Shown piece by piece: positions 1 through 36,917 of a stretch of DNA of 36,917 nucleotides. This DNA comes from a virus. A program made the position numbers and the translations under genes. Below the pieces are notes generated by a model. That model worked only from the letters and a program-made list of their open reading frames with translations. It searched no databases and was not told the origin of the DNA. The stretch is taken from positions 1-36,917 of IMG/VR virus record IMGVR_UViG_3300025913_000012. The stretch is one strand, 5' to 3'. Each line of letters opens with the position of its first letter. The first letter of the stretch is position 1.

Positions 1-127
1 GCCCCGATCTCATCCGTCGGGGTTTTTTTATAAGGCGACGCAATGATTCCGCAAGAATATTTCGAAAAAGTTAAAAAACATTTTCGCAATGATGAAAAAA
101 AAGCATGGGACTGGTTTCAGCAAATCA
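1..127. repeat. Direct terminal repeat, left copy (circular-assembly overlap)
   Basis: The first 127 bases are identical to the last 127 (36791-36917). The copy holds a terminator hairpin and the start of the first small gene. An exact terminal overlap of this size is the usual mark of a circular or circularly permuted genome closed by a k-mer assembler with k = 127. I infer an overlap rather than a physical terminal repeat, because the duplication begins in an ordinary intergenic terminator. Confidence 0.95.
2..29 (+). terminator. Rho-independent terminator
   Basis: CCCCGA and TCGGGG form a 6-bp GC-rich stem around a 9-base loop, followed by a run of seven T. In the circle it lies just after the gene ending at 36775 and just before the gene starting at 43, so it sits inside the rightward operon and may be a partial terminator. 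The second copy is at 36792-36819. Confidence 0.85.
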
Positions 128-222
128 ATCCAGAATTTGGCATGCTCTCACCGTTAAATGCACTGAAGTTGGGTCGAGAAAATAAAGTAAAAGATTTCAT
201 CAACAAAAGGATGCCTTCATGA
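43..222 (+). CDS. Small MbcA/ParS/Xre-type toxin-binding-domain-like protein
   Basis: This is a 59-residue ORF starting with ATG after an AAGG-like ribosome site. Its C-terminal half reads as a tryptophan-containing helix, then NPEFG, LSPLNAL and a Gly-Arg-x-x-Lys-Val segment. That is the order seen in the toxin-binding half of Xre/MbcA/ParS antitoxins (DUF2384-like). No RES-type toxin is adjacent, and it has no DNA-binding half. The stop overlaps the next start (ATGA), so translation is probably coupled. A second protein of the same type is at 14332-14544. The family call rests on motif reading only. Confidence 0.6.
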   Translation: MIPQEYFEKVKKHFRNDEKKAWDWFQQINPEFGMLSPLNALKLGRENKVKDFINKRMPS

Positions 223-365
223 ATAAACTCGAAATTGATATGCTTATAGGAATTGTTTCGCAAATCATTAACTATGCCGTCACAGCAAAACCTGAACTTG
301 CTAATAACATTATCGTGCAAGATTTACAGAAAGCCATCGCTGGATTAAAAGCACTGGGGATATAA
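219..365 (+). CDS. Hypothetical protein, 48 aa
   Basis: Short ORF overlapping the preceding stop by four bases (ATGA). The product is mostly predicted helix with a hydrophobic stretch (LIGIVSQIINYAV, about residues 9-21) that is amphipathic rather than a clear membrane span. No family is recognised. It is supported by tight packing between two coding ORFs. Confidence 0.6.
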   Translation: MNKLEIDMLIGIVSQIINYAVTAKPELANNIIVQDLQKAIAGLKALGI

Positions 366-367
366 TC

Positions 368-532
368 ATGCCATTAGTCAAAGGAAAAGCTGCAAAAACA
401 AAGAAAGGTTTCTCTGAAAATATACGTAGAGAAATGCAGGCAGGTAAACCGCAAAAACAAGCTGTTGCTATTGCATATAGTGAAGCTGGCGAAAAAAAGA
501 AATCTTCTAAACATAAAGGAAAAAAGAAATGA
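368..532 (+). CDS. DUF6496-like small basic protein
   Basis: 54 residues, very rich in Lys. The central motif ENIRREMQAGKPQKQAVAIA matches the common phage and bacterial small-protein family annotated DUF6496 (a -N-I-x-x-E-M-x-x-G-K-P-x-K-Q-A-V-A-I-A- core). The tail is a Lys-rich stretch that could bind nucleic acid. Function is unknown. It lies in the small-gene operon, and its stop overlaps the next start. Confidence 0.7.
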   Translation: MPLVKGKAAKTKKGFSENIRREMQAGKPQKQAVAIAYSEAGEKKKSSKHKGKKK

Positions 533-789
533 GCCAAGAACAAGAAACGTTAATCCGACAATCTTTATTGAATACGATTTTTACTAAATACAATGATCTT
601 GTTAAAGCTTTAAAAGACATGCCTTTTGATCCCACGACAAACGGTCTATTAAAAAGCATTAGTTTTATTGATGATGGCATTGTCTGGGCAAAAGAAATTA
701 TAATGACCGCTCCTTTAGTTCTTGGCAGTCAAAATAAAGAAGAATCAAAACCAGACGAACAAAAACCAGATCAAATAGATTCTATATAA
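529..789 (+). CDS. Hypothetical small helical protein, 86 aa
   Basis: Last gene of the rightward operon; its start overlaps the previous stop (ATGA). Two amphipathic helices (about residues 6-30 and 40-62) carry the segment FIDDGIVWAKEIIMT and are followed by an acidic, Pro-rich tail. The helix with a buried Trp followed by Ala-Lys-Glu resembles small phage proteins near virion genes. A distant relation to the Acb2-type (DUF7681) cyclic-nucleotide sponge is conceivable but unproven. The 3' end overlaps the convergent gene at 771-1121 by 19 bases. Confidence 0.7.
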   Translation: MSQEQETLIRQSLLNTIFTKYNDLVKALKDMPFDPTTNGLLKSISFIDDGIVWAKEIIMTAPLVLGSQNKEESKPDEQKPDQIDSI

Positions 790-1121
790 TCTAAATAGTC
801 AGAAAAGGTTGCATCGGGTTTTTCCTGCTTATAATCCATGTAACCTTTTTTCATACCTAAATCATTTTTATAATATTCATTTCTTATTTCTTTTCGTTTC
901 TTTTCTTCATTTTCATGCACAAGATTCATATCAACATTTTTTATTTCATCTTCGGATGGGCAGTCTTTTATATTCGTTTTATTCCAATCTACAAACATAT
1001 TAAAACGTACCAATGGATTATCTTCACCATGATAATGCTTTATATCATTTGTTTCCCATACTGAAAATTTAGCTTCAGGATTTAAATATAAAATGATATT
1101 TACTAAATCTAGCTTATTCAT
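771..1121 (-). CDS. Putative tail-fibre assembly protein (XkdW-like)
   Basis: 116-residue acidic and Lys-rich protein directly downstream of the large fibre gene, overlapping it by one base. The pattern of an N-terminal hydrophobic helix, a short beta region with FVDWNKTN, then CPSEDEI resembles the small XkdW-type proteins found after tail fibres, which are thought to help fibre folding or assembly. The assignment comes mainly from position and general pattern. It is the last gene of the late leftward block and converges with the gene at 529-789. Confidence 0.5.
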   Translation of the reverse strand: MNKLDLVNIILYLNPEAKFSVWETNDIKHYHGEDNPLVRFNMFVDWNKTNIKDCPSEDEIKNVDMNLVHENEEKKRKEIRNEYYKNDLGMKKGYMDYKQEKPDATFSDYLDYIESI

Positions 1122-3832
1122 TATGTCGAATACTCCGTTATGGTTATATATGATGTTAAAACTCCACCATATTTTCTATTACCACCTTGTCCATTCGTTG
1201 TCGTCGTTCCAGCACCTTGAGCACCAGCACGTATTTTAAAAGTTGTGGATGAAGTAGTTCCAGCTGACATTATATATTTTAAATAAACTTCAATAGCACC
1301 GCCTGTTATCCCATAAGTAGCATATTGGCAAGCCAAAGCATTAGCGGTACTATCTTGAAAAAGTGCCATTGCTAAATTATAGTTTGCTGCAGTACTACTT
1401 CCAAATGTTAACAATGCTTCTATCACTAAAATATTTGCTGTATTTTTAGGTGTTATAGCCTGCGTCATGTACTGATCACCTTCCGTATTTTGCGGAATCG
1501 TATCATCAAAAGGAATCGTTGTTGTTCCAGTCGTTGATGTTATATTTAATGTACTGACTCTCTGCACTACAGGATCAGACGCAGCAAGACCTGTACCACC
1601 ATTTGCAATCCCTAACAATGTAGTGCTTACAAAATTAGTTCCATTAGATGCAAGAAAATTCCCACTTGTTCCTGCAGTTGCTGGATAGGTAGCAGTTGAC
1701 CAAGCGGGAGTTCCAGCGGTTGATGCTTGTAATACCTGGCCTGTTGTGCCAGCCGCTAAAATAGAAGGAACTCCGGTTCCTGATGTTACTAAAACACCAG
1801 AATTTGCCGTTGCTAAACCTGATACGACGTTAGTTGCGCTTGAATATAAAATCTGACTTATCGTCGTGCTTGTAGGATAAGTTGCATTTGACCAAGCAGG
1901 AGTACCACCAGACACTGTTTGTAGAATATTTGCAGTTGTACCACTGCCAGCGAGAATAGACGGAACGCCCGTATTATCAGTAACTAAAACACCACCATTC
2001 GCAGTAGTCAAACCTGAAACAGTATTTCCCGCAGCGGCATAATAAGCTAAATCATTAATTGCGCCAGAATTAACTGTTCCTGTTCCTGTGGCATTCGCCC
2101 ATTGCGGAAGAGCGCCAGCGCCCTGACTCGTTAATACCTGACCTGAAAGACCTACGCCAGAAACATTCTGGAAAGCGCCTGTTGCACTAGTTCCTGCGCA
2201 AATCACAGAATAAGCGGTAAATGTTGTATTTCCCGTGCCTCCAAATCCAACAGTTACCGTGCTACCATTCCATAATCCCGTCGTGATAGTTCCCAAAGAA
2301 GTAATATTTAGCTGAACTGCACTTGGCAATGTATTGCTAATAGATGGCACGCCAGTATTACTTGTTACCAAAACGCCGTTATTACCAGTAGCCAAGCCTG
2401 AAATCGTTGTTCCTGCGGCAGCATAATAAGCGAGCTGATTTATACCACCTGAATTGACTGTTCCTGTTCCTGTGGCATTCGCCCACTGTGGCAATGCTCC
2501 AGCACCTTGCGATGTTAAAACTTGGCCTATCAAACCAGTACCTGAAACATTCTGAAATGCGCCAGTTGAAGTCGTTCCAGCCGCTAGAATCGAGAATGCA
2601 GTAAATGTCGTATTGCCCGTCCCGCCAAAAGGCACACTGATAACATTACCATTCCAAGTTCCACTAGCTATCGTTCCAAGAGCGGTTATATTGCCTTGTA
2701 CAAGCGCTGGCAATGTATTGCTAATAGATGGCACGCCAGTATTGCTAGTGACTAAAACTGAATTGTTCCCTGTCGCCAATAAGGCTAATTGCGTAGCTGT
2801 GGAATAAACCAGATTGTTTACCGTGGCTGTCAAATTAGCGTTAGTGCCGCCAAAAGCCATTGCTACCGGTGTGCCTTGCCAAACGCCACTTGTAACCGTG
2901 CCTACTGCGGTAATATTTCCTTGTACGGCAGCTGGCAACGTCGAAGATATACTGGGAACGCCACCAGCGCTTGTCACCAGAACACCGTTGTTTGCCGTAG
3001 CCAAGCCGGATATTGTCGAACCAGTCGCAGCATAGTAAGCCACTTGATTTATCAGCCCAGGATTGACATTACCTGATCCAGTGCTTTGCCAAGTGGGCAG
3101 AGCGCCAGCACCGTTTGACGTTAAAACTTGCCCTGCACTACCGACACCGGAGACATTCTGAAATGCTCCTGTAGCCGTCACACCTGCACAGATGACAGAA
3201 TATGCCGTGAACGTTGTATTGCCTGTACCGCCAAATGGCACAGATACTGGCGTGCCATGCCATGTTCCTGTGCTAATAGTTCCCAACGTGGTAATGCTTG
3301 TCGCACCAGTCCAAACGCCAGCAGAAATTTGATCAAGAATAGATGACCATGCTTCGACGTTAGTGCCAATTGCCAAGCCTAAATTTGCTCTAGCTGTGGC
3401 AGCGGTAGGAATTAATTCAGATAGATTATTAGCCGTCTGCAAAATGGTCGATAAGGAAGTAACCGTTGGCACAGCTACGCCGCCGGTGGTATTTGCCCAA
3501 AAGCTAGTTGCTGCTATTGGTGCAAAACTAATTGTGCCGACAGATGTTATCGGGCCACCTGTTAAGCCAGTTCCTGTGAAAATATCGGTAACGCCAACAC
3601 CGCCGCTAGCTAACTGCGTCCATAAAGAAGTAAGCGTGTTCCAAAATTCATATTCTTTAATGTCAGTGTTATAACCAAGCGTTCCATCAGTAGGTGCAAC
3701 AGGTCTTTGTGCCGTTGTCCAAGATAAAGGAAAGTCAGAGATAGCATTATTGCCGTTACTTAACCCGACAAGGCTATTCGTGCCAGAGGTATTGATAGCA
3801 TTGAATTCAGAGAATTTTTTCGTATTGACCAT
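1121..3832 (-). CDS. Tail fibre / receptor-binding protein with internal repeats
   Basis: 903 residues, rich in Gly, Thr, Ser, Ala and Asn with few charged residues, typical of a beta-rich trimeric fibre. The N-terminus (KFSEF ... LVGLSNGNNA) is of the type found on many phage fibres. Residues about 150-700 hold imperfect repeats: FGGTGNTTF or variants recur at about 200, 327, 402 and 530, and GAFQNVSG, GQVLTS and GAGALP recur between them. The C-terminal 150 residues, from about 755, form a separate beta-rich tip with no repeats and are the likely receptor-contact domain. It has the second of two adhesin positions, after the 698-residue protein. Confidence 0.8.
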   Translation of the reverse strand: MVNTKKFSEFNAINTSGTNSLVGLSNGNNAISDFPLSWTTAQRPVAPTDGTLGYNTDIKEYEFWNTLTSLWTQLASGGVGVTDIFTGTGLTGGPITSVGTISFAPIAATSFWANTTGGVAVPTVTSLSTILQTANNLSELIPTAATARANLGLAIGTNVEAWSSILDQISAGVWTGATSITTLGTISTGTWHGTPVSVPFGGTGNTTFTAYSVICAGVTATGAFQNVSGVGSAGQVLTSNGAGALPTWQSTGSGNVNPGLINQVAYYAATGSTISGLATANNGVLVTSAGGVPSISSTLPAAVQGNITAVGTVTSGVWQGTPVAMAFGGTNANLTATVNNLVYSTATQLALLATGNNSVLVTSNTGVPSISNTLPALVQGNITALGTIASGTWNGNVISVPFGGTGNTTFTAFSILAAGTTSTGAFQNVSGTGLIGQVLTSQGAGALPQWANATGTGTVNSGGINQLAYYAAAGTTISGLATGNNGVLVTSNTGVPSISNTLPSAVQLNITSLGTITTGLWNGSTVTVGFGGTGNTTFTAYSVICAGTSATGAFQNVSGVGLSGQVLTSQGAGALPQWANATGTGTVNSGAINDLAYYAAAGNTVSGLTTANGGVLVTDNTGVPSILAGSGTTANILQTVSGGTPAWSNATYPTSTTISQILYSSATNVVSGLATANSGVLVTSGTGVPSILAAGTTGQVLQASTAGTPAWSTATYPATAGTSGNFLASNGTNFVSTTLLGIANGGTGLAASDPVVQRVSTLNITSTTGTTTIPFDDTIPQNTEGDQYMTQAITPKNTANILVIEALLTFGSSTAANYNLAMALFQDSTANALACQYATYGITGGAIEVYLKYIMSAGTTSSTTFKIRAGAQGAGTTTTNGQGGNRKYGGVLTSYITITEYST
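1640..3250 (-). repeat. Imperfect tandem repeats coding the fibre shaft
   Basis: Blocks containing a GGAACT/GGCACGGG-type Gly-Gly-Thr-Gly segment and an Ala-Gly-Ala-Leu-Pro segment recur within the fibre gene. For example, the stretch at 2081-2160 is nearly copied at 2455-2535 and, less closely, at 3061-3140. This is a region where homologous recombination could add or remove shaft units, and where short-read assembly could collapse copies. Confidence 0.75.
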
Positions 3833-3873
3833 TGCACATCCGTGTACATATTGGTTATTCCATTGCGTTTATT

Positions 3874-4212
3874 TTAGCCTGAAATAGCGAGTAACGACAC
3901 TCCTACATAAGCCGTGGCATCAGGCGTTAAGACGGAAATAACATCGCCGCCTTTCACGTATTTGCAATCTGGTCTAAATTCTTCCACATGCGTTGTTTCT
4001 TTCGTTCCAGGTGCTGGCACGGTTGGCGTAAAATTTAAACCGATAAAAACATTACTGGTTGATGTATACGTAAAAACTGCCTGATATTTTTGCGTCGCAT
4101 CACCTGGTACAGTGTATGTTTGGGCTGTATTAGCTGCCAAAGCAAATCGAGCAGTTGTATCGCTGAAAGGCACTGTTTTATTTTCAAAATTACTATTCCA
4201 TGTAGTCGTCAT
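3874..4212 (-). CDS. Small putative virion/adhesin accessory protein, 112 aa
   Basis: A compact beta-rich protein lying between two adhesin genes, with a good GGAG ribosome site. It shows alternating Thr/Val strands (TAQTYTVPG, YQAVFTYTSTSNVFIGLNF) and one Cys. The pattern suits a small beta-sandwich decoration or fibre-connecting protein. No family is recognised with confidence; the structural role is inferred from position and composition. Confidence 0.55.
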   Translation of the reverse strand: MTTTWNSNFENKTVPFSDTTARFALAANTAQTYTVPGDATQKYQAVFTYTSTSNVFIGLNFTPTVPAPGTKETTHVEEFRPDCKYVKGGDVISVLTPDATAYVGVSLLAISG

Positions 4213-4214
4213 TG

Positions 4215-6311
4215 TTACACTCCTAATCTAGCATCGGCGATATATTGCCATTGTAAAGTATCATTTGCATTTGCAATACCTGTTGCAGTCTGTACCATAA
4301 ACCCATCATCACCCAAATTTACCGTAGCAGTATCTTTATCGGCAGCCGCTGTTACTTCATACAGTTTTGCGATTGTTCCAGATTGCGGTGAATAAGTTGC
4401 AGCAGTAGATGGCGTTGCTCGCATCGCAGGAAATCTTTCTGTATAAATAGAAACACCAGCGCCATAAGTAGTCGTTGAAATTGTCGTCGATGCACCAGAA
4501 AAATTAGGCGCAGTTCCTGGCAATACACCTTGCGGATAAGATTTACGATAATAATATTGGCAATCAGCTAACGATTCATTAAATGTTTGCGGCAATGCGT
4601 CAGAAGCGAACTGTCCTGGCACAAGAGATATTTGATCAAATTCAATGTAGTCTTCGCTTGCCGCGGTAGAATCAAGATTATCCATCGTATAAATAACAAT
4701 ACCCAAAGTCATTGCCGCAGCGGTTGAATCAGGCAATTGAAAAGCATCAAAAGCAAATCCAGGATAAGCATTTGTTGTGCTATCTGTATCATAAGCATTT
4801 GGCAAAACATATGCCGGATCATTCAATGGGCTTAATGCTGTCCAACCAGCGGAAAAAGTGGGATCGCTATTTGCTGGCCATGCTGAAATTGGCTCAGTAT
4901 TGCCAATAGTCGAAGGCAATGTTGCTCTATAAATCAACCTAGCTTTTAATCTAACCTGCGTGTTATGTGTCGTGACAATGCGTGCTCTTGCCAAGCTTGA
5001 AAGTAAATATGACCAATATGGAGCAATAGTCTTAGAGTCGATGTATTGGATCAAAGCAAATCGCGTAGTCGTTGCCGCAGTGACCGCTTTAACAACAAAG
5101 TTACCGCGCTGACCGACAACATTTTTGCCAGTCTGCACTTGCGATGCGGCTTCTTGATGCACAATCGTTTGGTCAGCAACATAGGCAGTTTGCGCTACAA
5201 GAGTTGTTATCGTTGTTGTAATAAACTGATATGGATTTAAAGGGAAATTCCATCCAGCAAGCAGGCTTTTCTTCGGTTTTAAAATCAAATCATTAGCATA
5301 ATAATGAAAAAGATGGTCGATATTTCTTTCTTCTGTTTCCTGTTGCAAAGCTGGCACAACGGTTGAAATTGGCGCTTCAGCTGCAAATCCAGGAATAGGA
5401 TCAGTTTGACCAACAAATTGCACATCAGTAATATCCAGAGAACCAGTTGTCGGCAAATTAATGACCATATCAACATAAGCGCTTGTCGAAAGATCACTAT
5501 TGTTTGAATCTTTTAGATTTGTCGTACCAGTAACAATGACATAACTACCCGTTCCGACGACAGTAGGCTGCACAACAGTTGTGCTATTGCCTGGCAAATT
5601 AGATGGAAAATAAACCATCGAAACAGTAACTGATCCAGATACCCCACGCATTAAAGCTGACATGCTAACAGCGCCACCACCAAAAATAGCGCCATTGTTC
5701 TTAAATCTTTGACGCAAGATTGCGGTTGCCCAACCAGCATTGGCAATTTCTAGGGCGTAATTTGGCGATGCCGTTTGCCCCATCACACCAGAGCCTGAAT
5801 ATATTCTCTGGGTTAATGTCGTTGTACCAGCGCCTGTTAAGACAAGTTGCCAACCAGGAGCAATATCGTAAGTTTCAGCGGATGTAATTGTTAATACAGG
5901 TTCTGATGACGATAATGTCGAAGTAAAATTAACCTGTGAAAAATTCCCATTGCTGATTTGATTTTCGGCAAACAAAATAGACAAATCATCGACAATAATC
6001 GAACTGGAATTATCCGGTACAAAATCATTCACTTCATAAATTAATGGATCAGCTTGACTGTCGCCATGTCGTATTTCGATGCGATAAACCAAATTCGGAT
6101 CAAAATAAAGATTATCCGGTAATGTGCCATTTGGCAAAAACTGCACGACATCATTCGTCCAAACTGCCATACCTTGATTATCACGGTAAACATTCTGCGG
6201 TAAATACGGCAAAGTATTCGTCAGAAAAAATGCGAAATATTCATCATTTAATGGATTGCCAGTTAAGTCAGGCAAATACCATATTGGATTAGGCGCGCGT
6301 ACAAAAGACAT
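4215..6311 (-). CDS. Tail adhesin with P22 tailspike-like N-terminal domain
   Basis: 698 residues. Residues 1-100 (PIWYLPDLTGNPL ... FFLTNTLPY ... VYRDNQG ... DNLYFDPNLVYRIEI) follow the pattern of the head-binding or adaptor domains of tailspikes, where a trimer mounts on the tail hub. A linker (NQISNGNFSQ at 117) opens a jelly-roll region resembling carbohydrate-binding modules. The C-terminal half is beta-rich and ends near residue 698 with a short strand-rich domain. I see no pectate-lyase-type tailspike catalytic signature. It follows the ejection genes, the same relative place as tailspike in P22-like late operons. Confidence 0.65.
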   Translation of the reverse strand: MSFVRAPNPIWYLPDLTGNPLNDEYFAFFLTNTLPYLPQNVYRDNQGMAVWTNDVVQFLPNGTLPDNLYFDPNLVYRIEIRHGDSQADPLIYEVNDFVPDNSSSIIVDDLSILFAENQISNGNFSQVNFTSTLSSSEPVLTITSAETYDIAPGWQLVLTGAGTTTLTQRIYSGSGVMGQTASPNYALEIANAGWATAILRQRFKNNGAIFGGGAVSMSALMRGVSGSVTVSMVYFPSNLPGNSTTVVQPTVVGTGSYVIVTGTTNLKDSNNSDLSTSAYVDMVINLPTTGSLDITDVQFVGQTDPIPGFAAEAPISTVVPALQQETEERNIDHLFHYYANDLILKPKKSLLAGWNFPLNPYQFITTTITTLVAQTAYVADQTIVHQEAASQVQTGKNVVGQRGNFVVKAVTAATTTRFALIQYIDSKTIAPYWSYLLSSLARARIVTTHNTQVRLKARLIYRATLPSTIGNTEPISAWPANSDPTFSAGWTALSPLNDPAYVLPNAYDTDSTTNAYPGFAFDAFQLPDSTAAAMTLGIVIYTMDNLDSTAASEDYIEFDQISLVPGQFASDALPQTFNESLADCQYYYRKSYPQGVLPGTAPNFSGASTTISTTTYGAGVSIYTERFPAMRATPSTAATYSPQSGTIAKLYEVTAAADKDTATVNLGDDGFMVQTATGIANANDTLQWQYIADARLGV

Positions 6312-6313
6312 AT

Positions 6314-7837
6314 TTATTCACCTGTAAATAATTTTGCAATTTTGTTAAAACCATAAGGTATTCCTATTGCACCGCCAAGAGTCGTACCGCCAATTAATGC
6401 AGCTTTTGTGATTTTTTTCTTTGCCTGTTTTTTTGCTTTTGCCATTTGGCTAATTTCTTTTTCTTTGGCCGCTTTTATTTCTGAAAGCTGTTTTTCAAGA
6501 CGAACTTTTTCTTTCAACGAAATATCTTTTCTTGCAGCAGTTTTTTTCAATATAGCTTCTTTTTGCTGAAGCAATCTCTTGAACTGCGGCATTTCATCCA
6601 GATATTCACGCATCAAAGCATCAGGATGATGAACATCTGCTGGATTAATTTTATATCTTTGTCCAATAACATTACGCAATAATTCAGGGTCTTGTCTTAC
6701 TATTTCACGCATTAATGGCATGCCTGTCTCATTTGTACGTAATGATTCGGCAATATTTTTTGGCAACTTTCCTTTTTGCGCAGCTTTAACTATGGGATTT
6801 TTTCTCAAAGGAAACACTTGCTCAGCATAACCTTTGTTTATCCAATCAAATTCCGGCTTAAACTCGCCCAAGCCTTCACGCAATGTATCTTTGATTTGTT
6901 TCTGCACTTCTTTGCCTTTTTCAATTGCTTCTTTTATGCGAAGTTTTTCACCTGATAAAATTGCTTCAGATTTTAAATCTTGTTTTAGACCGCCTAATGC
7001 ATCACGGAAGTCGCGATATTTAGCTAAGAAATCTTTAGCACTTGTATCAGCTGATGTAGGTGCATTTTTCATCAAATCAATATAATAAGGATTTTGCGCA
7101 GCTTTTTGCTCAGCTTCAATATCTTTTACAACGGTTTTGGGATTTGCGCCCATACGTAACCGTTTCATTATTTCATTTTGATCATATTTTAAATTTTGCA
7201 AAGCTTCTTCTGGCATTTGAAAATGAGCATCTGCAACTTTATTTTCAAGCTGCTTATAGGCATCACTCCAAAAATCTTCAATTGATTTAACTCTATTTGA
7301 TATAGCAGATGACGCAGCGACATCATGCGTCTGTTCAATATTAATATGTTTGCCGATTTCATTTTCAATATTTTCTAATTCAGTCGTCGGTTTTTCATAC
7401 AGACCAGGCTTAGCATTCGCAGCTTCTTTCTCCGCTGTGCCTGCTTCTTCACCCGCGGATAACGCCTCTTGCTCAGCTTTAGAAATTGCTTTTCCGGCAG
7501 CCTCTTGCGCAGGAGCTATATCAGTACGTGCAGTTTTCACCGTATTAATAATTCCACGGCCAGCTTTGCCAAGCAATTGCAATAATGGGTCTTTTAATCC
7601 AGCATATAACCCAGCGCCTGGAGTCATGGCCATTCCGCCAATGGTTTCTTCAATGGCTTCTTTATTTTCTGGAGTTCCTATTTTTAATTCTGGAATATTA
7701 CGAGGCATCTCACCTAAGAAAGTTTTTACTTTTCCAGATTTTTGTTTTGATGAAGTCTGCTCATCAGAAATAATTTGATAACGGCCAAGAGGCTTCTCAC
7801 TTTCATCTTCAATTATTTCATATCGAGATTTAGTCAT
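6314..7837 (-). CDS. Internal virion / DNA ejection protein (P22 gp16 position)
   Basis: 507 residues, predominantly alpha-helical and highly charged. A Gly-rich hydrophobic stretch lies at about 86-115 (GGMAMTPGAGLYAGL), a long Ala/Glu-rich coiled coil at 120-150, and a Lys-rich segment then a hydrophobic segment near the C-terminus (AALIGGTTLGGAIGIPYGF, about 475-495). Two membrane-active stretches within a helical, Lys/Glu-rich protein suit a protein that leaves the capsid with the DNA and crosses the host envelope. It is third in the ejection trio; P22 gp16 is about 610 residues. Its start overlaps the stop of the upstream gene. Confidence 0.6.
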   Translation of the reverse strand: MTKSRYEIIEDESEKPLGRYQIISDEQTSSKQKSGKVKTFLGEMPRNIPELKIGTPENKEAIEETIGGMAMTPGAGLYAGLKDPLLQLLGKAGRGIINTVKTARTDIAPAQEAAGKAISKAEQEALSAGEEAGTAEKEAANAKPGLYEKPTTELENIENEIGKHINIEQTHDVAASSAISNRVKSIEDFWSDAYKQLENKVADAHFQMPEEALQNLKYDQNEIMKRLRMGANPKTVVKDIEAEQKAAQNPYYIDLMKNAPTSADTSAKDFLAKYRDFRDALGGLKQDLKSEAILSGEKLRIKEAIEKGKEVQKQIKDTLREGLGEFKPEFDWINKGYAEQVFPLRKNPIVKAAQKGKLPKNIAESLRTNETGMPLMREIVRQDPELLRNVIGQRYKINPADVHHPDALMREYLDEMPQFKRLLQQKEAILKKTAARKDISLKEKVRLEKQLSEIKAAKEKEISQMAKAKKQAKKKITKAALIGGTTLGGAIGIPYGFNKIAKLFTGE

Positions 7838-8640
7838 TAACCACCTTCTATCAATTTCTTAGCTTCTTCTTCAGACATTTCATGAATTTCGCCAGTTTCA
7901 TTATCTTTTACCTTAACTTTTTTCCCTTTCTTTTTACCAGTCGGCATCTGAATAGGAAAAGGCTTTCCAGTTAATGCTTCAAATTCATTCTTAACTTCTT
8001 CAAAATCAGCGCCAGTGTCTTCTAAAATGGATGATGTCATTCCAAGATTAGATTGGACATCTTTCCATACACTTGGTTTTACTTTTTCTGCCCATTTTAA
8101 TACTTGCGCACCGCCACGTTGACTAGCTAATCGTCCAATAGCAGACTGCAAGTTTCCTGATTTTTCTATCAACTGGGCTACTTTTCCACCTGGCTTATTA
8201 AGCATAGATTTAAAACCAGCTTTATAGCCTGTTAAATTTGGATTTTCCTGTAATAGCAAATCAATGCCTTGCGCTTTTTCTAAAACGCTTTTCAAAGATC
8301 GTCCTGCTTCCAATAATTTCATGGATTGCGTTCTTTCTTGAGGTGAAAGTTTAACTTCTTCACCTTTTGATCGTGCTTGTTCGATTCTGGCTCGCAATAA
8401 TTCCATGCGCAATGGATCAAGTTTACCTTGTTGTGCTAATGATCCTTGATGATATTCGCGCAATTCTTTTAACTTCATTTCTTCTAAAGCTTTATTTACT
8501 TCAAATTGTTTTTGATCTTGCGATAATTTGGCTTTTTCTTGTTCGCCCTTTTGTTTTCTCTCGCGAATCTTTTCTAAATAATCCAAAGCATCGCTAAATG
8601 CTTCGTTATGCAATTGTGGTAACGGTATGCGAGTTTGCAT
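7837..8640 (-). CDS. Internal virion / DNA ejection protein (P22 gp20 position)
   Basis: 267 residues, almost entirely helical. A charged coiled-coil region spans about 20-110 (KIRERKQKGEQEKAKLSQD and similar), then a Gly/Leu-rich middle and an acidic tail ending in EEEAKKLIEGG. It is the middle gene of the ejection trio and shares one base with each neighbour, implying coupled translation and fixed stoichiometry. It is shorter than P22 gp20 (about 470 residues) and has no clear sequence match, so the function rests on position and composition. Confidence 0.55.
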   Translation of the reverse strand: MQTRIPLPQLHNEAFSDALDYLEKIRERKQKGEQEKAKLSQDQKQFEVNKALEEMKLKELREYHQGSLAQQGKLDPLRMELLRARIEQARSKGEEVKLSPQERTQSMKLLEAGRSLKSVLEKAQGIDLLLQENPNLTGYKAGFKSMLNKPGGKVAQLIEKSGNLQSAIGRLASQRGGAQVLKWAEKVKPSVWKDVQSNLGMTSSILEDTGADFEEVKNEFEALTGKPFPIQMPTGKKKGKKVKVKDNETGEIHEMSEEEAKKLIEGG

Positions 8641-9263
8641 TAGCCACCTCCTGCAAAATAAGCTTTAGCACCTGTACCAATTAGACTTTTCAGAAAATCA
8701 CCTGGGGCATTACGTCGGCCAAAGGCCATTTCTGCAGCGTTACCACCGTAATTCATTGCTTGCTTGCCAAGGTTGCCAGCGGTTTCAGCTCCAGTATTGT
8801 AAATGTTTTGACCTATGCCAATGCCAGCCATATATTTCTGCATAAGGTCATTCAGGAATTGCTGACGATCAGCGTTCATAATATCGCTAGAGGATTGCTG
8901 AACGTTATTTAATGCTGCACTACTACCCATTAAACCCATGCTGCTTGCAGCGCCCATTCCGGCTTCTTTGGCATTTTCCATTGATTTTTGCGCATAAGGC
9001 GACGTTTGATATTTACCCATCCATTCTGCAAGCAATGATGATGGATCGAGCAAACGACCTTGCGCACCGGTTAAAATAGGCAACTGACCCATACCAGCGT
9101 CTGCATAAGGCTGTTGAAACCGTTGCGCTTGCTCCCAAGCCTTGCGCATTTCTTCCTGAGCATCTTTATAGCCACGTTCAGGATGAAACATACTGCTAAT
9201 GCTTTTACCGATCCCGCCAACACCGGAAGCGACACCGCCACCTATATAATCTAAAACACCCAT
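8640..9263 (-). CDS. DNA transfer / ejection protein (P22 gp7-like)
   Basis: 207 residues with a Gly-rich amphipathic N-terminus (MGVLDYIGGGVASGVGGIGK), then AWEQAQRFQQPYADAGMGQL. This layout is common to the first ejection protein of P22-like podoviruses: a glycine-rich membrane-seeking start, a conserved PYADAG segment, and a Met/Ala/Gly/Asn-rich body with MGLMGSSAALNNV. P22 gp7 is about 229 residues. Its position just after the needle-position gene also matches P22 order. Confidence 0.7.
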   Translation of the reverse strand: MGVLDYIGGGVASGVGGIGKSISSMFHPERGYKDAQEEMRKAWEQAQRFQQPYADAGMGQLPILTGAQGRLLDPSSLLAEWMGKYQTSPYAQKSMENAKEAGMGAASSMGLMGSSAALNNVQQSSSDIMNADRQQFLNDLMQKYMAGIGIGQNIYNTGAETAGNLGKQAMNYGGNAAEMAFGRRNAPGDFLKSLIGTGAKAYFAGGG

Positions 9264-9267
9264 GACG

Positions 9268-9540
9268 CTATCCTCCTAATGCTGTGATCCGCTCATCCAA
9301 TGAGCTTATTGCTGTGCCAATTTCAGAAAAACTGCTATTTATATTCCTGACCAATTCATTAAGAGAATCTTTCAAATATTGAATCGGCGCTGTATCAACT
9401 GTCGTTAAAGAGACATTCTGACCCAAAGTCACTAAAGCAGTTTGCACAGTCTGCAAATCATAATTAATCGTATCAACCAATGTAGAAAACCATTGATCTA
9501 AAGTTTGAATTTCAACTTCTTTTAAATCAGGAAGCTCCAC
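9268..9540 (-). CDS. Short coiled-coil protein at the tail-needle (gp26) position
   Basis: 90 residues with hydrophobic heptad spacing in the C-terminal half (LKDSLNELVRNINSSFSEI, then AISSLDERI), predicting a trimeric coiled coil. It lies between the gp10-like plug gene and the gp7-like gene, where P22 encodes the tail needle gp26. P22 gp26 is about 233 residues, so this would be a very short plug. It overlaps the gp10-like stop by 14 bases. The alternative is a small adaptor unrelated to the needle. Confidence 0.5.
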   Translation of the reverse strand: MELPDLKEVEIQTLDQWFSTLVDTINYDLQTVQTALVTLGQNVSLTTVDTAPIQYLKDSLNELVRNINSSFSEIGTAISSLDERITALGG

Positions 9541-11338
9541 CGCTCGCCCTCTCAGTAACCATTATACCGCCCAAAACTACGATAGGCGACGGACTAACAC
9601 AGACTAATTTATAACAACGGTTTCTCGATGCGCCGAGTTGATACCAACGCATACGCCATTCATAAACACCTAAACGGCTAAACTCTCGAACATCTGCAGG
9701 ATAAAATGAAACACCGCCATCGTCAGACCAATAAAGCTCAATATGCGGTTTGTAAATCTTGTTGTAAATTTCTTCATTAATCGTTGCGATGTTGCCATCT
9801 TCAGCAAGCAAATAGATTGGATTTCCGTTTATATCAGTTTCAGCTGTCAAATAAACTGGCTGACCATCCGATCCTAGTTGTTCATCTATTAAAAATTGTG
9901 CATTGGCAAAAGGCGATTCAGAAAATAGTGTATAGTTTTCACCCCAGACAAAATCAATTTCAACCCATTTCGTTATAAATTCGCCATAATCATCTTCTGC
10001 GATAATTGGTGTAATACGTTCATAGCGGAAAGGCTCTCTAATATAAGCATTATCTGCCTGCGAATCTGTTGCAGCTGGATTTGTTATTTCGTTATCGTAA
10101 AACTGGCCTGACATTTCATAAACGGTATTATCGCCAATCACCGTGACCAAATGCGTATTATTGAAGAAAGTATGCTTTTGAATGCGATTTCTTTCTCCAT
10201 TTTTTTCAATAACACGATGCCATGTTTCAGTTTCAAAATTAAACTCTATGCTATTTGCGCTAAGCTCTTGATCTAGCAATCCCGTATTGTTGTATTTTCC
10301 AGCTGATAAGCGATAAAAGATTGTGTTTTCCCACTGATAAAGAAAACCGTCAGCATTGCCATTCAAAAAAGGACTTGTCGCACCAATAATTCCTAACCGG
10401 AAATTTCTCTGAAACAAAATATCAATAGCTCTTGTGCTGATTCGTTTTGGCTTATCTCCACCACTGACCATAACCTGAATTAAGCCTTCGGAATTTTGCG
10501 CCATGAATGCTAAAAAACCGAAACCAACACTTAAACTTTTTGGATCAGCTAGGCCAAAATCCCAGTCATAAGTCGTATTTTTACGCCAAGGAAATGCCGT
10601 GGTTGTACCGCCTGCGGATAAAAATGTCGATGGCGTATTTGACCAAACGCCTGTCGTGAAATCTGTGAATATGTAAAGTGTGTTATGCAAGACGGCAAAT
10701 TGTCTAACGATACCTGCTTCCTGAGCAAAGACCGCTGCGCTTGATACAGTAAAGCATGTATTTGCATTAAATGATGAACCGTTTAAATTAATCTCAGATA
10801 AATTAAACTGTGAACTGTTTTCCTGTGAGACAACAAAACGATTGCCAAACGTCGCAATAAATCTTGGCTTTTGCGGAGCGTTAGGATCGGTGACAACATC
10901 GAAGCTGCCTGTATCTTCACGATAGATATAAATTTTTTGTCCATCTACAAAACCAACAAAAGTAATACTTGGCGTAACAATATAATCAAAAAAAACATCG
11001 CCAGCTAAAGTCACAACCTTGCCTTGACTGATTTCCGTGATATTGAAATTTTTATCAATGCGAAAGATAGAACTCACACTGACAACATAGCTGTAATTTA
11101 CACTGTGAAATATGCCGCGTGGCTCAGCAGGAAAGATTAATTTATTTTGACCGGCAGAATTTATATGCCTTCTACCCATGCTTGGATACATGGCGATTTT
11201 CTTTTTTCCAAGATCATCTTGAACCATGTACCAATTAGCCGCATCGGATGGATTGAATTGCTTGAATCGTTGCTTGTCATAAAAACCAATGATAGGAAAA
11301 TCAACTGCGTTCTTTTCAGGCTTTCGAGTATTGAGCAT
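9527..11338 (-). CDS. Packaged-DNA stabilisation / tail hub protein (P22 gp10-like)
   Basis: 603 residues of mostly beta structure with many aromatic residues. The N-terminal region carries RGIFHSVNYSYVVSVSSIFRI, and the middle has GNRFVVSQENSSQF, TGVWSNTP and GFGFLAFMAQNSEG, which follow the beta-propeller hub of P22 gp10. This protein closes the portal after packaging and receives the needle and tailspikes. It is longer than P22 gp10 (about 470 residues); extra residues lie at 470-530. It starts two bases after the gp4-like stop. Confidence 0.8.
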   Translation of the reverse strand: MLNTRKPEKNAVDFPIIGFYDKQRFKQFNPSDAANWYMVQDDLGKKKIAMYPSMGRRHINSAGQNKLIFPAEPRGIFHSVNYSYVVSVSSIFRIDKNFNITEISQGKVVTLAGDVFFDYIVTPSITFVGFVDGQKIYIYREDTGSFDVVTDPNAPQKPRFIATFGNRFVVSQENSSQFNLSEINLNGSSFNANTCFTVSSAAVFAQEAGIVRQFAVLHNTLYIFTDFTTGVWSNTPSTFLSAGGTTTAFPWRKNTTYDWDFGLADPKSLSVGFGFLAFMAQNSEGLIQVMVSGGDKPKRISTRAIDILFQRNFRLGIIGATSPFLNGNADGFLYQWENTIFYRLSAGKYNNTGLLDQELSANSIEFNFETETWHRVIEKNGERNRIQKHTFFNNTHLVTVIGDNTVYEMSGQFYDNEITNPAATDSQADNAYIREPFRYERITPIIAEDDYGEFITKWVEIDFVWGENYTLFSESPFANAQFLIDEQLGSDGQPVYLTAETDINGNPIYLLAEDGNIATINEEIYNKIYKPHIELYWSDDGGVSFYPADVREFSRLGVYEWRMRWYQLGASRNRCYKLVCVSPSPIVVLGGIMVTERASGGAS

Positions 11339-11340
11339 AA

Positions 11341-12063
11341 TTATACACCTGCTCTAACACGCCAAGATCCGTTGAGATAACTTTCTTGTTCAGTTTCAAT
11401 ATTAAGATTAACTGAGCTAACAGATTCCATATCTTTTTTGCTTTCGCGATATTCATCTTCCAGTTTCTGTGTCCATGCTTCAGAGCGGCCTTTATAAAAT
11501 CCTAAATCTTTCGCTAAGGCAAAACGTAAATAACGCAGATAATAAGTTGGCAATCCTGACATCGTGTCATTTTCTGTGACATTAGCTAATTGAAATTTCC
11601 CATAAATATTCACAGTATAAACTTGCGATGCCGCCGGATAAAAACGCATACGAGTCAAATCAGTTTCATTGGTAATAATGACAAATCGTGGCAGACCGAC
11701 TTGCGGATCAAATTTATAGCTCGCATAGAAAACATTACGCGATTCATCAATCAATGGATAAGTTACGTTATCTAATTCAAGCCATGCGTTTTGCAAATTC
11801 GACAATCGGCCTTCTGTTGTGACATCCGGTGTTGGCACATGCGTAGGCGAACCAAAAGTTATTTCTTGCTGAGCAATAGGCAAAGTAAATGTGATATGTT
11901 TTGCAATGGTAGTCATTAGGCCAGTTGCACTATATGCATCCATCAACTCATTTAAAAACTGTACACCTTTCTGCATATCGTTACCATGCAATGGCACTGT
12001 TGGACTGCTAGCACTGATTAACTGATAGCTATCTTGTACAAACTCTTTAACTGTCTGAGCCAT
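11341..12063 (-). CDS. Head completion / tail accessory factor (P22 gp4-like)
   Basis: 240 residues. The helical N-terminus (VKEFVQDSYQLISASS, then MQKGVQFLNELMDAYSATG) and the later PTYYLRYLRFALAKDLGFYKG match the tail accessory factor that docks under the portal ring. It is longer than P22 gp4 (166 residues), mainly in the beta insert around 55-150. It directly precedes the gp10-like gene and overlaps the small upstream gene by 17 bases, as expected for a coupled head-completion module. Confidence 0.8.
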   Translation of the reverse strand: MAQTVKEFVQDSYQLISASSPTVPLHGNDMQKGVQFLNELMDAYSATGLMTTIAKHITFTLPIAQQEITFGSPTHVPTPDVTTEGRLSNLQNAWLELDNVTYPLIDESRNVFYASYKFDPQVGLPRFVIITNETDLTRMRFYPAASQVYTVNIYGKFQLANVTENDTMSGLPTYYLRYLRFALAKDLGFYKGRSEAWTQKLEDEYRESKKDMESVSSVNLNIETEQESYLNGSWRVRAGV

Positions 12064-12256
12064 TTTTTGCCTTCCGTGTCGCTTTTACCACTACAGGCTT
12101 CGATGCAAACCATTCACCACTTTCCAATGCTGTATTAAATTCGTCAAATGAATTAACCAACTTTTGCTTTTCATCTTTACCGTAAACCATAACTCGGAAA
12201 TTCTTACGGCTAACCCATCGACCAAGATACATAAATTGATCATTTGCTTGATTCAT
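12047..12256 (-). CDS. Hypothetical protein between coat and gp4-like genes, 69 aa
   Basis: Small basic protein with a compact beta pattern (YLGRWVSRKNFRVMVYG) and a helix (FDEFNTALESGEW), ending in a Lys-rich tail. It starts 14 bases below the coat terminator, so it is probably expressed by read-through or from a promoter I cannot pinpoint. No function is recognised; location suggests a head or head-completion accessory. Confidence 0.6.
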   Translation of the reverse strand: MNQANDQFMYLGRWVSRKNFRVMVYGKDEKQKLVNSFDEFNTALESGEWFASKPVVVKATRKAKNGSDS

Positions 12257-12269
12257 CTTTACCCCTTAG

Positions 12270-12302
12270 AAAAACGGCAATGCCATTTTCATAGCACTGC
12301 CG
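12270..12302 (-). terminator. Strong terminator after the coat gene
   Basis: Read on the minus strand, CGGCAGTGCTAT pairs with ATGGCATTGCCG over 12 positions, with two G-U pairs, closing a GAAA tetraloop and followed by five T. It lies 16 bases past the coat stop. It would keep coat mRNA abundant relative to the tail genes downstream. Confidence 0.9.
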
Positions 12303-12317
12303 ATTTCTGTCTTTTAC

Positions 12318-13565
12318 TTAAGAAATAACGATAACGGCAAACTCTGGATTAATTGACACACCGCCAATCACGTCCAAACGATCTAATTGGATGTAATTTC
12401 GGATGTCAGCACCCAAAGAATAGGTCATTGCTAATTTGTACAAGTCACTATAGGTAGTCAGAGCATCTACACCACCTTTCAATTCCTTGATTGGCGGAGC
12501 TGCAAAGACAATTGCTTGGTTATGGAAAGCCACGCTGACGTTGTGATCGTCAACCAATAACATTTGCGCACCGTTAGGAATCGCAGCAGAAATGTTCTGA
12601 CGAGCACCGCTAATGACGATAGTTGGGTTGACTGGAATATCAGCTGTATTACCACCAGCTGAAACGACATCAGCAGTGACAACAAACTGCGCTGGCGTAC
12701 TTAATGCGTCATAAGTCAGCGGATTAACCATGAATGATCCGTTAGAAGCATCAAGGGTTAATAAATCGCCTTTCTTAAACACTGTAGCACCAGGGGCTTG
12801 ACCTAAACCTGTGACCGATATGGTATTTCCGCCAGTTATCGGGCCATTTGTCACAGTACCTGCTAATTTAAATCCAGTTGGGGGAGAACCACCAGCTTGA
12901 CCAAGACCAGCAATTTGCCTTCTTAAAAAGTTTGTCTTAAAGAAGTCAAAGCCAGATAAGTGACCAATAAAGCCATCCAGCAATGCACCGCGGTTAACAG
13001 TCATGTTAAACACTGTGCTTAAACTATTGGAAAGACCAGCTGACACTCTTGGGCTATTAGAGAAATAGCGATTGCCATCTTCAGGAATGCCCAATTCTGT
13101 CATATAAGCATCTGTCAAAAGAACGGTATTTAAGTCAACTGGAACACCAGCTGTACCGATAAATTGATAGATTGAAGTTTGCAGATTTTCCGATGCGATG
13201 AACTTTTCGACATCATTAGCCAATGTTTTAGCGCGAGGATTAAGCATCATATCGAGATATGGCTGATCTCTAGCGCGATCAAAGGTTAATTCCATACCGT
13301 TAAATTCGACCATGGTATTAAACTGGGTGTCGATCGTTAGGGGGCGAATAACCTGTACGCGAGCCTCACTAACGGCAGTAGCGCCGCGTCCGCCTAAATA
13401 GCGTTCTTCCAAGCGATAGTTAATTGTTTGACCAGTAGCATATTTAAGACCTTTAAAGTCGCCTTCAAGATTACGGTTAGCTACTTTTGCGAAGTTTAAA
13501 TAATTGACAAAACGAACGAAGACTTCATCTAGCACGTATTGGCTAGTTTGAAATTGATTTGGCAT
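12318..13565 (-). CDS. Major coat protein (P22 gp5-like)
   Basis: 415 residues from the ATG at 13565, which follows GAGGAA at good spacing and gives MPNQFQTSQYVLDE. A TTG six codons upstream is possible but lies inside the leader hairpin and is less likely. The sequence fits the HK97-fold coat of P22: an N-terminal helix (VLDEVFVRFVNYLNFAKVANRN), a conserved NYRLEERY segment, DIQFNTMVEF-type strands and a C-terminal QLDRLDVIGGV. An insertion with Gly/Thr strands at about 225-320 occupies the place of the P22 I-domain. P22 coat is 430 residues. It has its own promoter, structured leader and terminator. Confidence 0.88.
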   Translation of the reverse strand: MPNQFQTSQYVLDEVFVRFVNYLNFAKVANRNLEGDFKGLKYATGQTINYRLEERYLGGRGATAVSEARVQVIRPLTIDTQFNTMVEFNGMELTFDRARDQPYLDMMLNPRAKTLANDVEKFIASENLQTSIYQFIGTAGVPVDLNTVLLTDAYMTELGIPEDGNRYFSNSPRVSAGLSNSLSTVFNMTVNRGALLDGFIGHLSGFDFFKTNFLRRQIAGLGQAGGSPPTGFKLAGTVTNGPITGGNTISVTGLGQAPGATVFKKGDLLTLDASNGSFMVNPLTYDALSTPAQFVVTADVVSAGGNTADIPVNPTIVISGARQNISAAIPNGAQMLLVDDHNVSVAFHNQAIVFAAPPIKELKGGVDALTTYSDLYKLAMTYSLGADIRNYIQLDRLDVIGGVSINPEFAVIVIS

Positions 13566-13575
13566 GGTCGAATTC

Positions 13576-13631
13576 CTCGACAATGATTAAATATAAGCCC
13601 TCATGGGCTATCCATTTTTTACATTGTCGAG
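13576..13631 (-). promoter_or_regulatory. Coat mRNA leader hairpin
   Basis: On the minus strand CTCGACAATG (13631-13622) pairs perfectly with CATTGTCGAG (13585-13576), a 10-bp stem. Inside is a second hairpin, AGCCC/GGGCT, with a 4-base loop (13596-13609). The 3' arm of the outer stem runs into the coat ribosome site GAGGAA, so the fold could tune initiation or protect the 5' end. Confidence 0.7.
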
Positions 13632-13696
13632 CGGACGACTAATTACACGCTGAGTGGGCTTGATGGAAACCCAAACGCTACCAATCAATTAAGATT

Positions 13697-13726
13697 ATTA
13701 TGCTCTTAATTTGATCTATTTTGCAA
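13697..13726 (-). promoter_or_regulatory. Candidate sigma70-type promoter for coat
   Basis: On the minus strand TTGCAA (-35), 18 bases, CATAAT (-10), in the 150-base gap between the exonuclease stop and the coat leader. It gives a leader of about 125 bases that includes the hairpin. Confidence 0.5.
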
Positions 13727-13735
13727 GAGGCTAAA

Positions 13736-14335
13736 TTAAGCCCGGTTTATAGCTCCCTCTAAATCTTCAACCTTCTGAAAACATTGCGCTATTAAAAAGC
13801 AATCTGTCATAGCCCTATGCGCATTAACGTAAGATACACCCATAGCCATGCAAATATCCTCTAAGCGCATTCTTGCCAGATGAACTGGCCATGTAAAATT
13901 ATTCTTGGTGCATATCCATTTCTTATTCAAAAGATGCTGACCGCATGGTAAAAGGGCTATAAACCCCTTATCAAACTGAGCATTATGAGCAACACAAGCA
14001 TCAGCTGAATTGCACATATCAATTAATATGCGATTAAAAGTTATATTTTCTTCATATAAAATAGTAGCTTCTGATACTGGGTTTTCCCATGCTTTCCTTA
14101 TTTCATCAGATGATAAATGCCTCGAAAACGGATAATTACACTGCGTTGCTTCCGCGCTGATATGATTTATCTTTTCAGCGTGATTAACCTCGCATGGCAG
14201 CAATGTAGAGAAACATTGCAAAATAGCCTTATGTTTAACATTAAAAAGCACTGCGGCTATTTCTATGACCGTATCACCTTTATTCGGAAAAAGGCCGGTT
14301 GTCTCTGTGTCCATTATTAAAACATTTTCAATCAT
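13736..14335 (-). CDS. DnaQ-like 3'-5' exonuclease (DEDDh)
   Basis: 199 residues with the full DEDDh active site: Exo I MDTETTG (D9, E11), Exo II VAHNAQFD (D122) and Exo III HRAMTD (H173, D178). Such stand-alone exonucleases remove 3' ends during proofreading, repair or host DNA turnover. It is the last gene of the small-gene cassette between scaffold and coat, outside the early replication block, and overlaps the preceding stop by four bases. Expression with late genes suggests a role in late DNA processing or against host nucleic acid. Confidence 0.88.
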   Translation of the reverse strand: MIENVLIMDTETTGLFPNKGDTVIEIAAVLFNVKHKAILQCFSTLLPCEVNHAEKINHISAEATQCNYPFSRHLSSDEIRKAWENPVSEATILYEENITFNRILIDMCNSADACVAHNAQFDKGFIALLPCGQHLLNKKWICTKNNFTWPVHLARMRLEDICMAMGVSYVNAHRAMTDCFLIAQCFQKVEDLEGAINRA

Positions 14336-14544
14336 TTACACTTCTCCAACAGCCGCATGACGCGACGACCATAACCGTTTTTTACCATTTGATATGGCGA
14401 AAGGCCGCCAAATTCTTCACATCTCGACATCCACCATGAATTGGCCTTATCTCGATCATAACCAAACATTTCTAAGGCGCTATTGTAAACTTTTGCATAA
14501 GTGAGATTTCGAGGAACTTTCTTTGATTCATTAATGATCGTCAT
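14332..14544 (-). CDS. MbcA/ParS/Xre-type toxin-binding-domain-like protein
   Basis: 70 residues. The C-terminal half (WWMSRCEEFGGLSPYQMV, then NGYGRRVMRLLEK) has the Trp-helix, phi-Gly-Gly-x-Ser-Pro and Gly-x-x-x-x-Val-helix order of the antitoxin toxin-binding domain, preceded by a short helix (AKVYNSALEMFG). No partner RES-domain toxin is in the genome. It overlaps the exonuclease start by ATGA. It is the second protein of this type here (the other is at 43-222), but sequence identity between them is low. Confidence 0.6.
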   Translation of the reverse strand: MTIINESKKVPRNLTYAKVYNSALEMFGYDRDKANSWWMSRCEEFGGLSPYQMVKNGYGRRVMRLLEKCK

Positions 14545-14734
14545 AAAATGTTTTCGGTAATTCTTTATTTATATTTGAACTTTGCTTTTCTTTTTCTTTT
14601 ACTGGAACAAAAACCATTGCTGATGATTCGCATTGCTCATTCCAATCACGACAATGATATAAATAACCACCTTCAACTTTCATTTTTGTCGTGCAAGACC
14701 AATCTGTTATGTTTATCGTTTTCCATGTCGGCAT
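14531..14734 (-). CDS. Hypothetical protein with FVP motif, 67 aa
   Basis: Starts with ATG after GGAG at 8 to 9 bases. The layout 'WKTI...GGYLYHC...NEQCESSAMVFVPV' matches a common type of small phage protein with a predicted four-strand sheet. Function is unknown. The first 62 bases overlap the upstream gene in another frame. Confidence 0.6.
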   Translation of the reverse strand: MPTWKTINITDWSCTTKMKVEGGYLYHCRDWNEQCESSAMVFVPVKEKEKQSSNINKELPKTFYDDH

Positions 14735-14861
14735 TATAAAAACTCCAATTATTAACTTGTCCGCAACGTTTGCATTCTACTATGTAATTATCTTGACGAT
14801 TATAATAATAAACTTTGTCATGACCATAGAAAAAGCATTTGATGCGATTGATTATCCCCAT
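14673..14861 (-). CDS. Small Cys/His protein (zinc-ribbon half), 62 aa
   Basis: Start chosen at the ATG preceded by AAAAGG, giving MGIINRIKCFFYGHDKVYY; an ATG seven codons upstream is possible. C9, H14 and the pair in VECKRCG could together form one zinc site. Its 3' end overlaps the next gene out of frame by 62 bases, and the next gene's ribosome site lies inside it. No family name is certain. Confidence 0.5.
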   Translation of the reverse strand: MGIINRIKCFFYGHDKVYYYNRQDNYIVECKRCGQVNNWSFYNADMENDKHNRLVLHDKNES

Positions 14862-15316
14862 ACAATGCCTTTTCCCACGCATGACTCACATGCTTTAGTT
14901 GGATGTTGTGGTGGATCAGACAATAATATTTGAGCGCTTCCTAATCTTATCTTTCCTTCTCCATCACAAACAGGGCATTTATAAGGAGTTTTATTTCTTT
15001 GTTGATATTGTAACTGTGTAATTTCTTGGAATCTTTCTAATTCTTTAATTCTATTTAATAAAATTTGTTCAACTTCCGTTGATGCATTATATTTATTCTC
15101 TAATTCCTTAATTTTTTCCTCACACTTTAAAATAATTGCATGATTTTGGGCGCCTGCAAATATAATTTCTTTGCATGTTTCGGCATCAGCTTGATACGCC
15201 TGTTCTAATTTTTCAATTCTTTTTGATAAATCACATAAATCACATGGAAGTATAGATAATGCTATACCATGAATACAATTATTTTTGACTGACACGGGAT
15301 TATGACAGCCGCTCAT
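14852..15316 (-). CDS. Coiled-coil protein with DnaJ-like zinc finger
   Basis: 154 residues. The N-terminus has C4, C13 and CDLC (25-28). The centre is a coiled coil (SKRIEKLEQAYQ ... EKIKELENKYN ... LLNRIKELERF). The C-terminus carries CPVCDGEGK and CESCVGKG, the CxxCxGxG doublet of DnaJ-type zinc fingers. There is no J domain. It overlaps both neighbours by a few bases. Such proteins may bind unfolded protein or nucleic acid; the role here is unknown. Confidence 0.7.
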   Translation of the reverse strand: MSGCHNPVSVKNNCIHGIALSILPCDLCDLSKRIEKLEQAYQADAETCKEIIFAGAQNHAIILKCEEKIKELENKYNASTEVEQILLNRIKELERFQEITQLQYQQRNKTPYKCPVCDGEGKIRLGSAQILLSDPPQHPTKACESCVGKGIVWG

Positions 15317-15621
15317 TGCATACTCGCTTTTATCGTTTGATTAACCTGATCACGCAAAACTTCGCAAAATGTCTTCACCACGTCTTTTCTGGATGATTCT
15401 AAATTAAAGGTTTGAATATAATGAACAAGCATATCTCGCGTGAACATAATCAATATAGATGTGATTAAATCACTTAACATTTCTGGATGATGAAATAATT
15501 TATGATACTTTTCAAATGATTCAAAATATGTATTTATCAAAGCGTGCATTATATCGGCTTTAGCTTGTTTTTGTTCTTCAGTAAAAAAATTACCTGAAAC
15601 AGCTCTTACTTGTCCTGACAT
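15313..15621 (-). CDS. Hypothetical helical protein, 102 aa
   Basis: All-helical prediction with LTSDLITSILIMFTRDML-like amphipathic segments, no Cys cluster and no recognised motif. It is translationally coupled to the zinc-finger protein by an ATGA overlap. Unknown function. Confidence 0.65.
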   Translation of the reverse strand: MSGQVRAVSGNFFTEEQKQAKADIMHALINTYFESFEKYHKLFHHPEMLSDLITSILIMFTRDMLVHYIQTFNLESSRKDVVKTFCEVLRDQVNQTIKASMQ

Positions 15622-15630
15622 TCTTTATCC

Positions 15631-15774
15631 TTATCTATATTCCCAATATCTCGGATTTGTCGTTTTATAAGCAGGAGCAACCATATCAGAATAATAAGCA
15701 GGTTGTCCAACCGACTGGGCTTTTTTATCTATGTAATTCGGCTCTCCGCTCTGAGCATTCGTCGGCTGCATCAT
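15631..15774 (-). CDS. Hypothetical Tyr-rich small protein, 47 aa
   Basis: The open frame extends upstream to 15957, but the upstream part lies antiphase inside the DUF6582-like gene and looks non-coding (Leu/Lys-rich). I place the start at the paired ATG at 15774, preceded by AAAAAGAA. The product is Tyr- and Pro-rich (GQPAYYSDMVAPAYKTTNPRY), suggesting a flexible or structural peptide. An ATG at 15837 is the alternative. Confidence 0.4.
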   Translation of the reverse strand: MMQPTNAQSGEPNYIDKKAQSVGQPAYYSDMVAPAYKTTNPRYWEYR

Positions 15775-15793
15775 TTCTTTTTGACTTGGACTT

Positions 15794-16006
15794 TTATTTC
15801 CCACGACTTTTGCCCAAGACTTTGTTTGCTTTAGCATCAATTTTTTCTTTCGAAGCTTCAGAGAGTTTGCCTTTTTTGACCATTTGGCTAGCACGAGCTT
15901 TAGCGTTAGCTGCATGTTTTTTATCATTAACAGGATAAGAACGATCAGAACCAGCAAATGCAGAAGCAGGTAATTTATTCCTTTGTTTCGATGATAATTT
16001 TGTCAT
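15794..16006 (-). CDS. DUF6582-like small basic protein
   Basis: 70 residues from the ATG preceded by GGAG, which avoids a longer unsupported N-terminus. The pattern KLSSKQRNKLPASAFAG, RSYPVNDKKHAANAKARA and KIDAKANKVLGK matches a very widespread small phage and bacterial family (DUF6582-type). The family is of unknown function; it is basic, helical and often located near head genes. It overlaps the endonuclease VII-like gene by 32 bases. Confidence 0.7.
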   Translation of the reverse strand: MTKLSSKQRNKLPASAFAGSDRSYPVNDKKHAANAKARASQMVKKGKLSEASKEKIDAKANKVLGKSRGK

Positions 16007-16445
16007 TATTTTTCTCCAAGTAATCAGCCATTTTACGTAAAAGATCAATTGAATCTTTAACTATACCTAAAACCTTATTACATCTATCACAAATCCATCC
16101 TCTAAATTTTCCACTTATATGACAATGATCAAATACAGTTAATTCATCTATATCACATAATTCACATTTTTCTGCACGCGGTCTACCTGCAATATTCCAT
16201 AGTTTTGTTTCTTTATTATTACGCCACCGCTCATAGCGAATTTGCTGAGCTGTAGGATTTTCTTTTCTCCAACGAGCTGCATATATTTTTTCTCGTTCTC
16301 TAATTTTATCCTTATTCTTTTCACGATATTTAGCTTTAGCTTTTTTATTTGTTTCTGGATGCTTAGCTCTATATCTTTTAGCTTGTTCATTTACCTTGTC
16401 TTTATTTTTTTTACGCCATTCTTTAACTTGTTCATATGTAGTCAT
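15975..16445 (-). CDS. Endonuclease VII-like HNH nuclease
   Basis: 156 residues from the ATG after GAGGTGATC. The first 80 residues are a Lys/Arg/Glu-rich helix (KYREKNKDKIREREK) likely to bind DNA. The catalytic part has C94xxC97, DHCH (106-109), RGWICDRCN (C119, C122) and VLG, the zinc-binding beta-beta-alpha-metal pattern of T4 endonuclease VII. It could resolve branched DNA before packaging, or be a homing-type free-standing HNH gene that invaded the cassette. Confidence 0.85.
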   Translation of the reverse strand: MTTYEQVKEWRKKNKDKVNEQAKRYRAKHPETNKKAKAKYREKNKDKIREREKIYAARWRKENPTAQQIRYERWRNNKETKLWNIAGRPRAEKCELCDIDELTVFDHCHISGKFRGWICDRCNKVLGIVKDSIDLLRKMADYLEKNNDKIIIETKE

Positions 16446-16498
16446 GATCACCTCATTTAAGATGATCATATCATATGACAGATTTAATATCCAATTAC

Positions 16499-16591
16499 CT
16501 ATTTCTTTCCTTTTTTCTGATGCTCTTTCTTTTCATAAGCTTTTGATTCTTTTTGTTCGTGTTTCTTTGGCTCTTTCTTTTCCTTTTTCAT
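16499..16591 (-). CDS. Lys-rich micropeptide, 30 aa
   Basis: Starts at an ATG with a strong GGAGATAAACAT site; the longer upstream frame overlaps another gene and is discarded. About half of the residues are Lys or Glu, giving a very basic peptide. Similar tiny basic proteins accompany virion genes in related phages. Function unknown. Confidence 0.5.
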   Translation of the reverse strand: MKKEKKEPKKHEQKESKAYEKKEHQKKGKK

Positions 16592-16607
16592 ATGTTTATC
16601 TCCTTGA

Positions 16608-16763
16608 TTATCGATACTCAGTAAATCTCGGTTCAGGCTTTCTGGCTTCGTAATCACGTTCGCGTTCTTCAATAGTAGAATCATAACGCGATGTCTTAGC
16701 CGGTTTTTCCAGATCACGTTTATTAATCTTGTCTATCTGCCTGTTTGATTTAATAATCTTCAT
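16608..16763 (-). CDS. Hypothetical charged protein, 51 aa
   Basis: MKIIKSNRQIDKINKRD at the start and ARKPEPRFTEYR at the end. It starts inside the previous gene's last codons (14-base overlap), typical of this packed cassette. No family recognised. Confidence 0.5.
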   Translation of the reverse strand: MKIIKSNRQIDKINKRDLEKPAKTSRYDSTIEERERDYEARKPEPRFTEYR

Positions 16764-16893
16764 CGCGCTGCGCCTGTCGGCTCATCTCGGAAAATTCATT
16801 AATGTCTGGCAAGATATCATTCGGCCAAACAATACGAGGCATTTCCAGATTATCAGGTTCGTTCATGTTTTCATTGGCATATCTGCTTTTCAT
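16750..16893 (-). CDS. Hypothetical acidic protein, 47 aa
   Basis: Starts in a TAATG overlap with the upstream stop. It contains LEMPRIVWPNDILPDINEF followed by an acidic tail. No family recognised; real because of the coupled start and lack of gaps. Confidence 0.5.
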   Translation of the reverse strand: MKSRYANENMNEPDNLEMPRIVWPNDILPDINEFSEMSRQAQRDEDY

Positions 16894-17144
16894 TAGCGAT
16901 GCTCCTTATATCCGCGTTCTTTTGCTCTCTGTTGATAACCTTTATCATGGCCAGTCAAACCGCCTATTCTAAATTTCTCAGCATCTTCACGCTCCAACTG
17001 TTCTTCATATTTCGTTTTACCACGCATTTCTTTTCCTTCTGATTTTGCTTTTTTTTCTAATTCTTCACGCTCTTTTAATTCTTCAGGACTTTTCATTTTT
17101 ACTTCATATTCTTCAGCTGTTTGAAAATGCTTTTCTTTAGCCAT
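16893..17144 (-). CDS. Hypothetical highly charged protein, 83 aa
   Basis: Long Lys/Glu-rich helix (EELKEREELEKKAKSEGKE) followed by GGLTGHDKGYQQRAKERGY. It has an AGGTG ribosome site. About half the residues are charged, which suggests an extended helix. Function unknown. Confidence 0.6.
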   Translation of the reverse strand: MAKEKHFQTAEEYEVKMKSPEELKEREELEKKAKSEGKEMRGKTKYEEQLEREDAEKFRIGGLTGHDKGYQQRAKERGYKEHR

Positions 17145-17147
17145 AAT

Positions 17148-17324
17148 TCACCTATATCCATCATTTCTATCCTGCGGTTTGGCAGGCTGGTTGTTTTCTT
17201 CTAAAGGCGAGCGAGCGCCGCTGTTTTTTGACGAACGGCTGCGCCCAATAGCCCGTGCCTTACCCAACATCGTTGCGACATGACCTGATTGCATTGAATT
17301 TTTATTTTCATGCTTCTGTGTCAT
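17148..17324 (-). CDS. Hypothetical basic protein, 58 aa
   Basis: MTQKHENKNSMQSGHV start; low-complexity Ser/Arg/Asn middle (GRSRSSKNSGARS). ATGA overlap with the upstream gene. Probably disordered. Function unknown. Confidence 0.5.
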   Translation of the reverse strand: MTQKHENKNSMQSGHVATMLGKARAIGRSRSSKNSGARSPLEENNQPAKPQDRNDGYR

Positions 17325-17491
17325 CGCTTGTAAATCGCTCCGTCAAGATGAATTTCAGGTTCTTTTGAGGGCGGATTGTAATGATTGATATCTCTTTGCA
17401 CATCCGCACCGGTTAAAGCAACATCCCTAATTCTGACGTTTTGCTTTTGCCTTTCTTCACGGGGTTTCCCGTTATCTCCTGGTATTGGCAT
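17321..17491 (-). CDS. Hypothetical protein, 56 aa
   Basis: Starts 13 bases after the scaffold stop. Polar and Pro-rich (MPIPGDNGKPREERQKQN ... PPSKEPEIHLDG). Likely disordered; first gene of the cassette after scaffold. Function unknown. Confidence 0.5.
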   Translation of the reverse strand: MPIPGDNGKPREERQKQNVRIRDVALTGADVQRDINHYNPPSKEPEIHLDGAIYKR

Positions 17492-17503
17492 TTCTAATCT
17501 CCA

Positions 17504-18361
17504 TTATTTCGATGGACGTGTGATCATTATCTTATCTTTAGCATGCTGAGCAATCAATTGATCAATGCTATGTTTTGGGGCAGCATCTGTCGTGTCACCA
17601 CTGATTCTCTTTGCTGGCTTTGGAGCGCTTGTCAAAACGCGAGATTTTTTCATGCGTTCTTCAAGGCGACCCATTTCGGCTATTTGCGCGTAAGGATCAG
17701 CAATCTTGGCAATCCTTTCTACTTCCGCAGGCTGTTGCTTGCAGGCTGCATAGAGAAACGCCGCAGGGTTTTCCATAGAACGCGTAGCCATCATCATGCT
17801 AGCAGTAATAGGCTTACCTTTGACGACATTATCGAAATCCTGATATTTGCTCATGCCGCGTTCAAATTTGTCTTCAAACTCAGCCTGCGATAATTCTTCT
17901 TGCTGCTTCCAAGCTTTTTCCTGTTTCTTTTGTTCAATCTGGGCAATCTTATTTTCGACAAAATTGCCAAGTTGAACTTCCCAGCTTTCATCGCTTTCCG
18001 GATCAGCTTTAAAATCTTTAGCTGCTTCCTGCACTTGCGTCTGATCTGGTTGCGACTGTCTGCCACGTTGAAGCCGCTCACGGATCATCCGCTGAACTTC
18101 TTCTTCGCTGTACATCTTTGGCTTGCCGACCTTATTGCCGTAATCGTCTTCGTCTGTTTCCGCTGTTTCTGACGCTTCGGCTTCGGCAGCTAAAGGCAAT
18201 TCCGCAGGTTCTGCCGCTGGCGCAGGATCATCAGGTTCTGGCGCTTCTATCGCCGTATCTGGTTGCGCTTCTGCTTCTACTGGCGCAGGTGCGGGTATTT
18301 CCCTGCCTAACTTTTTGGCTTCTTCTTGTACAATGATGTCATCTGCACTTTTTACTGTCAT
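17504..18361 (-). CDS. Capsid scaffolding protein (P22 gp8-like)
   Basis: 285 residues. The N-terminal 75 are Ala/Pro/Glu-rich and disordered, followed by helical regions (YSEEEVQRMIRERLQRG, then QIEQKKQEKAWKQQEELSQ) and a basic C-terminus. This composition and the position between portal and coat match the scaffold, which directs procapsid assembly with coat and leaves before packaging. P22 gp8 is 303 residues. It overlaps the portal stop by ATGA. No protease was found, consistent with P22-type exit of intact scaffold. Confidence 0.8.
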   Translation of the reverse strand: MTVKSADDIIVQEEAKKLGREIPAPAPVEAEAQPDTAIEAPEPDDPAPAAEPAELPLAAEAEASETAETDEDDYGNKVGKPKMYSEEEVQRMIRERLQRGRQSQPDQTQVQEAAKDFKADPESDESWEVQLGNFVENKIAQIEQKKQEKAWKQQEELSQAEFEDKFERGMSKYQDFDNVVKGKPITASMMMATRSMENPAAFLYAACKQQPAEVERIAKIADPYAQIAEMGRLEERMKKSRVLTSAPKPAKRISGDTTDAAPKHSIDQLIAQHAKDKIMITRPSK

Positions 18362-20475
18362 AAAACGCGTTCCTTATGTTGTAATTTTAATTCCTTTGGT
18401 TGATGCGTCAGCAACTTGATCAAATTATCCGCGTGCGACATCTGCAAATCTGCACTGACTCGTTGCATTTCAGCCGCATAGCGCATTTCCTGTTCTTGCA
18501 ATTGAGCCGCGGCAAGCATTCGCTCTGTTTCCAATTTCTGCATGGCAACGGAGATGTCTTGACCTGTTTTGATACCTTCTAACTGCAACTGATGCTCTCT
18601 GACTTCGATGTCTTTCAGCTTTAACTGCATAGATTGCTCGAATTGCTGTTGCTTCATTTGCATATCTTGCATCTTCAGTTGAATTTCTGGCGGTATTTCT
18701 GGCTGTTTCGGCGGTATAGGTTCGCCAGTCTTACCCGCTTCAATAATTTCTGGCGGTACAAGCGTTCTAAGACGGTTACGCAGTTCAATATTGTTCGCCA
18801 GAGGCAAGTTTTCGACATACAAATCGGCAACCATGCGGAAAAGTGACGGGTCTGACTGCAAAACGGTCTGAATTGATTCAAGATTTTCCTGCTTTTGACC
18901 TTCAAAAGACTGGCCTGGCATTAGGCGGATCGTATAGTGACCTTGAGTCATGTCATTTTCGATATCCGAGCCATATTCATCTACCTGTTTGTTGAGCATG
19001 ATCGTTGTATTACCTCTGTCTGGCATATTAAGACTGATTTCGCGCTCCGAATCGTAAATATGCGGAATCATTTCATCGATGATCGACCCGACACAGGCTA
19101 CTGTTTGGTCAATGCTGTCAAACGGGATATAAGTATTCTTGCTTCCGCGTTTTGTTCGAGCGTCAATTGCCCGCCCGCTGGTTTCATTGCCCTGCTCGCC
19201 CATCTGAGTGCCATACATACCCGTGCAGCTTTCGATATCTGAGAGTGCCCGTTGGTACTGCGTCAGTAAAGACTGTGACAGTTCTGGCGGCCTTAACTGC
19301 TCAGGCTTATTGCCATTCGGTGACTCGTCATAAACTAACCCGCCTTGCGCCGTCGCAGGATCGCGCCAAATGAGCTGCGTATCTGGGCTTTTCACATTGG
19401 CTTTGCTGACCAAGAATTGATCGTACCGACTTACCCGCATGAGATAGGCTGATTGAGTAGCCAGGTAATTGATATATCGCTGGGCATCTCTTGCGTCTTT
19501 TATGAAAGGTCGGCATATCTGTTTTCCTGATTTGTCGTAATAGCTGTCCTGATCGTTAAACACAACTGGCAATTGCTCTGATGGGAAGTCGGCTTCTTCA
19601 AGAACGAAATCGCCAGCTATCTTTCTATGCTTGATTTTATACTTTGGAACTTCGCGCTCGTCTTCCACAGCGACAATGTAGCCTTGATCGACGTACATTT
19701 TTTCGTCGCCAACTTCGATTTCTTGAAGCCGTTTCTTCTCTTTAGCCGTTACTGTGCGACCGTTAGACAACAAATAAAGCATTTCTGTTTCGTACACGCG
19801 CTCATAGTCTTCAATAACGGTGATTTCTTTGTCATTAGAAAATATCCAGCCTGTTGCTGAGCCTTCGTCATAGTTAGCATCTGATCCAATCTGAGCTTCA
19901 ATATCGTCGCCATAGATTCCAGCGAACATCTTTCTGGACATTCTAGTGCGCGTACCGGCGTACATGCCATCGGTCTTGCAAGGCGATAGCGCTGAGACAT
20001 CCCAGTAGCAGCATGTCGGGTCTTTTACATCGCGGATGACTATGACTTGGTTAAACGAACGATTATTGGCATATTCCGTGCCGACAATCACTGCGCCGAA
20101 ACCGCCTATGCCAGCTTGCGCAAAAGCTCGACTGAATCGTCTTTTAGAGTCGCTATTTAAGCAGATATCCTTGACCAAAGCTTCTCGGACTTGGGCTGTT
20201 GGCGCTGGAACGTCTTCACTCGGACAGACCTGCAAATTGGTCGTACGCATACGCTGCTCGCCAATTAAATGGTTCATCAATGGCGCTAGCTTGTTCATGC
20301 TCAAAGGGATTTTTTTATAGTCGATAAACAGCTTGGACTCGTCTTCTGTCCATTGGCTGCCCATGACAAATGAGGTAAATTCGTGGTATTGATCTTTGTT
20401 AAAGCGCCAATCGTCATCCCATTTCTTGATGCGCTGGCGTATTTTTCGAGTGACCTCTAAATCCTTTTTGGCCAT
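18358..20475 (-). CDS. Portal protein (P22 gp1-like)
   Basis: 705 residues from the ATG giving MAKKDLEVTRK; an ATG three codons upstream is less well spaced from GGATG. The body has the portal pattern (PLSMNKLAPLMNHLIGEQR, ETSGRAIDARTKRG, QTVACVGSIIDEMIP). The last 130 residues form a Gln/Met-rich coiled coil (MQDMQMKQQQFEQSMQLKL) like the long C-terminal barrel of P22 gp1, which extends into the capsid. P22 gp1 is 725 residues. The dodecameric portal is the packaging channel. It is separated from the terminase genes by the opposite-strand cassette. Confidence 0.85.
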   Translation of the reverse strand: MAKKDLEVTRKIRQRIKKWDDDWRFNKDQYHEFTSFVMGSQWTEDESKLFIDYKKIPLSMNKLAPLMNHLIGEQRMRTTNLQVCPSEDVPAPTAQVREALVKDICLNSDSKRRFSRAFAQAGIGGFGAVIVGTEYANNRSFNQVIVIRDVKDPTCCYWDVSALSPCKTDGMYAGTRTRMSRKMFAGIYGDDIEAQIGSDANYDEGSATGWIFSNDKEITVIEDYERVYETEMLYLLSNGRTVTAKEKKRLQEIEVGDEKMYVDQGYIVAVEDEREVPKYKIKHRKIAGDFVLEEADFPSEQLPVVFNDQDSYYDKSGKQICRPFIKDARDAQRYINYLATQSAYLMRVSRYDQFLVSKANVKSPDTQLIWRDPATAQGGLVYDESPNGNKPEQLRPPELSQSLLTQYQRALSDIESCTGMYGTQMGEQGNETSGRAIDARTKRGSKNTYIPFDSIDQTVACVGSIIDEMIPHIYDSEREISLNMPDRGNTTIMLNKQVDEYGSDIENDMTQGHYTIRLMPGQSFEGQKQENLESIQTVLQSDPSLFRMVADLYVENLPLANNIELRNRLRTLVPPEIIEAGKTGEPIPPKQPEIPPEIQLKMQDMQMKQQQFEQSMQLKLKDIEVREHQLQLEGIKTGQDISVAMQKLETERMLAAAQLQEQEMRYAAEMQRVSADLQMSHADNLIKLLTHQPKELKLQHKERVL

Positions 20476-20523
20476 ATCATACATCCGTGTATGTTCATTA
20501 ATCAGCCTATCTTATCACGCAAG

Positions 20524-20605
20524 TTATCCACAAAAAACGTTAATAAGTCTGTATTATTGTATTTGATAAACTGTGGATAACTTTTCACCAGTTTTTTAAT
20601 CCACA
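20524..20605. promoter_or_regulatory. Cluster of DnaA boxes
   Basis: TTATCCACA at 20524-20532, its exact complement TGTGGATAA at 20572-20580, and TAATCCACA (one mismatch) at 20597-20605. Two perfect copies of the E. coli consensus within 60 bases, beside an AT-rich stretch, suggest either a DnaA-dependent origin or DnaA-regulated promoters for portal and the + cassette. Confidence 0.6.
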
Positions 20606-20736
20606 ATCTGTTAGTAGTTTGTTCTCAGTTTGTTATTTTCCTAAGTCTATAAAAGTTATATAAAATCCTGATTTATACAGAAAATCACCCGACATAATTA
20701 AAGCAAAAAAAATATAAATCTATTACTATTACAGCC

Positions 20737-20816
20737 GGTAATCTCGGCGACACGATATAAGCCTTACGATCAGGAACTTATCGCACCTGATGTCGGAGCG
20801 TTACCGACAGATTGCC
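20737..20816 (+). ncRNA. Cloverleaf-like structured element
   Basis: GGTAATCT (20737-20744) pairs with AGATTGCC (20809-20816). Enclosed are a hairpin GGC/GCC with a 12-base loop, ATCAGG/CCTGAT with an 11-base loop, and GTCGG/CCGAC with a 7-base loop. Its 80-base length and three-arm layout recall a tRNA, but it lacks the T-loop sequence and CCA, and no normal anticodon arm exists. It ends 19 bases before a start codon, so a leader RNA or tRNA mimic is possible. Confidence 0.45.
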
Positions 20817-20835
20817 TAACAATTAAGGGTAAAGA

Positions 20836-21072
20836 ATGCAAATAAAAGACATAATCCGCGTTAACGATGTCATACAGTTATTAGAAAATGCCCAAAAAGG
20901 CTGGGTCTCGTGCCTTATGATCGTTGATGAAATTAAATCATGGGGCGTTCAAGCCTATATGAAATTGCCATTGCAAGGCGATGCATATTTAAGAATTCCT
21001 TGGGATCAATTTACTTTAATCGGCAAAGCTATAATGGTTCATCCTGATAGTATTGAAGAAGAAAATAAATGA
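20836..21072 (+). CDS. Hypothetical protein, first gene of the + cassette, 78 aa
   Basis: ATG preceded by AAGGGTAAAGA. Predicted small alpha/beta fold (DIIRVNDVIQLLENAQKGW, then WGVQAYMKLPL, DAYLRIPWDQF), recognisable as a common phage hypothetical protein but with no known function. It heads about seventeen overlapping genes and lies directly below the structured leader element. Confidence 0.65.
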   Translation: MQIKDIIRVNDVIQLLENAQKGWVSCLMIVDEIKSWGVQAYMKLPLQGDAYLRIPWDQFTLIGKAIMVHPDSIEEENK

Positions 21073-21167
21073 ATGAAATAGTTAATTGGCCACAAGCTTT
21101 TGTATTGTCGTCACTTGCAATTTGCGCTGCTTGCGTATTAATTGTTTTGATAATTAGGCATTCATAA
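21069..21167 (+). CDS. Single-span membrane peptide, 32 aa
   Basis: ATGA overlap with the preceding stop. The sequence has a single hydrophobic span (FVLSSLAICAACVLIVLII) with a short polar N-terminus and a basic end. It may be a small inner-membrane protein, such as a holin-like or superinfection-related peptide; unproven. Confidence 0.5.
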   Translation: MNEIVNWPQAFVLSSLAICAACVLIVLIIRHS

Positions 21168-21170
21168 AAA

Positions 21171-21326
21171 ATGAATATAACAATGTCATTCTATAAGCTC
21201 ACAGAATTACTTCCTAAATTTATTGCTATCGTAGAACGCGCAGCAACTGAATCCTGCTGTCTATGTCGTGATGAATGTCTATCATGTGATGCTAAGGATT
21301 TATTGAAAGAGTTAGACGAAAAATGA
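21171..21326 (+). CDS. Cys-rich small protein, 51 aa
   Basis: Helical start, then CCLCRDECLSC, a five-Cys cluster likely to bind zinc, and a Lys/Leu/Glu helix. Stop overlaps next start. No family recognised. Confidence 0.5.
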   Translation: MNITMSFYKLTELLPKFIAIVERAATESCCLCRDECLSCDAKDLLKELDEK

Positions 21327-21520
21327 AACATGGAGATTGTCCACAATATGGAAAAGTCGGAATGCTTTTATATAAAGCATGGTGTGTCAAATGTGGTTAT
21401 TACCACCAGCAATGGAAATATCCGTGTGATTGTGAGAATGGAAAGATAGCAATTGACCCACTTGGTTATAAATTATGTGATAAATGTGGTGGACGAGGAT
21501 ATTTAAATGAAACTACTTGA
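21323..21520 (+). CDS. DnaJ-type zinc-finger small protein, 65 aa
   Basis: Contains CVKCG, CDCENG and CDKCGGRG: pairs of Cys in the CxxCxGxG style, enough for two zinc sites, with no J domain. Part of the + cassette, and comparable in type to the zinc-finger protein at 14852-15316 in the other cassette. Role unknown. Confidence 0.6.
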   Translation: MKHGDCPQYGKVGMLLYKAWCVKCGYYHQQWKYPCDCENGKIAIDPLGYKLCDKCGGRGYLNETT

Positions 21521-21659
21521 ACTATTAAGCAATTGCTGTCAAAGCCCAGTATCAGTTTGTTGCAATGGTCAAGGCGGAATAGGCTCAACTTACTGGCATG
21601 AATGCGGTAAATGTAAAAAACCATGTGATATATACAACAAAGAGATAACCGAGAAATGA
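21507..21659 (+). CDS. Cys-rich small protein with MKLLELL start, 50 aa
   Basis: Overlaps the previous gene by 14 bases. Two Cys groups (CCQSPVSVCC, then CGKCKKPC). The first seven residues are identical to those of the next gene, with close DNA match, so one start region may derive from the other. Confidence 0.5.
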   Translation: MKLLELLSNCCQSPVSVCCNGQGGIGSTYWHECGKCKKPCDIYNKEITEK

Positions 21660-21850
21660 AATTACTCGAACTATTACCAAATATTGAATTATATAAACGT
21701 ATTAAACGTGAATCATGGAATTATTGTTTAATTAAATCCGAATATACAAGTTATCCCTTAATCAAAATAGATATGTGCCATCTGCAAATTGAAAAATATG
21801 CTTTAACCTATGATGATTTAATAGCTGATGACTGGGAGATAATTCAGTGA
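21656..21850 (+). CDS. Short DUF2829 / Tad2-like protein (possible anti-Thoeris)
   Basis: 64 residues. RIKRESWN near residue 15 and LTYDDLIADDWEII at the end are the two recognisable ends of DUF2829 (Tad2) proteins: Arg-x-x-Trp-Asn, and a final D-x-x-A-x-D-W-E. Tad2 proteins bind the signal molecule of Thoeris defence. This copy is shorter than usual (about 85-100 residues) because the middle sheet is reduced, so binding activity is uncertain. ATGA overlap with the previous gene. Confidence 0.45.
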   Translation: MKLLELLPNIELYKRIKRESWNYCLIKSEYTSYPLIKIDMCHLQIEKYALTYDDLIADDWEIIQ

Positions 21851-22092
21851 GCTTAGACGCTAACTATATACTTTCTTATTATATTAATGATTATGTTTAT
21901 CCTCCACCAATGAAAAAGGATATTGATTATCTACGTGATAAATATGGCGGTTCATTTTTATATTTTAATAATGGTTATTCTATTTACTGGGAAAAACCAA
22001 AATATACACTTCCTTTTCATGAATATAAAGAATTATTTGCTGACCAAATACTAGAGAAAAAAGATTGCGAATTATGGGAGATTGTAAAGTGA
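21847..22092 (+). CDS. Hypothetical Tyr-rich protein, 81 aa
   Basis: GTG start in a GTGA overlap with the preceding stop, preceded by GGGAG. About 16% Tyr with aromatic pairs (YILSYYINDYVYPPP). Predicted small alpha/beta. Function unknown. Confidence 0.6.
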   Translation: MSLDANYILSYYINDYVYPPPMKKDIDYLRDKYGGSFLYFNNGYSIYWEKPKYTLPFHEYKELFADQILEKKDCELWEIVK

Positions 22093-22367
22093 TACCAAGA
22101 TTTCAAGGTAATGCAATACAAGATGAAAAGGGATGGTATTGGGAAATGTTTGTTTCCATTCTTGGATGCGGTGATGAAGCTGAAATGTTTTCTACACATA
22201 ATAGATTCAAAACAAAAGATGAGGCATTAAAAGACTTGTTAAATGTAGTACAGGGATTTATAAGGCATTTATCAAATGTAGTTCCTGAACTCAATATAAA
22301 TCCTGATCAAATGATTGATATGAAAACTAATCAGCTATTCACCTGTGATAATAAGGATAAGCATTAA
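22089..22367 (+). CDS. Hypothetical protein, 92 aa
   Basis: GTG start in a GTGA overlap, with GGGAG eight bases upstream; a Met a few codons earlier has no site. Predicted beta strands (GWYWEMFVSILG) followed by a helix (TKDEALKDLLNVVQGFIRHL), a small two-layer fold. Function unknown. Confidence 0.6.
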   Translation: MIPRFQGNAIQDEKGWYWEMFVSILGCGDEAEMFSTHNRFKTKDEALKDLLNVVQGFIRHLSNVVPELNINPDQMIDMKTNQLFTCDNKDKH

Positions 22368-22861
22368 TGAATCTTGAGTCGCAAGTCTGCTCGCTTGAAT
22401 ATGCAAAGAGGCTGAAAGAGCTAAATGTTAAACAAGAAAGCATTATTTATTGGGAAAAATGCCCAGAAAATAAAAATGAATTTATATTATCTTTTATTGA
22501 ATGGCACGATAAAGAATCAGGTGAATGGGGTGATTGTCATCTTTTGGAAAATCAAGAACATTATTCAGCTTTCACTGTTTCCGAACTCATGGACTTATTA
22601 CCACATAGAATCACAACAAAAGAAAATGAGCCTTATAGTTCATATAGGTTAAGAATTGAAAAAAGCATATGGTATAAAAATATTGAATCATTAAACTTTG
22701 TTTATATATATATCGTAAATTATTATTGCGACACAACATCAGAAGTCATGGATTGGACATATGTAGCGCTGACTAAAAATGTTCATGACGAAAATCCCGC
22801 AAATGCACTAGCTAAAATGTTTATACATTTACTCGAAAACGGATTAATAAAAAATGACTGA
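22367..22861 (+). CDS. Conserved phage protein of unknown function, 164 aa
   Basis: The N-terminus VCSLEYAKRLKELNVKQES, the middle YSAFTVSELMDLLP, and the end ANALAKMFIHLLENGLI follow a family found in many phage and prophage accessory regions, whose members carry a Cys-Ser helix, a Trp-rich strand and a Leu-Pro motif. No activity is known. Longest gene of the + cassette. Confidence 0.65.
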   Translation: MNLESQVCSLEYAKRLKELNVKQESIIYWEKCPENKNEFILSFIEWHDKESGEWGDCHLLENQEHYSAFTVSELMDLLPHRITTKENEPYSSYRLRIEKSIWYKNIESLNFVYIYIVNYYCDTTSEVMDWTYVALTKNVHDENPANALAKMFIHLLENGLIKND

Positions 22862-23114
22862 CAAAATAGTTCCATTGATCCCGTGTCCTCCTTTATCGCT
22901 TTATAGAAAACAGCCAAAAGATCAATCCTTATGCTCGCTTGAAGATTGCCCTGTTTGTAAAAAATCTATGTGGATATCTGAAAAAAAGAAAGCCATGATT
23001 GAGTTAGCTAAGATTCTCAATGTTGAATGCAAAGTACTCTGTTATTTATGCTTAGCAGAAGAAGCAAAAGAAAATCCAGATATATTTCTTGAACGTAAAA
23101 TGGTGAATCTATGA
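22854..23114 (+). CDS. Cys-rich protein with two CxxC pairs, 86 aa
   Basis: CSLEDCPVCKKSMWISEKK and LCYLCLAEEA form two zinc-ribbon-like knuckles spaced by a helix. This arrangement occurs in small phage proteins of unknown function. Overlaps both neighbours. Confidence 0.6.
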   Translation: MTDKIVPLIPCPPLSLYRKQPKDQSLCSLEDCPVCKKSMWISEKKKAMIELAKILNVECKVLCYLCLAEEAKENPDIFLERKMVNL

Positions 23115-23344
23115 GTGAATGGATAAAAACCAAAGACTGCTTGCCAGTTAATATGGAAGTAGTTTTGTGCATATTAGAATGTGGTGCTGACTATGAGTAT
23201 CAAGTTTGTATATGCCGATTTGAAGATGATTCTTTTACACATCCAGAAGGAGATACAACACCTCATGAAACAGACGAAATAGATTATGACAATCTAATAA
23301 TAACTCACTGGATGAATTTACCTGAACCGCCCCCAAAGGATTAA
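23111..23344 (+). CDS. DUF551-like protein, 77 aa
   Basis: Starts SEWIKTKDCLP and ends ITHWMNLPEPP, the two conserved ends of DUF551, a small phage/prophage family with N-terminal Trp-Ile and C-terminal Thr-His-Trp-Met-x-Leu-Pro. Overlaps the preceding gene by ATGA. Function unknown. Confidence 0.75.
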   Translation: MSEWIKTKDCLPVNMEVVLCILECGADYEYQVCICRFEDDSFTHPEGDTTPHETDEIDYDNLIITHWMNLPEPPPKD

Positions 23345-23345
23345 T

Positions 23346-23558
23346 ATGAATTTACCAAAACTAATAACAGACTGTGAAATTATATGCTTAATACCATCAG
23401 AAATATCTAAAAGAGAAATCGAAGAAATATTCATAGAATCAAATTTAAAAACTCTTATTGGCCATATTGGATCATCTATTTTTAATGCTAAGCTAAAAAA
23501 GACGCATCATTATAGATTTAAAATTCAAGTTCACGCTCAGGAAATAGAAAAGGATTAA
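23346..23558 (+). CDS. Hypothetical protein, 70 aa
   Basis: Ile/Lys/Glu-rich small alpha/beta protein (EIICLIPSEISKREIEEIF) beginning two bases after the DUF551 stop. No family recognised. Confidence 0.55.
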   Translation: MNLPKLITDCEIICLIPSEISKREIEEIFIESNLKTLIGHIGSSIFNAKLKKTHHYRFKIQVHAQEIEKD

Positions 23559-23559
23559 T

Positions 23560-23694
23560 ATGTTAAATTTAATAATTGCCGCATGTGTTGTCATACCGTT
23601 TGCTATTTGGAAAAACTTCACTACATTTGAATGGCTAGTCTGCCTATATTTATTTACTATATTATTAACTGTAATGGATATCAAAAATAAATGA
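23560..23694 (+). CDS. Two-span membrane peptide, 44 aa
   Basis: Two hydrophobic stretches (LNLIIAACVVIPFAIW and FEWLVCLYLFTILLTVM) joined by a short polar loop. Starts after AAAGGATTAAT, and ends in an ATGA overlap. Inner-membrane protein of unknown role. Confidence 0.5.
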   Translation: MLNLIIAACVVIPFAIWKNFTTFEWLVCLYLFTILLTVMDIKNK

Positions 23695-23819
23695 CCAACT
23701 CATGCCTTCATTGCTACAAACCAGTAAAAATAGACAATCCTATCCCTTTTGATGTCATTGTTTTATGCTTACCATGCTATCAAGAATTAATCGTTAACGC
23801 CGGAATGGATAAAGAATAA
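23691..23819 (+). CDS. Small zinc-ribbon-like protein, 42 aa
   Basis: CLHC and CLPC, 21 residues apart, make a four-Cys site. ATGA overlap at the start, TAATG at the end. Function unknown. Confidence 0.5.
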   Translation: MTNSCLHCYKPVKIDNPIPFDVIVLCLPCYQELIVNAGMDKE

Positions 23820-24004
23820 TGGACAATATAGATGTAGAAAAACTTATCGATGCAAATACAAAGCTTTTGATTATCTTGGGTTATTCAATTGGCCTTTTAG
23901 GAACTTTGCATTTATCATTGAGTCAAGATAAAAAATACCAATGGATTAAAGACGCTACTGACGCAATTGCGTATCACACAGGGAAATGGCCAGTTATGCC
24001 ATAA
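23819..24004 (+). CDS. Hypothetical protein with hydrophobic helix, 61 aa
   Basis: Acidic N-terminus, then a hydrophobic helix (LLIILGYSIGLLGTLHLSL), then a polar end with YQWIKDATDAI. Possibly one membrane span. TAATG overlap at start. Confidence 0.5.
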   Translation: MDNIDVEKLIDANTKLLIILGYSIGLLGTLHLSLSQDKKYQWIKDATDAIAYHTGKWPVMP

Positions 24005-24014
24005 AAGGATAGTT

Positions 24015-24158
24015 ATGCGACTGACAATAGTCTTCATAGTTCAACTTGCTATTAATATGATCATTTTAGTTTGGTGCGAAGACATTGCAAAAAATATAGA
24101 TAAAATAACCGATCGAATTGAAACGATTGAAACCGTTAATCGAATTGAATATCTTTAA
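24015..24158 (+). CDS. Membrane-anchored coiled-coil peptide, 47 aa
   Basis: Start chosen at the ATG after AAGGATAGTT. Residues 3-20 are a membrane span (LTIVFIVQLAINMIILVW), followed by a heptad-type helix (IAKNIDKITDRIETIETV). Last gene of the + cassette; its stop is two bases from the convergent terminase stop. Confidence 0.5.
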   Translation: MRLTIVFIVQLAINMIILVWCEDIAKNIDKITDRIETIETVNRIEYL

Positions 24159-24160
24159 TT

Positions 24161-25681
24161 TCAAACAAACATCCCAGGTCTAACTACTGGAACTGTTGTC
24201 ACGGCAAAATCTTGTATCTGTTCGTAAAATCCAGAATAAAACGTCAATGCCAAAGCGTCTGACGTATCAGGCGAAGGCATGCCACGGGCTTTTAAATCGT
24301 CTTTGCTTTCAATCTGCAAACGTCCGCTTGAATCGTATTTGTAACCCAGATTGCACAAATCGCCATGCAGTGTATCGTCATCAGGAATCTGCACGAGCAT
24401 TTCTTGCAATAACCAGGCTTTCATTTCTGCCCAAAGTTCAGCGCGAAGGTTTCTATATTTATCTTTGCTATTAGCTGATCGGGCAACATTAACCCCCTCG
24501 ACGAATTGAAAGTTATGCTCTCGTAACCGATCGACGACACCAGCGCCAACGCCGATGCAGTCAATATAAACTTTGTGCGGTTGCTCCTTTTCAATGACAT
24601 GCTTTAGATATCCTGCTATTTCCATTGTGTTCATGTTTCGGAATGTTTCGAGATTATACGCGACACGACCTTTACGCCTGATGATTGCCGTTTTATCGTT
24701 ATCTCCAAGAGCAACATCAACGCCAATAATAAGCTTGCCTGCTTCTGTTTCTATGCGGTTCTTTCGGGCTTTCGCTACATGCTTGCTATTAATGAAGACA
24801 TTGGCAATCGGATTAAGAAAGGCTTCAGTTGCACTACACGGATATTCTTGCTTGAAAGATTCGATAGCTTGATCAATATCGTTAGACTTCATCAAGCGCA
24901 ATCGTCGCCATGCCAAATGCTTTAATGTCATGCCTTGTTTTTGATATAAAGATAAAAGAAATTGTTCTTCTTCCGTCGGGTTAAAGTTTTCATCTGTTGC
25001 GGTATATTCTGATTGCCAAAACCAAGGGATGAAAATAGCTTGATATTCTGATTGGCCAGATTCTGCAGCTTTCCACGCGTTAAAGAAATAATTACCTATG
25101 CCATTTGCTGTGCTTTCCAAAATGATTTCAGTGCCTGGCATATCAGACACAGCATTTAAAACGCCTTTGTCATGCTCGTCTGCGTGAGGCCAGAAAGCAA
25201 CCTCCGATCCATGAAACAATTGAATAGTTTGAGAGCGGCCAGCGCCTTTATTTCCGGCTGTACCGACAGAATAACTGCTATCATACTTTTTAAATGCGAG
25301 TTCTTTCGCGCTTGATCTATCTGCATCGCAAGCAAGGCCTTTCGGCAAGTTATCGTAATATCGCATTGTCATTTCAAACAGGTTTTTTGTTGCTTCAGCT
25401 TCATGCGTCAAGATATATGCTTTCGTACCACGACGAGTAATGACTTTGTGAAAGTATCTGCCTTGAATATAAGTTGATAAACCTTGTTGACGGCCTTTCA
25501 AAACAAGAGCGCGTACTTTTCCAGTTTTCTTTTTTTGCGCTTCCAGTTTTTCATGCGCATAAAGCTGTGCGCGATTAAGTTTGAACGGAACAAGCGAGCC
25601 ATTCTTACTGCGAATAGTGAGGCAATCAGGCGCAAATAACGTGAAGTCTTTAACTATCTCAATAAGCCGCTTCTCATCCAT
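24161..25681 (-). CDS. terL: Terminase large subunit
   Basis: 506 residues with an N-terminal packaging ATPase and a C-terminal nuclease. The Walker A-like KGRQQGLST is at 62-70, and a Walker B-like segment with SEVAFW is near 159. The RNase H-fold nuclease has D322 (in GVDVALGDNDKTA), D374 (VYIDCIGVGAG) and D475 (DTSDALALT). Together with the small subunit it cuts concatemers and pumps DNA through the portal; P22-like relatives do this by headful packaging, which fits a circularly permuted map. It overlaps the small subunit by eight bases. P22 gp2 is 499 residues. Confidence 0.92.
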   Translation of the reverse strand: MDEKRLIEIVKDFTLFAPDCLTIRSKNGSLVPFKLNRAQLYAHEKLEAQKKKTGKVRALVLKGRQQGLSTYIQGRYFHKVITRRGTKAYILTHEAEATKNLFEMTMRYYDNLPKGLACDADRSSAKELAFKKYDSSYSVGTAGNKGAGRSQTIQLFHGSEVAFWPHADEHDKGVLNAVSDMPGTEIILESTANGIGNYFFNAWKAAESGQSEYQAIFIPWFWQSEYTATDENFNPTEEEQFLLSLYQKQGMTLKHLAWRRLRLMKSNDIDQAIESFKQEYPCSATEAFLNPIANVFINSKHVAKARKNRIETEAGKLIIGVDVALGDNDKTAIIRRKGRVAYNLETFRNMNTMEIAGYLKHVIEKEQPHKVYIDCIGVGAGVVDRLREHNFQFVEGVNVARSANSKDKYRNLRAELWAEMKAWLLQEMLVQIPDDDTLHGDLCNLGYKYDSSGRLQIESKDDLKARGMPSPDTSDALALTFYSGFYEQIQDFAVTTVPVVRPGMFV

Positions 25682-26147
25682 TATCTATTGCGTCTCTATT
25701 ACGCGATACAAAATCATCATTATCTTTGTTATCATCATCTTTGTTCTTTTCGCCGTAAACACGTGGAGCTAATTTTGCAGCAAGCCATTTTCTTGTTTCA
25801 ATTCTTAATCGTGATCTATTCATCCATTCAGTATTGCAAGATTCATACTCATGACCAGTCGGGCTTGTTTTTATAATTGTATCGTGAGATGCGTCGTCTG
25901 CAATATCAAGTACTTCATCAATCAAAAATTCAATCTGATGGCGCTTTGCTTCGGTATATAATGCGCCAAACTCTGGCACTTTTATTCGCCATTCGAAAAT
26001 AGTTTGATGACACGGCCAATGCTTATTCGCAGCACAAAGTTTTTTTATGCCCATTGAAGACGTAGCAATAACACGCGCAATTTCTTCACCCATTTGCGGA
26101 GTATATGTTAAAGGAACCCCGCCTATTCCTTTGCTTGATCTAGCCAT
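25674..26147 (-). CDS. terS: Terminase small subunit
   Basis: 157 residues directly upstream of terL, with a GAGGT ribosome site. An N-terminal DNA-binding helical region (GIKKLCAANKHWPCHQTIFEW) is followed by a helix-rich middle (HQIEFLIDEVLDIADDA) for oligomerisation and an acidic, disordered tail. The order and size (P22 gp3 is 162) fit a pac-recognition subunit. The adjacent upstream DNA (26160-26250) has direct repeats. Confidence 0.8.
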   Translation of the reverse strand: MARSSKGIGGVPLTYTPQMGEEIARVIATSSMGIKKLCAANKHWPCHQTIFEWRIKVPEFGALYTEAKRHQIEFLIDEVLDIADDASHDTIIKTSPTGHEYESCNTEWMNRSRLRIETRKWLAAKLAPRVYGEKNKDDDNKDNDDFVSRNRDAIDNG

Positions 26148-26172
26148 CTTTTAAACCTCAATTAACCAATAG

Positions 26173-26217
26173 CATTAATTTTACACATTAATAATACGCA
26201 TTAACAGCATTAATAAT
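26173..26217. repeat. Four CATTAA repeats upstream of a divergent promoter
   Basis: CATTAA at 26173, 26186, 26199 and 26208, with 13, 13 and 9 bases between starts; the second and fourth extend to CATTAATAAT. They sit between terS (-) and the promoter of the + small genes, immediately upstream of its -35. Candidate operator or activator sites. Confidence 0.55.
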
Positions 26218-26218
26218 G

Positions 26219-26247
26219 TTGACTCGCGGTCACTTAAAGTATATATT
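26219..26247 (+). promoter_or_regulatory. Strong sigma70-type promoter
   Basis: TTGACT, 17 bases, TATATT. This is the clearest consensus promoter in the window and lies 37 bases upstream of the first + gene in this block. Confidence 0.8.
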
Positions 26248-26283
26248 AGTCACATCTTAACAACGCAACAGGAAATCGAAGTC

Positions 26284-26439
26284 ATGCAAAAATATAGAAT
26301 CGATTACACAGATAATGATTTAAATTTGCAATTTCGCCAAATCAAATATTTTGAATCTCCAACACAATTAACAGATTATTTATCTAAAAATTTACAACAA
26401 CCAAAATACAGCGTTGAAGGCTGGTTATTAATTAAATAA
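26284..26439 (+). CDS. Hypothetical protein, 51 aa
   Basis: Follows AGGAAATCGAAGTC. Tyr/Gln-rich (MQKYRIDYTDNDLNLQFRQ) with no recognised family. First gene after the strong promoter, so it should be expressed early. Confidence 0.55.
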   Translation: MQKYRIDYTDNDLNLQFRQIKYFESPTQLTDYLSKNLQQPKYSVEGWLLIK

Positions 26440-26452
26440 GGAAAACGAAGTC

Positions 26453-26749
26453 ATGATTAAATTTCACCAATATTATGTCACTAATGGAAAAACAAAAGCT
26501 AAATGTCATTATAGCGCAGGCAACAGAACTGATGGCAGAGAAGCCGTCACAATCTATGCCAGAGAATATGGCCGTCGTGAATTTAATGAGATTTTCGGCG
26601 ATTTGGCTAAAAATGACAGCGACTCAATGACAGATTATTTTGAAACAAGCCGCGTAGTTATTTTCAAAGATAATCCATTATATGCCGCTGCATTAGAACG
26701 CGCTTTGATTAATGACAAAAAAAATCAAGAAAGATGGAGTAAAAAATAA
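26453..26749 (+). CDS. Hypothetical protein, 98 aa
   Basis: Preceded by AGGAAAACGAAGTC, the same leader as at 33006. Basic N-terminus with two strands (HQYYVTNGKTKAKCHYSAG), then a helix-rich C-terminus (YAAALERALINDKKNQERW). Similar proteins are seen in other phages, without function. Confidence 0.6.
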   Translation: MIKFHQYYVTNGKTKAKCHYSAGNRTDGREAVTIYAREYGRREFNEIFGDLAKNDSDSMTDYFETSRVVIFKDNPLYAAALERALINDKKNQERWSKK

Positions 26750-26892
26750 TGAGCTTAAAAAAACAAGAAGACAATATTATATTTGACGATTTAATGAAAG
26801 AAGACAAGCGATATTTAGCAAGCTGGGTATTGCATAATATGACATCAGAAAAAAAAAGAGAATACATTGAAAATATATATAAAGAGGAATAA
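26749..26892 (+). CDS. Hypothetical charged protein, 47 aa
   Basis: Starts in a TAATG overlap. Asp/Glu/Lys-rich helices (EDNIIFDDLMKEDKRYLA). No family recognised. Confidence 0.5.
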   Translation: MSLKKQEDNIIFDDLMKEDKRYLASWVLHNMTSEKKREYIENIYKEE

Positions 26893-26895
26893 AAA

Positions 26896-26958
26896 ATGAC
26901 AGAAATATATTTGTTTATCATTATGTGGGTTTTAATTTACAAGGTATTTTGCGAATGA
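26896..26958 (+). CDS. Membrane micropeptide, 20 aa
   Basis: Short hydrophobic peptide (YLFIIMWVLIYKVF) ending in an ATGA overlap with the next gene. It may serve mainly to couple translation. Confidence 0.3.
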   Translation: MTEIYLFIIMWVLIYKVFCE

Positions 26959-27107
26959 AAACTGCAACTGAATTATTAGAAAAATTAATAAAAAGCCAAG
27001 AAGAAATCGTTCAAATATGGCAAAATTCCCAGACAAAATACGGCAAAGGCAATTACGATCAAGCCGTAAATACTCTGAAATATTTACAAGGTTATTACAA
27101 TTTATAG
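26955..27107 (+). CDS. Hypothetical helical protein, 50 aa
   Basis: Start at ATG in the ATGA overlap; a longer frame from 26925 lacks a site. Two helices (TATELLEKLIKSQEEIVQIW and DQAVNTLKYLQGYY). Unknown. Confidence 0.5.
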   Translation: MKTATELLEKLIKSQEEIVQIWQNSQTKYGKGNYDQAVNTLKYLQGYYNL

Positions 27108-27118
27108 GACAGGAAAAA

Positions 27119-27349
27119 ATGGCATTTACCATACGCGTTATTGAGCAACAAACGAAAAATGATTTTACAATAAACGATTTAATATCGCCGCAAGATACGA
27201 TAAAAATAGCAAGGCAAAAAGGCTTACAAGGAAAACTTGAGGTGCAAATTTTCGATACGGAACAAGACGAAAAAGTCATATTTTCAAGCTTTAACGTAAG
27301 CGAAAACGATAAAGTAACTTGCACTGTATTTCCGCATTACGTTTCTTAA
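27119..27349 (+). CDS. Hypothetical beta-rich protein, 76 aa
   Basis: ATG after GACAGGAAAAA; the longer frame from 27017 overlaps the previous gene and is discarded. Alternating strands (FTIRVIEQQ, LEVQIFDTEQ, KVIFSSFNV, KVTCTVFP). Last gene of this + block; its stop overlaps the convergent holin-candidate stop. Confidence 0.6.
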   Translation: MAFTIRVIEQQTKNDFTINDLISPQDTIKIARQKGLQGKLEVQIFDTEQDEKVIFSSFNVSENDKVTCTVFPHYVS

Positions 27350-27495
27350 TGCTTAAGGCGCGTCATTAGCAATCCAAGCAATCGGCCAATGATTGACAAT
27401 AACGCGCCCGACAAATGATAGACAATCGATACCGGAACACCAGCAAGAATCACAAGCCAGATCAAAAGCCATAAAATAAACTTTAAAATAATCAA
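27346..27495 (-). CDS. Candidate holin, TTG start, 49 aa
   Basis: Begins with TTG in a TTGA overlap with the endolysin stop. The sequence opens ILKFILWLLIWLVILAG, a strong membrane span, continues PVSIVYHLSG and has a second hydrophobic part (ALLSIIGRLLGLLM) before a basic end (TRLKH). Two spans, basic tail and position beside the endolysin match small holins. No spanin pair was seen. The weak ribosome site and TTG start suit a timed lysis protein. Confidence 0.5.
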   Translation of the reverse strand: MIILKFILWLLIWLVILAGVPVSIVYHLSGALLSIIGRLLGLLMTRLKH

Positions 27496-28040
27496 ATTCG
27501 ATACGCCCTATTCAGCCATCCTTCGAGGTTTTCTTTGTCTTTCGGCCTAATCTCTGCAAGCAAACGATAATAACTCGCGCGTGAAGCAACCAGTACAGGC
27601 AAAAGCATATCAGGCAAAATAATATTTAATCGCTTAAGCGTATGATCGCCCAGAATGCCGTCATCGGCTAAGAATTTCCGCGAATAAGACAAAGCCCACA
27701 ATGACCGCTGTACGATTTTTATTGACTGAGCAATGCCGCAATTAACTGCCATATCAAAAACGTAATTGCAAACGAGCTGATCACGAATAGCAGCAAATCT
27801 AGCATGCTCCCAAAATTCGCCTTTATAAATACACTGAGCTTGCTCGACTGATAAATCCTTGATAGTTTGCTCGTTAATTGGCTCAAATATTCCATAGCGC
27901 CTCTGATTTTCTTCTGTAAGTGAGCGCAAAAAGCGCAAAGATATTCCGAAATTTGTTGCCCCGCCGCTATCATTGGGAGAGTCAACGTAGCCATCTTCCC
28001 TGTTCAAAACGTACTCAACCGCATCTTCAAAATTGCTCAC
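27492..28040 (-). CDS. Endolysin, GH108-type muramidase with PG-binding domain
   Basis: 182 residues. The N-terminus VEYVLNREDGYVDSPNDSGG (catalytic Glu15) with TNFGIS follows the GH108 phage lysozyme pattern. The C-terminal half (ADDGILGDHTLKRLN) matches the peptidoglycan-binding domain that follows it. No signal peptide is seen, so it would need a holin for release; the candidate holin begins inside its stop codon. Its gene lies in the early leftward unit rather than beside the tail genes. Confidence 0.88.
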   Translation of the reverse strand: MSNFEDAVEYVLNREDGYVDSPNDSGGATNFGISLRFLRSLTEENQRRYGIFEPINEQTIKDLSVEQAQCIYKGEFWEHARFAAIRDQLVCNYVFDMAVNCGIAQSIKIVQRSLWALSYSRKFLADDGILGDHTLKRLNIILPDMLLPVLVASRASYYRLLAEIRPKDKENLEGWLNRAYRI

Positions 28041-28049
28041 AAGATTTCC

Positions 28050-28514
28050 TTATTTTTTACCGTCCAAATAATCCAATATACTTTGCCTTGCTAGTAGCCA
28101 ATCGTCAAACCAATCAGCGCAATATCCCTCACTGCGCATTTCGGCTAAAAATTCCGTTTGATTCGGTCGAGGTTTTTGCCCAGGCGCTTTGAGTTCAATC
28201 CAGTAACCGGCATATTGTCTGCATGGCGATTGCCTGCACAAAAATAAATCAGCCACTCCTGGTCGTAAACCTGCTTGTTTCAATCTATGCGTGGCAAGTC
28301 GTCCGCGGTTGCCTTCATTGGGTATCGAAATGATCGGTAATCCTTTATTTAACGCCCAAGAGACCAATTTACACTGTAACCCATATTCTAAATTGCTCCT
28401 AGGCTTCCGTTTTTCGTCATAGTGCGACGATCTCGACTCGGTAGCTATGTATGTAGCGGGTAAGTCAATCGTGTCGCCATAAAGAGAATTTAAAGCTTCC
28501 ATGTACTTTTTCAT
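28050..28514 (-). CDS. VRR-NUC-type nuclease
   Basis: 154 residues from the ATG after AAGGAG, rather than the longer frame from 28562. The PD-(D/E)xK core reads E43...Q47, PNEG (66-69), GVADL (D89) and IELKAPG (E107, K109), then Q119, matching VRR-NUC nucleases, which may cut branched or flap DNA. It lies between the iteron array and the endolysin. It may finish or resolve replication intermediates. Confidence 0.8.
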   Translation of the reverse strand: MKKYMEALNSLYGDTIDLPATYIATESRSSHYDEKRKPRSNLEYGLQCKLVSWALNKGLPIISIPNEGNRGRLATHRLKQAGLRPGVADLFLCRQSPCRQYAGYWIELKAPGQKPRPNQTEFLAEMRSEGYCADWFDDWLLARQSILDYLDGKK

Positions 28515-28793
28515 AAATCGACTCCTTGTCAATTTTTTGATCAGGGTGACACGGTGACACAAAAGACACGAGTGACGCGGTTTTCTAACATATTACTAAA
28601 ATAGTAAATATTCCCATATTCTTATGATATACGTAATTACGTGTCACCCTGTCAGTGTAATTACGTATATATATGAAAATTAGAGAAAAAATCGGGGTGA
28701 CAGTTCAAAATTTATACTGTCACAGGGTGACACCAACCGTGTCACCTTTTTTCTGACAGTATAATTTTTAGCGTCACCTTAGTGTCATGCGCA
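28515..28793. repeat. Iteron-type array GGTGACAC, candidate replication origin
   Basis: Five perfect GGTGACAC copies in either orientation lie at 28545-28552, 28553-28560, 28641-28648, 28726-28733 and 28739-28746, plus near copies at about 28571, 28696 and 28771. An AT-rich stretch (28580-28640) lies between groups. Two palindromic structures are superimposed, at 28627-28670 and 28712-28764. The array directly follows the VapE helicase gene, an arrangement known for origins of phage satellites. Confidence 0.75.
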
Positions 28794-30005
28794 TTATTTA
28801 ACCTTCAAACTGTAATGACATGGTACTAAGCGAATTCTTTGTCCAGTTTTTGGCTCTCGTTCGGCTTTTTTTCCAGTCTTCTTTGTTAAAATTCTACTTA
28901 GTTTATTTGCACTGCTTGGATCAATTTTTGGCCATTTCATTTCTTTTAAAATATCTGTTACGGTCATAGCTTTTGTTAGTGGTGATTCCCAATCAAAAAA
29001 ATCCATTAACATTTCTTCAAGCGGATCAATTTGCTCATGATCTTCATTCAAAACATTAACTTCTTCTTGTAAGTCTTTGGAAAGATAAGTTAATCCGCCA
29101 TTTTTCCATTCTTGATAAACTTCTGCCCAAACTTGCTGCATATCGAAATTATGCTGGTAATCAATCTCTGTCGCCTCAATTGTCCACCAACGACGATTTC
29201 CAGTATCGTCAACCAAATAATTGCTTTTATTAACCGTGGCGATATAAACCGATCTGCGAGGGCGAACTTGATCTAATGGCGCGTAAGGACAGCGAATCTT
29301 GTCTGCTTTCATAGTTATAAAGCTTTTGATTCTAGCAATATCGGCGCTTTTATACGTTGCGTCTAATTCTCCCAGCTCGACTATCCAAAACTGCGACAAA
29401 GCGATAATGCAGTCTTTATACGCTGGGTCTAAAATTGCTCCGTCTTGCACCGCTCCACATGGCATTGGTTCTAATCCTCGAACCCAAGCGGTTTTGCCGA
29501 TGCCTTGCGCTCCTTGAATGACAATTGCACCATGATTAATAAAACCGTCAACGCTAAATGCTGCCGCAATAGCCGCAAGCATCCATGTTTTGATTATTCG
29601 ATTGCTTAATTCTTGATTGGTTGATTTTATCGTCTGGACAAATTGATCAAGTCTTTTTTCGCCATCCCAAGGTTTGCTTAAAATGCAATCAACAATAGGA
29701 TGATAGGCATTTTTCATGGCAATTTTTTGCAAATGCGCATTAAGAAATTTCGTCGGCATATCATTAAGAGTGGCCAAATAATGAACTTGCATTAATGCTT
29801 CATTGTCTAAATCTTCTGGGGATATATAATGACCAGGTATTTTTATTTCTCTGCGTCTTGTCATTAAGTTATAGCGGATTTCTGCGTTAAAATGCTTCAA
29901 AAGCCATTCCAAATTAACATGCGTATCGAGTACTTTTATTTTTTCTTTGGCGAGTTCTTTTGTTTCTGGGTAAAGCACGGTTGAATCAACTACTTTAAAT
30001 TCCAT
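28794..30005 (-). CDS. VapE-type superfamily 3-like helicase
   Basis: 403 residues. Residues 150-280 carry the ATPase core: Walker A GAQGIGKT (165-172), Walker B IVELGELD (208-215), and motif C with the arginine finger in IATVNKSNYLVDDTGNRRW (from 255). The N-terminal 110 residues look like the helical region preceding the ATPase in virulence-associated protein E (VapE) phage helicases. The C-terminal 60 residues resemble a winged helix (MTVTDILKEMKW), possibly for iteron DNA binding. Works with the primase at 30174. Translation starts after AAAGG. Confidence 0.85.
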   Translation of the reverse strand: MEFKVVDSTVLYPETKELAKEKIKVLDTHVNLEWLLKHFNAEIRYNLMTRRREIKIPGHYISPEDLDNEALMQVHYLATLNDMPTKFLNAHLQKIAMKNAYHPIVDCILSKPWDGEKRLDQFVQTIKSTNQELSNRIIKTWMLAAIAAAFSVDGFINHGAIVIQGAQGIGKTAWVRGLEPMPCGAVQDGAILDPAYKDCIIALSQFWIVELGELDATYKSADIARIKSFITMKADKIRCPYAPLDQVRPRRSVYIATVNKSNYLVDDTGNRRWWTIEATEIDYQHNFDMQQVWAEVYQEWKNGGLTYLSKDLQEEVNVLNEDHEQIDPLEEMLMDFFDWESPLTKAMTVTDILKEMKWPKIDPSSANKLSRILTKKTGKKAEREPKTGQRIRLVPCHYSLKVK

Positions 30006-30047
30006 ATAAAAAGCCTTTCATTTATTGCATTATTGCATCATTTGATT

Positions 30048-30165
30048 ACAATAAGCAGTTGATACGAGTTTAAAAATCCATTGATCTGTGACGCAATGTT
30101 GCCAATGGATATAAACGGATTTATGTTCTGACTGGGGAGCGTCAACTCCCCTACGGAAATAACTT
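30048..30165 (-). ncRNA. Structured leader between primase and helicase genes
   Basis: On the minus strand GGGGAG/CTCCCC encloses a 6-base loop, and further down ATCCATTG pairs with CAATGGAT around a 19-base loop and is followed by TTTTT. The second hairpin could be a terminator ending primase mRNA, or part of a leader controlling helicase. About 40 bases separate it from the helicase start. Confidence 0.45.
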
Positions 30166-30173
30166 TACTCTTA

Positions 30174-31097
30174 TTAACGTTTCATTAAAAGTTGCTTTTT
30201 GGTTTCATTTTGACCAAATAAAACATATAAATCATTAAAATCTGTCGGATATTTCCAAAGATAAGAATCAGGAAAATCTGGATAATAAATTTCACAGTTT
30301 AAAATTTTCGCTGCACTATTTGCATATTTTAAACCTGGATTATCAATTCCCCATTTATCATTATCAGCGCAAATTTTTATATTAGCATGAATGAATTTTC
30401 TTCGTAGCAAAACGCAAACAGATAAAAGATTATTAGCATTTATTGCACAAACTACTGGCGATTTAGTTATTTCTCTTATTGTGCAGCCAGTAGCATAACC
30501 TTCACATACGCGAATAACGCCGCGATAATCATCTTGCAACTTATCGCAAAGAAAAATCATATTGTTTTTTTGCGATGTACCTTTCCATAATCTTTTAAAC
30601 CCAGATGGTTTGATTATTTGCATTGTTATGAAATTAAAATTCACATCTGATACAGGGATTAATAACCAACTGCGACATTTTTTGGCGTAAAAAGGCATGA
30701 TTTTTTTATTAACGATATATGGATGATTTTCTGGGTCTTCTTTTGTATAAAATTTATTCCAAAACTCTTTTGCTCGCCATTGCTTTTTAGCTTTTTCATA
30801 ATCTTGAATAGCTTTTTTTTCTATTTGCAATTGCTTATTTAATCTTCTTTGCGCAAGTTCTGGTTTTTCGTAATTTATGTTCCAATAAGTAAACCAGTCA
30901 TCTGGATAATGCCAATCGCCAAAAGTCGCACCACGGTCATAATCATGCAAAATGACAAATAAATCTTTTTTTCTTTTATGTTTTGAGCCATCAGAAAAAC
31001 GCTGAAATTTCCCTGATAAACTGTAATTTATTGCGCCTTTTATATGGAAATTTCTTGATTCCATTACTTTTTCTAATTGCTCGGAAAATTCAATCAT
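30174..31097 (-). CDS. Toprim-domain DNA primase
   Basis: 307 residues from the ATG at 31097; a GTG four codons upstream is possible. The catalytic Toprim domain has CEGYATG (E199), ICADNDKWG (D245, D247) and TDFNDLY (D286). The N-terminal part (30-175) has the RNAP-like layout but no clear zinc-binding Cys/His set, and it carries FGDWH and LLIPV strands. It overlaps the RNase H-like gene. With the VapE helicase it forms a primase-helicase pair. Confidence 0.85.
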   Translation of the reverse strand: MIEFSEQLEKVMESRNFHIKGAINYSLSGKFQRFSDGSKHKRKKDLFVILHDYDRGATFGDWHYPDDWFTYWNINYEKPELAQRRLNKQLQIEKKAIQDYEKAKKQWRAKEFWNKFYTKEDPENHPYIVNKKIMPFYAKKCRSWLLIPVSDVNFNFITMQIIKPSGFKRLWKGTSQKNNMIFLCDKLQDDYRGVIRVCEGYATGCTIREITKSPVVCAINANNLLSVCVLLRRKFIHANIKICADNDKWGIDNPGLKYANSAAKILNCEIYYPDFPDSYLWKYPTDFNDLYVLFGQNETKKQLLMKR

Positions 31098-31521
31098 GAT
31101 GAAATTCACTTATCATAATGCCATCAATATTTTCTAAAGTATCTTTTATAGATTTCCATTTAAATTCAATAAATGGAAAATAATTATTAATATATCCTTT
31201 AGCTTTATTAGCATAATATTCATGTTTGCCTTCTTTTATGTTCCAGTTTTCTTGCATATGGCCAACAATAAGTGTTGAATTTGTCAAAATAATTATCTTT
31301 TCATTTTGCATTTGCAATGATATTAAAAATTTCAAAATGCAAATCAATCCGCAATAATCGGCAATATTATTACTAGCATGATTATTTTCATTACTTTTAT
31401 ATTGATGGCAGCTTTCGTGTATATTTACACCATTGCGATAAATCAAAACAGTATAAACCATTGTGCCGCCATCATAATTCGGCTCACACATGCCTTTAAA
31501 ATAAGCACATATCATTTTCAC
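31090..31521 (-). CDS. RNase HI-like protein with altered active site
   Basis: 143 residues. It has the ribonuclease H fold order: EPNYDGG (D17), NNIADYCGL, ILTNSTLIVGHM, and a last helix with NIDGIMISE. Active RNases HI use Asp-Glu-Asp-Asp; here the Glu position is D55 and the third Asp position is N81, while D17 and D133 remain. It may be a weak or inactive nuclease or a nucleic-acid-binding version. It is coupled to the primase, where RNA primer removal would be expected. Confidence 0.65.
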   Translation of the reverse strand: MKMICAYFKGMCEPNYDGGTMVYTVLIYRNGVNIHESCHQYKSNENNHASNNIADYCGLICILKFLISLQMQNEKIIILTNSTLIVGHMQENWNIKEGKHEYYANKAKGYINNYFPFIEFKWKSIKDTLENIDGIMISEFHHD

Positions 31522-31539
31522 ATCCTTATGAAATTGTAT

Positions 31540-31659
31540 TTATATATTTAACGCATTACATAATTCCTTGATAAAATCTTCATATCGTTTGCCTTCTTGC
31601 AATGTGCAATAATTTTCAAATATTTGCTTGATCTGGTTGTACTGCGTCCATGCGTTCAT
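31540..31659 (-). CDS. Hypothetical protein, 39 aa
   Basis: ATG after AGGGACAATAT. Helical (WTQYNQIKQIFENYCTL ... EDFIKELCNAL). Fills most of the gap between neighbouring genes. No family recognised. Confidence 0.5.
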   Translation of the reverse strand: MNAWTQYNQIKQIFENYCTLQEGKRYEDFIKELCNALNI

Positions 31660-31673
31660 ATATTGTCCCTCCG

Positions 31674-31994
31674 CTAGTTAGTAATAATTTTGTCATGCCC
31701 CTTATAAATATCATTGCCAAGTTGAGCGCTAGCAAGCTCAGCTTCCATAATGCCAAAACCAATATCTTTAAGCGCGAGTTTAATTGTATATGCTTGTTCT
31801 TTATCAGCGCGAGCAATTGTCAATACGCCACCACGAACCAAACATGAAAAATCCTCTTGATCCAATGATATATGGATATGTTTTCGCAATGCTGAATTTT
31901 CTTTTTGCAAATAAAACATTATCCTTGTATAAGACCATCCTATGTATGTAAACAAAATACATGTCATGCAATAAAAAATATTTTGAAATTCCAT
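31674..31994 (-). CDS. Membrane-anchored hypothetical protein, 106 aa
   Basis: The ATG at 31994 gives MEFQNIFYCMTCILFTYIGW, an N-terminal hydrophobic span, with a soluble C-terminal region carrying YTIKLALKDIGFGI. An ATG at 32012 with 17-base overlap is also possible. Unknown role in the repressor operon. Confidence 0.55.
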   Translation of the reverse strand: MEFQNIFYCMTCILFTYIGWSYTRIMFYLQKENSALRKHIHISLDQEDFSCLVRGGVLTIARADKEQAYTIKLALKDIGFGIMEAELASAQLGNDIYKGHDKIITN

Positions 31995-31995
31995 A

Positions 31996-32295
31996 TTAAT
32001 AATTAGCCTCATTTCTTTTTTTAATAAAATCTAAATGCAATTTTCTATGTTCATCGCATATAGCTCGAAAACTAATAATTATCTTTGAAGTATTGCGAGA
32101 ATCAGCATGAGCCAAAGCATGACCTAAGTGGTGCGTAAAAGAACCGCCGAATTTAATCATACCAAGTGACGCGTCAACTTTATAATTTTCCATTTCTTCG
32201 CCATTTTTAAAGCCGCATAATGTTGCAAGAATGTCATGCTCAATAATTAATTGCTCTAACTCTTCAGGTGTCATTGGTTCTAATGTTACTGTCAT
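31996..32295 (-). CDS. Conserved phage hypothetical protein, 99 aa
   Basis: Starts at an ATG eight bases after GGAG; the longer frame from 32370 is rejected. Contains IKFGGSFTHHLGHALAHAD, a pattern in many phage proteins (glycine-glycine-Ser-Phe then Ala-x-x-Ala-Asp). Function unknown. ATGA overlap with the upstream gene. Confidence 0.6.
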   Translation of the reverse strand: MTVTLEPMTPEELEQLIIEHDILATLCGFKNGEEMENYKVDASLGMIKFGGSFTHHLGHALAHADSRNTSKIIISFRAICDEHRKLHLDFIKKRNEANY

Positions 32296-32669
32296 ATCCA
32301 TTTCTCCGCATGAGCAATTAATGTTAGAACACCAGCAAATGCCCCAATACCACATAAAAACATATGCCATATTCTCGAATGAATGTTGTCGATTTTTTTG
32401 TCTATGATTTCGAATTTCGAATCAATTTTTTTATCTAATGTTTCAAACTTTGAATCAATTTTTTTATCTAAGGCATCAACTTTGAATTCAAATTTTTTAT
32501 CTAAATCGTCAATTTTTTTGTCTAATTTTTCAAATCCGTCATCCATTTTTTTTTCTAATCGTATTAATGTTTGATTTATATTAGCGCAGGTTTGCTCAAG
32601 TAAAGCCGTTCTGATTTCATAACTGTTATTTTGTTTCATTCTTATATCCTCGATTTTGCCAGCTTTCAT
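32292..32669 (-). CDS. Coiled-coil protein with C-terminal membrane anchor
   Basis: 125 residues. Residues 40-100 are tandem DKKIDSKFE-type repeats, a long coiled coil, followed by a hydrophobic helix (WHMFLCGIGAFAGVLTLIA) and AEKWI. This is a tail-anchored coiled coil, directly downstream of and overlapping the repressor, so it may be made in the same state as the repressor, for example for superinfection control. A start at 32639 with an excellent GAGGA site is the alternative. Confidence 0.65.
   Translation of the reverse strand: MKAGKIEDIRMKQNNSYEIRTALLEQTCANINQTLIRLEKKMDDGFEKLDKKIDDLDKKFEFKVDALDKKIDSKFETLDKKIDSKFEIIDKKIDNIHSRIWHMFLCGIGAFAGVLTLIAHAEKWI
32385..32560 (-). repeat. Short tandem repeats in the coiled-coil gene
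   Basis: A unit of 11 to 15 codons encoding Asp-Lys-Lys-Ile/Phe-Asp with Lys-Phe-Glu recurs about six times. The DNA is T-rich on the + strand with repeated tttttttatcta. This explains the repeated DNA; it is not a CRISPR array. Confidence 0.7.
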
Positions 32670-32872
32670 AATAAAAATTCCTCAATGTTCATATCTAAAT
32701 TCCTTTCTTTAATCAAATCATTCAATTTTTTAAAAGTTTGTGTGCTGGGATTTTTTTTTCCATTTTCAAAATAATTAATTAATGACCGCGAAACATTTAA
32801 AAGTTCAGCTAATTCTGTTTGATTCACGTTAAGCAAATATCTAATTTTTTTAATACCTTGCTGAATTGACAT
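32666..32872 (-). CDS. XRE/Cro/CI-type repressor, HTH only
   Basis: 68 residues, a single helix-turn-helix domain: QTELAELLNVSRSLINYFEN (18-37) with KKNPSTQTFKKL next, the canonical HTH_3 pattern. There is no C-terminal cleavage or dimerisation domain, so an SOS-type cleavage is not expected. It has a GGGGGAG ribosome site and is first in the leftward early unit; it would bind the operator repeats next to it and may control both units. Confidence 0.85.
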   Translation of the reverse strand: MSIQQGIKKIRYLLNVNQTELAELLNVSRSLINYFENGKKNPSTQTFKKLNDLIKERNLDMNIEEFLL

Positions 32873-32904
32873 AACTCCCCCTGTTTAAACGATTCACGTT
32901 GTAA

Positions 32905-32982
32905 CACAAACGTCAATTATTGGTCAACATTAACAACCAAACAACGACAATTGTTGACCGACGGTTGATTTTAGTATAAATT
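32905..32982. promoter_or_regulatory. Divergent operator-promoter region
   Basis: AACGTCAATTATTG (32909-32922) and AACGACAATTGTTG (32943-32956) are direct near repeats 34 bases apart. GGTCAACA (32922-32929) is an exact complement of TGTTGACC (32952-32959). The rightward promoter TTGACC-17-TAAATT (32954-32982, or TATAAA two bases earlier) overlaps the second site; a leftward promoter TTGACC-18-TACAAC overlaps the first. Confidence 0.65.
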
Positions 32983-33018
32983 ACCCTTCGTTCACTAACT
33001 AACACAGGAAAACGAAGT

Positions 33019-33300
33019 ATGTCTATAATGAACTTAAGCCAGACACGAAGTTTGCGCCGCTCGTACAAGGATGTTGCAATGACTCTTACACCTTTTATCA
33101 ATTTTGTTGATGAACTCATCTCCGACAAAGCCACGCGAAATAGCGACGGCTGGCATTTATCCGTAAACGATTTAACCCGTGCAGAAATCAGACAATTAGA
33201 AAAACTGCAAAGTAACTGGGGCGATCTGCAATATCTCATTGATCAACGCTGCGATGACCATTTCGAAAACTGGCGAGATAACCGAGGGTTTAATGACTGA
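33019..33300 (+). CDS. Hypothetical first gene of the recombination operon, 93 aa
   Basis: Preceded by AGGAAAACGAAGT. Helical with LTRAEIRQLEKLQSNWGDL and a charged end (DQRCDDHFENWRDNRGF). It has the place of a Cro or early regulator, but no clear helix-turn-helix is visible. Function unknown. Confidence 0.65.
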   Translation: MSIMNLSQTRSLRRSYKDVAMTLTPFINFVDELISDKATRNSDGWHLSVNDLTRAEIRQLEKLQSNWGDLQYLIDQRCDDHFENWRDNRGFND

Positions 33301-33403
33301 CTACATAACTGCAAAGCAAAGAACATCATTTACTTATTGGCAAATATTAAAGTTTTACTTGAAGGAATTTATCCATGCTCACAATAGAACAAAAAGCAGT
33401 TAG
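33293..33403 (+). CDS. Possible micro-ORF, 36 aa
   Basis: ATG after GAGGG, overlapping the previous stop and the first 29 bases of the YqaJ gene. TDYITAKQRTSFTYWQ sequence, helical and basic. Fills an otherwise empty 74-base gap. Weakly supported. Confidence 0.3.
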   Translation: MTDYITAKQRTSFTYWQILKFYLKEFIHAHNRTKSS

Positions 33404-34211
33404 ACAGACAGGCCTTGGCGCAACAGATGCAGCAGTCGTTATGGGCTTGTCGCCTTATAAAACCCCGTACGAATTATGGCTGGAAAAAACTGGCCGTAAA
33501 GACGAAGAAGCTATCCTGAATGACAGCCGTTTGCGTTTGCGTCACGCGCATGAAGAAACCATAGCCAGGGAATATGCAGCTCAGTTTGACGTGAAGTTAA
33601 AGCGGGTCAATCAAACGATCTATCACAAACGCTTGCCATTCATGCTGTGCCATCTTGACCGCGTAATCATCGGCCAAAAGAAAATCGTCGAGTGTAAATC
33701 ATCCTCTGGTTTTCTGCGTCCTGCATGGGGCGCATCAGGCAGCGATGAAGCACCAATTCATTATATTCTGCAAGTACAGCATCAGCTCGCTTGCTCTGGT
33801 TATAGCGATGCCGACATTGCCGCGCTGATCGACATTGATGATTACCGTATCTATCCAATGCCTCGTAATGAAAAAGTCATCGCCAAAATTGAAGACGCTT
33901 GCGACCGCTTCTGGCATGAACACGTTTTGGCTGACGTGCCACCGGCTGCGAGCAACCGCGCCGACCTTAAACTGATGTACCCGACAAACAATGGCAAGTT
34001 TATTGGCGCGACATCTGAGATTGAAATGTTAATCTGCACAATCATGGCACGCAAAGAAAATATTAAGGCTATTGAAGCCGACAAAGAATGCGATGAAAAA
34101 CAGCTTATCGAGTTCATTGCAGACAACGACGGGATTATCGACAGCGAAGGCAAAACCATTGTGACATTCCAGGCAAACAAAAACGGCACAAGAACATTGA
34201 GGATTAAATAA
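33375..34211 (+). CDS. YqaJ-family exonuclease (phage recombinase)
   Basis: 278 residues with the lambda-exonuclease-like PD-(D/E)xK core: GATDAAVVMGLSPYKTP (14-31), HLDRVI (D95), IVECKSSS (E106, K108) and HYILQVQHQLAC (129-140). It degrades one strand to expose 3' single-stranded ends for annealing by RecT. ATG follows GAAGGAATTTATCC. It ends one base before the RecT gene, forming a two-gene homologous recombination system. Confidence 0.9.
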   Translation: MLTIEQKAVRQTGLGATDAAVVMGLSPYKTPYELWLEKTGRKDEEAILNDSRLRLRHAHEETIAREYAAQFDVKLKRVNQTIYHKRLPFMLCHLDRVIIGQKKIVECKSSSGFLRPAWGASGSDEAPIHYILQVQHQLACSGYSDADIAALIDIDDYRIYPMPRNEKVIAKIEDACDRFWHEHVLADVPPAASNRADLKLMYPTNNGKFIGATSEIEMLICTIMARKENIKAIEADKECDEKQLIEFIADNDGIIDSEGKTIVTFQANKNGTRTLRIK

Positions 34212-34212
34212 C

Positions 34213-35034
34213 ATGGCTACCCAAAGACATGAATTAGCAATACGGGATCAAGGTTTTAACTTTACCCCAACGACACTGGAAGAAGCGCAGCAATACGCAA
34301 CAATTTTCGCCAACTCCGGCATATGTCCAGAAGCTTATCGCGGTCGGCCAAATGACGTATTGATTATTTGGCAAATGGGCAATGAACTCGGCCTAGGCAA
34401 AATGCAAGCCTTGCGTACTCTGGGTTGCATCAACGGAATGCCTTTCGCTTGGGGCGACGGTCTCTTAGCACTCGTAAAGCGGCATAAAGAATTTGAAGAC
34501 ATGCGCGAATGGACAGAAGGCTACTTGGAGAAAGGCAACTTAACGGCTTTCTGCATGATCAAACGCCGCAATCAAGAACCGACAACGCAAAAGTTCAGCA
34601 TGGAAGACGCAAAACGCGCTGGCTTATGGGGTAAAAAAGGCACGTGGACGCAATACCCTGCAAGAATGCTCCAGCATAGAGCAAGAGGCTTTGCAGCACG
34701 GGATGCTTTCCCAGATGCTCTGTATGGTTTAATGTCTGAGGAAGAAGTCAGGCATATCCAGGAACCAGTCGAGAAGCCCGTAGAAATCAAAGGTAAAGGC
34801 ATTGCCGGTCTTGAAGACACGCTTGGCTTGAATGATGACGAAGTTATTGAAGCTGAAGTCGAAGTCATGACCACGCCTCTTTCTGAACTGATGCAGTTAA
34901 TCGAACAAACAGGAACATCGCAAAAGACCATCGATCTTTGGTTGAAAAAAGCTAATGTCACTCGCCTTGATGAACTTAGCTTAAGTCAAATAGAACAAGG
35001 CATTCACTTTCTAAAAAATAAGGAGCAACACTAA
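34213..35034 (+). CDS. recT: RecT-family single-strand annealing protein
   Basis: 273 residues. Residues 20-175 carry the RecT core (WQMGNELGLGKMQALRTL, GDGLLALVKRH, and KFSMEDAKRAGLWGKKGTW with QYPARMLQHRARGFAARDAF). The C-terminal 95 residues are acidic and variable, as in RecT proteins that contact host SSB. Anneals complementary strands exposed by YqaJ. The stop overlaps the start of the DUF669 gene. Confidence 0.92.
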   Translation: MATQRHELAIRDQGFNFTPTTLEEAQQYATIFANSGICPEAYRGRPNDVLIIWQMGNELGLGKMQALRTLGCINGMPFAWGDGLLALVKRHKEFEDMREWTEGYLEKGNLTAFCMIKRRNQEPTTQKFSMEDAKRAGLWGKKGTWTQYPARMLQHRARGFAARDAFPDALYGLMSEEEVRHIQEPVEKPVEIKGKGIAGLEDTLGLNDDEVIEAEVEVMTTPLSELMQLIEQTGTSQKTIDLWLKKANVTRLDELSLSQIEQGIHFLKNKEQH

Positions 35035-35456
35035 TGGATTTTAACGCTGATCAAATGCGTAAAGATGCTTTAATTCCAGAAGGCCGTTATAAATTTCGCG
35101 TGAAGGATGCGCGCGAAAAACGATCTGCGGCTGGCAATGACATGATCAATCTGAAATTAGGCTTAAGCGTTGAAGGCAGAAATGTCTTTTTATGGGATAG
35201 CCTGATCTTAACACCGAAAATGTTCTGGAAAATCGAGCATTTCTGCGAAGCGACCGGCCTGAATGAAGCTTTGGCAAATGGCCGTTTAATGGCTCAAGAT
35301 TGCCTAGATAAAGAAGGCTATCTTGATATAGTTCAAAAAATAGATAGTCAAACAGGCGTTTTAGACAATCAAGTCAAAGATTATGCTATGCCTGAACTGG
35401 AAGCGAAAAATGATGATATAATTCCTTTTGACGAAGATATCCCGAACTTTGCTTAA
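35034..35456 (+). CDS. DUF669 protein, probable ssDNA-binding partner
   Basis: 140 residues: PEGRYKFRVKDAREKRSAAG at the start, then MINLKLGLSVEGR, and WDSLILTPKMFWKIEHFCEA. This DUF669 pattern resembles OB-fold ssDNA-binding proteins and commonly lies beside RecT or Erf genes. The acidic tail (DDIIPFDEDIPNF) resembles the SSB tail that recruits partners. Overlaps RecT by one base. Confidence 0.8.
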   Translation: MDFNADQMRKDALIPEGRYKFRVKDAREKRSAAGNDMINLKLGLSVEGRNVFLWDSLILTPKMFWKIEHFCEATGLNEALANGRLMAQDCLDKEGYLDIVQKIDSQTGVLDNQVKDYAMPELEAKNDDIIPFDEDIPNFA

Positions 35457-35465
35457 GTTCCACAT

Positions 35466-35539
35466 GAAACGTTAGCGACCATGCGCGATGGCAGCGTGAC
35501 TTCCGCTTCCCACGGTCGGTAAATCCGGCCTAACGTTTC
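35466..35539 (+). ncRNA. Second cloverleaf-like structured element
   Basis: GAAACGTTAG (35466-35475) and CTAACGTTTC (35530-35539) form a perfect 10-bp outer stem. Inside are CCAT/ATGG, AGCG/CGCT and GGTCG/CGGCC hairpins; the last has a 7-base loop like a tRNA T-arm. Total 74 bases. No CCA and too long an outer stem for a tRNA. It lies between the recombination genes and the promoter at 35549. Confidence 0.5.
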
Positions 35540-35548
35540 TAATTCATA

Positions 35549-35576
35549 TTGCCCAGCCTATTGCTTGTGATACAAT
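35549..35576 (+). promoter_or_regulatory. Extended -10 promoter for the probable structural gene
   Basis: TTGCCC, 16 bases, TACAAT, with TG at the extended -10 place (TGATACAAT). It lies 45 bases upstream of the ATG at 35622 and just after the structured element, so this gene can be expressed independently of the recombination operon. Confidence 0.7.
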
Positions 35577-35621
35577 CTTGTTCATAAGGAAATTAATTTT
35601 CTCTCATGGAGTGAGTCTATT

Positions 35622-36518
35622 ATGGCAATTACCAGTATTACACGTGACTGGGGTGTTGATCCCTCAATCGTTCGAATCGTTTCAACTGATACATTAGCCC
35701 AAGTCGGTACAGCTGGTTATTTAACTGCTCAAGCTGCCAATATTGCATATGTCAACTCAGGCGCTTTCGAATGGAATGTAGACGATTTTGTCCTTGTTAA
35801 AGCAAGTGACGGCTGGGATTTCTTCAGTATTGATCCAACTTTCGCATCTTTAAATGTATGGGAACCAGGTTCTGGCGTTGCAATCGTTGGCGCTCCTGTT
35901 ACCGTTGGCGATTTCGCTGTATTTCAATCCACATCTGGAAATATCGAAGACCTTGGCTATTTGCCATCTAATGCAGCTAAAACTCGCGTCGTTATGGCCG
36001 GTTCAGCCGTTGTAGCAAATCACATTGCCTTATTCCAAGATACCACTGGGACAATCGATGATACCGCAGCAACCGCTATTAACTCTGGATCAATTCAAGC
36101 TGGTCTTTCAGGCACAGCCGGAACTTTAATCAGTTTCCCTGGCACAGCCGCTAACGGTTCTTTGATCTTAGCCGCGGTAAATGCTGGCGGTGCATTCAAT
36201 ACAACCATCAGCAACGGAACAATGGGTCAATCCACTGTCTATACAATGGGTGATATTGGCGCATCTACTGGCGGTTTGGTTGTAGCAACTTCCGCTCTAA
36301 GAATGAAAGCCGTTGATGCCGCAGTTGCCGCAGGTGGTGACGCAGCACAAAGTTTCACTGACGCATTCTGTACTTCAACTAGCGTCGTAATTGGTAACTG
36401 GGTAAGTCAGACAAACCCAGCTGAAGTCGTCAAAATTGTCCCTGGTAACGGTTCATTCGTCGTGACATCCACGGCTGATGCTGGCGCTGGCACGTTCTCA
36501 TATGTAATTCTTAAGTAA
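35622..36518 (+). CDS. Probable virion decoration / structural protein
   Basis: 298 residues, rich in Ala, Gly, Thr, Ser and Val and almost without Lys or Arg. Alternating strands (FEWNVDDFVLVKASDGWDFF, GVAIVGAPVTVGDFAVFQ) suggest repeated beta domains and a head decoration or fibre-like protein. Own promoter and clear ribosome region (GGAG). It is on the strand opposite to all other virion genes, beside recombination genes. The alternative is a secreted or surface protein; no signal peptide is present. Confidence 0.5.
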   Translation: MAITSITRDWGVDPSIVRIVSTDTLAQVGTAGYLTAQAANIAYVNSGAFEWNVDDFVLVKASDGWDFFSIDPTFASLNVWEPGSGVAIVGAPVTVGDFAVFQSTSGNIEDLGYLPSNAAKTRVVMAGSAVVANHIALFQDTTGTIDDTAATAINSGSIQAGLSGTAGTLISFPGTAANGSLILAAVNAGGAFNTTISNGTMGQSTVYTMGDIGASTGGLVVATSALRMKAVDAAVAAGGDAAQSFTDAFCTSTSVVIGNWVSQTNPAEVVKIVPGNGSFVVTSTADAGAGTFSYVILK

Positions 36519-36532
36519 GCAGGAGATTAATC

Positions 36533-36775
36533 ATGGCCGGATATGATGATGTAGAAGGCGTAAAAGGTGCAGTTGAAGGCGAAGCTTATTGCATGCCTTC
36601 CTGGCAAAAACGCAATGTTGACGAAATGACCAATGCAATGGGCTATCATGATATGGGCGACTTGGCAAATACGCCAAAAGCGCCTACAAAAATGATGGGC
36701 GAAAAACGCAATGTTCAGTTAGAACCGCATATGCCTAATGCTCGCTCGAACGATCGCAAAGGAAAAGCATATTAA
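36533..36775 (+). CDS. Hypothetical protein, 80 aa
   Basis: ATG after GCAGGAG. Met/Asn-rich and polar, with KRNVDEMTNAMGYHDMGD and KRNVQLEPHMPNARS; the Lys-Arg-Asn-Val segment occurs twice. Starts 14 bases after the probable structural gene and may be its partner. The terminator at the circle junction follows it. Confidence 0.6.
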   Translation: MAGYDDVEGVKGAVEGEAYCMPSWQKRNVDEMTNAMGYHDMGDLANTPKAPTKMMGEKRNVQLEPHMPNARSNDRKGKAY

Positions 36776-36790
36776 AGAATCCATTTGTCC

Positions 36791-36917
36791 GCCCCGATCT
36801 CATCCGTCGGGGTTTTTTTATAAGGCGACGCAATGATTCCGCAAGAATATTTCGAAAAAGTTAAAAAACATTTTCGCAATGATGAAAAAAAAGCATGGGA
36901 CTGGTTTCAGCAAATCA
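36791..36917. repeat. Direct terminal repeat, right copy (circular-assembly overlap)
   Basis: Exact second copy of 1-127, including the terminator (36792-36819) and the first 85 bases of the gene at 43. In the circular genome these are one locus; the truncated ORF at 36833-36917 should not be counted as an extra gene. Confidence 0.95.

Follow-up and report, generated by a model that had tools for sequence, protein, structure and literature searches.

A probable SaPI/PICI-type replication origin beside the VapE helicase gene of a podovirus-like phage

Introduction

Does a phage that encodes a VapE-type helicase also carry, directly beside the helicase gene, the origin on which that helicase would act? 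This question is raised by a short intergenic segment in IMG/VR virus record IMGVR_UViG_3300025913_000012, whose 36,917 nucleotides, hereafter the window, were analysed as one stretch. The original prediction proposed that repeats of GGTGACAC in this segment form a self-encoded origin of the SaPI type. Replication of a plasmid can be driven by a pri-rep-ori segment from a SaPI or PICI (PMC6092414), in which the origin immediately follows the 3' end of the helicase gene (PMC6092414, PMC7581432). In the PICI origin, two iteron sets flank an AT-rich region (PMC6092414), and the C-terminal domain of SaPI Rep recognises the iterons (PMC7581432). We conclude that 28515–28793 very probably serves this phage as a bidirectional, VapE-bound origin of replication of the SaPI/PICI Rep-ori type.

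The intergenic array

The segment is a 279-bp gap that runs exactly from the VapE stop (28794) to the VRR-NUC start codon (28514), and thus stands just after the helicase gene, as had been proposed. It contains five exact copies of GGTGACAC (28545+, 28553+, 28641−, 28726+ and 28739−), the number originally noted. One further copy lies elsewhere in the window, giving six versus 0.26 expected, and at least six were reached in 0 of 100 shuffles. To correct for look-elsewhere effects, all 8-mers were considered in 100 shuffled windows; the richest 300-bp cluster held three copies in 95 of them, four in four and two in one, and never five. About three near copies had also been noted, and seven sites can be given: GGTGACAG at 28696+, GGTGACGC at 28771−, AGTGACGC at ~28571+, CTGACAGT at ~28752+ and ATGACACT at ~28781−, together with the shorter CTGACAG at ~28649− and GTGACAG at ~28716−. 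TGAC[AG] cores number 13 in the array, the weak thirteenth being TTGACA at 28527, versus a maximum of six in any comparable stretch outside, and the density of TGACA is 39/kb in the segment versus 2.4/kb elsewhere in the window.

The order on the + strand is 28545+, 28553+ and ~28571+, a 64-bp AT-rich stretch, the ~28641−/28649− pair, a 38-bp AT-rich stretch and a cluster of seven cores (Table 1). The repeats do surround AT-rich DNA, since the stretches between the iteron sets are 75% AT (28577–28640) and 79% AT (28657–28694) versus 61% for the whole window. The inner inverted iterons are spaced 88 bp apart across a gap of 71% AT. The array is asymmetric, with seven cores of alternating orientation on one side and only three to four on the other, and is less regular than the best arrays of its relatives. 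An Rfam search of 27–32 kb gave no match, nor did a DNA-level search of phage records with the array, which is expected because the motif diverges. GC skew across the window shows no switch at 28.6 kb; it follows the gene strand and is therefore uninformative on the origin.

Table 1. Features of the candidate origin and of the adjoining genes
Feature	Position	Strand	Evidence
VRR-NUC nuclease gene, directly beyond the array	28050..28514	-	PF08774 3.3e-7
Candidate replication origin, intergenic iteron array with AT-rich core	28515..28793
Two adjacent perfect iterons GGTGACAC GGTGACAC, left of the AT-rich core	28545..28560	+
Imperfect iteron AGTGACGC	28571..28578	+
AT-rich stretch (75% AT) between opposed iteron sets; candidate melting site	28577..28640
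Inner pair, perfect GGTGACAC and CTGACAG, inverted relative to 28545-28560	28641..28656	-
Second AT-rich stretch (79% AT), between inner pair and outer cluster	28657..28694
Outer cluster, seven TGAC[AG] cores, alternating orientation (perfect 28726+, 28739-; CTGACAGT ~28752+)	28696..28788
VapE-family SF3/AAA+ helicase, putative origin-binding initiator, 403 aa	28794..30005	-	PF05272 6.4e-48; phrog_1313 8e-65; 7pds Z 28.6
C-terminal winged helix codons, residues ~328-394, putative iteron-binding domain	28824..29024	-	AlphaFold2 model
Toprim primase, separate gene	30174..31109	-	PF13362 3.9e-6; phrog_2249 2.5e-45

The helicase and its neighbourhood

The PF05272 match bears out the identification of the helicase as VapE. 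A winged helix at its C-terminus, originally put forward as a possibility, is present in a confident AlphaFold2 model (mean pLDDT 93) built from an alignment of 57 relatives, with the elements H328–336, E345–347, H349–355, H363–377 and E390–394, the long helix 363–377 being the likely recognition helix. A profile search with the helicase found 7pds (SaPI PriRep1) as its only entry (4.6e-44), and in Foldseek the best solved match of the model was again SaPI PriRep1 with dsDNA (7pds, 3e-21). VIA comparison of the model with 7pds gave Z 28.6 with 386 residues aligned (model 7–402) and an rmsd of 4.6; as modelled, the helicase is related in structure to SaPI PriRep1 over its full length.

In most relatives the Toprim primase and the VapE helicase form one fused protein. 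In the window they are split by a 168-bp gap (30006–30173), and they are also separate in locus L022 and in phage PT1. ORFs of similar size occupy the position of VRR-NUC in L021 and L022. A small ORF just upstream of the primase (31090–31521 −) has a weak RNase H-like (RVT_3) match below the curated cut-off, a small HTH gene lies at 32666–32872, and the opposite strand carries the phage's own recombination module, a YqaJ exonuclease and a RecT annealing protein (33375–35034 +).

The window also encodes a portal (phrog_156), a major head protein (phrog_283), a head closure protein (phrog_578), a DNA-ejection protein (phrog_598) and a terminase (phrog_2). The label "P22-type" is fair for these virion genes, given the P22-like portal, DNA-ejection and head closure families. 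With virion structural genes and a terminase of its own, the element is, by gene content, a podovirus-like phage and not a satellite, and the PICI definition of a satellite without a full virion gene set does not describe it. Most related records lack the portal family phrog_156; the module of helicase and array is thus not tied to one virion type.

Conservation of position and geometry

A single-sequence search of viral contigs found no close relatives of the helicase; an alignment search did find relatives, and 160 further VapE loci were taken from viral contigs and genomes; the counts that follow refer to 124 dereplicated loci. The top cluster of repeated 8-mers in the locus lies at the VapE 3' end in 55 of these 124 loci versus 7.9 expected. 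The full two-sided architecture, defined as at least six sites in two sets with inverted inner copies and a gap of 60–130 bp, was found in 46 of the 124 loci versus none of 124 shuffled loci, although the hits in L036, L118 and L162 are probably spurious GC-rich coding repeats. The array lies within 700 bp 3' of VapE in 33 of the 46, further downstream in 10 and upstream in three, and is 1–4 kb away in several relatives; a few of the distant hits resemble coding repeats. The window array has its geometry in common with 45 other dereplicated relatives. The other 78 relatives have no array at the threshold used; in some of them the reason is that the exact-8-mer method lacks sensitivity, or that the array lies kilobases away or off the contig. 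Plain tandem direct repeats are found in L024 and L087, and a Bacteroides phage with a VapE relative (L185) has no array.

Geometry was compared in 39 loci with a gap of 60–130 bp that was picked irrespective of strand. In 36 of the 39 the iterons on either side of the gap are inverted, in 34 the gap exceeds the remainder of the array in AT content (mean AT fractions 0.635 versus 0.516), and the median spacing is 95 bp. The iteron sequence itself varies widely over loci (AGGGACAC, CTGACAGT, AGGGTCGT, TGGTGGGA, AGTGCAAC and many more). In 32 of 35 loci, once the arrays are oriented by geometry alone, G stands to the left of C. This points to a single, common polarity of binding, which is the usual one in most Gram-negative phage loci (AGGGACAC, GGTGACAC) and is reversed relative to the AT-rich gap in the Pseudomonas group L173–L178 (TGTCCTAC) and in the SaPI locus L181 (TGTCCC).

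The architecture is also present in isolates, namely Acinetobacter phage Alexa (L012), Burkholderia phage Mica (L007) and Salmonella phage PT1 (L013), and by its site list C. difficile phage phiCDKH02 (L183) has the same layout. In Alexa the array is situated ~280–520 bp 3' of the gene for the primase-helicase. Mica/PT1-like phages carry a GGTGACAA array of the same geometry that does not adjoin the primase-helicase gene and lies 1.7–3.4 kb downstream of it (L007 8029–8216; L013 6770–7070; L026; L023). Furthermore, the 9.1-kb circular E. coli plasmid pSCU-121-2 (L016) has a fused Toprim-VapE replication gene followed by 11 AGGTGTCA iterons and is apparently a natural minimal replicon of this Toprim-VapE/iteron type.

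Covariation of iteron and helicase C-terminus

The nearest relative, L021, has a helicase 72% identical to that of the window and carries CTGACAGT iterons in place of GGTGACAC. Eight TGAC[AG] cores agree between the two arrays in position (within 4 bp) and orientation, an agreement reached in 2 of 2000 random placements and in 14 of 2000 orientation shuffles. The iterons are thus conserved in a close relative in their positions and orientations. The window retains CTGACAG-type sites at ~28649− and 28752+, as if the iteron specificity had drifted.

Over 50 dereplicated loci with arrays, iteron similarity follows the identity of the C-terminal domain when the helicase core is controlled for (partial r 0.187, and 0.346 for pairs with at least 50% core identity), with 0 of 2000 permutations in each case, although such permutations do not fully remove relatedness among sequences. 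For the N-terminal region, taken as a control, the value is −0.02. With the C-terminus accounted for, core identity has no further contribution (0.020 and −0.188). An earlier, stricter test on 36 loci found motif similarity to be as strongly correlated with the core as with the C-terminus, with a marginal partial p of 0.054; the larger sets (63 loci, and the 50 dereplicated ones) separated the two effects. A search of related phages for repeats that co-vary with the helicase C-terminus had been proposed as a check, and the repeats do track this domain, not the core or the N-terminus; identity of the recognition helix alone is a weaker predictor than the whole domain. Individual comparisons illustrate both sides. 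L047 shares 82–84% of the core with L064, L066 and L096 but only 42–43% of the C-terminus, and the iterons are completely different; L070 and L071 carry the same iteron, and their C-termini are 81% identical. L149 and L019, on the other hand, are a counterexample, in which the iteron is kept despite a 40%-identical C-terminus.

Comparison with known systems

A staphylococcal record annotated as SaPI genes (L181), whose Rep shares 98.6% identity with the 7pds fragment, served as positive control. Its GGGACA sites stand directly 3' of rep at 2+, 21+, 76−, 84−, 162+, 170+ and 255+, which is the layout of the phage loci. The phage resembles SaPI Rep/PriRep1-ori (7pds) in having a VapE-type helicase with a C-terminal DNA-binding domain, predicted in the phage, an origin directly 3' of it, and iteron pairs inverted ~80 bp apart across an AT-rich gap. 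It differs first of all in being a phage, which encodes a portal, a capsid and a terminase of its own. Second, SaPIbov1 and SaPI5 primases are of the AEP type (PMC7581432), whereas that of the window is Toprim. Third, the SaPI iteron is GGGACA, that of the window is GGTGACAC, and their polarity relative to the gap is opposite. Compared by layout, the Gram-negative PICI EcCICFT073 also has two iteron sets flanking an AT-rich region 3' of pri-rep (PMC6092414), although PICIs, unlike this phage, are satellites that need a helper phage for particles. SCCmec Cch2 has a C-terminal domain that binds iterons directly downstream of its gene, at a putative origin; unlike the window helicase, it belongs to the D5_N/Primase_Cterm family and has only three AAGTG iterons (PMC7581432).

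The window thus combines a VapE initiator homologous to SaPI Rep, a modelled winged-helix C-terminus and an array 3' of rep, and inverted iteron sets around an AT-rich gap are found both here and in the SaPI control. The SaPI-type design originally proposed holds by homology to PriRep1, anatomy, the geometry of the control, conservation and covariation, and on its sequence features the element most likely belongs to the SaPI/PICI-type Rep-ori kind.

Alternative explanations

The array could instead be no origin but a set of operators through which a phage transcription factor, or VapE as an autoregulator, controls the downstream VRR-NUC/lysis genes. Repeated opposed sites between two co-directional genes, the small HTH gene mentioned above and a weak promoter-like match at 28647–28618 that overlaps one site would fit such a role. 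However, promoter-like matches are no commoner than in shuffles (7 versus 8.2), the array accompanies the helicase gene through many unrelated neighbourhoods, motif similarity tracks the helicase C-terminus specifically, and ~12 sites over 240 bp with a 60–130 bp AT-rich gap are origin-like rather than operator-like. We thus regard control by operators as improbable.

P4 alpha is a self-loading primase-helicase with a C-terminal winged helix that binds GGTGA-type iterons, and P4 needs a second, distant site (ori and crr). The window shares with it the primase-helicase function with a C-terminal winged helix and GGTGA-type iterons; the GGTGAACAG-type iterons bound by P4 alpha are close to GGTGACAC and to GGTGAACG of L109, and the arrays that lie 1–4 kb away in several relatives would suit a two-site arrangement, with the array as one of two required elements. 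We nevertheless hold such a P4-like origin to be quite unlikely: the array is the top repeat cluster, no cluster elsewhere in the window scores higher and there is no second array in it, the window primase and helicase are separate genes, and the closest solved structure is SaPI PriRep1. Finally, that the array is mainly a transcription terminator or attenuator (GGTGACAC-caacc-GTGTCACC followed by T6 on the + strand) is extremely improbable, since the terminator-like hairpin called at 28724–28748 +, for all its perfect GGTGACAC/GTGTCACC stem, faces against the flanking − strand genes, belongs to a class whose count equals the shuffle mean (2 versus 2.0), and accounts for 2 of ~13 sites but not for the distant inverted iterons or for the relatives' arrays of other sequence. 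Each of these explanations leaves most of the evidence unexplained.

Proposed mechanism

For the SaPI/PICI-type origin, we propose that the VapE helicase, encoded just upstream, would bind the GGTGACAC-type iterons via its C-terminal winged helix, so that two helicase hexamers may assemble on the oppositely oriented iteron sets. The hexamers would then melt the AT-rich stretch between these sets and, being self-loading, would need no separate loader. They would unwind outwards in both directions, and the adjacent Toprim primase would prime the exposed strands, with elongation presumably by host enzymes. Binding, melting, hexamer loading, bidirectionality and use of the origin in vivo are steps that we infer. 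The complete replicon suggested for 28.5–31.1 kb may likewise be inferred, with host DNA polymerase and clamp presumably still needed.

Implications

We lean towards the view that PICI-type origins are a common class of phage origin and not specific to satellites, their geometry being kept as the 8-bp iteron diversifies together with the winged helix. If this is true, each phage would have a private replication address, plausibly as a safeguard against cross-firing or against parasitic satellites. The presence of this layout in phages that encode their own virion proteins, among them Alexa, Mica and PT1, supplies a predicted origin for each and suggests that phage and satellite replicons have a common source. 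Furthermore, the dozens of natural helicase/iteron pairs may hold a recognition code of the winged helix that could be read and tested.
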